In this document: piece by piece, positions 1 through 53,912 of the stretch
Layout: each line of letters begins with the position of its first letter
How positions within the stretch are numbered: the first letter of the stretch is position 1
Position numbers and translations under genes: made by a program
NCBI GenBank assembly: GCA_902778145.1
Contig: CACYWW010000013.1
Coordinates: 1-53,912 of the forward strand
DNA: 53,912 nt
Direction: 5' to 3'
DNA from: an uncultured Ruminococcus sp.
GTDB lineage: Bacteria > Bacillota > Clostridia > Oscillospirales > CAG-272
The notes under the pieces: generated by a model
What the model was told of the DNA's origin: nothing
Seen by the model: the letters and a program-made list of their open reading frames with translations, nothing else
Database searches by the model: none

Positions 1-72
1 GCGAAGCGTCTTCATTTCTTCATTAGCCCGCTTGCGGGCGTCTTCATTTTCGGCGCGGCAAAGTTTATACAA
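1..72 (-). CDS. 5' end of an unknown gene running off the window
   Basis: A reading frame stays open from a TTG codon at 72-70 to the window edge and encodes 24 residues (starting M/L-YKLCRAENED, then ARKRANEEMKTLR), with charged, helix-like composition and codon use like the neighbours. An AAGGAAG ribosome site lies 4 nt before the TTG, and in-frame stops TGA and TAA lie just upstream, so the gene must begin near here. It follows the glycosidase by about 50 nt on the same strand and may be its operon partner. Function cannot be told from 24 residues. Confidence 0.4.
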   Translation of the reverse strand, partial: MYKLCRAENEDARKRANEEMKTLR

Positions 73-99
73 AATACTTCCTTATCACGCCGCGCCGAA
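49..99. repeat. Perfect 11-bp inverted repeat with 29-nt loop
   Basis: Arms at 49-59 (TTCGGCGCGGC) and 89-99 (GCCGCGCCGAA) are perfectly complementary. On the minus strand the loop holds the AAGGAAG and TTG of the partial gene. There is no T-tract after either arm, so this is not a usual intrinsic terminator. It could be an mRNA hairpin between two cistrons. Confidence 0.5.
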
Positions 100-123
100 G
101 ACCCGGGACGGTTTTTGCTGTTG

Positions 124-2832
124 TCAGATCAGCGACGTCTCAACGAAGCAGTATTTGTCAGTATACGGCCCTTTTCCGTAGCCCGTCCAGATACACGGCT
201 CATAGAAGAAGCTTGCCGGGGAGACGGCGTAAAGCTCGCCGCCTTGGTGATGGTGCGGCCCGAGGAGGTTCCTCAGATTGTTCACGAACGTGAGCTCGAC
301 CGTGTTCCCGCCCTCGCGCAGGTATTCCGTGACGTCAAGCTCGTACGGGGTGAACATAAGAGTCTTCACGTCAACTCCGTTTATCTTCACGTGTATCGCG
401 TTGACGCCGCGCTTGTCAAAGCGGATCAGCGCGGGCGATCCGTCGCATACGATCTGCTTTTGTACCGTGAGCTTGCCGGAGAAGAACGGGAAGCCCTGCA
501 GATCGAGCCTGTGCAGGCTCACCGCGTCCGCGGGACGGTCAATGACGAAATCTCCGTCGAAGAAATACGCGTCGTGCGGGATATTCTCAAAGCTGCCGCT
601 GAGACCGACGGAGAAATCGCCGACGAGGTAAAGCGCCTCGATCTCCATATCGTAGGTGAGCTTGTTTTTCTCGGATTCGAAGACCTTCGCCTTCTTCATG
701 TTCTCGTATACTTCGGGCGACTGCTCGAAGTGCGTTATAAGCTTTATTACGTTTTCGCCTTTTTCAAACAGGCCCGACACGTCGAGCAGACGGAAGGCGC
801 GGTCGCGGAAGAAGCCGCGGTCGGTCTTGTCTACCGGCTTGCCGTTGACCGTGATATCGAATATTTCGGGCGTCTCACACGCAAGCGAAAGCTTTTCCGG
901 GACGTACGCGCAGAATACCTTGAATTCACATTCGATATCGACCGGTCGTCCGAGCTCGTAGGCTCTCTGGGCGACGTTCAGAACGTAGCCGTTCTCCTGC
1001 TGAAGCTCGCCGTCGAAGCGGTACGTGCATTTGTCGAGCGTGAGGCTGTTCGGGGTTTTGCCCGTGATCCTCCATTCGCCGGACAGATCGAGCTCCTTGT
1101 AAGCCTTCCGCGCGGGCTTTTCCGCCGCGGGCGTGCCGTCGTCGATCACGATGAGGCTCGACATCGGCGCGAAATCGTATTCGCCGTAAAACGGCAGAGT
1201 CTCGCCCGTCTCCTGCTCGAGGATCTTTCCGCCGCATCTGATCGCGCAGTGGTGAGCGGAGGACGTTGAGTTGACGAAATAGTGCATCGTGAAACCGTCG
1301 AACACGCGCTTCGTGTAGGTGATCGCCGGATCGTCGATTATTTCGTTTGCCGCTATCTCCTCCGGCGCAAGGATCAGACCGCCGTTTTCACGGAACTCTT
1401 CAAGCAGCCTTTCGGTGTTGTCAAACAGTACCTCGTGCGGGGGGATGATGACCTTTTTGTATCTCATCTCGCCGATGATCAGCTCGCCGCCCTCGACCCT
1501 TCCGTGGCGCTCGAGCATTATCTCGTCGCCCAGATGGAAGTTGACGTGCTTGCGCTCGAGCTTGTCTATCGTGCGGAGGAGCGCTTCGTTGTATTTGCCG
1601 ATGCTGCCGTTGTCGCCGCAGTTGAAGTTGACCCAAGCGCTCGATTCGTTGTGGATGACGAGAGTGTCAACGTCGATTTTGCCCTCGGATATGAGCATCC
1701 CGGTGCGGGACACGGCGTCGTTCCACTGCTTGTAATACTCCCACCACGGCTGCTGATAATGCATTGCCGGCGGATAGTCACGCTTTCTTATGCCGCGCAG
1801 GGAATAGCCTTCGAGATGCTGGCAGAGCAGGTTGACGCCGCGTACCATCATCCATTCGTAATTGCGTTTCAGCTCCTCGTGAGATACGTTGTGGCCGCAG
1901 AGCGCGAAGCTCTCGGTGAGTATCTGTTTTTTGCCGGTCTGCGCCGCGGTCGACGCGAGCTGATGTATGGTCAGGCACGGGAATATCGGACGGCAGAGCC
2001 AGTCCATGCCGGGAATATCGAAATATTCGTAATGCGGCATGCAGGCGCCGTTCGACGTGAGCTGAGACTCAAGAGACTCCTCGAGCACCATGTGACCGGT
2101 GAATTTCAGATCGTGCGATCGGCACCAGTCGTGTATCTGCTTCATGAAGTTTTCCGAGAACAGCATCGTGATGAGGCGCCAGAAGCGCAGACGCGTCTTC
2201 TTATAGTCGCCGGTCTGCAGGAAAAGCTCCGGCAGGCGCGGGATAAGCGGCTCGCCGTACTCGGCCTCGTATTTTCCGGGCAGAGTCAGGCTCCACGGTA
2301 TGCCGTTTCTTGAGATCTGAGGCTCGTCCGTGAAAAATCCGTCGAAGCTGTTTTTGTATTTTTCGTAATACGGCTCGTATATGACGCGGATGAACTCGCC
2401 TATGACCTCACGGTCGAGCGTGTCGACGTAGAACGGGTTGACGTCGAAATAGAAGACGTGACCGTCAGCTCTGCCTATCTCATGCTCGCGCGGGGACTGA
2501 TCGTCCGTCATGCGCAGATATTTCTGCTGATACTTCAGCCCGAGACCGTTGACCTTGCCGCCGCCGAAGCCCGACGGCCAGCCGTTTTCGTCGTACGCCC
2601 AGGCGTGCATGCCGCGCCTGTTCGCCTCGTCAATTGCAGCGGTGACGTTTTCAAACCATTCCTCGCCCATGTATTCGGTCTGAAGACCGCCGCGGGCGTG
2701 CATGAAGAAGCCGCCGATGCCGACGTCGTCCATAAGGCCTATCTGCCTTTTCGTCTCTTCGGTTTCGAGACGCTCGTTCCATGACCAGAACGGCACGGGA
2801 CGGTATTTTTTGTCGATATTCTTAAGATCCAT
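124..2832 (-). CDS. GH106-like glycoside hydrolase (alpha-L-rhamnosidase type)
   Basis: This 902-residue protein has no signal peptide, so it probably works in the cytoplasm on imported oligosaccharides. The N-terminal region carries motifs typical of the GH106/rhamnosidase-like family: PFWSWNE at residues 14-20, then GFFMHARGG and DENGWPSG. A TIM-barrel-like core occupies about the first 500 residues. The last 300 residues look like beta-sandwich carbohydrate-binding modules (for example FTPYELDVTEYLREGGN). The ATG has a GGGAGGAAAAT ribosome site and a sigma-A promoter about 30 nt upstream. Family assignment rests on recalled motifs. The exact sugar and the catalytic acids were not established, and a related unclassified family is possible. 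Confidence 0.75.
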   Translation of the reverse strand: MDLKNIDKKYRPVPFWSWNERLETEETKRQIGLMDDVGIGGFFMHARGGLQTEYMGEEWFENVTAAIDEANRRGMHAWAYDENGWPSGFGGGKVNGLGLKYQQKYLRMTDDQSPREHEIGRADGHVFYFDVNPFYVDTLDREVIGEFIRVIYEPYYEKYKNSFDGFFTDEPQISRNGIPWSLTLPGKYEAEYGEPLIPRLPELFLQTGDYKKTRLRFWRLITMLFSENFMKQIHDWCRSHDLKFTGHMVLEESLESQLTSNGACMPHYEYFDIPGMDWLCRPIFPCLTIHQLASTAAQTGKKQILTESFALCGHNVSHEELKRNYEWMMVRGVNLLCQHLEGYSLRGIRKRDYPPAMHYQQPWWEYYKQWNDAVSRTGMLISEGKIDVDTLVIHNESSAWVNFNCGDNGSIGKYNEALLRTIDKLERKHVNFHLGDEIMLERHGRVEGGELIIGEMRYKKVIIPPHEVLFDNTERLLEEFRENGGLILAPEEIAANEIIDDPAITYTKRVFDGFTMHYFVNSTSSAHHCAIRCGGKILEQETGETLPFYGEYDFAPMSSLIVIDDGTPAAEKPARKAYKELDLSGEWRITGKTPNSLTLDKCTYRFDGELQQENGYVLNVAQRAYELGRPVDIECEFKVFCAYVPEKLSLACETPEIFDITVNGKPVDKTDRGFFRDRAFRLLDVSGLFEKGENVIKLITHFEQSPEVYENMKKAKVFESEKNKLTYDMEIEALYLVGDFSVGLSGSFENIPHDAYFFDGDFVIDRPADAVSLHRLDLQGFPFFSGKLTVQKQIVCDGSPALIRFDKRGVNAIHVKINGVDVKTLMFTPYELDVTEYLREGGNTVELTFVNNLRNLLGPHHHQGGELYAVSPASFFYEPCIWTGYGKGPYTDKYCFVETSLI

Positions 2833-2860
2833 ATTTTCCTCCCGGTGAGGTTTTTTTCTT

Positions 2861-2889
2861 ATTATACAGTCTCCCGGTCACAAAGTCAA
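2861..2889 (-). promoter_or_regulatory. Sigma-A promoter of the GH106-like gene
   Basis: Read on the minus strand, TTGACT (2889-2884) and TATAAT (2866-2861) are separated by 17 bp. The -10 lies about 28 bp before the ATG at 2832. Confidence 0.8.
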
Positions 2890-2962
2890 CGGAATTTTAA
2901 AAAAACACGCGGTAATGAGCCCGGCAAAGACGCAGAATTTACATATTCTAAATATAATCGTC

Positions 2963-2991
2963 TTGAGAGTGCGGGAGACGTATGTTAAAAT
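2963..2991 (+). promoter_or_regulatory. Extended -10 promoter of the 3013 gene
   Basis: TTGAGA (2963-2968), a 17-bp spacer ending in TGT, and TAAAAT (2986-2991). The start codon at 3013 follows a GGAGATG ribosome site. Confidence 0.75.
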
Positions 2992-3012
2992 GATAAAAAA
3001 GGAGATGAAGAC

Positions 3013-4605
3013 ATGGACGGAAATGATACGCAAAACAATAAGGGCGTGAAGATTCGTATAGCCGTCGCGGCTTTTGCCGCGGTTGCTTTTGTCGCTGCCG
3101 CCGTTTTCTTCCTCGTCGCGGCACTGAATAAAAAGGACGGCGGGAACACACAGGGTGAGACGACGTCCGGGACGGACGCGCGGGCGATAACGGCTGTCTC
3201 CGTCGTGTCTTATCCGGAGGCTGCGCTGCCGGCAAGCGACGCGCTCGACGCCGAAAAGACCGCGTTTGCGGAAACGGCTTACGCAAAGCTCTGCGAGGAA
3301 TATCCGGAATTCCGCGACCTGCCGGAGAACCTCCTCAAACGCGTTTACAAGGAGAGCGATACGAGAAGATCCGTCAGGTTCGTATTCTGCGTCGGCGGCG
3401 TGGAAACGGATGAGGCATACGAATACGTCGTCAGCAACTTCGGACGCGGAGATTACGTGTCGATGAACCGCGATGAGGGAGAGATATTCAAAGGCCGCAC
3501 CGTCTGCATAAGTCAGAGGGACGCCGACGCGCTGACGGGCTTTCTCATCGACGCGATCCGGGAAAAGCTCGACAAATACGGACTTGAGAAAAAGGGAGAT
3601 TTTCCCGATACCGTGTCCTTCCGCTGGGGAAAGGACGGAGGCGAAAGGATCTGCCTTTACGCCGGATACGAAAGCGCGCCGTACGGAACGCTGTTCCCCG
3701 ACGGCGTCACGATCGGATCCGCCGCCTCGGTCTTTGACGGCGAGCTGAACCCCGTCCCGTTTTCGGACTTTGAAAAGCTCGCGCTTCCCGGATACATGGT
3801 GGAAAAACTGTACGTCGAGGGCACGGTAAAAGACAGCAACAACACAAGTTACGGCAAGACTCTGAACGTCGATATCAACGGAGACGGATATACGGACTGC
3901 CTGACCGTGAGCGGCGGCGGCACATACGCGTATATCATGTTCCGGAACGGACAGGACGAAACGACGGAGAAGATCACCCACGGCTTTGCCTGCAGGCTTG
4001 CACAGGACGCGGAGGGACGGGTGGTGATATGCAACAGTATGTTCCCGTGCGGCGAAAACGAGGTCATTGCGGTGCCTCTCGCGTATCTTACTTATAATGA
4101 CAGAGGCGAGTTCGACGCGAAGCCCCTGTATAAAACGGGAGAGAGCTCGCATACCATATATTTCATGCGTAAATACGCCGAGAAAACCGTGGAGATCCCG
4201 GATCCCGTCGCGTATGAGCCGGACAAATATTTCGACGACGCGGAGCTTCTTGAGCTCGGCGGCTTCCGCGCCTATGTTCTTGACTACAGCAGATCGATAT
4301 CATCCCGGACGCCATATGAATACAAGACCGTTGCCGGGGACGACGCGAAGGAGCTGTACCGTATCCTGAGAGACAGGGTGGGCTCCGAGAAAGAATCTCC
4401 CACGTCGATTGAAGTTATTTCATCAAGCCGGATCGTCTTCGTGAACGAGGAGGAGGACGGTATAAGGTTCGTCGGTGCGGCTTTATATATCCACAGCCCG
4501 GGAAAGGACCGCGCATGCTTCAACAGTACCAAATACCGCGGCCGCTTTGAAATGCCGGATGAGTCCGCTGACAGATTTCTTGAGATCTTAGGCGATCCGG
4601 AGTGA
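3013..4605 (+). CDS. Membrane-anchored extracytoplasmic protein of unknown function
   Basis: I do not recognise this 530-residue protein. It has a short charged N-terminus, one hydrophobic segment at about residues 15-40 (a signal anchor, with no lipobox cysteine), then a Gly/Thr-rich stretch and a large soluble domain expected outside the membrane. Residues 287-295 read DINGDGYTD, a calcium-loop pattern seen in EF-hand-like and FG-GAP/VCBS repeats. Only one copy was seen. It has its own promoter and a strong terminator, so it is probably monocistronic. Codon use matches the neighbours. Confidence 0.75.
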   Translation: MDGNDTQNNKGVKIRIAVAAFAAVAFVAAAVFFLVAALNKKDGGNTQGETTSGTDARAITAVSVVSYPEAALPASDALDAEKTAFAETAYAKLCEEYPEFRDLPENLLKRVYKESDTRRSVRFVFCVGGVETDEAYEYVVSNFGRGDYVSMNRDEGEIFKGRTVCISQRDADALTGFLIDAIREKLDKYGLEKKGDFPDTVSFRWGKDGGERICLYAGYESAPYGTLFPDGVTIGSAASVFDGELNPVPFSDFEKLALPGYMVEKLYVEGTVKDSNNTSYGKTLNVDINGDGYTDCLTVSGGGTYAYIMFRNGQDETTEKITHGFACRLAQDAEGRVVICNSMFPCGENEVIAVPLAYLTYNDRGEFDAKPLYKTGESSHTIYFMRKYAEKTVEIPDPVAYEPDKYFDDAELLELGGFRAYVLDYSRSISSRTPYEYKTVAGDDAKELYRILRDRVGSEKESPTSIEVISSSRIVFVNEEEDGIRFVGAALYIHSPGKDRACFNSTKYRGRFEMPDESADRFLEILGDPE

Positions 4606-4644
4606 CGCGCAAAGGAATGTATAAAGGCGCGGGATAATGAGAAA

Positions 4645-4690
4645 GGCTGAAATAAGGCGGGACGGTTTCCTTATTTCAGCCGTTTTTATC
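4645..4690. terminator. Bidirectional terminator between convergent genes
   Basis: A perfect 13-bp stem (4645-4657 with 4669-4681), an 11-nt loop and T-rich tracts after it on the plus strand. It separates the 3013 gene from the convergent MBL-fold gene. Confidence 0.9.
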
Positions 4691-4711
4691 AGTTTTTGAA
4701 GTATCGTATGA

Positions 4712-5479
4712 TCATAACGACAGCCTCAGCCCGTCCGAGGCGACGTGTATGCCGTCTTTTTCGCAGATGCGCACCGTTTCCGCGTGCGGCTTATGCAGCG
4801 ACGGGGCGAGATGGGAGATAAAGATAAGAGTGTGACCGTCGATCGCGCCGACCGTACGCAGAGAGGGGAGCATAAGGCGGATCATCGGGATGCTGTTGTG
4901 CTCGCCCATCCTGTAGTCGCCCTCGTAGTCTCCGCAGGTGCCGTCGAGCACGCAGAGATCGAGATGCGTATTCCAAAGACGAGCGTAGGTTTTGTTGAGC
5001 AGCCAGCCGCCGTCCATGCCGTAGAATATCTTTTTCCCGTCGGCTTCGATCAAAAGATGCTGAGGGAACGCGTCGGGATCGTGGTTCGCGGGAAGACCCG
5101 TCACAAAGAAGTCTTCGCCCGCCCCGTATCTCTCGAAGCTGTCCATCCGCATGACCTCAACGTTTCCGATCCGCGGGAGAGTCGCGTCGGAGCGGACCCA
5201 AAGCCTGACGGGATGAGATGAGGCGACGTACTCAACGCTCTCCTTTACGAAATGGTCTGCGTGGAGATGCGTCAGAAAGATATCGGTAATACAGCCGGGG
5301 TCGATCCCGGCGATGCGCAGTGAATCCGGACAGTGCGGTCCGCAGTCGATAAGATAACGCCCGTTCACGAGCGCGCACGAGGCGCGGCGCGCGTCATTGT
5401 CGAATCTGTCCCTGCAATCGGTCAGAAGACGCGGAGAAAAGTCGGCGGCGCAGGTCCCCAAAAAAAGAATGTCAGCCAA
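4712..5479 (-). CDS. MBL-fold metallo-hydrolase (PhnP/RNase Z-like)
   Basis: About 255 residues, a metallo-beta-lactamase-fold hydrolase. The HxHxDH metal motif is present as THLHADHF, preceded by a DCGPH segment, with further ligands suggested by GLPANHD, YGMDGG and HLAPSLH. The layout is like PhnP and other small MBL hydrolases that cut phosphodiester bonds, but the substrate is unknown. The start is taken as the TTG at 5479 because AAGGAG lies 6 nt upstream and the protein then begins at the first beta-strand (MADILFLGT). The longer frame back to 5530 would overlap the promoter. It is divergent from the AAA+/transglutaminase operon. Confidence 0.8.
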   Translation of the reverse strand: MADILFLGTCAADFSPRLLTDCRDRFDNDARRASCALVNGRYLIDCGPHCPDSLRIAGIDPGCITDIFLTHLHADHFVKESVEYVASSHPVRLWVRSDATLPRIGNVEVMRMDSFERYGAGEDFFVTGLPANHDPDAFPQHLLIEADGKKIFYGMDGGWLLNKTYARLWNTHLDLCVLDGTCGDYEGDYRMGEHNSIPMIRLMLPSLRTVGAIDGHTLIFISHLAPSLHKPHAETVRICEKDGIHVASDGLRLSL

Positions 5480-5492
5480 AATACGCTCCTTA

Positions 5493-5518
5493 CCGCCGCG
5501 CGAGGCGGCGTTTTTTTT
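5493..5518. other. GC hairpin with T8 in the MBL gene leader
   Basis: CCGCC and GGCGG arms around GCGCGA are followed on the plus strand by eight T. On the minus strand the hairpin sits in the 5' leader of the MBL-fold gene, right before its AAGGAG. It may cap or regulate that mRNA, and it could stop antisense transcription arriving on the plus strand. Confidence 0.5.
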
Positions 5519-5520
5519 GT

Positions 5521-5549
5521 ATTTTATCACAGTGCGCCGCCCGGGTCAA
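5521..5549 (-). promoter_or_regulatory. Extended -10 promoter of the MBL-fold gene
   Basis: On the minus strand, TTGACC (5549-5544), a 17-bp spacer ending in TGA, and TAAAAT (5526-5521). The -10 is about 42 bp before the TTG start. Confidence 0.75.
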
Positions 5550-5647
5550 GCCCGCTTTTGCTCCTGATAAAAAAATTAAAGAAATGTTTTCAAAGAATGT
5601 GAAACCTGAACGGCGCAATTCGCATCTTATATTATGCGGGATACACG

Positions 5648-5665
5648 GTACGGCGCGCCCCGTAC
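5648..5665. promoter_or_regulatory. Inverted repeat abutting the -35 of the AAA+/transglutaminase operon
   Basis: GTACGG and CCGTAC arms with a 6-nt loop end one base before the -35 at 5666. The position suits a regulator-binding site. No regulator is identified. Confidence 0.45.
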
Positions 5666-5694
5666 TTGACAGAACGTAAATAATATGATATACT
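5666..5694 (+). promoter_or_regulatory. Extended -10 sigma-A promoter of the AAA+/transglutaminase operon
   Basis: Consensus TTGACA (5666-5671), 17-bp spacer ending in TGA, and TATACT (5689-5694). It lies 30 bp before the ATG at 5725, which has a CGGAGAT ribosome site. Confidence 0.85.
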
Positions 5695-5724
5695 ATAATC
5701 AATAAAGCAACGGAGATAAAAACC

Positions 5725-6999
5725 ATGATATATTTATTGACGGGACAGTCACCATCGTTTGAGGCAGAACCCACGTTCTGGCAGAAGATCACGGGGCACA
5801 GAGCGCTTTTCGTGTACCTTGCCGTTCTTCTCGCGTCGCTTATACTTCTCATGCTGCTGCTGATAATCAGAAACGCGAGAGAGGTGAGGACTCGCGAGGC
5901 GGAGAAGAAGCTCGCAAAGGAGAAACGCCGCTTCAGCCGTCTCTGCGAGGCTGACGCGCGGGCGAAAAGCATGCCAAAGGCGCTCCCGGACGACGATATA
6001 GAGCTTTCCTCCCTTTGTGACAGGTTCCGTGATTTCGCCGCCTCCCGCATGGGGCTTTATTACGAGCCGGAGGTCATACGCACGTTCATATCCGCGCTTT
6101 CCGTGAGCAGGCTCGTCATAATGCAGGGCATATCCGGCACCGGAAAGACGTCGCTCGCTTACGCCTTCGGAAAATTCGTCCTGCACGAGGCGACGATCGT
6201 GCCCGTCCAGCCGTCGTGGAAGGACAGGACGGACATGCTCGGCTATTATAATGAATTCACCGGCAGCTTCACCGAGACGGAGCTGCTCGATATGATATAC
6301 GAGGCGAACCGCAGCGACAGGATCTTCACCGCCGTACTCGATGAGATGAACATAGCCCGCGTGGAATATTATTTCGCGGAGTTTCTGTCGGTGCTCGAGC
6401 TCCCGGATCCCGAATCGAGAAAAATAGAGGTCGTTTCCGACACGCGTGACAACGACCCCGAGCTTATAAAAGGCGGCAAGCTCTCCGTGCCCGATAACAT
6501 CTGGTTCATAGGCACCGCCAACAACGATGACTCCACGCTCTCGATCTCCGACAAGGTGTACGACCGCGCGATGGTCATTGAGCTTCAGAGCAGGGCAAAG
6601 CCGTTCACGGCGCCGGACACCGATCCGGTCATACTCTCGGCGCCGCATCTCTTTTCGCTTTTCGATAAGGCGCGGGGCGACTTCAGCATGTCCGACGAGC
6701 TGAGGCGTAAGATAGAGCGCATCGACGCGTATCTCACATCGCGCCTCGGCATAACTTTCGGAAACCGTATAATGACGCAGACGGAGCGCTTCATCCCGGT
6801 GTTCCGCGCGTGCGGCGGCACCGAGGATCAGGCGGCGGATCTCATACTGTCAAAAAAGGTGCTCCGCAAGCTGGAGCTCCAGAACCCCGTATACGTCTCG
6901 GCTGAGGCTGACGGGCTTATATCCGAGCTCAACAACGTGTTCGGCGACGGCGTTATGAGGCACTGCCTGTCATACGTCGGAAAATTCGTAAGGCTTTAA
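5725..6999 (+). CDS. Membrane-tethered McrB-type AAA+ ATPase, copy 1
   Basis: This 424-residue protein has a short N-terminus, one membrane helix at about residues 29-50, a charged linker and a cytoplasmic AAA+ module of the McrB/MoxR group. Walker A is GISGTGKT (135-142), Walker B is VLDEMN (204-209) and sensor 1 is GTANND (263-268). The segment VQPSWKDRTDMLGYYNEF is the usual McrB-family pattern after Walker A. A membrane helix is not normal for McrB restriction subunits. It is the first gene of a five-gene operon, 8 nt from the next, and a close paralog lies at 8567. Inference: half of a hetero-hexameric ring that drives a membrane process rather than DNA restriction. Confidence 0.85.
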   Translation: MIYLLTGQSPSFEAEPTFWQKITGHRALFVYLAVLLASLILLMLLLIIRNAREVRTREAEKKLAKEKRRFSRLCEADARAKSMPKALPDDDIELSSLCDRFRDFAASRMGLYYEPEVIRTFISALSVSRLVIMQGISGTGKTSLAYAFGKFVLHEATIVPVQPSWKDRTDMLGYYNEFTGSFTETELLDMIYEANRSDRIFTAVLDEMNIARVEYYFAEFLSVLELPDPESRKIEVVSDTRDNDPELIKGGKLSVPDNIWFIGTANNDDSTLSISDKVYDRAMVIELQSRAKPFTAPDTDPVILSAPHLFSLFDKARGDFSMSDELRRKIERIDAYLTSRLGITFGNRIMTQTERFIPVFRACGGTEDQAADLILSKKVLRKLELQNPVYVSAEADGLISELNNVFGDGVMRHCLSYVGKFVRL

Positions 7000-7007
7000 G
7001 GTGTGAT

Positions 7008-8570
7008 ATGGCGGACAACGATCTGAAAAGGCGCGCCGCGCTGTACGGTACGCTGAAAAAGGTCTCGGAGACCGTGAAGGGAGACCCTGTGCACGGCGCT
7101 CTGAAGGAGGCTTTCGCGGCGCCCGGCAAAGACGAGTATATGACAGGCGCAAGGAAAAGCGTCGAGGTGGACGAGGAATGGCTCGGACGCTGTGAGAGGG
7201 CTCTTCCTCATTTCGAGAAGGCGATAGAACAGTCGCGCAGTCTGATAAAAAAGGACGGCGAGGTCGTGCGCATAGACCGCGCAAAGCGGCCGTCAAAGGA
7301 TTCCGTCGCTCATCTCGCGCGTCACAGCAATCTGATCAGATCCGTGACGGACGACGGACGTCTTGCCCCGGAGGAGATATACATAACGTCGAACGACGAG
7401 GAGCTCGCCGTGTATGAGAACAGGTTCCTTTACCTCGCGCTCACGCACACGCAGTCCTTCGTGCAGTTGAGATATGATGAGATGTCGCGCGCGGCGGCGG
7501 AATCCGGCGTATCGCTCAGGATATCGCGGACAAGCGAGTCCCGCGGCAAAACGCTTTCTTACGAGCTTTCCGTCAGCGAGACGCTGAACGCCGGCGATAA
7601 CGCCGCGGGACTTCTGCAGCAGCAGACGATGGCGCGCATAAGGAACGTTCTCAACGCCGTTTCCGGATTTCTGCAGTCGTCTCTTATGAAGAGCGTATCG
7701 TCTGCGCCGAAGCTGACGCCGCCGATAGTCAGAACGAATATAATAAAGAACAATGTGGACTTCACCGAGATCTACGAGCTTTACATGTTCCTGTCTTCGT
7801 ATACGGGACAGGGCTATACGGTAAATAACGAGGTCAGGGACGGCAAGGACGTGCCGGCGGAGACGGCGGAGCGTCTTTGCGATATCGCGGCGCTTCAGTT
7901 TTTCGCGGCGTATCAGGGCATCTTCGACGGCTGGAGAGAAAGCGAGTCGTTATACAACGAGGAAGAGGAGGAGCGCCGCAGGACGCTTTTGAAGCGCCTC
8001 CGCCTCGACGTTGAGACGGCAAAGCGCGAATTCATGAACGGCGAGCGCACTAAGGAGGAGTATATCGAGCTTCTGGAGACGCGCAACGCCGCGCTTTCCG
8101 GCGCTTATGAGGATCTCGGCGCCGCCGTATCCGATCTGCGGAAGAAGGAGCGCGAGGATCATCAGACCATCGTCCGCCTGTCCGCGGAGCACGATATGAT
8201 GAAGGACAGGATGAAGGAGACTCAGGCGGCGGCTGAAAGACGGATAAGAGAAAACGCCGTGAACGCCGAGCGCAGAGCCGCCGAGGAAGCGGACGAGCGC
8301 ATACGGAAAAAAGAAGAGGCGCACGAGAAGGAGAGGCAGACGTGGCAGAGCGAGAACGATCTTCTGTCCGCGCGTCTTCGCGCCGAAGGGTTAATCAAAA
8401 GCGGCGGGAACGCCGCCGACGATATAGAGGACAGAGAGGGCTTCATCAGGCTCGAGCGCGAGCACAAGGCGCTCGGCGGATATTTCAAAAAACAGTGGGC
8501 GAAGGCGAAAAAGCGCATAAGAGCCGCGGAATGGAAAAACAGAAAGCGCACGGAGGAGGATGACGGATGA
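7008..8570 (+). CDS. DUF2357-like protein with C-terminal coiled coil
   Basis: A soluble 520-residue protein. The N-terminal 310 residues resemble the DUF2357 proteins that accompany McrB-like ATPases (segment EELAVYENRFLYLAL, then the TNIIKNNVDF region). Residues about 315-515 are a long, highly charged Glu/Lys/Arg/Ala helix that looks like a coiled coil. No PD-(D/E)xK nuclease motif was found where restriction partners would have one. It sits between the two paralogous ATPases and its stop overlaps the next start (ATGA), which suggests coupled translation and a complex with both. The DUF2357 label is from memory of the family pattern. The adaptor role is inference. Confidence 0.7.
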   Translation: MADNDLKRRAALYGTLKKVSETVKGDPVHGALKEAFAAPGKDEYMTGARKSVEVDEEWLGRCERALPHFEKAIEQSRSLIKKDGEVVRIDRAKRPSKDSVAHLARHSNLIRSVTDDGRLAPEEIYITSNDEELAVYENRFLYLALTHTQSFVQLRYDEMSRAAAESGVSLRISRTSESRGKTLSYELSVSETLNAGDNAAGLLQQQTMARIRNVLNAVSGFLQSSLMKSVSSAPKLTPPIVRTNIIKNNVDFTEIYELYMFLSSYTGQGYTVNNEVRDGKDVPAETAERLCDIAALQFFAAYQGIFDGWRESESLYNEEEEERRRTLLKRLRLDVETAKREFMNGERTKEEYIELLETRNAALSGAYEDLGAAVSDLRKKEREDHQTIVRLSAEHDMMKDRMKETQAAAERRIRENAVNAERRAAEEADERIRKKEEAHEKERQTWQSENDLLSARLRAEGLIKSGGNAADDIEDREGFIRLEREHKALGGYFKKQWAKAKKRIRAAEWKNRKRTEEDDG

Positions 8571-9934
8571 AAAAAGCGGTTGTTGTCACGATCCTTCTGT
8601 CAGTCGCCGCCGCGCTTGTGACCGCGTGCGGAGTGCTTTTGTGCATCGGTCTTTCCGAGCACGCGCCGCAGGAGGGCTATGAAGGCTGGAACATGATGTT
8701 CATGATGCCCGAATCGGCCGTATCGATCGCCGCGGTGACGCTCGTGATCACGGATATAGCGTGCATCGTCCTTGCCGTGATGCTTTCCGTTTCTTACGCA
8801 AGAAGCGTCAGGGCTCTGAAAAAGAGCGAGCAGGACAATAAGAAGACGCGCTTTTCGCGTCTTATCGGACTCGATGAGAAATACGCGGGAAAGCGCGGAG
8901 AAGAAAACGCCATGCCGTTCAATGACAGGATCCCGCTGAGAGAATTCTGCGACGGCTTCCGCGGATTTGCCGCTTCGTCGATGGGTCTGTACTACGAGCC
9001 GTCCGTGATAAGAAGCTATATTGCCGGGCTTTCGTGCACGCATCTTATGATACTTCAGGGCATATCCGGCACCGGCAAAACGTCGCTTCCGTTCGCGTTC
9101 GGAAAATACGTCTGCTCGGACGCCGCCGTCGCGCCGGTGCAGCCGGGCTGGAAGGACAGATCCGATCTGCTCGGATATTACAACGAATTCACGGATTCGT
9201 ATACGGAAACGGAGCTGCTTTACAAGCTCTACGAGAGCAATTACACAAACGATATCTGCACCGTCGTGCTCGACGAGATGAATATCGCGCGTGTTGAATA
9301 CTATTTCGCGGAGTTCCTGTCTCTGCTCGAGCTGCCCGAGGGCACCTCGAGACAGATCAGAGTCACCGCGGACAGCCGCCCGTCGGATCCGGCGCTTTTC
9401 GACGGCGGCACGCTTCGTCTGCCCGGAAATATCTGGTTCGTGGGAACGGCGAACAACGACGATTCGACTCTGGCGATATCCGACAAGGTCTACGACAGGG
9501 CGTTCGTCATAAATCTCGACAGCAGGAGCCGTCCGTTCGAAGCGGAGCCGACCCCGCGCTCGCACATATCCGCCGACAGACTGAAGGAGATGTTCCGCGA
9601 GGCAAAGCTGTCACATCCATTGAGCGACGCGATAAGATCCGCGCTTGAAAAGACCGACGCGTATCTTACCGAAAACCTCGGTATAGCGTCCGGCAACCGC
9701 GTTCTGAGGCAGGCGGAGAGCTTTGTGCCCGTGTACGTCGCCTGCGGCGGCACGGAGGAGGAGGCTGCCGATATTCTTATCTGCCGCAAGATGCTCCGCA
9801 AGCTCGAAGGGATCAATCCCGCGCGGTGCCGCGCGGAGGCCGGGGGACTGACCGGCTTCCTTACCGGACTTTTCGGAGAAGGAGCGCTTCCAGAAAGCCT
9901 GGGATATATCGAAAAATACAGGGCGGTCAACTGA
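8567..9934 (+). CDS. Membrane-tethered McrB-type AAA+ ATPase, copy 2
   Basis: A 455-residue paralog of the 5725 product. The N-terminus differs: two hydrophobic helices at about residues 4-27 and 50-75 with a short loop between them. The AAA+ core is closely alike: Walker A GISGTGKT (165-172), Walker B VLDEMN (234-239), sensor 1 GTANNDDST, and VQPGWKDRSDLLGYYNEF. Both copies keep the catalytic residues, so both should hydrolyse nucleotide. The gene overlaps its upstream neighbour by 4 nt and is followed after 1 nt by the next. Two intact paralogs flanking one partner suggest a mixed ring rather than recent duplication debris. Confidence 0.85.
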   Translation: MKKAVVVTILLSVAAALVTACGVLLCIGLSEHAPQEGYEGWNMMFMMPESAVSIAAVTLVITDIACIVLAVMLSVSYARSVRALKKSEQDNKKTRFSRLIGLDEKYAGKRGEENAMPFNDRIPLREFCDGFRGFAASSMGLYYEPSVIRSYIAGLSCTHLMILQGISGTGKTSLPFAFGKYVCSDAAVAPVQPGWKDRSDLLGYYNEFTDSYTETELLYKLYESNYTNDICTVVLDEMNIARVEYYFAEFLSLLELPEGTSRQIRVTADSRPSDPALFDGGTLRLPGNIWFVGTANNDDSTLAISDKVYDRAFVINLDSRSRPFEAEPTPRSHISADRLKEMFREAKLSHPLSDAIRSALEKTDAYLTENLGIASGNRVLRQAESFVPVYVACGGTEEEAADILICRKMLRKLEGINPARCRAEAGGLTGFLTGLFGEGALPESLGYIEKYRAVN

Positions 9935-9935
9935 T

Positions 9936-10481
9936 ATGAAGGATAAAGACATATTTGAAAAAGCAAGGATGCGGACGGTCATCATCCCGATCGCCGGATT
10001 CATAACGGCGGCGGCGACAGTCCTTCTGGTGATATTCTCGGCGGCTTTTTTCGGCGCCTTCAACGTTATGAAGGAGGTGACCGCCACGCGCGCGCCGGAA
10101 TTCGACCCGCCGGAAGAACCCGATATGTCGTTTTACATTCCCGTGGTCGATATGAATCCTTCGGTCTATCTGAAGCTGACCACCGTGGAGTTCAGGACGT
10201 CGAACGGGACCGTCCGCTTCAAGGTGAGGCTGAAAAACGAGACCGACACGAAAGCCCACGTCGACCACGTCAGATGCGTTATGTATAAGGACGGGCAAAG
10301 CATCGTTTCATACGTTCTCGGCAGTGATTTCAACATCGATCCGCATTCCGATATCGTCGTATCGGGAAGCGAAAGGATCGGCGACGCGGACAGCGTGCTT
10401 TTCGACGCCCTCTGGAGAGATCCGGAAGGCAGGGCGGCGAGCGGATATATCGTCGCCGGTAAAAATGAGAGGATAAAATGA
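9936..10481 (+). CDS. Small single-pass membrane protein of the AAA+/transglutaminase operon
   Basis: A 181-residue protein with a basic cytoplasmic N-terminus, one membrane helix at about residues 15-42, and an extracytoplasmic domain of about 135 residues that reads like a beta-sandwich (FRTSNGTVRFKVRLKNETD; SDIVVSGSERIG), similar in style to domains of uncharacterised Firmicutes envelope proteins. No enzyme motif is visible. It begins 1 nt after the preceding stop and overlaps the next gene by 4 nt. Inference: a subunit passing the ATPase signal to the large surface protein, or holding that protein. Confidence 0.75.
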   Translation: MKDKDIFEKARMRTVIIPIAGFITAAATVLLVIFSAAFFGAFNVMKEVTATRAPEFDPPEEPDMSFYIPVVDMNPSVYLKLTTVEFRTSNGTVRFKVRLKNETDTKAHVDHVRCVMYKDGQSIVSYVLGSDFNIDPHSDIVVSGSERIGDADSVLFDALWRDPEGRAASGYIVAGKNERIK

Positions 10482-13400
10482 CGTACGATGAATATGTACT
10501 GAAGGTCAGATCCGATATCTCGAAGCTTCAGAGCGTTCTGAAATGGATAAAAAAGCACCGTTTTAAGATCGCGGCGGCAGTGCTCGCGGTCATTGCGGCG
10601 GTGCTCCTTCTGATGTATTTTTCGGGATCGTTCACCTCAGGGCTGAAGGTCGATAACGTCGTATACGGCGAGCCGGTGAACGCCTCCGCCAAGGCGTTTC
10701 TGAGCGGCGTAGGGATCAGTCACACGGAGAATGACGGCGAGGCGCCCGGACTCCCGTACAGGGCGGGCGGATACACGGTCACGGCAAGAACGGAAAACCC
10801 GTTCGGCACCGTGCGTGAACAGAGCGCGCCGCTCGTTATAGCACGCCGCCCCGTGACGCTTTCTCTCGAACCGTTCTCGGTGACGTACGGGGACAGACCC
10901 GACGTATCCGCGATAATGACCGCGGATGGGCTCGCCGAGGACGACTCGGCCGAGGCTGAGATCGTATATGATGAACTTAAGATCACGGGACAGGCGGAGA
11001 TCGGATCAGTCGTTATCAGAAACGAAAACGGCGAGGACGTCACCGACTGCTATGATATAAAAAAGAACGGCGCGGCGTATCGCGTCAATCTCAGAAACAT
11101 CACGGTCGCGACGGGATCGGCGGAGAAAAGGTACGACGGGACTCCGCTCACGGATCACGGCTTCAGCGTGACATCGGGAAGTCTTGCCGCGGGCGACGAG
11201 CTTGTCGTCGTCACTGAAACGTCCGTACTGATGCCCGGGAAAAAGCTGAACGAGGCTGTGATCACCGTCATGCACGGCGGTGAGGATCGCACGAAATACT
11301 ACTCCGTGACTCAGAGCTTCGGCACGCTCAGCGTTTTACCGATACCCATCAACGTAAAAACCGGCTCCGCCGTCAAGGTTTACGACGGACAGCCGCTGAC
11401 GTGCGGTGAATACGAGCTTGATGACAGTGATCTTTTGCCGGGACACAAGGCGAACGCCGGAGAACTGCCGTCGCGTAAAGCGGCGGGCACCACTGAGAAC
11501 AGGATACCGTTCACCGTGACCGACGCCGAAGGAAACGACGTCACCGCCTGCTATGAGCTGATATGCGACTGCGGCACGCTGACCGTTGAAAAACGCAAGC
11601 TGACATTTGCGTCGGGATCGGATTCCGGCGTGTACGGCAAAGAGATAAAATGCACGGACGCGTGGCTGGTCTCGGGCGAGCCGGCGCCGGGCGAGACGTA
11701 TTTGTTCACGGATTTTGAATCGTTCAGATTTGCGGGAGAGCACGCCAACCATTTCAGGGCGGCGATGCGAGCCGGTGACAACGACACATCTTCAAACTAC
11801 GCCATAACGTATGAAAACGGGACCGTGACGATAACGCCGAAGCGCATGACTGTAAATGTACGCGTCTGGGGCGTTCCCGGAGCGTCGACAAGCTTTATAG
11901 CGACGGTGGAGCCCGACACGACTACCGAATACGGCGACAGCTTTGAGTACCCATGGCAGATACCGCTCAGCGTAGGAAATGAGTCGATCGGACCGTATTT
12001 CGAAAGCAGATTCCGCATATTGAACGAAAACGTCGCCGTGACATACTGCTATGATCTGACGTTCGTTTACGAATACGACGAGGACGAGCTTGACCGCGTC
12101 CGTAAAGAAGCGCCGCCGGTCGTACCGGGCGACGGTCCGGGAACGGATCCCGGCGTCGGACCCGGCACAGACCCCGGAACCGATCCCGGCATCGATCCGG
12201 GCGTCGGCCCGGGAACGGATCCGGGTACAGACCCCGGAACGACCCCCGGAGCGGATGATATTTACGGCCCTTCCGGCATAGGCTCACAGGGGATAAGCGG
12301 CGGGACGTCGGAGAGCACGGACATCCCGTCAGGCCCGCCGTCCGTCGGCTCGGATCCCGTCGGATACGTTTCCTGCGCAAGAGAGGGAGGACTGTATCTG
12401 AGGCTCCGCAGCTACGGGAACTACACGGGCAGCGGATGGACGGAGTCGCCGATATACGACATGGCGTCCGAGATATTCCCGCATCCGCTCGATATGACGT
12501 TCTTTTTGCTCGATAACAACGGCTTCAAAGACGGCGCGGATAACGTCGTCGTGGCATACTATCCGAATGACGGGCTGTATCCCGTTCCGTACTACTCGTT
12601 TTCCGAGAACTATAAGGGCAGGTATATCTACACCGACGTTGCGCTGCCGGATCCCGGTTATCAGAGCGTATACGCGTTCTATCATATCCCTCAGCCGGAT
12701 ATCGGTACGATACTCGGGCTCGGGCGCGACAACTATGACGAGGATTATTACAACTTTGTAACGGAGAATTACCTGTCTCTGCCGGAAACTACGGCTGATG
12801 GCATAAAAGAGATAATCGAAAGAGCGGGGCTCGATCCCATGTCACCGACGATCATCGAGGACGTGGCAGAATACGTCCGCGGAGCGGCGCTTTATAACGG
12901 AAACTTCAAACCGTTTCCGGAAAACGTCGATAAGATCCTGTACTTCCTGAACGAGAGCAAGGAAGGCATCTGCAGCCACTTCGCGTCCGCGGCTGTCGCC
13001 ATATACAGAACGCTGGGCATCCCGGCGAGATACACCGGCGGTTATTACGCCGTGTCCGAGGGCGGCGGCAGTATAAGCTACTATTATGAGGCGAACGCAC
13101 ACGCGTGGGCCGAGGTCTACGTAAAAGGCATAGGCTGGCTGCCGGTCGAGGTCACGTCCTCAAACGTGGCGCCCGGCGGTACCGGTTCGCCGCTTCAGCC
13201 GCCGTCGGCGGAGCTGATATATTATAATCGCGTCAACTTCACCATGGAGCCGAAAACCAAGGTCTTCGACGGTGAAAAGCTGGTCTCGAACGGTCCTGTG
13301 CTTCTACCCGGAAGCAATCTCAGACCGGGACACACGCTCACCGCGGAGTCGAACGGGATCACGTACGCGGGTACTGTACCCGCGAGATCCGTGAGCTTCA

Positions 13401-14524
13401 GGATAACCGACGAGGCCGGAAACGACGTCACGTATATGTACGAAGTGAACGAAAGCGTCACGGGATATCTTACCGTAACGCCGCTCGTTTACGATCTGCC
13501 GCAGAAGACCCTGTACGTCGGTCAGACCGTAAAGCTGCCGGAAACGGACGAGATAACTGACGGGCGCGTCGCCGCGTTCATAGACGCGGACAGGATAGAA
13601 TTCGTCATAGAAGGCAGCGCTTCGCTTGCCGTGAGCGAGGACGGAAAGCTTACCGGTATAATAGCGACCGATATGAGAACACTTGAAAAAAGCTATGACG
13701 TGGGCAATGACGATACAGATGACAAGGCGCACATGGACGGAGGGACTGAGGTCATCGTTCACCTCGGCGTCACGGTGCTGCCGTTTGAAAACGTGCGTAT
13801 CAAGGAGGGTGCCGCGCCCGCAGGCACGTCGGCAGGCACGCTCAAACGCGTCACGGGCGAAAACGGACAGATCTATAACTATATCGCCGTCTCCTCGGCA
13901 AGCGTTTCAAAAGCGTTTGACGGCGCATATCTTACAAGCGATTCTTATACGATAACGGACGGCGCGCTTGACGGCGGTCACACGCTCGTGTTCAAGAGCG
14001 GCGCGTCTCAGCTGTACGTCGGCTCGTGCCGGAACGTATACTCGGAGCTCTGTGTGACGGATGAGAGCGGCGCAAACGTTACGGACCGCTATATCATCGA
14101 TTTCTATCCCGGCACGCTTGAGGTGACCGCGGGAAGCTATACTGACGAGGACAAGATCGCCGAGGTCAGGGTCGACGAGGTGAAGGATCTTGACACTGTC
14201 GTGTGGATGGAGAGGATAACAGATCTTCCGGTCAGATACGTTGACGAGCGCGGAAGCGCGATAGTCAGGATCGAGGACGGCAGGCTGATAGGCATAGACC
14301 CCGGTTTTTCCGTGGTCACCGCGCTGATAGACGCAACAGACCTGAACGGCGACGGGGTGGCGGAGTATGAACCCGCAGTGCGTTCGCTCGGAGTGAGGGT
14401 ATTGCCGAAGGAGCGCTCTGACGGATCCGTCATGTATCTGCTGTTCTTGCTGACGCTCGCAGCGGCTGCCGCGGCTGTGACTTATCTGATCATCACAGCC
14501 TCGAAATACAAAGGAAAACAGTAA
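10478..14524 (+). CDS. Giant bitopic surface protein: MBG/YDG-like repeats and transglutaminase-like domain
   Basis: A 1348-residue protein. A cytoplasmic stub of about 26 residues is followed by a membrane helix (27-50), then several MBG/YDG-like repeats (about 130-460; markers KRYDGTPL and KVYDGQPL), a Pro-Gly-Asp/Thr linker (about 548-592) and a transglutaminase-like domain (about 770-900). Two more MBG-like repeats (KVFDGEKL, KAFDGAYL) alternate with Big2-like segments, then comes a C-terminal membrane helix (about 1317-1340) and a basic tail. Transglutaminase residues are Cys832 (GICSHFA) and His875 (AHAWAEVY). The usual third acid is Glu891 (WLPVEVT) rather than Asp. It is the last gene of the operon. 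The domain could crosslink, cut or bind surface proteins. Confidence 0.85.
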   Translation: MTYDEYVLKVRSDISKLQSVLKWIKKHRFKIAAAVLAVIAAVLLLMYFSGSFTSGLKVDNVVYGEPVNASAKAFLSGVGISHTENDGEAPGLPYRAGGYTVTARTENPFGTVREQSAPLVIARRPVTLSLEPFSVTYGDRPDVSAIMTADGLAEDDSAEAEIVYDELKITGQAEIGSVVIRNENGEDVTDCYDIKKNGAAYRVNLRNITVATGSAEKRYDGTPLTDHGFSVTSGSLAAGDELVVVTETSVLMPGKKLNEAVITVMHGGEDRTKYYSVTQSFGTLSVLPIPINVKTGSAVKVYDGQPLTCGEYELDDSDLLPGHKANAGELPSRKAAGTTENRIPFTVTDAEGNDVTACYELICDCGTLTVEKRKLTFASGSDSGVYGKEIKCTDAWLVSGEPAPGETYLFTDFESFRFAGEHANHFRAAMRAGDNDTSSNYAITYENGTVTITPKRMTVNVRVWGVPGASTSFIATVEPDTTTEYGDSFEYPWQIPLSVGNESIGPYFESRFRILNENVAVTYCYDLTFVYEYDEDELDRVRKEAPPVVPGDGPGTDPGVGPGTDPGTDPGIDPGVGPGTDPGTDPGTTPGADDIYGPSGIGSQGISGGTSESTDIPSGPPSVGSDPVGYVSCAREGGLYLRLRSYGNYTGSGWTESPIYDMASEIFPHPLDMTFFLLDNNGFKDGADNVVVAYYPNDGLYPVPYYSFSENYKGRYIYTDVALPDPGYQSVYAFYHIPQPDIGTILGLGRDNYDEDYYNFVTENYLSLPETTADGIKEIIERAGLDPMSPTIIEDVAEYVRGAALYNGNFKPFPENVDKILYFLNESKEGICSHFASAAVAIYRTLGIPARYTGGYYAVSEGGGSISYYYEANAHAWAEVYVKGIGWLPVEVTSSNVAPGGTGSPLQPPSAELIYYNRVNFTMEPKTKVFDGEKLVSNGPVLLPGSNLRPGHTLTAESNGITYAGTVPARSVSFRITDEAGNDVTYMYEVNESVTGYLTVTPLVYDLPQKTLYVGQTVKLPETDEITDGRVAAFIDADRIEFVIEGSASLAVSEDGKLTGIIATDMRTLEKSYDVGNDDTDDKAHMDGGTEVIVHLGVTVLPFENVRIKEGAAPAGTSAGTLKRVTGENGQIYNYIAVSSASVSKAFDGAYLTSDSYTITDGALDGGHTLVFKSGASQLYVGSCRNVYSELCVTDESGANVTDRYIIDFYPGTLEVTAGSYTDEDKIAEVRVDEVKDLDTVVWMERITDLPVRYVDERGSAIVRIEDGRLIGIDPGFSVVTALIDATDLNGDGVAEYEPAVRSLGVRVLPKERSDGSVMYLLFLLTLAAAAAAVTYLIITASKYKGKQ
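12121..12255 (+). repeat. In-frame tandem repeat coding a PGTDPG-type linker
   Basis: Imperfect units such as CCGGGAACGGATCC and GACCCCGGAACC repeat in frame. They encode a proline-glycine linker that joins the N-terminal repeat region to the transglutaminase half. It is probably variable in length between strains. Confidence 0.8.
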
Positions 14525-14527
14525 AAA

Positions 14528-14706
14528 AGGGGCTGTCGCATAGCATTAACAAACCGTGAACAGCCTGTTCAGTATCAACAAAAAATCAGTCTCGTTTTTA
14601 ATGTGCGAGACTGATTTTTTGTTACATCGTTTTTAATGTGCGAGACTGATTTTTTGTTACATTTGTATAGAGCCAAGCGCAAAAATCATAACTTGCGACA
14701 GCCCCT
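14528..14706. mobile_element. MITE-like element with 13-bp terminal inverted repeats
   Basis: Ends AGGGGCTGTCGCA (14528-14540) and its exact complement (14694-14706) bound a 179-bp non-coding segment between two convergent genes. Inside are a hairpin and a direct repeat. Ends of this kind (GGGGCTGTCGCA) are, from memory, common on Firmicutes transposase elements, so this looks like a non-autonomous derivative. No clear target duplication is visible. It starts 4 bp after one stop codon and ends 8 bp before the other. Confidence 0.7.
14586..14661. repeat. Hairpin plus 35-bp direct repeat within the MITE
   Basis: TCAGTCTCG and CGAGACTGA arms with flanking A and T runs form a bidirectional terminator-like hairpin. 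The right part of it (CGTTTTTAATGTG then CGAGACTGATTTTTTG) is repeated once directly downstream. The element therefore appears to supply the terminator for both convergent genes. Confidence 0.7.
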
Positions 14707-14713
14707 ATTCATA

Positions 14714-16510
14714 TCATTTGCTGAGTCTTTGCTTCAGCGCGTCAAGCTCTTCGCGAAGCTCCTTCGGCGTGCTCGGGCCTACGAAATCATAGAATTCTTT
14801 GATGTTTTCTATGTCGTCGAGCCATGACTGACGGTCGATCGAGAGCAGCTCCTCAAGCGTCTTTTCCGATACGTCCGTGCCTTCAAGATTGATGTCCCGG
14901 CTGAACGGAACGTAGCCGATCGGAGTCTCCTTCGCGCCGACCTTGTCTTCACAGCGGGCGAGGATCCACATAAGGACTCTCATGTTCTCACCGAAGCCCG
15001 GCCAGATGAAGTGACCCTGATCGTCGGTACGGAACCAGTTGACGTGGAAGATCTTCGGCGCCCTCGGTATCTTTTTGCCCATCTCGAGCCAGTGAGCCCA
15101 GTATTCGCCCATGTCGTAGCCGACGAACGGACGCATCGCCATCGGGTCGCGGCGTACCACGCCGATAGCGCCGGCCGCGGCGGCTGTCGTTTCCGACGCC
15201 ATTATCGAGCCGACGAACGTGCCGTGCTGCCAGTTGAAGGACTGATATACGAGCGGAGCGGTCTTCGCGCGGCGGCCGCCGAAGATTATCGCGGACAGCG
15301 GCACGCCGTCCGGATTGTCGAACTCGGGCGAGACGCACGGGCAGTTCTTCGCAACGGCGGTGAAGCGGGAGTTCGGATGAGCGCCGGAGGTGTTTATCTT
15401 ATCGTTCTTGTCGTACTTTCTGTAATCCCACGGCTCGCCTTTCCAGTTGATCGCGTTCTTCGGAGGATTGTCGTTGAGACCCTCCCACCATACGGTGTTG
15501 TTGTCAAGGTCGTGACAGACGTTCGTGAAGATCGCGTCGCGCTTCGTGGCGGCAAGGGCGTTCGGGTTGCTGTGCTCGTTCGTACCGGGAGCGACTCCGA
15601 AGAAGCCGTTTTCGGGGTTGACCGCCCAGAGCCTTCCGTCGTGACCGACGCGGAGCCAGGCGATATCGTCGCCCACGCACCAGATCTTATAGCCCTTCTT
15701 CCTGTAGTATTCCGGCGGGATGAGCATTGCGAGGTTCGTTTTGCCGCAGGCGGACGGGAACGCCGCGCCGACGTATCTGATCACGCCGTCGGGAGACTGA
15801 AGTCCGAGTATGAGCATATGCTCCGCCATCCAGCCCTCTTTTCTGCCGAGATAGGAGGCGATGCGAAGAGCGAAGCACTTTTTGCCGAGCAGGACGTTGC
15901 CGCCGTACGCTGAGTTGACGCTCCAGATCGTCTTGTCCTCGGGGAAGTGGCAGATATAGCGGTTATCGGGATCGAGAGTGCCGGTGGCGTGCAGACCCTT
16001 GATGAAGCCTTCGTCAAGGTATTGTCCGACGGCTCTGCCGGCTCTCGTCATTATGAGCATGTTGAGCACGACGTATATCGAATCGGTAAGCTCCACGCCG
16101 TATTTGGCGAATTTTGATCCGAGCTGTCCCATGGCGTACGGTATGATGTACATGGTCTTGCCGGCGTATGAATTCTTATAGAGCTTCGTGAGCCTCGCGT
16201 AGCATTCGACGGGGTCTATCCAGTTGTTTATATTTCCGGCGTCTTCCTTTTTGCGTGTACAGATGAACGTCCTCGACTCAACACGCGCCACGTCGTTCAC
16301 GGCGGTGCGGTGCAGATAGCAGTTCGGAAGAAGCTCTTCGTTCAGCTTTATCATTTCACCGGTCGAGCAGGCGAGCTTTTTCAACTCCTCGGTCTGTTCG
16401 GGATCGCCCGTGATCCAAACGGCTTTCGCGGGGTTCACGAGCGATGCCATCTCTTCTATCCAATCGAGTACGTACTTGTTATCAGTCAGTTGACTGTTTT
16501 CAAACTTCAT
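14714..16510 (-). CDS. pckG: Phosphoenolpyruvate carboxykinase (GTP)
   Basis: A 598-residue GTP-dependent PEP carboxykinase, which interconverts oxaloacetate plus GTP and PEP plus CO2 plus GDP in the cytoplasm. The nucleotide and metal loop FPSACGKTN lies at residues 251-259 with the reactive cysteine of the GTP family. The substrate-loop and hinge motifs (YGGNVLLGKK, FGENMRVLMWI) are in place, and the length is normal. It stands alone behind its own promoter. In anaerobes this enzyme often runs in the oxaloacetate-forming direction during sugar fermentation, but the direction cannot be read from sequence. Confidence 0.97.
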   Translation of the reverse strand: MKFENSQLTDNKYVLDWIEEMASLVNPAKAVWITGDPEQTEELKKLACSTGEMIKLNEELLPNCYLHRTAVNDVARVESRTFICTRKKEDAGNINNWIDPVECYARLTKLYKNSYAGKTMYIIPYAMGQLGSKFAKYGVELTDSIYVVLNMLIMTRAGRAVGQYLDEGFIKGLHATGTLDPDNRYICHFPEDKTIWSVNSAYGGNVLLGKKCFALRIASYLGRKEGWMAEHMLILGLQSPDGVIRYVGAAFPSACGKTNLAMLIPPEYYRKKGYKIWCVGDDIAWLRVGHDGRLWAVNPENGFFGVAPGTNEHSNPNALAATKRDAIFTNVCHDLDNNTVWWEGLNDNPPKNAINWKGEPWDYRKYDKNDKINTSGAHPNSRFTAVAKNCPCVSPEFDNPDGVPLSAIIFGGRRAKTAPLVYQSFNWQHGTFVGSIMASETTAAAAGAIGVVRRDPMAMRPFVGYDMGEYWAHWLEMGKKIPRAPKIFHVNWFRTDDQGHFIWPGFGENMRVLMWILARCEDKVGAKETPIGYVPFSRDINLEGTDVSEKTLEELLSIDRQSWLDDIENIKEFYDFVGPSTPKELREELDALKQRLSK

Positions 16511-16590
16511 ATCGTAGTGGCCTTTCTTGTTCTGATGCAGTATATGAAGACAGGGGTCGGTTTTCAGCGACCCAACTTACTCCGATTATC
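16511..16590 (-). other. 5' leader of pckG with a hairpin
   Basis: Between promoter and start, the minus strand holds GGGTCG and CGACCC arms around an 8-nt loop, then a purine-rich AAGAAAGG before the ATG. No terminator or known riboswitch pattern was seen. Together with the promoters and leader listed next, this covers the whole 347-bp gap 16511-16857. Confidence 0.4.
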
Positions 16591-16620
16591 ATTATACCAC
16601 AAGCGCGTTAAAACTGTCAA
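16591..16620 (-). promoter_or_regulatory. Sigma-A promoter of pckG
   Basis: On the minus strand, TTGACA (16620-16615) and TATAAT (16596-16591) with an 18-bp spacer. Confidence 0.85.
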
Positions 16621-16692
16621 TATATAATATAGCATCAATTCGTGAATTTTTTCGGGAAATAATCTTGCATTATCGGTTTTTGTCGTTATCTC

Positions 16693-16721
16693 TTGAATTA
16701 TACACAAATATATGGTATAAT
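16693..16721 (+). promoter_or_regulatory. Sigma-A promoter of the 16858 gene
   Basis: TTGAAT (16693-16698), 17-bp spacer, TATAAT (16716-16721). The predicted transcript start is more than 125 nt before the ATG, leaving a long leader. Confidence 0.8.
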
Positions 16722-16730
16722 AGGCAAACA

Positions 16731-16822
16731 GCGGTCATATATACGCGTGAAAATGCGCGGTATGTGACCGTGCGGAGCGGAAAACGCGGGAAAACCGGCG
16801 TGCCGGTCGCGTCCGCTTTCGT
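16731..16822 (+). ncRNA. Strongly foldable mRNA leader (candidate cis-regulatory RNA)
   Basis: Two stacked structures can be drawn by hand. In the first, CGGTCA pairs with TGACCG and inner CGCG with CGCG, with TGAAAATG as loop (about 16731-16769). In the second, GCGGA pairs with TCCGC enclosing CGCG/CGCG and a CCGGC-GT-GCCGG hairpin (about 16771-16816). It matches no riboswitch class I know. A GGAAGGA motif follows at 16832-16838 but lies about 20 nt from the ATG. Confidence 0.4.
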
Positions 16823-16857
16823 ATATTTGCAGGAAGGAACGTCAAAACTTTCATTTT

Positions 16858-17274
16858 ATGCGTGCGTTTTTGTTTTATCTCCTGTCATTCACATGGGGGC
16901 TCCCGATAACCGCGGCAGGCTTTATCTGCGCCGTTTTCGTCAGGCTCTGCGGTGTGAGATCGGATCGCGTCGGATATTGCCGCCGCTTCAGGGTCGGGCG
17001 CGGCTGGGGAGGCTTTTCGCTCGGGCCGTTTGTGTTCGTCGGAGAAGACGAGCCGGAGAGCACCGCGTGGCACGAGCACGGGCACGGTATACAGAACTGC
17101 TTCTTCGGTCCGTTCATGATTTTTCTCGTCAGCATCCCGTCGGCGGTCAGATACTGGTACAGAAGGCTGAACGAGAACAAGCGGTTCAGACACGCCTACG
17201 GCGACATCTGGTTCGAGGCGCAGGCGACGCGCCTCGGCGAGAAACAGCGCGGGCGTATCGGACGGGACAAATAA
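16858..17274 (+). CDS. Small membrane protein with an HExHGH motif
   Basis: A 138-residue protein with a hydrophobic N-terminal segment (about 5-30) and a second one at about 82-100. The sequence WHEHGHGIQN at 71-80 includes an HExxH-like cluster (His72, Glu73, His76) and is followed by FFGPFMIFLVSIPS. I recall a family of short Clostridia membrane proteins with this HExGHxxQ then GP then IPS pattern but no assigned function. It could be a minimal zinc protease or only a metal-binding membrane protein. The ATG lacks a well-spaced ribosome site. It has its own promoter, and the MATE gene follows with a separate promoter. Confidence 0.7.
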   Translation: MRAFLFYLLSFTWGLPITAAGFICAVFVRLCGVRSDRVGYCRRFRVGRGWGGFSLGPFVFVGEDEPESTAWHEHGHGIQNCFFGPFMIFLVSIPSAVRYWYRRLNENKRFRHAYGDIWFEAQATRLGEKQRGRIGRDK

Positions 17275-17280
17275 AGCGTG

Positions 17281-17309
17281 TTGAATTTTTCATATATTGA
17301 GTATATAAT
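17281..17309 (+). promoter_or_regulatory. Sigma-A promoter of the MATE gene
   Basis: TTGAAT (17281-17286), 17-bp spacer, TATAAT (17304-17309), 33 bp before the TTG start. Confidence 0.8.
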
Positions 17310-17341
17310 ACATCCCGATATATGATCGGAGCGGTTTCATT

Positions 17342-18718
17342 TTGAAGAATTTTGAGATAAATATGACGGAGGGGAAGCTTTTCCCCAAAATAGTCAGGTT
17401 CACGGTACCGGTAGTCCTCGCGGGGATACTGCAGCTGCTTTACAACGCGTCGGATATGATCGTCGTCGGAAGGTTCGCGGAGCCCGGATCTCTCGGCGCC
17501 GTCGGAGCGACGAGCTCGCTCATCAACCTGATAATCAACGTGTTCATAGGTCTGTCCGTCGGCGGCTGCGTCGTCGCGGCGAGATACTACGGACAGGGCG
17601 ACCGTGAAGGCGTCAGCAGAACGTCGAACACGGCGTACCTTATATCGCTTATAAGCGGCTTCGCGCTCGCGGTGATCGGCTTTTTCATAGCGCGCCCGAT
17701 GCTCAAGGCGATGGCGACTCCGCCGGACGTCATCGACAGATCCGTGCTTTACATGAGGATCTACTTCATCGGCATCCCCGGCAGCATGGTTTATAATTTC
17801 GGCTCTGCGATAATGCGCGGCTGCGGAGACACGCGCAGACCCCTGTTGTATCTCGCGGTCTCCGGGCTTGTCAACGTCGGGCTGAACCTTGTTCTCGTTA
17901 TAGTGTTCCATATGGGGGTCGCCGGCGTCGCTGTCGCGACGATCGTTTCTCAGGCTCTCTCCGCCACGATGGTGTTCATCTATCTTCTGAGGACGGATAC
18001 GGCGTGCAGGATCACACGGAAGACTCTCAGAATCAGCAAAAAAGAGCTGATAATGATAATGAAGGTCGGTCTGCCGTCCGGCATACAGGGCTCGGTCTTC
18101 TCGATATCGAACGTTCTTATACAGTCGTCGGTCAATTCGTTCGGCTCCGCCGCTATGGACGGAAACACGGCGTCAGGCAACCTTGAGGGCTTCATCTACA
18201 CGGCGATGAATTCCGTGGCGCAGGCGGCGATGTCGTTCGTCTCGCAGAATTACGGCGCCGGGAACTTTGAAAGGATCAAGAAAACCGTCAGACAGTGCGT
18301 TCTTCTCGCCGTCTGTACGGGACTCGTCCTGAGCACGCTGGCGGTGATATTCTCACATCCTCTGCTCAGCATGTACATAAAGAAGGGAGAGACCGCGGAG
18401 ACAGCCATGTCGGTCGGCGTGCTGCGCCTCTCTGTGATCGCGACGACGTATTTCCTCTGCGGCATAATGGACACACTTTCGTGCTCCGTACGCGGGATAG
18501 GGCATTCGACTGTCTCGATGGTCGTCTCTCTTATCGGCGCCTGCGCGTTCCGCGTGCTCTGGATTTACACGGCTTTCGCCGCCAGCCGGTCGCTTCTGAC
18601 GCTGTATCTGTCGTACCCGATCTCGTGGGCTCTGACGGACGTCGCGCACCTTATATGTCTGATCGCGTTTTTCAGGATGGAAAAGAAGAGAATAGAAAAG
18701 CTCAGACTGAAGACGTAA
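17342..18718 (+). CDS. MATE family efflux transporter
   Basis: A 458-residue protein with about twelve membrane helices in two similar halves, the normal size and pattern for the multidrug and toxin extrusion (DinF/NorM-like) family: FTVPVVLAGILQLLYNASDMIVVGRF near the N-terminus (each motif here is the usual first helix of the family) and GIPGSMVYNFGSAIMRGCGD mid-protein. It would export organic cations or drugs using a Na+ or H+ gradient. The start is taken as TTG at 17342, with GGAG 10 nt upstream. An ATG seven codons later is possible. The substrate is unknown. Confidence 0.93.
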   Translation: MKNFEINMTEGKLFPKIVRFTVPVVLAGILQLLYNASDMIVVGRFAEPGSLGAVGATSSLINLIINVFIGLSVGGCVVAARYYGQGDREGVSRTSNTAYLISLISGFALAVIGFFIARPMLKAMATPPDVIDRSVLYMRIYFIGIPGSMVYNFGSAIMRGCGDTRRPLLYLAVSGLVNVGLNLVLVIVFHMGVAGVAVATIVSQALSATMVFIYLLRTDTACRITRKTLRISKKELIMIMKVGLPSGIQGSVFSISNVLIQSSVNSFGSAAMDGNTASGNLEGFIYTAMNSVAQAAMSFVSQNYGAGNFERIKKTVRQCVLLAVCTGLVLSTLAVIFSHPLLSMYIKKGETAETAMSVGVLRLSVIATTYFLCGIMDTLSCSVRGIGHSTVSMVVSLIGACAFRVLWIYTAFAASRSLLTLYLSYPISWALTDVAHLICLIAFFRMEKKRIEKLRLKT

Positions 18719-18744
18719 ATGTTTTCGGATCTGCGATATGAAAG

Positions 18745-19064
18745 ATGGAGAATATCATCAAAAAAACACTCAAGACCGTTTTAAACGCGTTTCTCGTCTT
18801 ATCCGCCGTTTTTTCCGTTTCCTGTTCGGGCGGGCCCGCCGCAACGGAGGAAATAACGACAGCCGCCGCAAAAACAGATACGGATTTCATCAGGAATTCA
18901 GAGTATACGACCGGGAGGGAGAGCTGCTCGCGTCGATATCGCTGCAGCTTAAAAACGACGCGGAATCGGAGTCCGTCAACATAGTAAACGGCTTTGTATA
19001 CGTAACGTCGAGCGCCGGACGGCGCGCTTATCTTTACCGGGTCGACTTCAACACAAAACAATAG
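18745..19064 (+). pseudogene. Frameshifted lipoprotein remnant
   Basis: Starting at 18745, one frame encodes a good lipoprotein signal peptide (lipobox VSCS) and a Thr-rich tether up to about DTDFIRNSE. From about 18895 the sensible protein continues in a different frame (FRVYDREGELLASIS to YLYRVDFNTKQ, stop at 19064). Neither frame alone makes a credible whole protein, and together they would make only about 105 residues. This looks like a lipoprotein gene broken by a frameshift and probably shortened by deletion. The surviving C-terminal text is of the kind seen in YncE- or propeller-like lipoproteins, a weak resemblance. A sequencing error is the alternative. Confidence 0.6.
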
Positions 19065-19091
19065 ATCGGATACAAAACTGGGGGTATACGT

Positions 19092-20132
19092 ATGACAGAT
19101 TTTTCAAAATATGAGGAGTATTACAAAAATACGCTCCTTGCGCTTATGAACGCGCCGAGCCCGTCAGGCTATTATATCGAGGTCATGCCGGTGATAAAGG
19201 AGCTTGCGGAGGCGGCGGGCTGTACATTTGAAATGACGCGCAAGGGCTGCGCCATAATAACATTGCCCGGCGGCGACGGTGAGACCGTCGGCTGCTGCGC
19301 TCACGCCGATACACTCGGCGCGATGGTGCGCCACGCGGCGGAAAACGGCGATCTTTCCTTCACCCGCGTAGGCGGACCGACGCTTCCGACACTTGACGGC
19401 GAGTACTGTATGGTGCTCACGCGCGACGGAAGGAGATACACGGGTACGTTCCTTTCGCGCTCGCCCGCATCCCACGTCTATGACGATGCGGCGACGCGCG
19501 CCCGCGACGAGGAGAATATGTACATCCGTCTCGACGAGGTGGTCAAAAGCGCTGAGGACATCGAAAAGCTCGGGATAGAGAACGGAGACTATGTTTTTAT
19601 AGATCCGAAAACGGAGTTCACGCAGTCCGGATTCATAAAATCGCGCTTTATCGACGACAAGGCGTCCGTCGCCTGTCTGCTGACCGCGGCGCATATGATA
19701 CATTCCGAGGGCATGAAGCTGCCGCACACCGTGAAAATGATAATTACCGTCTATGAGGAGGTCGGACACGGCGCGTCGTGGGTGCCGGAGGATATAACCG
19801 CCATGCTCGGAGTCGATATGGGCTGCGTCGGCAGCGATCTGTCGTGCGACGAATTCAAGGTGTCGATCTGCGCCAAGGACAGCACGGGCCCATACGATTA
19901 CGCGATGACGAACAGGCTCGTCAGCCTCGCCCGTGAAAACGGGCTTGACTTTGCCGTTGACATTTACCCGCACTACAGCTCCGACGTCAGCGTCATGTAC
20001 CGGAGCGGTCACGATATACCCGGCGCTCTCATAGGCACGGGAGTTCACGCGTCTCACGGCATGGAGCGCACGCATATGAGCGGTATAAAAAATACCGTCC
20101 TGCTTATCCTTGCGTACCTTTTATCGGAATAG
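19092..20132 (+). CDS. M42 family metallo-aminopeptidase
   Basis: A 346-residue peptidase of the M42 group (FrvX/YsdC/CelM, glutamyl aminopeptidase or endoglucanase-like), a cytoplasmic dodecameric enzyme that trims peptides. Metal ligands and catalytic residues are all visible: CAHADTLGAM, FIDDKASVAC, the Glu pair in YEEVGHG, the Asp in VDMGCVGSD and the last His in THMSG. Size is normal. The ribosome site is GGGGG before the ATG. It follows the lipoprotein remnant by 27 nt on the same strand and may share its transcript. Substrate preference is not predictable. Confidence 0.92.
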   Translation: MTDFSKYEEYYKNTLLALMNAPSPSGYYIEVMPVIKELAEAAGCTFEMTRKGCAIITLPGGDGETVGCCAHADTLGAMVRHAAENGDLSFTRVGGPTLPTLDGEYCMVLTRDGRRYTGTFLSRSPASHVYDDAATRARDEENMYIRLDEVVKSAEDIEKLGIENGDYVFIDPKTEFTQSGFIKSRFIDDKASVACLLTAAHMIHSEGMKLPHTVKMIITVYEEVGHGASWVPEDITAMLGVDMGCVGSDLSCDEFKVSICAKDSTGPYDYAMTNRLVSLARENGLDFAVDIYPHYSSDVSVMYRSGHDIPGALIGTGVHASHGMERTHMSGIKNTVLLILAYLLSE

Positions 20133-20156
20133 TTCGTCCTTCGCTTTGATTTGTAC

Positions 20157-20185
20157 TTGACAAAAGCGCTTTTACGGTGTATATT
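20157..20185 (+). promoter_or_regulatory. Sigma-A promoter with an operator palindrome in its spacer
   Basis: TTGACA (20157-20162), 17-bp spacer and TATATT (20180-20185). A perfect 12-bp palindrome AAAAGCGCTTTT (20162-20173) fills the spacer beside the -35. Its AAGCGCTT core is of LacI-family operator type, so repression by a sugar regulator is likely. Confidence 0.8.
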
Positions 20186-20215
20186 TTAAGTAAGATATAA
20201 AAAAGGAGTGGCTAT

Positions 20216-21685
20216 ATGAAAAAATTCCTTTGCGTCATACTTGCGCTCATCACCGTCGCCTCAGCCGTGATGATCGCCGGCTGTGCGAAAAAAGAAGACG
20301 GCGCCGACAGTACGGTGCCCGCGACCGATACGGTCACGACCGAAGAGGATACGAGCGAGCCGGACGGCTTGCCGGAAGAGAAATTCGGCGGACGCGAATT
20401 CAGGATCATAACGACCGAGGTATCCGAAAGAGATATTTTTACCGAGGACCATATGACGACGGATCCTCTGCACGACGCCGTTCTGACGCGCAACCTCAAC
20501 GTTGAGGAGCGCTTCGGTATCAAGATCAAGGTGACGGTCGACGGCTACGCCTCCGTCACGGACAGGATCAAGAGAGCTGTGAAGGCCGGATCCGACGAAT
20601 ACGATCTGTGCTTCGTACACATGGTGAACGGCGCGGTGCTCGCGCAGGACAATGATATCCTCCCGTTTGAAAAGCTTCCGTACGTGGACTTTTCAAAGCC
20701 GTGGTGGGACAGCGACATCAAGAACGGATTTTCGATCAGAAACAATCTGATGATGGCGAACGGCGACATAAGCCCCACGAGCTTCAATTTCACCGCGTGC
20801 CTGTACTTCAACAAAAAGATGTTCGACAACCTCGACCTCGAGTATCCGTACAAGCTCGTCAAGGAGGGCAAATGGACGCTTGACAGGCTGATCGAGCTCA
20901 CAAAGGAAGTATCTCAGGACAAGGACAACGACGGGAAGATCTCGCGTGACAGCAGCGAGGACGTTTTCGGGCTTACCTGCTATTTCCTCAACACTCCATA
21001 CAGCTTCTATTACGGCGCGGGCGGTATGCTCGTTTCAAAGGATGAGAACGACGTTCCGTTCTTCGATCCGCAGAACGAGCGCGACACCGCGATATACGAC
21101 AAGATATACAAGGCGCTCATAACGAGCAGAGCCAATTTCGAAACGGATGAATCCTATGAGCTGAACGTCATAAAGATCTTCCAGGAGGGAAGGGCGATGT
21201 TCTGGGATCACAACCTGTCGGCGGCGGAGTTTTTGCGCGATATGAATGACGATTACGGCTTCATCCCGGAGCCCAAGCTCGACGACAGCCAGGACGATTA
21301 CAGATCCTTCGTCAACGGCGCCTCGAGCATGATCTGCGTCCCCGCCACGGTAAAACCGGATAACAGAGAATACGTTTCGATCATAACCGAAGCCCTCGCG
21401 AGCGAGGCTTATAAGATAATCACCCCCGCGCTTATCGAGCAGTATATCAAACGCAAGATGACGCGTGACGCTGATTCCGCGGAAATGGTCGATTATATCG
21501 TTAGAAAGCGCGTGTTCGATATGGCGTACGTCAACCTGTGGGACGGCGCCGGATCATACGTACGCGACCTTTTGAGAAACAAATCGGCGACGGGCGTATC
21601 CTCAAAGCTGAAGAATCTCACCTCACAGTCGAAGAGGAAGATAGAGAGGATAGTAAAGGCGTTTGACGCGAGTCTCAGAAGCTGA
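20216..21685 (+). CDS. Orphan extracellular solute-binding lipoprotein (family 1-like)
   Basis: A 489-residue lipoprotein with a signal peptide and lipobox IAGC (Cys23), a Thr/Glu-rich tether, then a two-lobe binding protein like those of carbohydrate ABC importers (LYFNKKMFD, EGKWTLDRLIELT, QEGRAMFWD are typical segments). No permease or ATPase gene is next to it, so it must work with a transporter encoded elsewhere or act alone as a sensor. The promoter holds a LacI-type operator and a terminator follows, so it is a single-gene unit. The ligand is probably an oligosaccharide (inference). Confidence 0.88.
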   Translation: MKKFLCVILALITVASAVMIAGCAKKEDGADSTVPATDTVTTEEDTSEPDGLPEEKFGGREFRIITTEVSERDIFTEDHMTTDPLHDAVLTRNLNVEERFGIKIKVTVDGYASVTDRIKRAVKAGSDEYDLCFVHMVNGAVLAQDNDILPFEKLPYVDFSKPWWDSDIKNGFSIRNNLMMANGDISPTSFNFTACLYFNKKMFDNLDLEYPYKLVKEGKWTLDRLIELTKEVSQDKDNDGKISRDSSEDVFGLTCYFLNTPYSFYYGAGGMLVSKDENDVPFFDPQNERDTAIYDKIYKALITSRANFETDESYELNVIKIFQEGRAMFWDHNLSAAEFLRDMNDDYGFIPEPKLDDSQDDYRSFVNGASSMICVPATVKPDNREYVSIITEALASEAYKIITPALIEQYIKRKMTRDADSAEMVDYIVRKRVFDMAYVNLWDGAGSYVRDLLRNKSATGVSSKLKNLTSQSKRKIERIVKAFDASLRS

Positions 21686-21701
21686 GATGACAAAGGCATA
21701 A

Positions 21702-21730
21702 AAAAATTCCCGATATCATCGGGAATTTTT
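21702..21730. terminator. Bidirectional terminator
   Basis: A perfect 13-bp stem AAAAATTCCCGAT (21702-21714) with its complement (21718-21730) around a 3-nt loop, between the solute-binding gene and the convergent aldolase gene. Confidence 0.9.
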
Positions 21731-21740
21731 GATATGACCG

Positions 21741-23033
21741 TCAGTCGGCGAGGTTGAACGCCTTTTTAAGATCCGTGATCTCGTCTGATGAGATATGGAC
21801 GATCTCACCGATCGACTTGGAGTTCAGTATCGAGTGCGCCGTCGATTCAAGCACCTCCATGCGGTCGAACGCCTGAAGCAGCGTGGAGCCGGTGACTATC
21901 ACGCAGTCGTTCTGGAAGATCAGCGCGGGACGGTTCGGCGCAAAGGCGTGAGCAACAGAGAGCGGATCCACGTAGATCTCGGAGAACGGGAGCTTCTCTA
22001 TATCACGGAGAAGTATATAGCTTTCCGGTATCGTGCGCGGGTCGAATTTCGATTCCGTAACGGCGAAAGCCATTGCGTGCGGCGGATGAGCGAGAAGGAT
22101 GGCGTTTATGTCCGCGTTCTCACGGTAGATCAGATCGTGCGCCTGGACCGCGCGGGACGGGACCTTGCCCTGTTCCTTCATACCGCCCTTGATGCGGACG
22201 AGATCCTCGGGCTCAAGATACGCGCGGTCGCGTCCGAACGGAGTGATTATGAAGCTGCCGTCGGACAGACGGACGGAATACGTTCCGTGGGTCGCGGTGA
22301 AGAGCCCCTGCTTGTATGAACGGCGGATGAGCTTGATCATCTCACGTCTCGCCTCAAGCTCCTCGGAGCTGTGGCTGTTCGGGATGAAGTCGTCCATCAT
22401 GAGATGGAAGCGCGTTTCCGTCATGTTTATATCCTCGGGCGAAAGATGCTTGACAGAGCCGAGCTTTGACGCGTATATCTCAAGGTTGGCGGAGTAATCT
22501 ATCGTTTCGAACATCATGAACGCGGCGAACATGTCCGCGGCGCCGATGCATACGCCGTGATTTTCGAGCAGGACTATGTCATAGCCCTTCGAGAATTCCT
22601 CGCCTATGTTCTCGCCGAGCTGCTCGGATCCGGGAACGGCGTATTTTGCGATCGAGATGCGGCTGCACGTTTTGCGCACGGTGGGAATCAGGTCGAGATC
22701 GGGCAGCTTGCGTGCTATCGAGAACGCGACGAGTGCCGGCGGATGAGCGTGAAGGACCGCGTGTATGTCGGGACGTCTCTTATAAACGGATTCGTGGAAC
22801 GGAAGCTCACTTGAGGGCTTATGGTTGCCGATGATCGTGCCGTCGGGCTTGACGCAGATAATATCGGCGCGGGTGAGCGTTCCTTTGTCTATCGACGCGG
22901 GAGTTATCCAGATGTTTCCGTCCTTGTCCTGTATGGACAGGTTGCCGCCGGACGTCGTGGTAAGTCCTCTGTCGTAAATGCGCTGCATGAACATCACCAG
23001 CTGATCCGCGGGGTGCATATATTCAATATTCAT
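21741..23033 (-). CDS. Tandem class II aldolase/adducin-domain protein
   Basis: A 430-residue protein made of two class II aldolase domains (about 1-200 and 215-430). Single-domain relatives (FucA, AraD, RhaD) are about 200-230 residues and cleave sugar phosphates with zinc. Domain 1 keeps the active-site Glu (SSELPFHE), the His pair in LHAHPP and the third His in ENHGV. Domain 2 has RAVQAH in place of the Glu motif, LLAHPP with only one His, and QNDCV in place of ENHG, so it is probably non-catalytic and structural. The ATG has an AAGGAGG ribosome site and a sigma-A promoter. The substrate is unknown. Confidence 0.85.
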   Translation of the reverse strand: MNIEYMHPADQLVMFMQRIYDRGLTTTSGGNLSIQDKDGNIWITPASIDKGTLTRADIICVKPDGTIIGNHKPSSELPFHESVYKRRPDIHAVLHAHPPALVAFSIARKLPDLDLIPTVRKTCSRISIAKYAVPGSEQLGENIGEEFSKGYDIVLLENHGVCIGAADMFAAFMMFETIDYSANLEIYASKLGSVKHLSPEDINMTETRFHLMMDDFIPNSHSSEELEARREMIKLIRRSYKQGLFTATHGTYSVRLSDGSFIITPFGRDRAYLEPEDLVRIKGGMKEQGKVPSRAVQAHDLIYRENADINAILLAHPPHAMAFAVTESKFDPRTIPESYILLRDIEKLPFSEIYVDPLSVAHAFAPNRPALIFQNDCVIVTGSTLLQAFDRMEVLESTAHSILNSKSIGEIVHISSDEITDLKKAFNLAD

Positions 23034-23115
23034 CTTGTTCCTCCTTATATTTCAATTTTATGAATGACGCCTTGTTTGATTTGACCCCTCAAAATAAGCG
23101 TCTATACACCATAGT

Positions 23116-23144
23116 ACTATACCTTTTATTTGTGAATTTTTCAA
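23116..23144 (-). promoter_or_regulatory. Sigma-A promoter of the tandem aldolase gene
   Basis: On the minus strand, TTGAAA (23144-23139), 17-bp spacer, TATAGT (23121-23116). Confidence 0.7.
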
Positions 23145-23201
23145 TACACAAAAAAGATGTTATTGTTATTTTTGACGGCAGAGCGAAAAATAAAAGTTTC
23201 T

Positions 23202-23210
23202 TGCTATAAT
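23202..23210 (+). promoter_or_regulatory. Extended -10 promoter before the first sigma gene
   Basis: TGCTATAAT (23202-23210) is a perfect extended -10. The matching -35 region is weak, and a TTGACG at 23172 is too far away to count. Confidence 0.5.
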
Positions 23211-23248
23211 TTTGAGACTATTTTATCCGCTTCAAGGGTTTTATATTA

Positions 23249-23262
23249 TGTAAGCGCTTACG
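23249..23262. promoter_or_regulatory. cre-like / LacI-family operator
   Basis: TGTAAGCGCTTACG differs from an ideal catabolite-responsive element only in the last base and contains the perfect palindrome GTAAGCGCTTAC (23250-23261). It lies downstream of the extended -10 and 19 bp before the sigma gene, a position fit for roadblock repression by CcpA or a relative. Confidence 0.6.
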
Positions 23263-23281
23263 ATAACGAAAGGAGACCGCG

Positions 23282-23758
23282 GTGACACGGGAAGAATTTG
23301 CGTCAAGGCTTCAGATTTGCAGAAAAAGACTTTATATCGCCGCACTGTCCGTGACGAAAAACAGGGAGGACGCCGAGGACGCGCTGTCGAACGCCACGCT
23401 CCGCGCACTGAAACGTTACAAGGATTTCACCGATACCGGAAAATTTGACGCGTGGATGCTGACGACCACGATGAACGAGGCGAAGAGGCTGAGATCATCG
23501 AAGAGGTACTTTGAAAACGCGGACGAGCTTTATGACGTGCTCGACGAGGACGGTACGGCGGAAGGGAACGTTGTGTTTTTCGATATGCTCACGTCGGCGG
23601 GGCTTGGCGTGCGGTGCCGGAAGGTCTTTATTATGAAGTTTTTATACGGATACACGTTCGATGAGATCGCGTCGCTTCTGCGTATACCCGCCTCGACCGT
23701 GAGATCGGAATACTACCGCGGACTCGAAAAGCTGAAAAAAGCGGAGGGATTGAAATAA
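23282..23758 (+). CDS. ECF-type RNA polymerase sigma factor
   Basis: 158 residues, the size of a two-domain ECF sigma factor. Region 2 (NREDAEDALSNATLRALKRYKDF) and region 4 with its helix-turn-helix (YTFDEIASLLRIPASTVRSEYYRGLEKL) are both clear. The start is GTG at 23282, with AAGGAG 6 nt upstream. The stop overlaps the ATG of the membrane protein that follows (TAATG), the usual layout for sigma/anti-sigma pairs. The regulon is unknown. Confidence 0.88.
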   Translation: MTREEFASRLQICRKRLYIAALSVTKNREDAEDALSNATLRALKRYKDFTDTGKFDAWMLTTTMNEAKRLRSSKRYFENADELYDVLDEDGTAEGNVVFFDMLTSAGLGVRCRKVFIMKFLYGYTFDEIASLLRIPASTVRSEYYRGLEKLKKAEGLK

Positions 23759-25869
23759 TGACTGAAGATTATACAGAATACGAAAGGCTGACGGAACAGA
23801 GATTCAAAGCGCTTGAGCGCGGGGTAAAGGTGAAAAACGCTCCGGTCCCCGATGACGCGGATGATAAGAAGACGCGGTTTTCGTCCGTTTTCAAGGCTGT
23901 CGCCTCTGTCGCCGCGGCGGTGATCGTGATAGGCGGCTCATACGCCGCAATGGTCATAGCAAACAGACACGCGCCCGCGCCGTCGTCGCCCGCGGGTGAA
24001 ACGACGGAAACGTTTGCCGAAGCGGGAGATTTCCCGTACGAAATACCGGCTCTTACCGAAAACGAACGTACCTCGATCGACCGTCTCCTTGAAGAGATCG
24101 AATACGATCTGTTTCAGAACGGCGGACAGATGCTGCCGGGTCTTACGGATGCGGCTGCGGCTTACGGTACAAAGATCATAGTGCCGCTTAAAGAGCATAT
24201 TGATACGTCCAGAGAGCTTGACGGACCGTCGGCGGAAGACTGGCGCAGACTCGACGTCGCGTACGCCGACGTGCTGAGGCTGATAATAAAACGGAGCGGA
24301 GAAGACGGCTTTATCAACGGCGTCCGTGAAAAATACGGTGAAAGCGACGCGATACCCGAAGGGATGACGTTCGATCAGGCGTACGCTCTGCTTGGTACGA
24401 AGGATCTTGTAAATCAGATCTACGAGGCTAAGATCCTTATGGCTGAGCGTTACGCGGAGAGCATCGGCGCCGTTTCAACGTCCGACAAGACGGAGTTTTC
24501 GTGGCGTTATACAGATAAGGACGGTAACCCCGGCTATTTTTCGCCGCGCGGCCTGTTCGGCGCGGAATATCCCGTCTGTCTTTATATATACGACGTTTTT
24601 TACGGGATACAGGACTACCGTAATATATGCGAAGAAACCGAAGACGAAACGCGGGAAGAGCTGAAAAAAGAGATACTGCAAAAGTTTACGAAGCTCGGGG
24701 CGGCACAGGATGAGCTTTCCGGAATAACCGAACTGTGCGAAAAGCTCCCGATCGACGATCTTGTCAGATTCAATGAAGAAAGCGATTCGCTTACGGACAG
24801 AAAAGGCGACTTCAAAGCGATCATAAAAAAATACACGAGAATAGTATACAAAATCGAAAACGGCGCCGATACCGAGCAAAAAACGCTCAAAGACGCGCAG
24901 ATAGACATGATAGTCAATATATGCCGCGAAAATGACGTGGATCCCGATTCGGTGCTCGGCATCGCCCTGCAGCTGTCTGAGACAGACGTCGACGAGTTCA
25001 TATCCGGGCTTTCCCGGGTCATAGCGGACAGGGCGGCGACCAAGAGCTTTCTGAAGCAATGGACGAAAAAGCTATCGGATCCGTCCGTGACTGTGGAAAT
25101 ACCGGATGTGACGGGGCGTGAAACGAAGGCGCCGGTCAGTTTTCCGGATCCCGATGAGCTGTACGGGTGGTATGAGCCGGTGCAGATCTCGCCGCTTTAT
25201 GAGCATACCGCGGTGCTGACAAGGGACAATTATCCGCCGCTGAAATTCTCGCAGACCGTTATACCGGAACCGACGGATCCCGATATCATCGTCTCAAATC
25301 ACGTCGACACTCTGATCGGAAACGGCGGCAGCACGCTTGAAGCGGCGGGGCTCGGGTACGCGGTGTGCGTAGTACGTCCGACCGGGACGGATCCGTTCAG
25401 CCATGAAGATACCGCGGGATTTTATGAGCCATCATTCGCTTTTGAAATACTGAAGATACTGAAAACGTACGGTTCCGAGCGCGTGCTGAAAGAGGGACTG
25501 ACGTTCAAAGCAGTTTTGCCGGGGCTTTTGACAAAGCGCGAGGACGGCGGGGAAACGCTTTACCATTCCGCGGGCGTGATACCGGTGACGCGCGAAAACG
25601 TGATGTACCTCGTACTGCTCTGCGCGTCGGATGAAGGCGCTCGGGAGGGTCCGTTTTCGTATCTTTCGCCCGACGGTATATCGGTTTCCCGGGTGTATTC
25701 GCCGGGTCTGCCGTCGACCCGCCTTTCGCTGTCCGATATTACGGACGCGTTTGATTTCAACTATCCCGAAAGTAATACGGAACAGCTGAAAAAGATAATG
25801 AGCTATTATCTTCCGGGATCGTTCGATTTTGCCGATGACGTATACGATTGGTTCATGCGGCAGGAATAA
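23758..25869 (+). CDS. Large single-pass membrane protein, probable anti-sigma partner
   Basis: A 703-residue protein with about 40 cytoplasmic residues (an acidic, helix-like N-terminus), one membrane helix at about 43-66, a Pro/Ser/Thr linker and an extracytoplasmic domain of more than 600 residues that I do not recognise. It starts inside the stop of the sigma gene, which is why an anti-sigma role is proposed. No zinc HxxxCxxC motif is visible in the short cytoplasmic part, so binding to the sigma factor would be through another fold. The sensor part is far larger than in usual anti-sigma factors. A terminator follows. Confidence 0.75.
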   Translation: MTEDYTEYERLTEQRFKALERGVKVKNAPVPDDADDKKTRFSSVFKAVASVAAAVIVIGGSYAAMVIANRHAPAPSSPAGETTETFAEAGDFPYEIPALTENERTSIDRLLEEIEYDLFQNGGQMLPGLTDAAAAYGTKIIVPLKEHIDTSRELDGPSAEDWRRLDVAYADVLRLIIKRSGEDGFINGVREKYGESDAIPEGMTFDQAYALLGTKDLVNQIYEAKILMAERYAESIGAVSTSDKTEFSWRYTDKDGNPGYFSPRGLFGAEYPVCLYIYDVFYGIQDYRNICEETEDETREELKKEILQKFTKLGAAQDELSGITELCEKLPIDDLVRFNEESDSLTDRKGDFKAIIKKYTRIVYKIENGADTEQKTLKDAQIDMIVNICRENDVDPDSVLGIALQLSETDVDEFISGLSRVIADRAATKSFLKQWTKKLSDPSVTVEIPDVTGRETKAPVSFPDPDELYGWYEPVQISPLYEHTAVLTRDNYPPLKFSQTVIPEPTDPDIIVSNHVDTLIGNGGSTLEAAGLGYAVCVVRPTGTDPFSHEDTAGFYEPSFAFEILKILKTYGSERVLKEGLTFKAVLPGLLTKREDGGETLYHSAGVIPVTRENVMYLVLLCASDEGAREGPFSYLSPDGISVSRVYSPGLPSTRLSLSDITDAFDFNYPESNTEQLKKIMSYYLPGSFDFADDVYDWFMRQE

Positions 25870-25882
25870 AAAAGAAAAAGCC

Positions 25883-25922
25883 CTCTGCCGACTGTCAGTA
25901 AGAACAGTCGGCAGAGTTTTTT
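25883..25922. terminator. Terminator between the two sigma operons
   Basis: A perfect 13-bp stem CTCTGCCGACTGT (25883-25895) with its complement (25904-25916), 8-nt loop, and six T. An A-rich run on the left makes it usable in both directions. Confidence 0.92.
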
Positions 25923-26545
25923 CATTCAAGTCCGTCAAGCTGCGAAAACGCTTCATCCGCGATAACGTAGACGCTTACGGGAGTAAGATCAGCCTCCGGA
26001 TCCATGATGACGTAATACGTATCCGTGATCTGAGCTTCAAGCTTGTCGAGAAACTTTATGGCGACCGCCGTGTCAGTCGACACGCCCTTGATCGCGTATA
26101 TTTCCGCGCGCGCGTGCTCGTCAGCGCGCCAGAATTCACCGCCGTTCGTATATACCCATCCGGCTGTGACCGTCACGTCCTCAAGCTTTTCGCCGACGTA
26201 TCTGGCGGCTATCACCTTGCCCTGGACGTATGAGGAGTATTTGCCTTCATCGACCGAGTATTTGTATCTCGAATAAGGCGCCGTCTCACCGCCCGGCAAA
26301 ACGGCTTCTCCGCCTTCATTTCCACCTGCCTGTGTGGTGACAGGCGTAACAGCCGGACCGTTTCCCTTGAGCATCCCGGGCAGCACCGTCACGCCCGTGA
26401 CGGCGATGAGAACGGCGGCCGCCGCGACGGAGCCCCATTTGAGCCACGATACTTTTGCGCGGCCCGTTTTCTGTTCTTTTTCCGCGCCTTTTATTAGCTT
26501 TTCGTCGATCCCGCCGATCGCGCGTCTCATAATATCTTCTTTCAT
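25922..26545 (-). CDS. Single-pass membrane protein, probable anti-sigma factor
   Basis: A 207-residue protein with about 33 basic cytoplasmic residues, one membrane helix at about 35-57, a Gly/Thr linker and an extracytoplasmic domain of about 120 residues with no family I recognise. The gene overlaps the sigma gene upstream by 4 nt (ATGA), so an anti-sigma role is likely. The N-terminus (MKEDIMRRAIGGIDEKLI) resembles that of Firmicutes membrane proteins paired with sigma-70 family factors. No zinc motif was seen. Confidence 0.75.
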   Translation of the reverse strand: MKEDIMRRAIGGIDEKLIKGAEKEQKTGRAKVSWLKWGSVAAAAVLIAVTGVTVLPGMLKGNGPAVTPVTTQAGGNEGGEAVLPGGETAPYSRYKYSVDEGKYSSYVQGKVIAARYVGEKLEDVTVTAGWVYTNGGEFWRADEHARAEIYAIKGVSTDTAVAIKFLDKLEAQITDTYYVIMDPEADLTPVSVYVIADEAFSQLDGLE

Positions 26546-27099
26546 GTAATAAACCCTTCTTTCTTCAAGTGCCGGGCAAGGTCGTCCCTTGTCCGTTTCA
26601 GCATCATGAGGACCTTGCTTTTACCGAAACCGTACCGCCGGCAGATCGATTCTATCGGATCGTAATGCCAGTACCGCCTGATAAAAACGTTCCTCTTCGT
26701 TTCATCGATGGAGGCGAGAAACCGTGAGATCTCAGCCGAAAGCTCGGCTTCTTCAAGCGCGGAGTCAAAGTCGCCGCCGGAAACCATCTCCGCTATCTCG
26801 TCAAGCGGCTGCAGGACGGCCGGCGGGATGCGCTTCTGACGGTTGTTTTCCCTCCACCTGTCGACAGCTGTCTCACGCGCGAGCTTGCCGAGATACGTGC
26901 GCAGATTTTCCGGCTTCTGCGGAGGTATGCTGTTCCACGCGGCGAGAAGCGTGTCATTCAGACATTCCTCCGAATCGCGCCTGTCGCGCAGCACATTGTC
27001 CGCGATGTAAAGACAGTAGTCGCCGTATTTCTTTTTCGATTCCTCCAGCGCGCTCTCGTCTCTTTCAAAGAACTTCAAAACTATCGTCTGATCGTCCAT
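26542..27099 (-). CDS. ECF-type RNA polymerase sigma factor
   Basis: 185 residues. Region 2 (RDRRDSEECLNDTLLAAWNSIPP, with the usual LGKLARETAVDRW helix) and region 4 (RYWHYDPIESICRRYGFGKSKVLMMLKRTRDDL) are plain. This is a different subfamily from the sigma factor at 23282. The start has an AAAGGAGG ribosome site, and a GTGAAAGG/CCTTTCAC palindrome lies just upstream. Its partner gene overlaps it by 4 nt. Confidence 0.9.
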   Translation of the reverse strand: MDDQTIVLKFFERDESALEESKKKYGDYCLYIADNVLRDRRDSEECLNDTLLAAWNSIPPQKPENLRTYLGKLARETAVDRWRENNRQKRIPPAVLQPLDEIAEMVSGGDFDSALEEAELSAEISRFLASIDETKRNVFIRRYWHYDPIESICRRYGFGKSKVLMMLKRTRDDLARHLKKEGFIT

Positions 27100-27116
27100 T
27101 TGTCCGCCTCCTTTGT

Positions 27117-27133
27117 GTGAAAGGTCCTTTCAC
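27117..27133. promoter_or_regulatory. Palindrome beside the ribosome site of the second sigma gene
   Basis: GTGAAAGG, one central T, CCTTTCAC: perfect 8-bp arms directly upstream of the AAAGGAGG. It could be a repressor site or an mRNA hairpin limiting translation. No clear sigma-A promoter was found in 27134-27235. Confidence 0.5.
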
Positions 27134-27235
27134 CATAATACCCGACAAAAAAGTACCGTGATCACATAATAATATAAAAGATCCGTAAATTATCAGTCAG
27201 ACAAGGCGTCCGGCCGTTTGTTTACATTTACGATG

Positions 27236-27264
27236 TTGAACTGTACGCAATAAACAATTATAAT
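27236..27264 (+). promoter_or_regulatory. Sigma-A promoter of the 27310 lipoprotein gene
   Basis: TTGAAC (27236-27241), 17-bp spacer, TATAAT (27259-27264), 46 bp before the ATG, which has a GGGAGGT ribosome site. Confidence 0.8.
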
Positions 27265-27309
27265 TTCACGTGAAATATAAAGCCTTATATCATACGGGAG
27301 GTATGTCAT

Positions 27310-28515
27310 ATGATAAAGAGGATTGCGGCGTTATTGCTGATCCTTGCCTTTGCGATAACGGCGGGCTGTACGAAATCGGACGAGCCGGACGGCGATACGA
27401 CTGTGGTGAGCGATACACAACCGTCAGCCGACGGAAAAATGGCTGTCCTTGGCAAAGACGGCAGCCGCATAGGCGAGATCGACCGTCGAGCCGTATGCAC
27501 CGCGGTCGACAGCGGCATTTTCTACAGTATATCCGATCTGAAGGAATATCAGTTCACCGCGGACACGGAATACCGTTTCTTTGACATGGACGGAAAAAAG
27601 GACGTGTCTCTCGGAACGCTTGAAAACCAGGGCTATGAAGCGTCGTTTGCGCGGACGGATCACAATGGGAAAATATACACGCTGTCGGTCGTCGGCAACG
27701 CGACGTCCGGCGACCCCGTCCCTCTGCTTCTGCTCGCCTTCGATCCGGCGGCGGGTACGATGAAAAAATACACCGTATCAGAAAACGGATTTCCGTACGC
27801 CTCGATGACGGTTTCGGACGGAAAGCTGATCATTATGGATCACGAGATGTCGGAGCCGAAGTGCGATAAGATATACGAATTCGACCCCGGGACGGAGACG
27901 GTGAGGGAGATACTGACGTTTTCATCGGATACTGATTCCCTGCGCGCGGTCTCTTCGGCGGATGACGGATTTTTCCTTCTGCGCCTGAAGATAAACGACG
28001 GCGCGGAAAACGAAATGTTCCTCGACCGGTATGACAAAAACAACAAAAAAGTATCGGAAACGTCCGTCAATGAGACGCTTGTAAAAGCGATCGGCGGGAT
28101 CACGGGGATGACGAGCCGTCAGGACGCGCTGAACGAGCTCGGGACGCACGTGGGAGGCTTTTCCGTCGTTGACGGCAGATTTATGATATATGAGAATTTC
28201 TCGGTCACGCGTCTGATCGTCGACCTGCAAAGCGGAGAAGTCATACTTGCGGAGGATGACATATACTCCGTTTCCACGGGCGGCGGAGAACGGTACGTTT
28301 ACAGGATGGACTTCGATCCCGATAACGTGGAAGAACCGGAAATAATCGGTATGATCGGAGGCAAGCCCGAAAAACTGCGGTTCAAGCCGAACGGCGCGCT
28401 CCGGCTTATAAGAGCCGTCTCGCACTCCCCGGGCGGAACGTGGCTCGTCACCGTTTCCGACGTTTTTGCGGCGCAGAAGGGCACATACGCTCTTTATCTC
28501 TGGACCGACAAATGA
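27310..28515 (+). CDS. Lipoprotein of unknown function, possibly beta-propeller
   Basis: A 401-residue lipoprotein with lipobox TAGC (Cys20) and a short Asp/Thr tether. The body has repeated strand-like units with phrases such as YRFFDMDGK, LLAFDPAAGTMKK and KIYEFDPGTETV, which suggest a beta-propeller, as in many Clostridia lipoproteins with no known role. It is monocistronic with promoter and terminator. It may be distantly related to the broken lipoprotein at 18745, judged only by style and position. Confidence 0.78.
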   Translation: MIKRIAALLLILAFAITAGCTKSDEPDGDTTVVSDTQPSADGKMAVLGKDGSRIGEIDRRAVCTAVDSGIFYSISDLKEYQFTADTEYRFFDMDGKKDVSLGTLENQGYEASFARTDHNGKIYTLSVVGNATSGDPVPLLLLAFDPAAGTMKKYTVSENGFPYASMTVSDGKLIIMDHEMSEPKCDKIYEFDPGTETVREILTFSSDTDSLRAVSSADDGFFLLRLKINDGAENEMFLDRYDKNNKKVSETSVNETLVKAIGGITGMTSRQDALNELGTHVGGFSVVDGRFMIYENFSVTRLIVDLQSGEVILAEDDIYSVSTGGGERYVYRMDFDPDNVEEPEIIGMIGGKPEKLRFKPNGALRLIRAVSHSPGGTWLVTVSDVFAAQKGTYALYLWTDK

Positions 28516-28526
28516 CATGAAACAAA

Positions 28527-28567
28527 CCGCGGATGAGCGATCTTGCTCAGCCGCGGTGTTTTGTTTT
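28527..28567 (+). terminator. Terminator of the 27310 gene
   Basis: CCGCGG-A-TGAGC (28527-28538) pairs with GCTCA-G-CCGCGG (28545-28556) with one mismatch and a 6-nt loop, followed by a T-rich run. It may also serve lysS on the other strand (A-rich left side). Confidence 0.85.
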
Positions 28568-28582
28568 TCCGGTGTCGGTATA

Positions 28583-30562
28583 TCAGTACAGCTTCGCGCC
28601 GGCGGGGATGTGCGGGTCGACCTGCAGCAGATGCAGCTTCTCTTCGTCGCCCTCCTTGTGGACGGCGGAGATCAGCATACCGCAGGATTCGATGCCCATC
28701 ATCGGGCGCGGAGGCAGATTCAGAATGGCAATGCAGGTCTTGCCGACGAGCTGTTCCGGCTCGTAAAATGCGTGGATGCCGGAGAGAATGGTACGGGGCG
28801 TTCCCGTTCCGTCGTCAAGAGTGAACTTCAAAAGCTTCTTCGACTTCGGCACGGCCTCGCACGCGAGCACCTTGACCGCTCTGAAATCGCTCTTTGAAAA
28901 CGTCTCAAAGTCGACGAAATCTTCAAACAACGGCTCAATTTGAACGTTAGAGAAGTCCGGTTTTTCCGCCGAAATGATCGGAGCACCTTCAATCACAGGA
29001 GCTGCTTCAACAGGCTTTTCAGACGTCTCGGATTGTCCCTCTTTTTCCTCCGATCCGGTCTTGACGGACTTCATCGTGGGGAAGAGGAGCACGTCGCGGA
29101 TGGCGGAGGAATTTGTGAACAGCATGCAGAGACGGTCTATACCGTAGCCTATCCCGCCCGTGGGAGGCATACCGATCTCAAGGGCATTCAAAAAGTCCTC
29201 GTCGGTGTGGTTGGCTTCCTCGTCGCCCTGTGCGGCGAGCTCGTCCTGCGCGGCGAAACGCGCGCGCTGGTCTATCGGGTCGTTCAGCTCTGAATATGCG
29301 TTGCACATTTCCCAGCCGTTCATATAAAATTCAAAGCGTTCCACGTAATCGGGATCGTCCGGCTTGCGCTTTGTAAGCGGCGATATCTCGACCGGGTGTT
29401 CCGTGACGAACGTCGGCTGAATAAGCTTGTCTTCAACGTATTCGTCGAAGAACAGGTTGAGTATGTCGCCCTTTTTATGTCTTTCCTCATATGCGATGTT
29501 GTGAGCTTTGGCGACCGCTCTCGCTTCTTCAAGCGTCTTTATTTCTCTGAAATCGACGCCGGAATACTGCTTTACAGCGTCAAGCATGGTGATCCTCGCA
29601 AACGGCTTTTCAAGATCCATTTCAATGCCGTTGTAAACGATTTTGCCGCTGCCTAAAACCTCGTGCGCTATGTGTCGGAACAGATTTTCCGTCAGATCCA
29701 TCATACCGTTATAGTCGGTGTACGCCTGATAAAGCTCCATAAGCGTGAATTCGGGGTTGTGGCGGGTGTCTATGCCCTCGTTCCTGAAAACTCTGCCTAT
29801 CTCGTAGACCTTTTCAAGCCCGCCGACGATAAGGCGCTTCAGATAAAGCTCAAGCGATATGCGGAGCTTGAGATCCTCGTCAAGCGCGTTGAAATGCGTT
29901 TCAAAGGGTCTCGCCGCGGCGCCGCCCGCGTTCTGAACGAGCATCGGCGTCTCGACCTCGAGGAAGCCCTGCGCGTCAAGATATCTGCGTATCGTGCTTA
30001 TGATGCGCGATCTCTTTATCATCGTGTCCTTCGTGTCGGGATTCATTATGAGGTCGACATAACGCTGACGGTAGCGCATATCGGTATTTGTCAGCCCGTG
30101 GAATTTCTCGGGCAGGGGGCGAAGGCTCTTTGAAAGCAGCGTGACCTTCGTCGCGTGGATCGACGGCTCGCCCGTCTTCGTTACGAATACGGAACCCTCG
30201 ATACCGACGATATCGCCTATATCCATCTTTTTGAAACCGGCGTATTCCTCCTCGCCCACGTTGTCGCGCGCGACGTACGCCTGTACCGTGCCGCAAAGAT
30301 CCTGCACGTGGCAGAACGATGCTTTGCCCATTATACGCTTCGACATAAGTCTTCCGGCGACGGAGACGGTCTTTCCCTCAAGCGTTCTGAAGGCGCCCGT
30401 TTCGGCGTCGAGATCGTTTGTTATATCGGTGCTGTGATTCGTTACGTTGTACTTCGTTATGACGAACGGGTCGTTCCCCTCCGCCTGAAGATCCGCGAGC
30501 TTCTGACGGCGTACCGCGAGGATATCCGAAAGATCAGCCGTGTTGTTTACGTTTTCGCTCAT
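28583..30562 (-). CDS. lysS: Lysyl-tRNA synthetase (class II) fused to a tRNA-binding OB domain
   Basis: 659 residues, about 160 longer than ordinary bacterial LysRS. Residues 1-505 are a complete class II enzyme: an N-terminal OB anticodon-binding domain, motif 2 (YEIGRVFRNEGID with HNPEFTLMELYQAY) and motif 3 (GIGYGIDRLCMLF). After a variable acidic/Pro linker (about 505-545), residues 548-659 form an EMAPII/Trbp111-like domain (SDFRAVKVL, KSKKLLKF, GIHAFYEPEQLVGK, PRPMMGIESCGM) as found at the C-terminus of MetRS. The added domain should raise tRNA affinity. The gene lies 4 nt after greA and ends the ftsEX block. Confidence 0.95.
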   Translation of the reverse strand: MSENVNNTADLSDILAVRRQKLADLQAEGNDPFVITKYNVTNHSTDITNDLDAETGAFRTLEGKTVSVAGRLMSKRIMGKASFCHVQDLCGTVQAYVARDNVGEEEYAGFKKMDIGDIVGIEGSVFVTKTGEPSIHATKVTLLSKSLRPLPEKFHGLTNTDMRYRQRYVDLIMNPDTKDTMIKRSRIISTIRRYLDAQGFLEVETPMLVQNAGGAAARPFETHFNALDEDLKLRISLELYLKRLIVGGLEKVYEIGRVFRNEGIDTRHNPEFTLMELYQAYTDYNGMMDLTENLFRHIAHEVLGSGKIVYNGIEMDLEKPFARITMLDAVKQYSGVDFREIKTLEEARAVAKAHNIAYEERHKKGDILNLFFDEYVEDKLIQPTFVTEHPVEISPLTKRKPDDPDYVERFEFYMNGWEMCNAYSELNDPIDQRARFAAQDELAAQGDEEANHTDEDFLNALEIGMPPTGGIGYGIDRLCMLFTNSSAIRDVLLFPTMKSVKTGSEEKEGQSETSEKPVEAAPVIEGAPIISAEKPDFSNVQIEPLFEDFVDFETFSKSDFRAVKVLACEAVPKSKKLLKFTLDDGTGTPRTILSGIHAFYEPEQLVGKTCIAILNLPPRPMMGIESCGMLISAVHKEGDEEKLHLLQVDPHIPAGAKLY

Positions 30563-30566
30563 TTTT

Positions 30567-31046
30567 TCAGTCCTTGCTCTTTTCTATGTTTTCTATTATG
30601 ATCGTAAGATCGCGTCTCGGAAGATGTACCGTGACCTTGTCGCCGGTCTTCGCGCCGATTATTGCCTTGCCTATCGGCGAGGTGTCGGAAATGCGGTTCT
30701 GGAAAGGATCCGCCTCGGTCGAGCCGACAAGCTGATAATCCGTCGTTTTATCCGTATCGGCGTCGCGTACCGTGACGGTGACTCCGACGCTCACTCTGTC
30801 TTGCGATATATCGTCGGCGGAGACGAGACGGACGTGCTTGAGCATCTGTTCAAGCTCTGTTATCCTCGCCTCGACCTGAGCCTGCTCGGTCCTTGCCGCT
30901 TCGTATTCGCTGTTTTCGGAAAGGTCTCCGAATTCCTTCGCGGTCTTTATCGCGTCCTTTACCTCCTGCTTCTTTACCGTCTTCAGGTAATTCAGCTCGT
31001 CGGTAAGCTTCTTCAATCCTTCTTCTGTAACTGTTATTTCGTGCAT
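30567..31046 (-). CDS. greA: Transcription elongation factor GreA
   Basis: 159 residues, the normal size. An N-terminal antiparallel coiled coil with the acidic tip (FGDLSENSEYEAAR) enters the RNA polymerase secondary channel and prompts cleavage of backtracked RNA. The C-terminal FKBP-like domain (SPIGKAIIGAKTGDKV) is complete. It sits between ctpA (18 nt) and lysS (4 nt), an arrangement common in Firmicutes. Confidence 0.96.
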   Translation of the reverse strand: MHEITVTEEGLKKLTDELNYLKTVKKQEVKDAIKTAKEFGDLSENSEYEAARTEQAQVEARITELEQMLKHVRLVSADDISQDRVSVGVTVTVRDADTDKTTDYQLVGSTEADPFQNRISDTSPIGKAIIGAKTGDKVTVHLPRRDLTIIIENIEKSKD

Positions 31047-31064
31047 TTTATTTACCGTTCCTTT

Positions 31065-32354
31065 TTATTTTTCTTTTATCAGGTCGACCGCTTTTCTGAG
31101 CTGGTCGTCATTTTCATATGTCAGCTTGTGGAAATTTATGCTTTTTGCCTCGTCGGAAAGATCGATCACAACGTCGGGCGTTATGCCCTTGCCCTCGAAG
31201 TTATCCGATTTCGGCGGGTAGTAGTGCTGTATCGATATCTGCAGCACCGAGCCGTCGCTCAGCGTGTACGGACCGACGACCGTGCCCTTGCCGTACGTCT
31301 GCGTGCCTACGATCTCGGCGTATCCGAAATCCTTCAGCGCGGCGGTGAACAGCTCCGCGGCGGACGCCGTGTTGCCGTTGACGATGACGACCATGGGCAT
31401 CTCAAGACACGTTCCGTCCGAGTGCAGCGCCGTCCAGTTGCCGTCGGAGTCGACCATGCGTACCACGTCGCCCTCGGGCAGGATATAATCGAGCACGTCG
31501 CGGACGGAGGAGAGAAGGCCGCCCGGATTGTTGCGCATATCAAAGACGATCCTGTCACAGCCGGCGCTTTTCGCCTCGTTCACCGCGGCTTTGAGATCGT
31601 CCGGCGTGTTCTCGTGAAATCCGGAGACGGAAAGCACGGCGACCGTGCCGAGCTGTTTGAAGGATACGGTCTTTGCGGTGACTGTCGCGCGTATGGCGCT
31701 GACCGTTATAAGCTCGCTGTAATCCTGACCGCGGCGCACCGTGATGCTGACGGACGATCCCGCCTCGCCTCTGATCGCGTTGATCGAGTTTTCGTACCCG
31801 AGCTCGGAAACGCTCTTGCCGTCCGCCTCGATGATGAGATCCCCCGGCTCTATCCCGGCTTTCTCCGCGGGCGAATTCTCATAAACCGAAAGGACCTCTA
31901 TCGCGCTGTATTCGGTGTTCCAGATAACGGATACGCCGATACCGTCCGTCTTCGACTTCAGGTCCGCCATGTATTCGGCGTATTCCTCGGCGCTCATGTA
32001 GCTGCCGTATTTATCGCCCGCGCCGTAGATGAAGCCTCGGATGAGGCCGTCCGTAAGCGCCTTTTCATCGATACCGTTTATATAGTATTTGCGGTAAAGC
32101 TGATCCACCTGCGTCAGCTTGCTGTCGGCAAAGCGGCTCTGCTCGATCTGCGCGAGCTGCCTGTGATAGCTCTGCCTCACCGTAAGGAAGGTTATCTGAG
32201 CCGTGAGTATCGCCGCGACGAGTACGGAGATGACCGTTATGAAAAGCGGTACGCGGAGCTGTTTTTTTTCAGGCGCCCCGGCTTGCTCCGGCGGGACCTC
32301 ATGCTCCGTGTTCTTTTCTTCTAATTCGACGTTGTTTTCTTCTGAATCGGACAT
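31065..32354 (-). CDS. ctpA: S41 family C-terminal processing peptidase
   Basis: A 429-residue protein with an acidic cytoplasmic N-terminus, one membrane helix (about 36-58), a PDZ domain (about 130-215; YENSPAEKAGIEPGDLI) and the S41 protease core. The catalytic Ser is in NTASAAELF and the Lys in TYGKGTV. It would act outside the membrane, trimming tails of envelope proteins. Its place after the M23 hydrolase suggests control of cell-wall enzymes. It is 95 nt from that hydrolase gene. Confidence 0.94.
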   Translation of the reverse strand: MSDSEENNVELEEKNTEHEVPPEQAGAPEKKQLRVPLFITVISVLVAAILTAQITFLTVRQSYHRQLAQIEQSRFADSKLTQVDQLYRKYYINGIDEKALTDGLIRGFIYGAGDKYGSYMSAEEYAEYMADLKSKTDGIGVSVIWNTEYSAIEVLSVYENSPAEKAGIEPGDLIIEADGKSVSELGYENSINAIRGEAGSSVSITVRRGQDYSELITVSAIRATVTAKTVSFKQLGTVAVLSVSGFHENTPDDLKAAVNEAKSAGCDRIVFDMRNNPGGLLSSVRDVLDYILPEGDVVRMVDSDGNWTALHSDGTCLEMPMVVIVNGNTASAAELFTAALKDFGYAEIVGTQTYGKGTVVGPYTLSDGSVLQISIQHYYPPKSDNFEGKGITPDVVIDLSDEAKSINFHKLTYENDDQLRKAVDLIKEK

Positions 32355-32401
32355 TTTGCCTCTTAAACCTTTCTTTTGAGGGTCGTTGAATAATGAATTG
32401 A

Positions 32402-32447
32402 CGGACGCGGGTATGGCGCCGCGCCCGTTTTATCGGTTTTTATTTTT
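32402..32447. other. GC hairpin with plus-strand T-run between hydrolase and ctpA genes
   Basis: GGACGCGG and CCGCGCCC-type arms (one G-U pair) are followed on the plus strand by a T-rich run. The minus-strand operon reads the A-rich side first, so it is probably not a terminator for these genes. It may block antisense transcription or act as a processing hairpin. Confidence 0.35.
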
Positions 32448-32449
32448 TA

Positions 32450-33898
32450 TCAGACCTTCCAGGTCTTTCTTCTCGGGTTGTTGAGCGAGTCGTATCTCGG
32501 ACTGTCTTTTAAATGGAGCTCGAGTATCTTGGAGAAGTAGAGCATCGGATCCTCACGCGTCCTGCCGTCCGGCTGGATTATTTCAAAGTGGAGGTGGTTT
32601 CCGGTGCTGTCGCCGGTCGTTCCGACGAGCGCTATGACGTCGCCCTGCTTTACCGTCTGACCGACCTTGACGAGAAGCTTTGACGCGTGCGCGTAAAGCG
32701 TTATATATCCGTCGGAATGAAGGATCATGACGTAGTTGCCGTAGGATGATGAGTATTTGGCCGTGATGACCTTGCCCGCGCGCGACGCGTAGATATCTAC
32801 GCCTCTCGCCGCGCCGAGGTCGATGGCCTTATGGAACCTTATGCCGGAGGAAAGCGGGCTCGGTTCATATCCGAACCAGCCTGTTATCTTGAATTTCGTC
32901 ATCGGGAGCGGCCACAGATATCCGCCGTTGCCGTACGCCGCGGCGTTGAGCTCGGCAAGCCTTGCTCTTGCGGCGGCTTCCTCGTCCCTCGCCGCCTTCT
33001 CGGCGGCCTCACGCGCTTTTTTCGCGGCTTCCTCAGCCTCGCGCTTTTTTCTTTCCTCTTCCTCTTTGCGTTTGCGCTCCTCTTCGAGCTTGCGCTGGCG
33101 CTCTTCTTCGTCCTTTATAAGCTTTTCTTCCTCGGCCTTGGCGCGGGCGATCTCCGCGGAAAGCGACCTTTCCGCCTCCTCGCTTGATTCAAGCACCGTC
33201 TCGTAGTCGAGCTGATCCGCTTCGAGCTTGAGGATGTATTCCATCTTCTGCTGCTTGAGCTCCTTCGCGTCCTCGAGGCTCGCGGTGAGCTGCTTTGCGT
33301 ATTCCTCTTTCTCCGCCTTTGCGACGTTGAGGTCGTAGAGCTGTCCCTCGTGCTTCGTCGAGGTCGTTTCGAGCTGTTGTATCAGATGCTCCTGATAATC
33401 CATCAGCGTGCCGATGTAGTGTATGTTCGACAGGAAATCGGAAAGCGATGCGGAGTCGAGCAAGAACTCTATCGTTTTGAGAGAAGAGGAACCGGATTCA
33501 TAGTCATATCTGAGGAATTCGACGAGCGCGTCCTCCTGAGATTTGAGCTCCTCCTCGGTCTGACGGATCTCCTCCTCCTTCAGAGCTATGTAATCCTCGT
33601 ATCCGGATATGAGACGTTCGGTCGTCGTTATCTCGTTCTCGAGCGAGGCTATTTTTTCTATCAGCTCGTTTTTGAGCTCCTCGGTCTTTTCTATGTCGTC
33701 CTTTATCTCGCCGATTCGTTTTTTCGCCGAGTCGGACGCCGCCTTCTGCTCCTTCAGTAGCGTCTGAAGACCGCTTATCTCCTTCTGCTTCGCCTTTATC
33801 TCGTCGTTCGTGACGACGGCTCCCGGCGATATTACGAATACCGACAAAAGAGCGGCGGCAGAAAGGATTACGGACAAGACCTTCAGAAATTTTTTCAA
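32450..33898 (-). CDS. M23 peptidoglycan hydrolase with long coiled coil (EnvC-like)
   Basis: A 482-residue secreted protein with a signal peptide (about 1-28), long coiled coils (about 32-120 and 165-330, the latter very rich in Glu/Lys/Arg), and a C-terminal LytM/M23 domain (about 345-465). The zinc and catalytic residues are all kept: HKAID, LYAHASKL and HLHFE. So, unlike E. coli EnvC, it should cut peptidoglycan itself. It follows ftsX on the same strand, as expected for the hydrolase that FtsEX controls through its coiled coil during septation. Confidence 0.92.
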   Translation of the reverse strand: MKKFLKVLSVILSAAALLSVFVISPGAVVTNDEIKAKQKEISGLQTLLKEQKAASDSAKKRIGEIKDDIEKTEELKNELIEKIASLENEITTTERLISGYEDYIALKEEEIRQTEEELKSQEDALVEFLRYDYESGSSSLKTIEFLLDSASLSDFLSNIHYIGTLMDYQEHLIQQLETTSTKHEGQLYDLNVAKAEKEEYAKQLTASLEDAKELKQQKMEYILKLEADQLDYETVLESSEEAERSLSAEIARAKAEEEKLIKDEEERQRKLEEERKRKEEEERKKREAEEAAKKAREAAEKAARDEEAAARARLAELNAAAYGNGGYLWPLPMTKFKITGWFGYEPSPLSSGIRFHKAIDLGAARGVDIYASRAGKVITAKYSSSYGNYVMILHSDGYITLYAHASKLLVKVGQTVKQGDVIALVGTTGDSTGNHLHFEIIQPDGRTREDPMLYFSKILELHLKDSPRYDSLNNPRRKTWKV

Positions 33899-33948
33899 TT
33901 CAAGTCTCCTTTGGCAAATGCCGGTGAAACGGCACGGATCACCGCGCC

Positions 33949-34863
33949 TTAAACCTTAATGTATTTTGACAGAGAGATCTTCGATCCCACGTAGCTTGTC
34001 AGAAGTCCGAGCAGGATAAAGCCCGCCAGAACGAAGTACCAGACGGAAGAGAACGGGACTATCGTGATGACGCCCGCGGCGGATCCGTCAAAATTGAGCA
34101 GACGCTCCACGTTCCCGTAAATGATGAACTGAAGCAAAAACGCGATCGCGGCGGAAATGAGACCGGTGATGGCGGATTCCACCATGAACGGGAACGAGAT
34201 GAACCATCCCGTCGCCCCTATGTATCTCATTATCTCGATCTCTTCCCTGCGGGCGGTTATAGCCATCCTTACCGTGTTCATGATTATGACGACGGAGATG
34301 AAGAGGAGCACCGCCATGAAACCGCCGGATATCCAGAGCACCGTGTTCTTCAGCTTTTCAAGCTTCGCCGCGGTCTCGAGCCTGTCCTCGACCGTGCGGA
34401 ACTGCGGGAATTCGTTCTTGTTCCGGAGCGTGAACAGGAGGTTTGCCGCGTCCTGATCGCTGCCCGAGTACGTTATCGTGTATACCTCGAAGAACGGATT
34501 GTTCTCTTCGTTGAAGCGGTCGAGCACCTGCGGGTGCTTCGCGTATTTTTCACGCATGCGGCTGAGCGCCTCCTCACGGGAGGTGTATTCCACGTTATCG
34601 ACGTTCGGCAGCGTTCTGAGCTTCGCGTTCAGCGCGTCAAGCTCCTCGTCCGGAAGCTTTTCGTAGTTGCAGATGCAGACGATCTCGTTCAGCTCGTTCA
34701 GCGAATGGAGGTTTACGTAAAGATTGTAGATTATCAGTCCGAAGCAGCCGGAGATCAGAAGGCACGACGTCAGTATGAGGACCGACGCGAGCGACATCAG
34801 ACCGTTGCGGGAAAAGCCCTTGAAGCTGCGGGACATCAGATAAGAAAAGCTGTATTTACGCAT
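33949..34863 (-). CDS. ftsX: Cell division protein FtsX
   Basis: 304 residues with the family layout: a cytoplasmic N-terminus, TM1 (about 20-45), a large outer loop (about 46-170; NVEYTSREEALSRM is typical), then three membrane helices (about 172-300). It forms the membrane half of the FtsEX complex. FtsX does not transport a solute but passes ATP-driven movement to the outer hydrolase. The gene overlaps ftsE by 8 nt. Confidence 0.95.
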   Translation of the reverse strand: MRKYSFSYLMSRSFKGFSRNGLMSLASVLILTSCLLISGCFGLIIYNLYVNLHSLNELNEIVCICNYEKLPDEELDALNAKLRTLPNVDNVEYTSREEALSRMREKYAKHPQVLDRFNEENNPFFEVYTITYSGSDQDAANLLFTLRNKNEFPQFRTVEDRLETAAKLEKLKNTVLWISGGFMAVLLFISVVIIMNTVRMAITARREEIEIMRYIGATGWFISFPFMVESAITGLISAAIAFLLQFIIYGNVERLLNFDGSAAGVITIVPFSSVWYFVLAGFILLGLLTSYVGSKISLSKYIKV

Positions 34864-35566
34864 TTTCCGTCGCCTCCGCGCCTCCGACGGTATCGGAGAC
34901 GATCTTGCCGTGCGCGAGAGTGATCACTCTCACGTGGCTGTAATGGCGGATGAGCTCCACGTCGTGCGTTATGATCAGCACCGTGCGTCTGCCGTTTTCA
35001 CCAAGGGTGACGAGCAGATCCATGACGTCGCGGCTCATCTCGGGAGAGAGGTTGGCGGTCGGCTCGTCGGCGATGAGTATCTTCGGATTGTTGACGAGAG
35101 CTCTCGCGAGCGCCGTGCGCTGCTGCTCGCCGCCGGAGATCTCCGACGGGAAGTGGTTGGCGCGCGCCGAAATATCGAGCATGGAGAGTACGCGCGGTAC
35201 GGTCTCCTTTATCGTTTTCGAAGACTTTCCGATGACGCGCATCGCGAACGCGACGTTCTCGTATACCGTGTATTTCGGGAACAGCCTGTAATCCTGGAAA
35301 TCCATCCCGATCTTACATCTGTAGTCCGGTATTTTTCTTTTTTTCAGTTTTTTGAGATCCTGTCCGTCGACGGTGAGCGAGCCTGAGGTCGGCACCTCCA
35401 TGCGCGTGATCAGGCGCATTAGCGTCGTCTTGCCGGAGCCGTTGTCGCCGACGATGAACACCACCTCGCCGTCCTTTATCGAAAGGCTTATGTTGTTCAG
35501 CGCCGTGACGGTCGTGTCGCGCGACGAGGATCTGTAGATCTTTGTTACGTGTTTGAATTCTATCAT
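34856..35566 (-). CDS. ftsE: Cell division ATP-binding protein FtsE
   Basis: 236 residues, a single ABC ATPase. Walker A is GDNGSGKTT, the signature is SGGEQQR, Walker B is ILIADEPT and the switch His is in ITHDVEL. It would drive FtsX at the septum. It begins 20 nt after the regulator gene upstream and overlaps ftsX, so the block may be transcribed from the regulator's promoter. Confidence 0.96.
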   Translation of the reverse strand: MIEFKHVTKIYRSSSRDTTVTALNNISLSIKDGEVVFIVGDNGSGKTTLMRLITRMEVPTSGSLTVDGQDLKKLKKRKIPDYRCKIGMDFQDYRLFPKYTVYENVAFAMRVIGKSSKTIKETVPRVLSMLDISARANHFPSEISGGEQQRTALARALVNNPKILIADEPTANLSPEMSRDVMDLLVTLGENGRRTVLIITHDVELIRHYSHVRVITLAHGKIVSDTVGGAEATENA

Positions 35567-35586
35567 GTCCGGGTTTTTTAGAATAA

Positions 35587-36672
35587 TCAGAATTTAACGG
35601 GCTTGCTGGAAAGGTATTTTTTTACCATCAGCGCCACCTTGAAGGTTATCGCGTCGTCGAATTCACGCAGATCGAGTCCGGTCATCTTCTTGATCTTCTC
35701 GAGTCTGTATACGAGAGTGTTTCTGTGGACGAACAGCTTTCTCGACGTCTCGGAGACGTTGAGGTTGTTCTCAAAGAAGCACTGTATCGTCTGCAGCGTC
35801 TCGTGATCGAGCTGATCGAGGGATTCCTTCTTGAATATCTCGTGTAAGAACATCTCGCACAGAGTCGTCGGCAGCTGGTAGATCAGCCTGCCGATACCGA
35901 GGTTTTCGTATGCTACGATATCCTTTTCCGTGTCGAACACCTTGCCGACCTCGAGCGCTATCTGCGCCTCCTTGAAGGATCTCGCAAGATCCTTCACGCC
36001 GTCGGCGGCGGTGCCTATGCCGATCGCCACCTTCGTGTAGAATTCGGACTGGAGCGTGTCGGATATCTGACGGGCGAGATTGAATATCTCGGCGGGATCG
36101 TAATTCTGCTTGACCTCCTTGACGAGGACGATATCATGCTCGCCGACGCTTATAACGTAGTCCTTGTTTTTGTCCGGGAACATACCGGATACCATGTCGA
36201 ACGGTACCGGCTCGGTGCGTGAAACGAATTTTATGAGCATCACCACACGGAGAACGTCCGTGTTGAAGTGGAGCTCCTTGGATTTGATATAGATGTCGGA
36301 CGGGAGTATGTTGTCAAGGATTATGTTCTTTATGAAAGAGCTCTTGTCATACTTCTCGTCGTACAGGTTCTTGATGTTGTTGAGCGATACGGAGAGAATA
36401 CCGCATATCTTTTCAGCCATCTTGTCCTCGCCCTCGGCGAAAACGGCGTATTCCGCTTTTGCCGCCGAACCGATCGGACGGTACGTGTATCCGTTTATAC
36501 AAACGGTCTCAGAGGTATAGGCGAGCTCGTCCTTGACACCGCGGCGTATCTCTCCGATACGCACGAGTTCGGAACACGCAATGACCGCGCCGTTCTCGTC
36601 GATGACCCCTATCGTGCGGTCCACCACGTCTTTCATCTGGTGTATTATGCTCTGAAAAAGCCTGTTTGACAT
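35587..36672 (-). CDS. PucR/CdaR-type transcriptional regulator
   Basis: 361 residues. The N-terminal domain (about 1-130) is like the sugar-diacid recognition domain of CdaR (VVDRTIGVIDENGAVIACS), the middle is a degenerate GGDEF-like region (about 150-260), and the C-terminus is the PucR helix-turn-helix (NLNVSETSRKLFVHRNTLVYRLEKI). Such proteins usually respond to small metabolites such as sugar acids. The location just before ftsE is unusual for a metabolic regulator. It has its own promoter. Confidence 0.88.
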   Translation of the reverse strand: MSNRLFQSIIHQMKDVVDRTIGVIDENGAVIACSELVRIGEIRRGVKDELAYTSETVCINGYTYRPIGSAAKAEYAVFAEGEDKMAEKICGILSVSLNNIKNLYDEKYDKSSFIKNIILDNILPSDIYIKSKELHFNTDVLRVVMLIKFVSRTEPVPFDMVSGMFPDKNKDYVISVGEHDIVLVKEVKQNYDPAEIFNLARQISDTLQSEFYTKVAIGIGTAADGVKDLARSFKEAQIALEVGKVFDTEKDIVAYENLGIGRLIYQLPTTLCEMFLHEIFKKESLDQLDHETLQTIQCFFENNLNVSETSRKLFVHRNTLVYRLEKIKKMTGLDLREFDDAITFKVALMVKKYLSSKPVKF

Positions 36673-36717
36673 TTCCTTAACCGTTTCCTTTTTAGATTTT
36701 GCGAAATATTAAAAATC

Positions 36718-36746
36718 ATTATATATTGCCTTTTCGCGGAATTCAA
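36718..36746 (-). promoter_or_regulatory. Sigma-A promoter of the PucR-type gene and possibly ftsEX
   Basis: On the minus strand, TTGAAT (36746-36741), 17-bp spacer, TATAAT (36723-36718). Confidence 0.8.
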
Positions 36747-36814
36747 TATAATTCACAAAATTTTTTATAAACTTTTTCAAATAAAGGGGTGTTTTTTGGG
36801 GATTTTCCACAAAA

Positions 36815-37540
36815 TCAGCCGAATTCATATCCTATACAGGACATGACGTAAACGGGCGCCGTCTCGCATCTGAGGATCCTCGGACCGAACGTCACGGGGC
36901 GGATCCCGAGGGAAAGAGCGAGAGCGCGCTCGCGCGGCGACCATCCGCCCTCCGGCCCGACGAAAACGTATATATCGCTCTCAGCTCCGCTCAGCGCGGA
37001 ACGCAGCGGGAGCGTTCGTTCGTCCTCGTCACAGAAAAGATACGTACCGCCCGGGGGAAGCGAGCCAGCGGCGTCGGTGAAAAAAAGGGCGGGGGCGACG
37101 GCGGGTATGACCGCGCGTCCGCTCTGCTGAGCCGCCTCACGCGCGATATCCGACCAGCGCTTTATCTTCTTTGCAAGCGATCTCTCGTCCGGGCGCGATA
37201 TACAGCGTTCGCTGATCACGGGGACGATCTCGCAGACACCGAGCTCCGTCGTCTTCTGTATTATCAGCTCGAATTTGTCGGATTTCGGCAGCGACTGGAA
37301 AAGATGCACCCTGACGGGAAGCTCCGGCGTGCCGTCGATCATATGATCTATGCGGCATACGACCTCGGACGGGGAGGATGAGATGATCACGCATTCCGCC
37401 GCGGCGCCTTCGCCGTCGCATAAAACGAGACGCTCGCCCGCGCGCATACGCAGCGCGGCGGAAACGTGCACCGCGTCGCCGCCGGTAAGCGTCACCGTTT
37501 CCGCCGAAAGGGCGCCCGGCGCGACGAAGATCCGCGTCAT
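36815..37540 (-). CDS. rsmE: 16S rRNA (uracil1498-N3)-methyltransferase
   Basis: 241 residues. An N-terminal PUA-like domain is followed by a SPOUT knot methyltransferase domain with the family motifs GPEGGWSPRE and GPRILRCETAP. It methylates U1498 of 16S rRNA in the assembled 30S subunit using SAM. It overlaps the XRE-cupin gene by 4 nt. Confidence 0.94.
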   Translation of the reverse strand: MTRIFVAPGALSAETVTLTGGDAVHVSAALRMRAGERLVLCDGEGAAAECVIISSSPSEVVCRIDHMIDGTPELPVRVHLFQSLPKSDKFELIIQKTTELGVCEIVPVISERCISRPDERSLAKKIKRWSDIAREAAQQSGRAVIPAVAPALFFTDAAGSLPPGGTYLFCDEDERTLPLRSALSGAESDIYVFVGPEGGWSPRERALALSLGIRPVTFGPRILRCETAPVYVMSCIGYEFG

Positions 37541-38118
37541 TTCGCGTCGTCCCCTGGTATGACCACCGCGAGGAACGAGCAGTCCTCACCGCCCGCCGCG
37601 ATCATGCCGTGCGGATGAGACGAGTCAAGATAAATGCAGTCTCCCTCCTCAAGCAGCTCCGTCTTGCCGTCCACGACCATGCGGAGACTGCCTTTGACGA
37701 CCATGTCGAATTCCTGACCCTCGTGTACGGAAAGCGGTATCGGCGCGTGCTGCGCCTCGTCTGAATAAGGCGCCGTGACCATGAAGGGCTCTACCTTTCT
37801 GCCCTTGAAGAGGTACGACATGTTCTTGTACGAGAACCCGCGTCTGCGCTCGACCGGGATGCCCTCGTTCTTTTTGACGACCTGATATACGGAGAGACGC
37901 GGCGTCTCGCCCATAATGAGATCCGTCACGTCCACGCCGAGATGGTGGGCGCATTTGTAAAGGAACGATATCGGTATATCGGTCTCTCCGCGTTCGCACG
38001 CCGTGTAAAACTCTCTGCTGGTGCCGGTGATCTCCGCCATTTCCTCGACCGTGATATCGAGTATGTCGCGCATGGTCTGAAGGCGCGTTCCTATATTTTT
38101 AAGATCGGACTGTTCCAT
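37537..38118 (-). CDS. XRE-family regulator with cupin domain
   Basis: 193 residues. A helix-turn-helix of the XRE type (about 8-65; ITVEEMAEITGTSREFYTACERGET) is joined to a cupin (about 110-185; HEGQEFDMVVKGSLRMVV, then HPHGMIAAGG). Proteins of this build sense small molecules and often control polyamine, amino acid or envelope genes. It is divergent from the MurE-like gene, with 143 bp and two promoters between them, so it may control that gene as well as itself and rsmE. Confidence 0.9.
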   Translation of the reverse strand: MEQSDLKNIGTRLQTMRDILDITVEEMAEITGTSREFYTACERGETDIPISFLYKCAHHLGVDVTDLIMGETPRLSVYQVVKKNEGIPVERRRGFSYKNMSYLFKGRKVEPFMVTAPYSDEAQHAPIPLSVHEGQEFDMVVKGSLRMVVDGKTELLEEGDCIYLDSSHPHGMIAAGGEDCSFLAVVIPGDDAK

Positions 38119-38149
38119 GATCCCTCCGTGATAATATTACTGCGAGTTT

Positions 38150-38178
38150 ATTTTACCATATTTTTTTACATATTTCAA
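38150..38178 (-). promoter_or_regulatory. Sigma-A promoter of XRE-cupin and rsmE
   Basis: On the minus strand, TTGAAA (38178-38173), 17-bp spacer ending TGG, TAAAAT (38155-38150). It is back to back with the promoter at 38200. Confidence 0.75.
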
Positions 38179-38199
38179 TAGATTATCGGGCTTTTGAGG

Positions 38200-38228
38200 T
38201 TGATTTTTTATTATTTTTCGGTTATAAT
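38200..38228 (+). promoter_or_regulatory. Sigma-A promoter of the MurE-like gene
   Basis: TTGATT (38200-38205), 17-bp spacer, TATAAT (38223-38228), 33 bp before the GTG start. Confidence 0.75.
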
Positions 38229-38261
38229 TCGGTTAAGGAAAAAACCACGGAGTGCTTTACA

Positions 38262-39776
38262 GTGAAAAAATTCATATTTGATGATTTCAGAAAAAGGCTG
38301 TCGGACAAGGGACTGCTCGTCTCCTCCGACGAGCCGTGTGAGGATGAGATAACGTTCGTGACCGCGGACAGCAAGAAGGCGGTCCCGGGGACCCTGTTCA
38401 TATGCAAGGGCAATCACTTCAGGCCGGAGTATCTTGACGACGCAGTGTCGCGCGGAGCGGTCTGCTTTGTCGCCGAAAAAAGGTTCACAGACACCGTGCC
38501 CTGCATGATCGTTTCGGACGTTCGCGCGGCTTTGGCGGAGATCGCCGATCTTTATTACGGCCATCCGTCGGGTGATCTCGATATTACCGCCGTCACCGGC
38601 ACTAAGGGGAAGACGACCGTCGTCCACTTCATAAAAGCGCTTATCGACGCAGACCTCGAAAACCGCGGCAGACCCGGCTGCGGTCTCATATCCACGGTAG
38701 AAACGTACGACGGGAAGACGGCGGAGGAGAGCGTGAACTCGACCCCGGAGTCGATAGATCTTCAGAGGATACTTTACAACTGCCGGGAAAACGGGCTTGA
38801 CCGCGTCGTGTGCGAGGTGTCGAGCCAGGCGCTGAAATATCACCGGGTAAGATGCGTGAGATTCGGCACCGCGGTGTTCACCAACATCGGCGAGGACCAC
38901 ATCTCACCCGTCGAGCACCCGGACTTCGAGGATTATTTCACGTCCAAGCTCAGCGTTTTCAAACAGTGCGGCAGAGCCGTCATAAACCGCGGCTGCGACT
39001 TCTTCGACCGTGTTTACGCTGCGGCGTCACAATGCGGCAGAGTGATAACGTACGGTGATACGCCGGACTGCGACGTCATGTATTCGGATCTGCGGAAGGA
39101 GAACGGAAGGACTGTCTTCCATATGAGGACGCCGTATTACGAAGGCGATTTCACGCTCAGGATAGCGGGATTCTTCAACGTCGAAAACGCCGCCGCCGCC
39201 GTAGCCGCGACGCTGCCGGTCGGGTCGGAGGCGCCGATAGACGAAGAGACGGTGAGGCGCGTGCTCGCCGGGGTCGCCGTTTCCGGAAGGATGGAGACTT
39301 ATCAGTCAGACGACGGATCCGTCGTCGCGATAGTCGACTACGCGCACAACGCCATGTCGTTTGAAACGATATTCTCCTTCGTTCTGAAGGAATATCCCGG
39401 CAGAAGGATAGTTTCCGTTTTCGGCTCCGTCGGAAACAAGGCGGAGGTGCGCAGATACGCGCTCGGGAGGATCGCCGGAAAATACAGTGACTTCGTATAT
39501 ATAACCTCGGAGCATCCGGACTACGAGAGTCCGTACGCCATAGCGGAGCAGATAGCCGCGGGCATAAAAGAGGGAAAGGCGGATTACACGGTGATACCGG
39601 ACCGCGAAATTGCCGTCGAGACCGCTGTGAGAGAGGCGCCGGACAACACGGTCGTACTCATACTCGGGGTCGGTGACGAGACTACGCAGCGTATAAACGG
39701 CGTCCTGTACGAGCGCCGTTCGGACAGTGAATGCGCGCTTTCCGCGCTCGGACAAAGATCCGGCGCGCACGTCTGA
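38262..39776 (+). CDS. MurE-like Mur ligase
   Basis: 504 residues with the three Mur ligase domains. The ATP loop is GTKGKTT, the central region has CEVSSQALKYHRV and TNIGEDH as in MurE, and the C-terminal domain starts VDYAHNAMSFE. The residue block that reads DNPR in diaminopimelate-adding MurE is SEHPDYESP here, which also differs from the usual lysine form, so the amino acid added cannot be called, and it may be a paralog of the housekeeping MurE. The start is GTG, with GGAG 9 nt upstream. It is followed after 18 nt by a lipoprotein gene. Confidence 0.85.
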   Translation: MKKFIFDDFRKRLSDKGLLVSSDEPCEDEITFVTADSKKAVPGTLFICKGNHFRPEYLDDAVSRGAVCFVAEKRFTDTVPCMIVSDVRAALAEIADLYYGHPSGDLDITAVTGTKGKTTVVHFIKALIDADLENRGRPGCGLISTVETYDGKTAEESVNSTPESIDLQRILYNCRENGLDRVVCEVSSQALKYHRVRCVRFGTAVFTNIGEDHISPVEHPDFEDYFTSKLSVFKQCGRAVINRGCDFFDRVYAAASQCGRVITYGDTPDCDVMYSDLRKENGRTVFHMRTPYYEGDFTLRIAGFFNVENAAAAVAATLPVGSEAPIDEETVRRVLAGVAVSGRMETYQSDDGSVVAIVDYAHNAMSFETIFSFVLKEYPGRRIVSVFGSVGNKAEVRRYALGRIAGKYSDFVYITSEHPDYESPYAIAEQIAAGIKEGKADYTVIPDREIAVETAVREAPDNTVVLILGVGDETTQRINGVLYERRSDSECALSALGQRSGAHV

Positions 39777-39794
39777 TCGATACGGGAGGATAAT

Positions 39795-40997
39795 ATGGTA
39801 ATAAAAAGAATCGCCGCGGCTCTTGCGGCGGTACTGGCGGTCGCGGGGCTCGGCTCCTGCAAAAGCGGCGGGATGAGCGACAAAGACGTTTTCGTTACGG
39901 CGGCGACACCGTTCCGGGAGATCGTTCCGGCGTACGGTAAAAGCGTCTCATCGGTCCTTGTGAAGCCTTCATCCGGCGCGGGATCGAACGGCGCGGCGAC
40001 TTATACCTATAACACCGAGGACGGCCCGAAAACGGAGGAGGCTCCGGTGACAGCCTTTATCTCGGGCGACGGGGATATTTCCGTCACCGTCGGAGAGCTG
40101 ACCTTCACTCTCGGCAAGACCGTTTCCGTCAACGGCTCGCCGGTCAGAATCACTGACGGCGGGAAGCTGTCGGACGTGATCGGTAAGTTCATATCCGATT
40201 TCTGCCGCGACGCCGACGCCTCGCGTTTTGAATCGGCGCCGGACAGCATCAGAGCTGCGGATACGGACGTCGAGGTCACAAGGTATACTCTCCGGCTCGA
40301 CCGCGCGGAATATCTGCGGGCGTTCGACCGAGCGCTCTCCGGACTCGATCAGAATAAAGAGTATCTCACAGATATGCTCGGGCTCTACGCGTATCTGCAC
40401 GATATGGACCGTGACGGCGATGAGCTTCTTTCACAGCTGATATCGGATATAAAAGCCGCCGTGAACGACGGCGGCGAGCAGGCGGTTTGGCAGAGATACG
40501 TGAGAAACGGCGAAAAGTCGCCTTTGACGGCGGCGTGCCGCCTCAAGGTGGGCGACAGCGTCCTGCGGTATCTCTGCGCCGAGGGCGACACGTACACGGA
40601 GCTCGAGCTTTTCGTACAGATCGGAGATAAGAAATTCGAGCTGGCGTACGAAAAACGGTCGACCGGTATGTCGGATTCCTACAACGTCAGGATCTCCGAG
40701 GGAGACAGGATAACGTATTTCGACGGCGAGACGGAGACGGCGTACAAGAGCGGAGGAGTGAGCTTTGAGCTTCTGGCGACAAAGGGCTCCGCCACCGTGA
40801 ACGGGCTCAATGTGAAGACCGTGTTCAACGGTATGCCGTCGCTTTCATACAAAGGCTCCGGAAATTTCACAAGGCACGGAAAACGCACTGAATTCAGCTT
40901 TGACCTCAGCTTAACGGAAGGCGCCGGCAAGCCGGCTGAGATAAGCGGCGACGCCGTTTCCCCCACGGAGGCTCTGTCCGCCCTGTTCGGCGGCTGA
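39795..40997 (+). CDS. Lipoprotein of unknown function
   Basis: A 400-residue protein with a signal peptide and lipobox LGSC (Cys23), then a mixed alpha/beta body I do not recognise. The C-terminal third is beta-rich (FELAYEKRSTG, GNFTRHGKRTEFSFDLSL), perhaps a LolA-like or barrel-like fold, which is only an impression. The AGGAGG-type ribosome site is clear, and it lies 18 nt behind the MurE-like gene, so it is probably co-transcribed and may act at the cell wall. Confidence 0.75.
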   Translation: MVIKRIAAALAAVLAVAGLGSCKSGGMSDKDVFVTAATPFREIVPAYGKSVSSVLVKPSSGAGSNGAATYTYNTEDGPKTEEAPVTAFISGDGDISVTVGELTFTLGKTVSVNGSPVRITDGGKLSDVIGKFISDFCRDADASRFESAPDSIRAADTDVEVTRYTLRLDRAEYLRAFDRALSGLDQNKEYLTDMLGLYAYLHDMDRDGDELLSQLISDIKAAVNDGGEQAVWQRYVRNGEKSPLTAACRLKVGDSVLRYLCAEGDTYTELELFVQIGDKKFELAYEKRSTGMSDSYNVRISEGDRITYFDGETETAYKSGGVSFELLATKGSATVNGLNVKTVFNGMPSLSYKGSGNFTRHGKRTEFSFDLSLTEGAGKPAEISGDAVSPTEALSALFGG

Positions 40998-41052
40998 ATC
41001 AAACATTTTGCCGTATACCGGAAAAGCCGGATAACGGTGCTGCGTTCAGATC

Positions 41053-41083
41053 AAAAAACCGGCTGGATTTCAGCCGGTTTTTT
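41053..41083. terminator. Bidirectional terminator
   Basis: AAAAAACCGGCTG and CAGCCGGTTTTTT (13-bp perfect arms, loop GATTT) lie between the lipoprotein gene and the convergent HAD gene. The end of the HAD coding sequence touches the T-run. Confidence 0.93.
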
Positions 41084-41891
41084 ATGAAAGCTTGCGGTCG
41101 AGCAGATCGATGAGATAGGCGATGGCGCCGTCCTTGCAGTGGCAGGCGACTATATCCGCCATGGCGACGATCTTATCCATTCCGGATGACGGGACGACGG
41201 CGAAGTCGGCTTTTCTCAGCATGTCCTCGTCGTTTTCGTAGTCGCCGCAGCAGTACGTCGTGTACTCTCCGAGCATTTTTTTCAGATACCTCACCTGATT
41301 TCCCTTTGTCGCCCCGGGATCGAGCAGCTCGAGCAGCGTGGGGCAGGACATTGAAACCGCGAACCTGCCGCCGCTGTTTTTGCGCACGTATTCGTTCGCT
41401 TCGAGTATCTGTTCGCGTGTGCCGATGAGCACTATCTTGTTCCAGCCGTCGCCCGGCATCCGGTCGAACGGGACAGTCATGACGTTCGAAATGTACTGCT
41501 TCAGATCGTTGTACGCCGCGGGGTTTATCTCCGGCGTCATATATCCTTTGCCGCGGTTTATGCGTATGCCGAGCTCCGGCATATCCTTCTGAAGCCGTGA
41601 AAGGAACGGCAGCGCGAACGACGTGTCGACGCAGATCTCGTTTATCCTCGTATCCGTCTCCTTATCATAAAGATAGCTCCCGTTCGACAGAACGGCAGGC
41701 GCGTTGCAAAGGCTGAAAAAGTCCGGCACCACGCTTCTGACGGAAAACTCCACACGCCCGGAGGCAAACGTGAAAAGACCGCCCTCCGATTTGAAATATT
41801 CTATCGCTTCGTTGTTCTTCCTGACGCCTTCCGCGGATCCGGTGTACGTTCCGTCGATATCCGATATAATTATACTGCCTTTGAATTTCAT
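41082..41891 (-). CDS. HAD-superfamily phosphatase (Cof type)
   Basis: 269 residues. Motif I is IISDIDGTYTG (nucleophile and acid Asp), motif II is VLSNGSYLYD-like, and motif IV is CCGDYENDEDML. The type IIB cap in between is that of the Cof/YidA sugar phosphatases. It probably dephosphorylates a sugar or cofactor phosphate in the cytoplasm. It begins 1 nt after dapA ends, so the two are expressed together. Confidence 0.88.
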   Translation of the reverse strand: MKFKGSIIISDIDGTYTGSAEGVRKNNEAIEYFKSEGGLFTFASGRVEFSVRSVVPDFFSLCNAPAVLSNGSYLYDKETDTRINEICVDTSFALPFLSRLQKDMPELGIRINRGKGYMTPEINPAAYNDLKQYISNVMTVPFDRMPGDGWNKIVLIGTREQILEANEYVRKNSGGRFAVSMSCPTLLELLDPGATKGNQVRYLKKMLGEYTTYCCGDYENDEDMLRKADFAVVPSSGMDKIVAMADIVACHCKDGAIAYLIDLLDRKLS

Positions 41892-41892
41892 T

Positions 41893-42795
41893 TTATTCTC
41901 CTTGATCCATATATATCCCCGCCTCCGCCGCCGCGTAGAGCAGAGCGGCTTTTTTGCCGCCGTCGAGCGGCAAAAGCGGAGGCCTTACCTCATCGGTCAT
42001 ATATCCCGCGGCTGACAAAAGCGCCTTTATCGGCACCGGATTCGTATCGCAGCCGAGCGCTTTTATCAGCGGATACAGCGAATAGAACAGGCTCCGCGCC
42101 TTTGCTGCGTCACCCGATGCCGCCGCCTCGGCTATTTCACACGTCCGGTCGGGCTCTATGTTCGAGCAGACGCATATCCCGCCCGCGGCGCCGGACGCGA
42201 GAAACTGGCAGAGAAGCGCGTCGTTCCCGCAGAAAAAGTCGAGACCGACCGTCAGCTTTCCCGTGACGGACTGCATATCCGCTGACGCCTCCTTGCACGC
42301 GACGATGTTTTCATGAGCCGACAGGATCTCAAGCGTTTCAGCCGATATATCCACTCCCGTGCGCGACGGGACGTTGTAAACGATCACAGGGACGGGCGAC
42401 TCCTCCGCCACTGTCATGAAGTGACGCAGCAGACCGCGCTGAGACGGACGGTTGTAATACGGCGCGACGACGAGCGCGAAATCGGCACCCTGCGACGCCG
42501 CCTCCCTGACGGACCGCACTGTCTTTGCCGTATCGTTTGATCCGCAGCCGACCGTCAGCTCCTTTTTCCCGGACAAAAGCCCGGCCGCGGCTGAGACGAT
42601 CTCGCCGCGCTCTTTATCGGTCACCGTCGGCGCCTCGCCCGTCGTACCGAGGACGACGACGCCCGCGACGCGCGATGAGAGCTGATCGGAAAGAAGCCTG
42701 TTAAACGCCTTAAGATCCGGTTCGCCGCGGCGGAACGGCGTGACAGCCGCCGTGTGTATCCCCGGTGACAGGCGGCGTGTTTTTTTATTAAACAT
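41893..42795 (-). CDS. dapA: 4-hydroxy-tetrahydrodipicolinate synthase family protein
   Basis: 300 residues of the DapA/NAL aldolase family. It has GTTGEAPT (pyruvate carboxylate site), the Tyr of IVYNVPSRTG, and the Schiff-base Lys in IVACKEAS. The Arg of VPSRTG and the Thr-Thr pair fit true DapA, which condenses pyruvate with aspartate semialdehyde for lysine and diaminopimelate synthesis. Related aldolases of the same fold cannot be fully excluded because no other dap genes are adjacent. It overlaps nothing and is followed by the HAD gene after 1 nt. Confidence 0.88.
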   Translation of the reverse strand: MFNKKTRRLSPGIHTAAVTPFRRGEPDLKAFNRLLSDQLSSRVAGVVVLGTTGEAPTVTDKERGEIVSAAAGLLSGKKELTVGCGSNDTAKTVRSVREAASQGADFALVVAPYYNRPSQRGLLRHFMTVAEESPVPVIVYNVPSRTGVDISAETLEILSAHENIVACKEASADMQSVTGKLTVGLDFFCGNDALLCQFLASGAAGGICVCSNIEPDRTCEIAEAAASGDAAKARSLFYSLYPLIKALGCDTNPVPIKALLSAAGYMTDEVRPPLLPLDGGKKAALLYAAAEAGIYMDQGE

Positions 42796-42838
42796 ACCGA
42801 AACTCCGTAAATATTATATTAAAAATAGCAATGAGGTA

Positions 42839-42867
42839 TTGAATTTTGTAAAATACAGGTGTATAAT
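42839..42867 (+). promoter_or_regulatory. Sigma-A promoter before queA
   Basis: TTGAAT (42839-42844), 17-bp spacer, TATAAT (42862-42867). It leaves a leader of about 135 nt before the chosen queA start, containing overlapping small hairpins near 42943-42960 (GTGAT-TTT-ATCAC). It may drive the whole run to rluD. Confidence 0.75.
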
Positions 42868-43008
42868 AACTAAAATAAACCTCACGGTATATAATATGAT
42901 GAAAGTTCCGGCGGTTCCTTTGAAGCCGAGACGTCCCGATCCGTGATTTTATCACAAAATCGCGCGATTGTCAAGAACCGGATACAAAGCGCCGCCGTAT
43001 TTTTGAAA

Positions 43009-44064
43009 ATGCATTCTTTACACGATTATTATTACGAGCTTCCGCACGAGCTTATAGCGCAGACCCCGTGCGAGCAGAGGGACGGATGCCGCCTCCTCGT
43101 GCTCGACAGAAAGACGGGGAACATTTCTCACAGGCACTTTTACGATATAGTCGAATATCTCCGTCCGGGAGACGCGCTCGTCATAAACGACAGCCGCGTC
43201 ATCCCCGCGCGCATCTACGGCGTGAAGCGGAGACAGGTCGACGACGGCAATGAACCGAGCCGCGTCGAATGTCTGCTTTTGCGTCAGCGCGAGCTTGACA
43301 CCTGGGAGTGCATAGTGCATCCCGGCAAGCGCGTGAAGACCGGCGCGGTGATCGATTTCTCCGGGATAATGACGGGCACCGTCGTCTCCGTTTCGGAGGA
43401 CGGGAACCGCATGATCCGTTTCTCATACGATAAGACCGGCGGCGAGACCGTCTATTCCGTCCTCGAGAAGATCGGCAAAATGCCGCTTCCGCCGTACATA
43501 ACGGAGGAACTTGACGACAACGACAAATATCAGACCGTCTACGCGAACGAGAACGGATCGGCCGCGGCGCCGACCGCCGGGCTCCACTTCACGGAGGAGC
43601 TGCTCGAAAAGATCAAAAATTCGGGAGTCGACGTCATACGCGTCATGCTCCACGTCGGCCTCGGTACGTTCCGGCCGGTCAAATGCGAGAACATAGAGGA
43701 ACATAAGATGCATTCCGAGTTCTTCACCGTTACCGCCGACGCGGCGGAGAGGATCAACGCGGTGAGGAGGCGGGGCGGCAGGATAATCGCCGTCGGCACG
43801 ACGTCGTGCCGCACGCTCGAATCCGCGGCGGACGATGAGGGCACGGTACACGCCGAAAGCCGCGATACGGATATCTTCATATACCCGCCTTATAAATTCA
43901 AAGCCGTCGACGCGCTGATAACGAACTTCCATCTGCCGGAGAGCACACTTCTTATGCTCATTTCCGCCTTTGCCGACCGTGAAACGGTCATGAAAGCGTA
44001 CGCGGAGGCGGTGAAGGAGCGCTACAGATTCTTCTCTTTCGGCGACGCGATGCTGATACTGTGA
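43009..44064 (+). CDS. queA: tRNA preQ1(34) S-adenosylmethionine ribosyltransferase-isomerase
   Basis: About 351 residues. QueA transfers the ribosyl part of SAM to preQ1 in tRNA to make epoxyqueuosine. Family motifs are clear: YYYELPHELIAQTP at the N-terminus, NDSRVIPARIYG, AAPTAGLHFT and VGLGTFRPV. The ATG at 43009 is chosen because known QueA proteins begin a few residues before the YELP motif. A GTG at 42943 would add 22 unlikely residues. The ribosome site is weak. The stop overlaps the miaA start (TGATG). Confidence 0.95.
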   Translation: MHSLHDYYYELPHELIAQTPCEQRDGCRLLVLDRKTGNISHRHFYDIVEYLRPGDALVINDSRVIPARIYGVKRRQVDDGNEPSRVECLLLRQRELDTWECIVHPGKRVKTGAVIDFSGIMTGTVVSVSEDGNRMIRFSYDKTGGETVYSVLEKIGKMPLPPYITEELDDNDKYQTVYANENGSAAAPTAGLHFTEELLEKIKNSGVDVIRVMLHVGLGTFRPVKCENIEEHKMHSEFFTVTADAAERINAVRRRGGRIIAVGTTSCRTLESAADDEGTVHAESRDTDIFIYPPYKFKAVDALITNFHLPESTLLMLISAFADRETVMKAYAEAVKERYRFFSFGDAMLIL

Positions 44065-44987
44065 TGAACGCGGTGAAAAGCAAGATAGTCATCATCGGAG
44101 GTCCGACGGCGAGCGGCAAGACCGCGCTTGCGCTGAAGATCGCGGAGGACTTCGGCGGAGAGATCATATCCGCCGACAGCATGCAGATATATAAGAGGCT
44201 CGACATCGGCACCGCCAAACCGACGGCGCAGGAGCGAGCCCGCGCGCCTCACCATCTGATAGACATAGCCGAGCCGTGGGAGAATTATTCGGTCGCCCGC
44301 TTCGTGCGGGACGCGAAGACGGCGATAAACGACGTGCTCGGACGCGGAAGGCTGCCGGTGATATGCGGCGGCACCGGGCTTTATATCGAGGCGCTCATAC
44401 ATCCGACCGATTATTCGGAGGATACGGATACGGATCCGGCTCTGAGAGAGAGCCTTTCCGCGATTGACTGTCACACCCTCTGGCTGAAGCTCCGGGAAGT
44501 CGACCCGGCGGAGGCGGAGAAAACTCACGAAAACAACAAAAAACGTGTCGTCCGCGCGCTTGAGATATATTACGCGACCGGCAGGACGAAGACGGAGACG
44601 GACCGCGGGCAGAAAAGCGCGGAGCCGGAGTACGACGTGCTCCTGCTGCTGACCGGCTTCGGCGACAGACGGGAGCTTTACGACAAAATCGACCGACGCG
44701 TCGATCTGATGATCGGCGCGGGCTTGATCGAAGAGACGCGCCGCGCCCTGTCGTCGGGCGATCTGCGTCCCGGCACGACAGCCTGTCAGGCGATAGGCTA
44801 TAAGGAGCTTTTCCCGTACATAAACGGCGAAGACACGGTTGAAAACTGCATCGCACGACTCAAGCAGGCGAGCCGCAATTACGCAAAGCGTCAGCTCACC
44901 TGGTTCTCGCGCTACGGCGAGGGCGTCCGCGTTGCGGACGCGAATCAGGCGGCTGACGCCGTGCGCGGATTTCTCGAAAGGAGCTGA
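44064..44987 (+). CDS. miaA: tRNA dimethylallyltransferase
   Basis: About 307 residues. MiaA adds a dimethylallyl group to A37 of tRNAs reading UNN codons. The P-loop GPTASGKT is followed by ADSMQIYKRLDIGTAKP, with CGGTGLY and the tRNA-binding segment later (AIGYKEL, AKRQLTWFSR). The ATG at 44064 overlaps the queA stop by one base. A GTG one codon earlier is the alternative. Two tRNA modification genes are thus coupled. Confidence 0.95.
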   Translation: MNAVKSKIVIIGGPTASGKTALALKIAEDFGGEIISADSMQIYKRLDIGTAKPTAQERARAPHHLIDIAEPWENYSVARFVRDAKTAINDVLGRGRLPVICGGTGLYIEALIHPTDYSEDTDTDPALRESLSAIDCHTLWLKLREVDPAEAEKTHENNKKRVVRALEIYYATGRTKTETDRGQKSAEPEYDVLLLLTGFGDRRELYDKIDRRVDLMIGAGLIEETRRALSSGDLRPGTTACQAIGYKELFPYINGEDTVENCIARLKQASRNYAKRQLTWFSRYGEGVRVADANQAADAVRGFLERS

Positions 44988-44991
44988 TCTT

Positions 44992-46269
44992 ACGGATAAG
45001 GAATTTCTCAAACGCGTTGCCAAATACGTTCTGACCTCCGCGCTTGCGATAGCCGCGGCCGTATATATAGTCTACCATATCGTTTCCATGTTCAAAACGG
45101 ACATGAAGGTGGAACCGGTACAGGCGGCGGAGATATCCAATCAGCTCACGCTCACCGGCGTCGTCTTCCGGGACGAGACCGTCGTTTACGGACAGAGCGG
45201 CGGCGCCGTAAGGATGTTCCCGAACGGTGAAAAGGTGCGCAAGAACGCCGTCGTCGTGCGCGTGTACGACACGATCCGCAGCGACGACCGCGCGCTTTCG
45301 GCGATAGAGAAAAAAATAGACATCCTGACGGACAGCAACCGCGTGAGCGATACCGGGACCAAAAACACGGACGCGAAGATAAGCAAGCTTTATTACACGC
45401 TGAGACTCAAGGCGGAGGAGGGGGATTACGCCACTCTGACCGAGAAAGCGGACGAGCTCCTCGTCCTGCTCAACCGCCGCGAGATCATAACAAACGAACG
45501 TCTCAACTTCAACACGGAGATCGCGGATCTTCAGGCTCAGCGCGAGAAGCTGATCTCCTCCTCGGAGGGAGACGCGTATGAAGTGCGTTCGCCCGCGGCG
45601 GGGTATTTCTCGTCGTACGTCGACGGATATGAGGGCGTTTTCACATCGGCCGCCGCGAAAGAGCTCGGTTATGAGGAGCTTTCGGCGCTCCTTGACAGCC
45701 GGCCGGAGAAGACCAACGTCACGGAGGAAGGATACGCCGTCGGCAAGATAGCGCCTTCCGCCGTCTGGTACATCTGCGCGGATACCGACAGAGACACCGC
45801 CCGGAAGCTGACAGAGGGCGCGACGTACCGGATAAGCTTCCCCATGGCGGGCTCCGAGACGGACTTCACGCTCCTGCGCATAGTCACCGAAAACAAGGGC
45901 GAGGGCGCCGTGCTCGTGTTCAGCACCGATTACCTCTCTCGCGATATCGGGAGCGTGCGTAAACAGACCGTCTCCGTGATACGTGAGAAGACCGTGGGTC
46001 TGCGCGTGCCCGTATCCGCCGTAAGGATGAACGAGGACGGCGAGGTCGGCGTTTTCATACTGAAGAACGATAAAGTGACGTTCAGAAAAATCGAGATAAT
46101 CGCCGAACAGGACGGTTACTGCATAGCCCGCGAGTATTCTCCGGATGAGGAGGGTTACGCGGATATGCTCCATAAATACGACAATCTGATAGTATCCGGA
46201 AAGGGTCTTAAGGAACAGACCGAGCCGGACGGTGAGACCGAGGAATACGAGATCAGGATCTTCGGCTGA
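44992..46269 (+). CDS. HlyD-like membrane adaptor, start codon apparently ACG
   Basis: About 426 residues with a short basic N-terminus, one membrane helix (about 10-32), then a HlyD/biotinyl-lipoyl-like half motif (SNQLTLTGVVFRDE), a coiled-coil hairpin (about 100-190) and a beta-rich membrane-proximal part. I recall similar proteins near yggS-sepF in other Clostridia, but their role is unknown. AAAGGAG (44977-44983) is perfectly spaced for a start at 44992, where the codon is ACG. The nearest in-frame ATG is at 44839, deep inside miaA and out of character. An ACG start, a point mutation or a sequence error are the options. Confidence 0.75.
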   Translation, partial: TDKEFLKRVAKYVLTSALAIAAAVYIVYHIVSMFKTDMKVEPVQAAEISNQLTLTGVVFRDETVVYGQSGGAVRMFPNGEKVRKNAVVVRVYDTIRSDDRALSAIEKKIDILTDSNRVSDTGTKNTDAKISKLYYTLRLKAEEGDYATLTEKADELLVLLNRREIITNERLNFNTEIADLQAQREKLISSSEGDAYEVRSPAAGYFSSYVDGYEGVFTSAAAKELGYEELSALLDSRPEKTNVTEEGYAVGKIAPSAVWYICADTDRDTARKLTEGATYRISFPMAGSETDFTLLRIVTENKGEGAVLVFSTDYLSRDIGSVRKQTVSVIREKTVGLRVPVSAVRMNEDGEVGVFILKNDKVTFRKIEIIAEQDGYCIAREYSPDEEGYADMLHKYDNLIVSGKGLKEQTEPDGETEEYEIRIFG

Positions 46270-46301
46270 CGGACGGTATAAAACAACACAAGGAGAGGGA
46301 T

Positions 46302-47690
46302 ATGGTAGAAAAAAGAGTTTCCGAAGCGGTGCTTCTCAAGGCGATGAGCACCGGAGCGGACTACGCCGAGCTTTACGTCGAGGATACGACGGCCGACGGC
46401 GTTTCGATGATAGCCGACTGCGTGGACAGCGCGAGCACGAGCCGCAGCAAGGGCGCGGGCGTGCGCATACTTTGCGGCACGAATTCGGTCTACGCCTACG
46501 GCAACGGCACGGACGAGGCGTCCTTGATGGCGCTTGCCGGAAAGGTCGCGGCCGCAGCGCCCGCCGCGTCGTCCGCCGGCATGGATATCGTGCTGAGAGA
46601 CGTCACTTTCGAGCCTCTGTGCCGCGCGCAGGTCCCGGTGTTCGACGTTGACAAAAAGGAAAGAGTCGAGGCTCTGAAGCAGGCGTATTTCGCCGCGAAG
46701 GAGTACAGCGACGAGATAGTACAGGTGCGCGGCTCGCTCAACGCGAGCGTCAAGCGCGTTTACCTCGCTAACAGCGAGGGCGTCATCGGACGTGACGAGA
46801 GACCTTATATAAGGCTCGCCGTCAGCGCTGTGGCGTCGGACGGGAGCGAGAACCAGTCGGGCTTCACAGGACCCGGCAAAGCGGCGGGATTTGAATTCAT
46901 CCGCGGGCTCGATCTCAGGGGCGCCGGACGCGAGGCGTCGCGCATAGCGACGACGATGCTCCACGCCGGCAAATGCCCGGCGGGCAGGATGCCCGTTGTC
47001 ATGGACAACGCCTTCGGCGGAGTCGTGTTCCACGAGGCGTGCGGACACGCGCTCGAGGCGACAGCTGTCGGTCTCGGAAATTCCGTGTTCTGCGGAAAGC
47101 TCGGTCAGAAGATAGCGAACGAAAAGGTCACCGCCGTTGACGACGGAACGATCCCCGGAGAATGGGGCTCGCTTTCGATGAGCGACGAGGGTGAAAAAAC
47201 GCAGAGGATAACGCTCATAAAGGACGGCATCCTCACGGGATATATGATAGACAAGCTCGGCTCGCGCCGCATGGGCATGCCCTCGACCGGCAGCGGCAGA
47301 CGTCAGGATTACACCTTCGCTCCTACCTCAAGGATGACGAACACGTTCATCTGCGCCGGAAACGACAAACGCGAGGACATAATCGCCTCGACGGAAAACG
47401 GTCTGTACGCCGCGAAGATGGGCGGCGGCTCCGTCAACCCGGTGACCGGTGAATTCAACTTCGCCGTCATGGAGGGCTATATGATACGCGGCGGCAGGAT
47501 CTGCGAGCCTGTGCGCGGCGCCACGCTTATAGGCAAGGGCTACGAGGTCCTTCTGAACATCGATATGGTGTCGGACGATCTCGTTCTCGGCCAGGGAATG
47601 TGCGGATCCGTATCCGGCTCGATACCGACGAACGTCGGTCAGCCGATGATAAGGATCTCCGAAATAACCGTCGGAGGTGAGATAGAATGA
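46302..47690 (+). CDS. tldD: Metalloprotease TldD
   Basis: 462 residues. TldD is the zinc-bearing half of the TldD/TldE protease, which degrades unfolded or modified peptides. The HExxxH motif is VFHEACGHALEA, and C-terminal segments with conserved Cys (FICAGNDK) are in place. It has a good AAGGAGAGG ribosome site 32 nt after the adaptor gene and overlaps tldE by 4 nt. No peptide precursor gene was seen nearby, so a housekeeping role is likely. Confidence 0.93.
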   Translation: MVEKRVSEAVLLKAMSTGADYAELYVEDTTADGVSMIADCVDSASTSRSKGAGVRILCGTNSVYAYGNGTDEASLMALAGKVAAAAPAASSAGMDIVLRDVTFEPLCRAQVPVFDVDKKERVEALKQAYFAAKEYSDEIVQVRGSLNASVKRVYLANSEGVIGRDERPYIRLAVSAVASDGSENQSGFTGPGKAAGFEFIRGLDLRGAGREASRIATTMLHAGKCPAGRMPVVMDNAFGGVVFHEACGHALEATAVGLGNSVFCGKLGQKIANEKVTAVDDGTIPGEWGSLSMSDEGEKTQRITLIKDGILTGYMIDKLGSRRMGMPSTGSGRRQDYTFAPTSRMTNTFICAGNDKREDIIASTENGLYAAKMGGGSVNPVTGEFNFAVMEGYMIRGGRICEPVRGATLIGKGYEVLLNIDMVSDDLVLGQGMCGSVSGSIPTNVGQPMIRISEITVGGEIE

Positions 47691-49042
47691 GCGGACTGAA
47701 CAAATTCTGCGACGCGCTGCTCGCGTACGCGAAGGATCATTGCGACGGAGAATATGAGATATACGCGTCGAACGGAGAGAGCTTCCGCGTCGAGGTGCTC
47801 AACGGTCAGATCAAGAATTACAGCGTCAACGACTACGCGGGCGTCTCGTTCCGCGTGAAAAAGAACGGAAAAATGGGCTACGCCTCGACGACGAGCGTCG
47901 AGGAGGACGGCATACCGGCGCTCGTGGCAGCCGCCGAGGACAACGCCTCGATAATCGAAAACCCGGATGAACAGTTCATTTTCGAAGGCGCGGATTCATA
48001 CCCCGCCCCGAAGGTGTACGGCGAAGAGCTCGACCTGATCGGAGCGGATGAGAAGATAGCGTTTGCGAAGCTGCTTGAAAAAAAGGCGCTCGAAGCCGAC
48101 CCGAGGATAATAAAGGTCGAGGGGAGCACCGTAGTTTCGGCGAAGAGTACCGTCGTCATCAAGAACTGCCACGGGCTCGACCTCTGTGAGGATTCGAATT
48201 TCATCGCCGCCTACGTTATACCGATAGCGTCAGACGGCGAGCGCATGAACGACGGCTTCGGTCACTGCGGCGGCTTTGACAAGGCGTGTCTCGACGCGGA
48301 CAAGGCGGTGGCAAAGGCCGTATCCGAGGCGACAGACTTCCTCGGAGCCGGTTCCGTACCGAGCGCGGCGATGCGCGTGATATTCAGAAACAGCGCGTTC
48401 TGCGATATGATAGAGACGTTTTCGGGCATTTTCTCGTCCGAGGACGCGCAGAGAGGGCTGTCGATGCTCGCCGGCAAAGAGGACGAGAAGATAGCCGCAG
48501 ACTGCGTCACGCTGACGGACGACGCCACGCTCGACTTCGGGTTCGGTTCCCGCGCCTTCGACTCCGAGGGCGTTCCGGGCAGACGCACCGTGGTCGTCGA
48601 GAACGGCGTTCTGAAAACTCTGCTTTACAATCTCAAAACGGCGCACAAGGCGGGCGTACAGTCGACCGGCAACGCTTCAAAGGGCGGATATTCCGCGCCG
48701 ATCGGCATCTCGGTCAACAACTTCACCCTCACCCCGGGTGAAAAGAGCCTTGAGCAGCTCTGCGAAAAGATGGGCGGCGGCATAATGATCACCGAGGTCT
48801 CCGGGCTGCACGCCGGAGCCAATCCCATGACGGGCGACTTCTCGCTCATGGCGAAGGGTTATCTTGTCGAAAACGGCAAAAAGAGCAGAGCGGTGAGCGG
48901 CGTGACGGTATCCGGCAACTTCTACCAGCTTCTGAAGGATATAGAGGAGCCGGGCTCCGATATGTATCACAACATGTTCGGCGCCGCCGTATCGTCGCCT
49001 TCGGTCCTGATCGGACCCGCGATGTCCGTCGCCGGAGAGTGA
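47687..49042 (+). CDS. pmbA: TldE/PmbA subunit
   Basis: 451 residues, homologous in fold to TldD but without the HExxxH metal site, as normal for the TldE/PmbA partner. The typical end of the family is visible (GASVTVSGNFYQLLKDIE-like text and the GADMYHNMFGAAVSSPSV-like segment). With TldD it forms the heterodimer that holds the peptide in a closed chamber. Overlapping ATGA with tldD ensures paired synthesis. The yggS start follows after 1 nt. Confidence 0.92.
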   Translation: MSGLNKFCDALLAYAKDHCDGEYEIYASNGESFRVEVLNGQIKNYSVNDYAGVSFRVKKNGKMGYASTTSVEEDGIPALVAAAEDNASIIENPDEQFIFEGADSYPAPKVYGEELDLIGADEKIAFAKLLEKKALEADPRIIKVEGSTVVSAKSTVVIKNCHGLDLCEDSNFIAAYVIPIASDGERMNDGFGHCGGFDKACLDADKAVAKAVSEATDFLGAGSVPSAAMRVIFRNSAFCDMIETFSGIFSSEDAQRGLSMLAGKEDEKIAADCVTLTDDATLDFGFGSRAFDSEGVPGRRTVVVENGVLKTLLYNLKTAHKAGVQSTGNASKGGYSAPIGISVNNFTLTPGEKSLEQLCEKMGGGIMITEVSGLHAGANPMTGDFSLMAKGYLVENGKKSRAVSGVTVSGNFYQLLKDIEEPGSDMYHNMFGAAVSSPSVLIGPAMSVAGE

Positions 49043-49043
49043 T

Positions 49044-49730
49044 ATGATGGAATTTCCGGAAATAAAGGAGCGTATCGGAAAAATACGCTCCGAGATCCCG
49101 GGAGTCGATCTGCTCCTCGCCACGAAGACCGTTGACACCGACAGGATAAGATACGCCGTAAAGGAATGCGGCGTCGGGTACATAGGCGAGAACCGGGTGC
49201 AGGAGCTGCTTGAAAAATACGACAGGATAAAGGATCTTCCGTGTGAGATCCACTTCATCGGGACTCTTCAGAAAAACAAGGTCAAATATATAATCGACAA
49301 GGTGAGCCTCATCCACTCCGTCGGCTCGGTATCCCTCTGTGAGGAGATAGACCGTCAGGCGGAAAAGCACGGCGTCGTTATGAACGTGCTGTGCGAGGTG
49401 AACATCGGGCGCGAGGAAAGCAAATCCGGCTTTCTGCCGGAGGAGGTGCCCGCGGCGTTTGAAAAAATGCTCTCATTCAGCCACGTCAGACCTCTCGGAT
49501 TGATGACTATGGCGCCGGTGTGCGAAAACAGAGAGGATTATATAAAATTTTTCACTAAAACTTACCGATTGTTTATTGACAATTGCGTAAAAAAGGTGGA
49601 TAATAGATACAAGCCGGTCCTGTCGATGGGTATGTCCGGCAGCTACCGCGAAGCGGCGCAATGCGGGGCGACTGTCGTGCGCATCGGATCGGCGGTATTC
49701 GGAGAAAGAAAAACAAAAAACGATACATAA
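49044..49730 (+). CDS. yggS: PLP homeostasis protein YggS
   Basis: 228 residues. It binds pyridoxal phosphate through the Lys of LLLATKTVD and keeps the family motifs GENRVQEL, HFIGTLQKNK and LSMGMSGSY with IGSAVFGER at the end. It is thought to buffer PLP and has no known catalytic reaction. Two start ATGs are adjacent (49044 and 49047). It opens the classic yggS-sepF-ylmG-divIVA group. Confidence 0.96.
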   Translation: MMEFPEIKERIGKIRSEIPGVDLLLATKTVDTDRIRYAVKECGVGYIGENRVQELLEKYDRIKDLPCEIHFIGTLQKNKVKYIIDKVSLIHSVGSVSLCEEIDRQAEKHGVVMNVLCEVNIGREESKSGFLPEEVPAAFEKMLSFSHVRPLGLMTMAPVCENREDYIKFFTKTYRLFIDNCVKKVDNRYKPVLSMGMSGSYREAAQCGATVVRIGSAVFGERKTKNDT

Positions 49731-49748
49731 AAAGAAAGGAACATAAAA

Positions 49749-50231
49749 ATGGGATTTCTGGACAGCTTTAAATTCACCAAGCGCTTCAATGACGACGAGG
49801 ATTACGAGGACGAGAACGAAGCCGTCGATACGTACGACGATGAAGAGGTCATAGAGGCTCCGCAGAAGGCGGAACCGGCGGCGCCGCAGAAGCCCGTGAA
49901 GATCAACTCCGGCGTAAAGCTTGACGGAGCGGCGCTCGAGCTCAAGGTCGTCAAGCCCGAGAGCTATGACGTCGTGCCGCAGATCGCGGATCATCTCCTC
50001 AACCGCCGCACCGTGGTGCTCAACCTTGAGGCGACGAACAAGGAGACCGCCAGAAGGATAATCGATTTCCTTTCCGGCGTCGCGTACGCGATCGACGGCC
50101 TGCTCAGCAAGGTCGCGATCAATACCTACATAATCACCCCCGCCAACATCAACGTCAGCGGCGAGGCTCTGAACGACGAAAAGAACGCGACAGGCTCCGG
50201 CGAGGAAGACAGCCTCTACACCGAAGACTGA
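49749..50231 (+). CDS. sepF: Cell division protein SepF
   Basis: 160 residues. An N-terminal amphipathic membrane-binding helix (MGFLDSFKFTKRF), an acidic Pro/Glu linker (about 16-65), and the SepF core (about 70-145; VLNLEATNKETARRIIDFLSG). SepF rings tether FtsZ to the membrane at mid-cell. The AAAGGAA ribosome site is clear, and ylmG follows within 8 nt. Confidence 0.96.
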   Translation: MGFLDSFKFTKRFNDDEDYEDENEAVDTYDDEEVIEAPQKAEPAAPQKPVKINSGVKLDGAALELKVVKPESYDVVPQIADHLLNRRTVVLNLEATNKETARRIIDFLSGVAYAIDGLLSKVAINTYIITPANINVSGEALNDEKNATGSGEEDSLYTED

Positions 50232-50239
50232 TAACACGG

Positions 50240-50515
50240 ATGGAGAATATATCCGCGCTGCTCTGCAACCTGATATATCTTTTACTGTGGATCCTTGACG
50301 CGGCAATATGGGCACGGGTCATCCTCGGCTGTTTTTCAGCCGGGAAGGACACCGTGCTTTCAAGGGTGCTTATTTTTGTCACGGATCCGCTGATCCTGCC
50401 GTGGAGGGCGATCCTCGGCAGAGCGAAGAGGACGGGTATGCTCGATCTTTCGGCTCTCATAGGATCCGCCGTCGTCTGCGCGGCGGCGGCGCTTCTGCCG
50501 TCCGTCACGCTCTGA
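50240..50515 (+). CDS. ylmG: YggT/YlmG family membrane protein
   Basis: 91 residues with two membrane helices (about 5-32 and 62-88) and the family phrase DPLILPWRAILG between them. It affects septum or nucleoid placement in other bacteria. The ribosome site is weak. The position between sepF and divIVA is the standard one. Confidence 0.93.
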   Translation: MENISALLCNLIYLLLWILDAAIWARVILGCFSAGKDTVLSRVLIFVTDPLILPWRAILGRAKRTGMLDLSALIGSAVVCAAAALLPSVTL

Positions 50516-50549
50516 GCTTTTTACAATAACAAAGGACCGGGTCATCCTG

Positions 50550-51365
50550 ATGGATAAAAACGAACTTAAGAAGAAGGATTTCACAAGATCCGCCCGCGGC
50601 TACAACGTCAAGGAAGTGGACGCGTATATATCTCACCTCGCCGACAGATGCGAGGAGCTTTTGCGTGAAAACGCGGAGCTTGAATACAAGCTCAAGGCGT
50701 CGCTTGAAAGGACGGCTGTCGCACAGGCGGGTGAGGAGGAGCTGAAAAAAACGATCGAGCTCGCCAAAAAGAGCGCGGACAGGATCGTCGCCGACGCGCA
50801 GGAGCAGGCGGACATGCTTTATTCCGCCGCGAAGGACAACACCGACCGCGTGCTCCGTTCGTTCAGGAGCAGCGTGGCGTCCGAGGCTCTCGTGCTGAGG
50901 AAGCTGAAGCTCGCCGTCGCGGATATGCGCAGCATCATATACAAGCAGTATATAGAGAATATCGAACAGCTCGATAAGCTTGCGCCGAAGAGCAAGTATG
51001 AGGAGGATCTTTCCGAGCCTGCGACGGCGGAGTACATAAGAGCCGTCATAGAGGGGATGAAGAACGACGTCGAGAACCTCCGCGCGAGTGAGCCTGTCAC
51101 CGAGGCGGTGCACGACGGCAGAGTCACCATCACCCGTTCTCCCGAGATCGGCGCGGCGAAAAAATACCGCATCGCGTCCGTCAGGGATACGATCAGGGAG
51201 CTCAATTCGAGGATACTCACGGGCGACGATATGTCGGACGGTCCGGGCGAACAGATCCCCGGTGACGCGATAGTTTCCGACAACGACGACGTCCGTCAGA
51301 CGAAACGCGAGATGCCGCGCAGAAAAAAAGCCAAAAAGGAGCTTTTCGATGCCGAAGACGAGTGA
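50550..51365 (+). CDS. divIVA: DivIVA-domain septum/pole protein
   Basis: 271 residues. The N-terminal DivIVA membrane-binding region (KKDFTRSARGYNVKEVDAYI) is followed by a long coiled coil (about 25-130) and an unstructured, basic C-terminal part ending in KKAKKEL. It marks curved membranes at septa and poles. Its C-terminus overlaps the lspA start by 17 nt. Confidence 0.92.
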   Translation: MDKNELKKKDFTRSARGYNVKEVDAYISHLADRCEELLRENAELEYKLKASLERTAVAQAGEEELKKTIELAKKSADRIVADAQEQADMLYSAAKDNTDRVLRSFRSSVASEALVLRKLKLAVADMRSIIYKQYIENIEQLDKLAPKSKYEEDLSEPATAEYIRAVIEGMKNDVENLRASEPVTEAVHDGRVTITRSPEIGAAKKYRIASVRDTIRELNSRILTGDDMSDGPGEQIPGDAIVSDNDDVRQTKREMPRRKKAKKELFDAEDE

Positions 51366-51909
51366 TATCAGATCAAAATGCCGTGAAAACCTCGGTATGT
51401 ATATATTATGGCTCGCCGTATCGGCGCTGCTCGTCACACTGGATCAGATAAGTAAATTACTGATAGTAAAGTACCTGCCGGAGGGCAGGACCGTGCGCGT
51501 CATACCGTATCTTTTCGATTTCGTATACGTCGAGAACCGCGGCGCGGCGTGGGGGATGTTCGCCGACAGACGGTGGGTCTTCATAGTGATATCGTCCGTC
51601 GCCATCGTTGTCATGGCGCTGCTTTTGCTGTATACGGCGAAGGGAAAAAAGCTCTTCGTCATACCGCTCGTCCTGGTTTTCGCCGGCGGAATAGGCAATA
51701 TGATCGACCGCGTTTCCAAGGGCTATGTCGTCGACTTCATACAGTTCGACTTTTTCAAGTCGTTCCCGGTGTTCAACGTCGCGGATTCATACGTCACGGT
51801 CGGCGGTATCATGATATTCGTTTACCTGCTTTTCATCGACAGGAGTTTTTTGTCCGGGAAGAAGAAAGAAGAGAATGAAAGAACGGAAAACGGCGGCGGT
51901 GACGCCTGA
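51349..51909 (+). CDS. lspA: Lipoprotein signal peptidase (signal peptidase II)
   Basis: 186 residues with four membrane helices. The two catalytic Asp are in the family motifs GNMIDRVSKGYVVDF and FNVADSYVTVG, and VENRGAAWGMF is the usual loop. It removes signal peptides from diacylglyceryl-prolipoproteins, including those predicted in this window. The start inside divIVA has AAGGAG 8 nt upstream. A polar Lys/Glu tail overlaps the rluD start by 35 nt. Confidence 0.96.
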   Translation: MPKTSDIRSKCRENLGMYILWLAVSALLVTLDQISKLLIVKYLPEGRTVRVIPYLFDFVYVENRGAAWGMFADRRWVFIVISSVAIVVMALLLLYTAKGKKLFVIPLVLVFAGGIGNMIDRVSKGYVVDFIQFDFFKSFPVFNVADSYVTVGGIMIFVYLLFIDRSFLSGKKKEENERTENGGGDA

Positions 51910-52810
51910 GCTCGACGGCTCGCGTCTCGATCTCGCCGCCTCGTCACTATTCGGAATAACAAGAAGCGCCGCCTCTCAGTATATAGAGGACGGCGTGTTG
52001 ACTCTTTGCGGGAAAACGTCGAAGAAGAACGTGCGCGTCACACCCGGCGATGTGCTCACGTTCGATGTGCCGGAGCTGAAGGCGCCCGACGCCCTGCCGG
52101 AGAATATACCGGTGCGCATCGTTTACGAGGACGATATGCTCGCCGTGGTCGACAAGCCGAAGGGCATGGTGGTCCATCCCGCACCCGGAAATTATGAGGG
52201 GACTCTCGTCTCGGCGCTCCTTTATCAGATGAGGGGAAGACTTTCCGGGATAAACGGCGTCGAACGTCCCGGGATCGTCCACCGGATAGACAAGGACACA
52301 AGCGGTCTTCTGATCGTCGCAAAGACGGACGAGGCGCATATCGCGCTCGCCTCGCAGATAAAGGATCATTCCTTTTCCCGCGTGTACGAGGGCGTGATCG
52401 TCGGGAGGACGCGCGAAGACAGGGGCTCTGTCAACAAGACCGTCGGCAGAAACCCGAAGGACCGCAAAAAAATGGCGGCGGGAGTCACGGACGGGCGCGA
52501 AGCTCTGACGGACTACGAGCTGATTGAGGCGTACAACGGCTTCTCACGCATGCGGTTCACGCTGCACACCGGAAGGACGCATCAGATCAGGGTGCATATG
52601 TCGAGCATAGGCCACCCGCTGATGGGCGACACTGTATACGGAGGCGGAAGGACTCCGGTAGAGAAGAAATACGCGGATCTGCTCCGCGGCCAGTGCCTGC
52701 ACGCAAGGTACATCGGCTTCGTTCACCCGGGGACCGGCGAATACATGGAATTCGATGCCGGAGTACCGGATTATTTTGTGAAAATAACTGAAGTCTTAAA
52801 AAATCTTTGA
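51875..52810 (+). CDS. rluD: RluD-type pseudouridine synthase
   Basis: 311 residues. An S4 RNA-binding domain (about 12-75; RLDLAASSLFGITRSAASQYI) is joined to the RluA-family catalytic domain (about 85-300). The catalytic Asp is in HRIDKDTSGLLIVAKT, and the later motif HTGRTHQIRVHM is present. It isomerises uridines in 23S rRNA. Exact sites cannot be assigned between RluD and related enzymes. It ends the long plus-strand run, and no clear terminator was found after it. Confidence 0.93.
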   Translation: MKERKTAAVTPELDGSRLDLAASSLFGITRSAASQYIEDGVLTLCGKTSKKNVRVTPGDVLTFDVPELKAPDALPENIPVRIVYEDDMLAVVDKPKGMVVHPAPGNYEGTLVSALLYQMRGRLSGINGVERPGIVHRIDKDTSGLLIVAKTDEAHIALASQIKDHSFSRVYEGVIVGRTREDRGSVNKTVGRNPKDRKKMAAGVTDGREALTDYELIEAYNGFSRMRFTLHTGRTHQIRVHMSSIGHPLMGDTVYGGGRTPVEKKYADLLRGQCLHARYIGFVHPGTGEYMEFDAGVPDYFVKITEVLKNL

Positions 52811-52909
52811 TCTCGTTTATGTTATTTAACCGCAGAAGGGGATCTTTGTTAATATTGGCGGAGTATAATAGAAAAAGAAAAAGTAAACCGAAAGGGAGTC
52901 TGCGCTTTT

Positions 52910-53770
52910 ATGAACAGCAATAAAAGCAAAATATATATACTTATGGCGGCGGCGCTCATCCTTGCTGTCGGGTTTGCCGTTGTGCGTACCGTCCTGATGA
53001 TCAACTACTACGACGTTGAGGAGGGGCTGTACCAGCGCGGCGCACACGGTGTTACCGCGGCGCGGATAATGTTCGCGGTATCGCTTGCCGTTCTTGCGGT
53101 GACGGCGTTCCTGCTGATAAAGAAGCGTTCGTTCAAAAGCATGCCGGAGGCGAACCACGGGGTAGTCTTCACGGGAGCGTTGTGCGGATTCATGTGCATA
53201 TCCTCAGCGCTGCTCTCCGCGTGGTATTTCATACCGTCGCTCGCAAAATCGGTGTTCGGAACGTCCGGTAAGTCCGCGGTGCGGACGAACAACACGGTGC
53301 TTTTCATAACGCTGTGCCTTACGATCCTGCTCAGCCTTGCGTCATCGCTTTATTACTTCTGGTGCGCCTCCACCGAAACGAAGCTGAAGAAGCTGAATTA
53401 CAGACTGCTTTCACTCATGCCGGTGCTCTGGGGCGTCGTATATCTGATATACATGTATTTCAGAAAGGATACGGTGATCAATAGTCAGGAGAGGATCATA
53501 CAGCAGTTCTCGGTTATAACCGTGATGCTCTACTGTCTCGCAGAAGCGCGTTTCCACTTCGGTATATCGCGGTTCAGGATGTACGTTGCGCTTACTCTCG
53601 TTTCCGTCGTGTCGGTGATCGTCGCCGCTGTTCCGAGCTTCATACTCACGGCGTTCTGGCTGATGCCGTTCTCCCCCGTCACGGTATTCGCGGTGATGCA
53701 GGTCGCGCTTGCCGCGTATATGGTCTGCCGCCTCGTTTCGATCGGATGCGGTGAAGAGAAGAGCGAATAA
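52910..53770 (+). CDS. Polytopic membrane protein of unknown function
   Basis: 286 residues with about seven or eight hydrophobic helices spread over the whole length and short loops. The only notable soluble part is the loop after TM1 (YYDVEEGLYQRGAHGVT). I do not recognise the family. The ribosome site is GAAAGGGAG. A TATAAT lies at about 52863, but its -35 is poor. A strong terminator follows directly, and then the intron-like sequence. Confidence 0.8.
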   Translation: MNSNKSKIYILMAAALILAVGFAVVRTVLMINYYDVEEGLYQRGAHGVTAARIMFAVSLAVLAVTAFLLIKKRSFKSMPEANHGVVFTGALCGFMCISSALLSAWYFIPSLAKSVFGTSGKSAVRTNNTVLFITLCLTILLSLASSLYYFWCASTETKLKKLNYRLLSLMPVLWGVVYLIYMYFRKDTVINSQERIIQQFSVITVMLYCLAEARFHFGISRFRMYVALTLVSVVSVIVAAVPSFILTAFWLMPFSPVTVFAVMQVALAAYMVCRLVSIGCGEEKSE

Positions 53771-53784
53771 GAAAGAAATAAAAA

Positions 53785-53812
53785 AAACCGGATCCCCGCG
53801 GGGATCCGGTTT
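53785..53812. terminator. Terminator of the 52910 gene
   Basis: AAACCGGATCCCC (53785-53797) pairs perfectly with GGGGATCCGGTTT (53800-53812). The T-tract is short because foreign-looking sequence begins within a few bases. Confidence 0.9.
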
Positions 53813-53819
53813 ATTGCTT

Positions 53820-53912
53820 GTATGACGGGCACGCCGTCAATCTGTGGTGAAAGTCCACGTGGGGCGTAGTTGCCGACGAACCCCAAAGCGACTCCCAAGG
53901 TTTGCACCGCGA
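53820..53912 (+). mobile_element. Probable 5' end of a group II (class C) intron, cut by the window edge
   Basis: GTATG at 53820 resembles the GUGYG intron start. It is followed by a GACGG/CCGTC hairpin, then GTGGTGAAAGTCCAC, which has the shape of the GGGUGAGAGUCCC element near the 5' end of domain I in the Oceanobacillus class C intron, and further spaced short helices. It sits immediately downstream of an intrinsic terminator, the known target of class C introns. The reverse transcriptase would lie beyond the window. Confidence 0.5.

Follow-up and report, generated by a model that had tools for sequence, protein, structure and literature searches.

Motors of the McrB type are familiar as the engines of restriction systems. 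The window, by which we mean the whole stretch of 53,912 nucleotides that was analysed, encodes two ATPases of this type in one gene cluster with a giant transglutaminase-like surface protein, which raises the question of what task such a motor performs next to components of the cell envelope.

Organization of the locus

ORF calling delineated five intact genes, A-B-C-D-E, with intergenic gaps of +8, −4, +1 and −4 nt, confirming the tight packing reported in a preliminary description of this DNA. The shared promoter proposed there corresponds to one strong promoter-like site 5′ of A, which ends 30 nt upstream of the gene and is the top scorer of 10 such sites in the stretch (mean of 4.7 in shuffles). 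The features are the following.

5666-5694, + strand: promoter-like site TTGACA-17-TATACT with a TG-extended −10 (11/12 consensus matches; a consensus match only)
5725-6999, + strand: A, McrB-like AAA+ ATPase, 424 aa (ORF, hydropathy, motifs, profile match)
7008-8570, + strand: B, McrC-like (DUF2357-type) protein, 520 aa (DUF2357 in relatives, AlphaFold2 model)
8567-9934, + strand: C, second McrB-like ATPase, 455 aa (ORF, hydropathy, motifs; paralogue of A)
9936-10481, + strand: D, 181 aa, one N-terminal transmembrane segment followed by a beta-sandwich (hydropathy, fold matches)
10478-14524, + strand: E, giant bitopic protein, 1348 aa, with MBG/YDG-like repeats (hydropathy, repeat pattern)
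12854-13150, + strand: transglutaminase-like core of E (Transglut_core match, C832/H875/E891)

ATPases A and C and their partner B

The view of A and C as membrane-tethered McrB-like AAA+ ATPases is supported both by their N-terminal hydrophobic segments and by a profile comparison with solved structures. Hydropathy, the sole basis for the membrane topology of all five proteins, places one transmembrane segment in A (residues 30-48), followed by a charged stretch, and two at the N terminus of C (residues 9-27 and 43-61). Both proteins contain Walker A, Walker B and sensor-1 motifs (GISGTGKTS, LDEMNI and NNDD in A), and C is a paralogue of A with 54% identity. When a profile of the ATPases was compared with solved structures, McrB was the sole match at E ≤0.01 (1.4e-6); A itself matches the NCBIfam McrB model weakly, at 5.7e-5, under that model's cut-off. 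Of 136 ATPase cores (122 different), 135 have NNDD at sensor-1 and one has NNDE; the cores were excised from 137 candidates by their Walker A, so that the presence of Walker A in them is no evidence. NNDD, which aligns to McrB without gaps, fits NxD and NxxD alike, and the single NNDE core favours NxD.

B, in which hydropathy detects no transmembrane segment, had been described as a DUF2357-like protein with a coiled coil and no visible nuclease. DUF2357 (PF09823) is the N-terminal domain of McrC. Window B itself has no DUF2357 match in Pfam; the domain is matched by 19 of 37 aligned B members (best 8e-8) and, at 2.2e-7, by B of locus L041, a relative of window B (1e-63). These matches support the description and, together with the McrB match, bear out the assignment of ATPases and partner to the restriction type. 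The AlphaFold2 model of B (mean pLDDT 84.5, pTM 0.52) comprises a folded part up to about residue 305 and long helices at 309-519; it is helical to the C terminus, and long helices occupy the position of the McrC nuclease. McrC was not among the Foldseek/VIA matches for this model, a result that speaks neither for nor against the assignment in a model that is long and helical. Grouping of the ATPases with ordinary McrB restriction systems that have a nuclease nearby had been named beforehand as evidence against the proposal. The proposal withstands this check: no nuclease family appears among the Pfam matches of the operon proteins, of the 37 B members or of seven scanned neighbours in this part of the window, which match GH106, MBL-fold, MatE or M42 families or have no match. 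In locus L016, B shows a weak match (0.0033) to the PADLOC model PDC-S61.

D and the giant surface protein E

D is a small one-pass protein, as first described, with a hydropathy-predicted segment at residues 15-33. Beyond it lies a seven-strand beta-sandwich, probably extracytoplasmic, for which fold comparison returned generic beta-sandwich matches only. The picture of E as a bitopic protein with YDG-type repeats around a transglutaminase-like domain also holds: hydropathy predicts two transmembrane segments (residues 31-49 and 1321-1339), and a simple pattern search finds four YDG-type repeats, among which lies a Cys-His transglutaminase-like core (Pfam Transglut_core, 5.9e-19). The core motifs GICSHF, HAWAE and PVEVT, at residues 830, 875 and 889, provide the triad positions C832, H875 and E891. 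The third place, usually Asp, is Glu in 41 of 52 transglutaminase cores as in window E, which makes transglutaminase activity uncertain.

Conservation of the gene set

Joint conservation of the five genes had been set beforehand as a test. The order ATPase-B-ATPase-D-E recurs in 15 of the 16 closest, window-type loci among the best 80 of 264 relatives, and in the sixteenth (L018) the contig ends after B. The 80 relatives represent 66 loci and lean to near kin because only the best were kept; the 15 loci include three near-duplicate pairs (L004/L005, L011/L012 and L014/L015). The five proteins of the operon share 37-73% identity with their counterparts in MAG locus L005, and this level of identity, together with an order recurring in 15 loci, argues that the gene set is not a chance assembly. 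The conserved set occurs in gut and rumen bacteria.

In 44 of 48 A-B-A′ loci the last ATPase gene is directly followed by an E-like gene, with D intervening in the window type. Two of the other four stop at a contig edge; in L040 an E-like protein is present on reading, under the search threshold, and in L065 the matter is not settled. Across 146 genomes of the family, A adjoins 34 of 35 B matches and B adjoins 39 of 41 A matches; the corresponding values for 245 genomes of the order are 23/23 and 26/28, three rows that were second pieces of an already listed B gene being excluded. The distribution of A is patchy, with 33 of 146 family genomes and 2 of 398 phylum genomes, the latter at least 85% complete and including the window's own.

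Wider relatives

A wider type, found in Clostridia and Anaeroplasma/Haloplasma MAGs, consists of a pseudo-ATPase G, A, B, A′ and giant surface proteins. In G relatives the AAA-like domain lacks Walker A, and in L041 it is joined to GH3 domains. Seventeen A/A′ pairs, all of the wider type, reach 98% DNA identity or more, out of 48 distinct pairs from all types (51 listed, from which L070, L071 and L073, repeats of L003, L006 and L059, were dropped). Such near-identity is as expected if a single ring and a single activator have to accommodate both ATPases. It is on these relatives that the mixed-ring argument is based, since A and C of the window type show no homogenisation (69-75% DNA identity in their best stretches).

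CoCoPALM-like loci of the same family have SipW-like signal peptidase genes beside 13 of 13 extended loci, a second tie of the same ATPases to surface-protein export. In a tree, their ATPases group next to those of the window. No signal peptidase was found in the 16 window-type loci, some of which lie on short contigs, and the window's kind forms a group of its own, with a different cargo.

Proposed function and alternatives

The reading that we favour, and to which we would give an even chance, is that the products of the operon form an McrBC-type AAA+ machine that lacks a nuclease, is anchored in the membrane and serves a surface protein. From the sequences, gene order, conservation, motifs and fold class observed here, we infer its function, including the make-up of the ring, B as activator, E as client and the direction of action. 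A and C would be tethered through their N-terminal membrane helices, with cytoplasmic ATPase domains, and the two most likely make up a single mixed ring. McrC's role would fall to B, whose DUF2357-type domain would bind and stimulate this ring and whose long helices would act as an output arm in place of the nuclease. The work of the ring would be spent on inserting, folding, assembling or switching on E (and D), an action resembling the service that MoxR-DUF58 pairs are believed to render to transglutaminase proteins. The gene neighbourhood indicates a shared task; it does not mark E as the client, and the remodelling or loading of a surface protein by the motor, as first suggested, stays a proposal.

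An unlikely alternative is an envelope-level anti-phage or conflict system, in which infection would be detected by the McrB-type ring and the effector would be E, an enzyme of transglutaminase-like and possibly protease-like character that is tethered at the surface. The defensive McrB/McrC ancestry discussed by Bell et al. (PMC11090510) and the patchy distribution of A are consistent with it, as are matches of A (7.7e-46), C (7.1e-43) and the L041 ATPases to the PADLOC candidate PDC-M26A. However, the best of these stretches lies within the AAA core and spans some 120 of the 724 positions of the model; no PADLOC model is matched by B, D or E of the window at E 1, or by L041's G, B and first surface protein at 0.1; and neither the lack of a detected nuclease nor the seven neighbours point to defence. 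Still more improbable is a sensor-relay, with E (and in relatives G with its GH3-like part) sensing the outside or the envelope and the ATPase/B pair relaying inward, so that the motor is no loader. The bitopic E, the G relatives and a B made of long helices with no known output domain would suit such a relay, but no conserved member seems to resemble a regulator or kinase. That an ordinary MoxR-type chaperone operon was misread as McrB-type is very improbable: the plan of AAA+ ATPase, partner and transglutaminase is identical, but A and C have no AAA_3 (MoxR) match at E 1, whereas a MoxR-like protein of the same genome matches at 3.2e-56, the partner is DUF2357-type rather than DUF58, and McrB is the only solved-structure match.

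The favoured machine suggests that a defence motor has been re-used for building or controlling the cell surface. If true, a nuclease-free membrane McrB-type motor beside surface proteins would be a case of a motor of DNA defence recruited for tasks in the envelope, in parallel with MoxR. The five-gene set offers a compact system for testing that re-use, and the dead ATPase subunit and homogenised twins of the wider type should be useful for studying the evolution of hetero-ring AAA+ machines.

Comparison with known systems

Type IV McrBC restriction systems share with this locus an McrB-type AAA+ core, a DUF2357-type partner and adjacency of the two genes. They differ by a PD-(D/E)xK nuclease and a DNA-binding domain, neither of which was detected here, where membrane helices are found instead. 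A further hallmark of McrBC is that it uses GTP in place of ATP. CoCoNuT systems share the NxD branch, long coiled coils and a McrC homologue often without active nuclease but are reported to retain HEPN or other nucleases (PMC11090510), none of which is among our Pfam matches.

The closest described system is CoCoPALM, named in one paragraph of Bell et al. (eLife 2024, PMC11090510) as a group with signal peptidases and deferred to a later paper. Its features are an FtsB-like transmembrane segment and coiled coil fused to the ATPase, and an NxD motif followed by D or E; the NNDD/NNDE of the operon family matches this motif. The McrB-like NTPase with a membrane helix, the coiled-coil McrC homologue and the tie to the cell surface are likewise shared, whereas the neighbours there are signal peptidases and the window's kind is set apart by its pair of ATPases, its transglutaminase/MBG giant and D. 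The preliminary description knew of no account of this gene set. Because CoCoPALM has been named (PMC11090510), this does not wholly apply to the nuclease-poor, surface-tied McrB/DUF2357 pair; for the transglutaminase-linked version, no description was found in the literature searched, which comprised sources other than the supplements of Bell et al., where such loci may be listed.

The parallel drawn with MoxR-DUF58-transglutaminase operons is a good one. A classical operon of this kind (L120), to which the MoxR-like protein mentioned above belongs, is present elsewhere in the same genome, and its transglutaminase is 42% identical to the core of E over 74 aa. The bifidobacterial PFNA cluster pkb2-fn3-aaa-atp-duf58-tgm (PMC8430577) is of this kind and combines, like the window operon, an AAA+ ATPase, a partner, a membrane transglutaminase and a repeat-rich surface protein. 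In the window operon, whose proteins match neither AAA_3 nor DUF58 in Pfam, an McrB-type pair and a DUF2357-type protein stand in place of MoxR and DUF58. Tentatively, and with slightly less than an even chance, we propose a distinct class of envelope machine: an McrB/McrC motor minus nuclease, plus membrane anchors, which, independently of MoxR, came to serve surface transglutaminase proteins as their ATPase module, with paired subunits (and in relatives a third, dead one) kept alike by gene conversion in some lineages.

Organization of the operon and its products

The plus strand carries a compact set of five ORFs, with intergenic gaps of +8, −4, +1 and −4 nt, preceded by a promoter-like match (TTGACA-17-TATACT).

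5725-14524, plus strand: five-gene operon encoding, in order, A (McrB-like AAA+ ATPase), B (DUF2357-type, McrC-like protein), C (second McrB-like ATPase), D (small one-helix protein) and E (giant transglutaminase-like surface protein)
14714-16510: PEPCK gene downstream of the operon, named by eye

Hydropathy predicts a single membrane helix in each of A and D, two in C and, in E, one at either end; B is predicted to have none. In the host genome (a 2.4-Mb assembly of 84 contigs, 88% complete), A used as query at E 0.001 matched only A and C. Matches of A to Pfam and NCBIfam were weak (AAA_5, 0.0068; McrB, 5.7e-5); a profile of 27 relatives searched against all solved structures matched E. coli McrB alone at E 0.01 (1.4e-6). 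The motif N-N-D-D was found in 135 of 136 collected ATPase cores and N-N-D-E in the other one, which is compatible with the NxD branch of McrB as outlined in the consulted sections of Bell et al. 2024 (PMC11090510). NxxD is, however, likewise contained in N-N-D-D, which aligns gap-free to McrB.

Window B did not match Pfam's DUF2357 by itself, but 19 of 37 aligned relatives did (best 8e-8). According to the same sections of Bell et al., McrC stimulates McrB via its DUF2357 domain. An AlphaFold2 model of B (37 sequences, mean pLDDT 84.5, pTM 0.52) predicts a fold up to about residue 305 and long helices from there to the C-terminal end; no nuclease family appeared among the Pfam matches of the 37 members. 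The model of D (13 sequences, mean pLDDT 81.4) combines a membrane helix with a seven-strand beta-sandwich. E contains a Transglut_core domain (5.9e-19) and, by simple pattern search, four YDG-type repeats. Among 52 aligned transglutaminase-like cores of E relatives, Cys is kept in 49 and His in all, and the third triad place is taken by Glu in 41 cores and by Asp in the other 11; the corresponding residues of window E are Cys832, His875 and Glu891. A single surface protein of another locus (L057:14523-19799) has at least five such cores, two with Ser replacing Cys.

Conservation of the gene set

Scanning genome contigs with A yielded 264 relatives, the best 80 of which were retained and represent 66 loci. 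Sixteen are of the window type, and 15 of these display the order A-B-C-D-E on one strand, although in L004, L009 and L010 the contig ends within E; the sixteenth (L018) stops after B. The fullest arrangement of the wider type is G-A-B-A'-giant-giant, where A' is a second ATPase gene and G an AAA-like gene present in 38 of the 50 remaining loci. An E-like gene directly follows the last ATPase (or D) in 51 of the 66 loci, and in 44 of the 48 with A-B-A'. At L019:7733-11080, the ATPase adjoining B is a fusion protein that also contains a long repeat region rich in Pro and Thr and a membrane helix.

Genome samples, in which matches pool window-like and SipW-like types, reveal a distribution that is patchy, yet with a tightly linked core. 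Among 146 genomes of the family, A was found in 33, B in 32 and both in 31, with A adjoining 34 of 35 B matches and B adjoining 39 of 41 A matches. Among 245 genomes of the order, the counts were 24, 23 and 23 (A adjoining 23/23 B matches, B adjoining 26/28 A matches). In the phylum sample (398 genomes), A occurred in only two, one being the window's own, and B in the same two.

Twin ATPases and the G gene

In the ATPase tree (136 rows, quick search, midpoint root), window-type A and C form two old lineages and the wider type shows many within-locus pairs. Of 48 distinct pairs of A and A', which flank B, 17 (L028, L032, L033, L035-L041, L044, L045, L053, L056, L058, L059 and L061) show a DNA identity of 98-100% along about 1.1 kb, which in 14 of the 17 stops no more than 3 bases past the stop codon. 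Near-identity beside N-terminal membrane parts that differ points to strong concerted evolution. Window-type A/C pairs, including that of the window, share 69-75% DNA identity in their best-matching stretches. L022, L054, L068 and L063 carry G and a single ATPase, B not being found on the contig, a pattern expected from loop-out between the repeats or from a skip by the assembler.

In L041, G (6619-9969) joins GH3 domains (C-terminal one, 5.7e-33) through two membrane helices to a C-terminal AAA-like region without Walker A, and no N-terminal hydrophobic stretch was seen. The GH3 result, obtained with Pfam, concerns L041 only; several G rows are too short to contain that part. The Walker A pattern G-x4-G-K-[ST] is absent throughout 37 G rows from 36 loci; one row, that of L026 at 2025, represents an ordinary GH3. 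L041 G matches window A across the AAA-like region (4.6e-9); in the window's 88%-complete genome it retrieved A, C and two other GH3 genes, and no additional AAA-like partner.

Possible function

The most likely reading, to which we give about even credence, is that A and C would form a membrane-anchored ring, that B would drive or activate it, and that E would be its client. The PADLOC model PDC-M26A matches both ATPases, A and C, and thereby keeps in play a role in defence, which we consider unlikely; literature searches on PDC-M26 found nothing. Four of seven scanned neighbours have Pfam matches (GH106, an MBL-fold protein, MatE and an M42 peptidase), and no defence-island markers were found among these seven and PEPCK. 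That the set serves in sensing seems improbable.

Comparison with known systems

Literature searches found no published description of McrB/DUF2357 or AAA+/McrB with transglutaminase, and no title on the five-gene set for McrB with transmembrane, signal peptidase and surface protein. The main text of the CoCoNuT paper (PMC11090510) mentions neither transglutaminase nor surface.

Contig 30 of the window's own genome (L120:4563-9578) holds a classical MoxR-DUF58-transglutaminase operon, with consecutive MoxR-like (AAA_3, 3.2e-56), DUF58 (2.7e-5) and 934-aa transglutaminase-like genes; the transglutaminase core of the latter is 42% identical to that of E over 74 residues. Since bifidobacterial PFNA clusters also combine MoxR, DUF58, transglutaminase and an FN3 surface protein (sections of PMC8430577), the operon plan has a known parallel, which the window operon follows with other motor parts.

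Another relative is found in 13 extended loci from the family of the window's genome; in all 13, SipW-like signal peptidase genes accompany B and a single membrane ATPase. Of four SipW-like genes compared with NCBIfam, three reach the cut-off of TIGR02228 (signal peptidase I); NF046067 (SipW) is matched by all four, at best with 3.1e-30, under that model's strict cut-off. A rough pattern detects AWFT-like signal regions in 10 of the 13 loci. These loci fit CoCoPALM, a group that Bell et al. name and defer to later work; searches on CoCoPALM gave only that work, in two versions, as relevant. Among the 66 loci, a signal peptidase was found in one, the mixed locus L016, whose ATPase (1667-2953) has, by eye, a window-type front and a SipW-type back with signal peptidase-like genes on either side, a product of recombination or misassembly. 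The window type differs from CoCoPALM in that none of its 16 loci has a signal peptidase match and in that its ATPases form a separate group, side by side with the SipW type in the tree (support 84).
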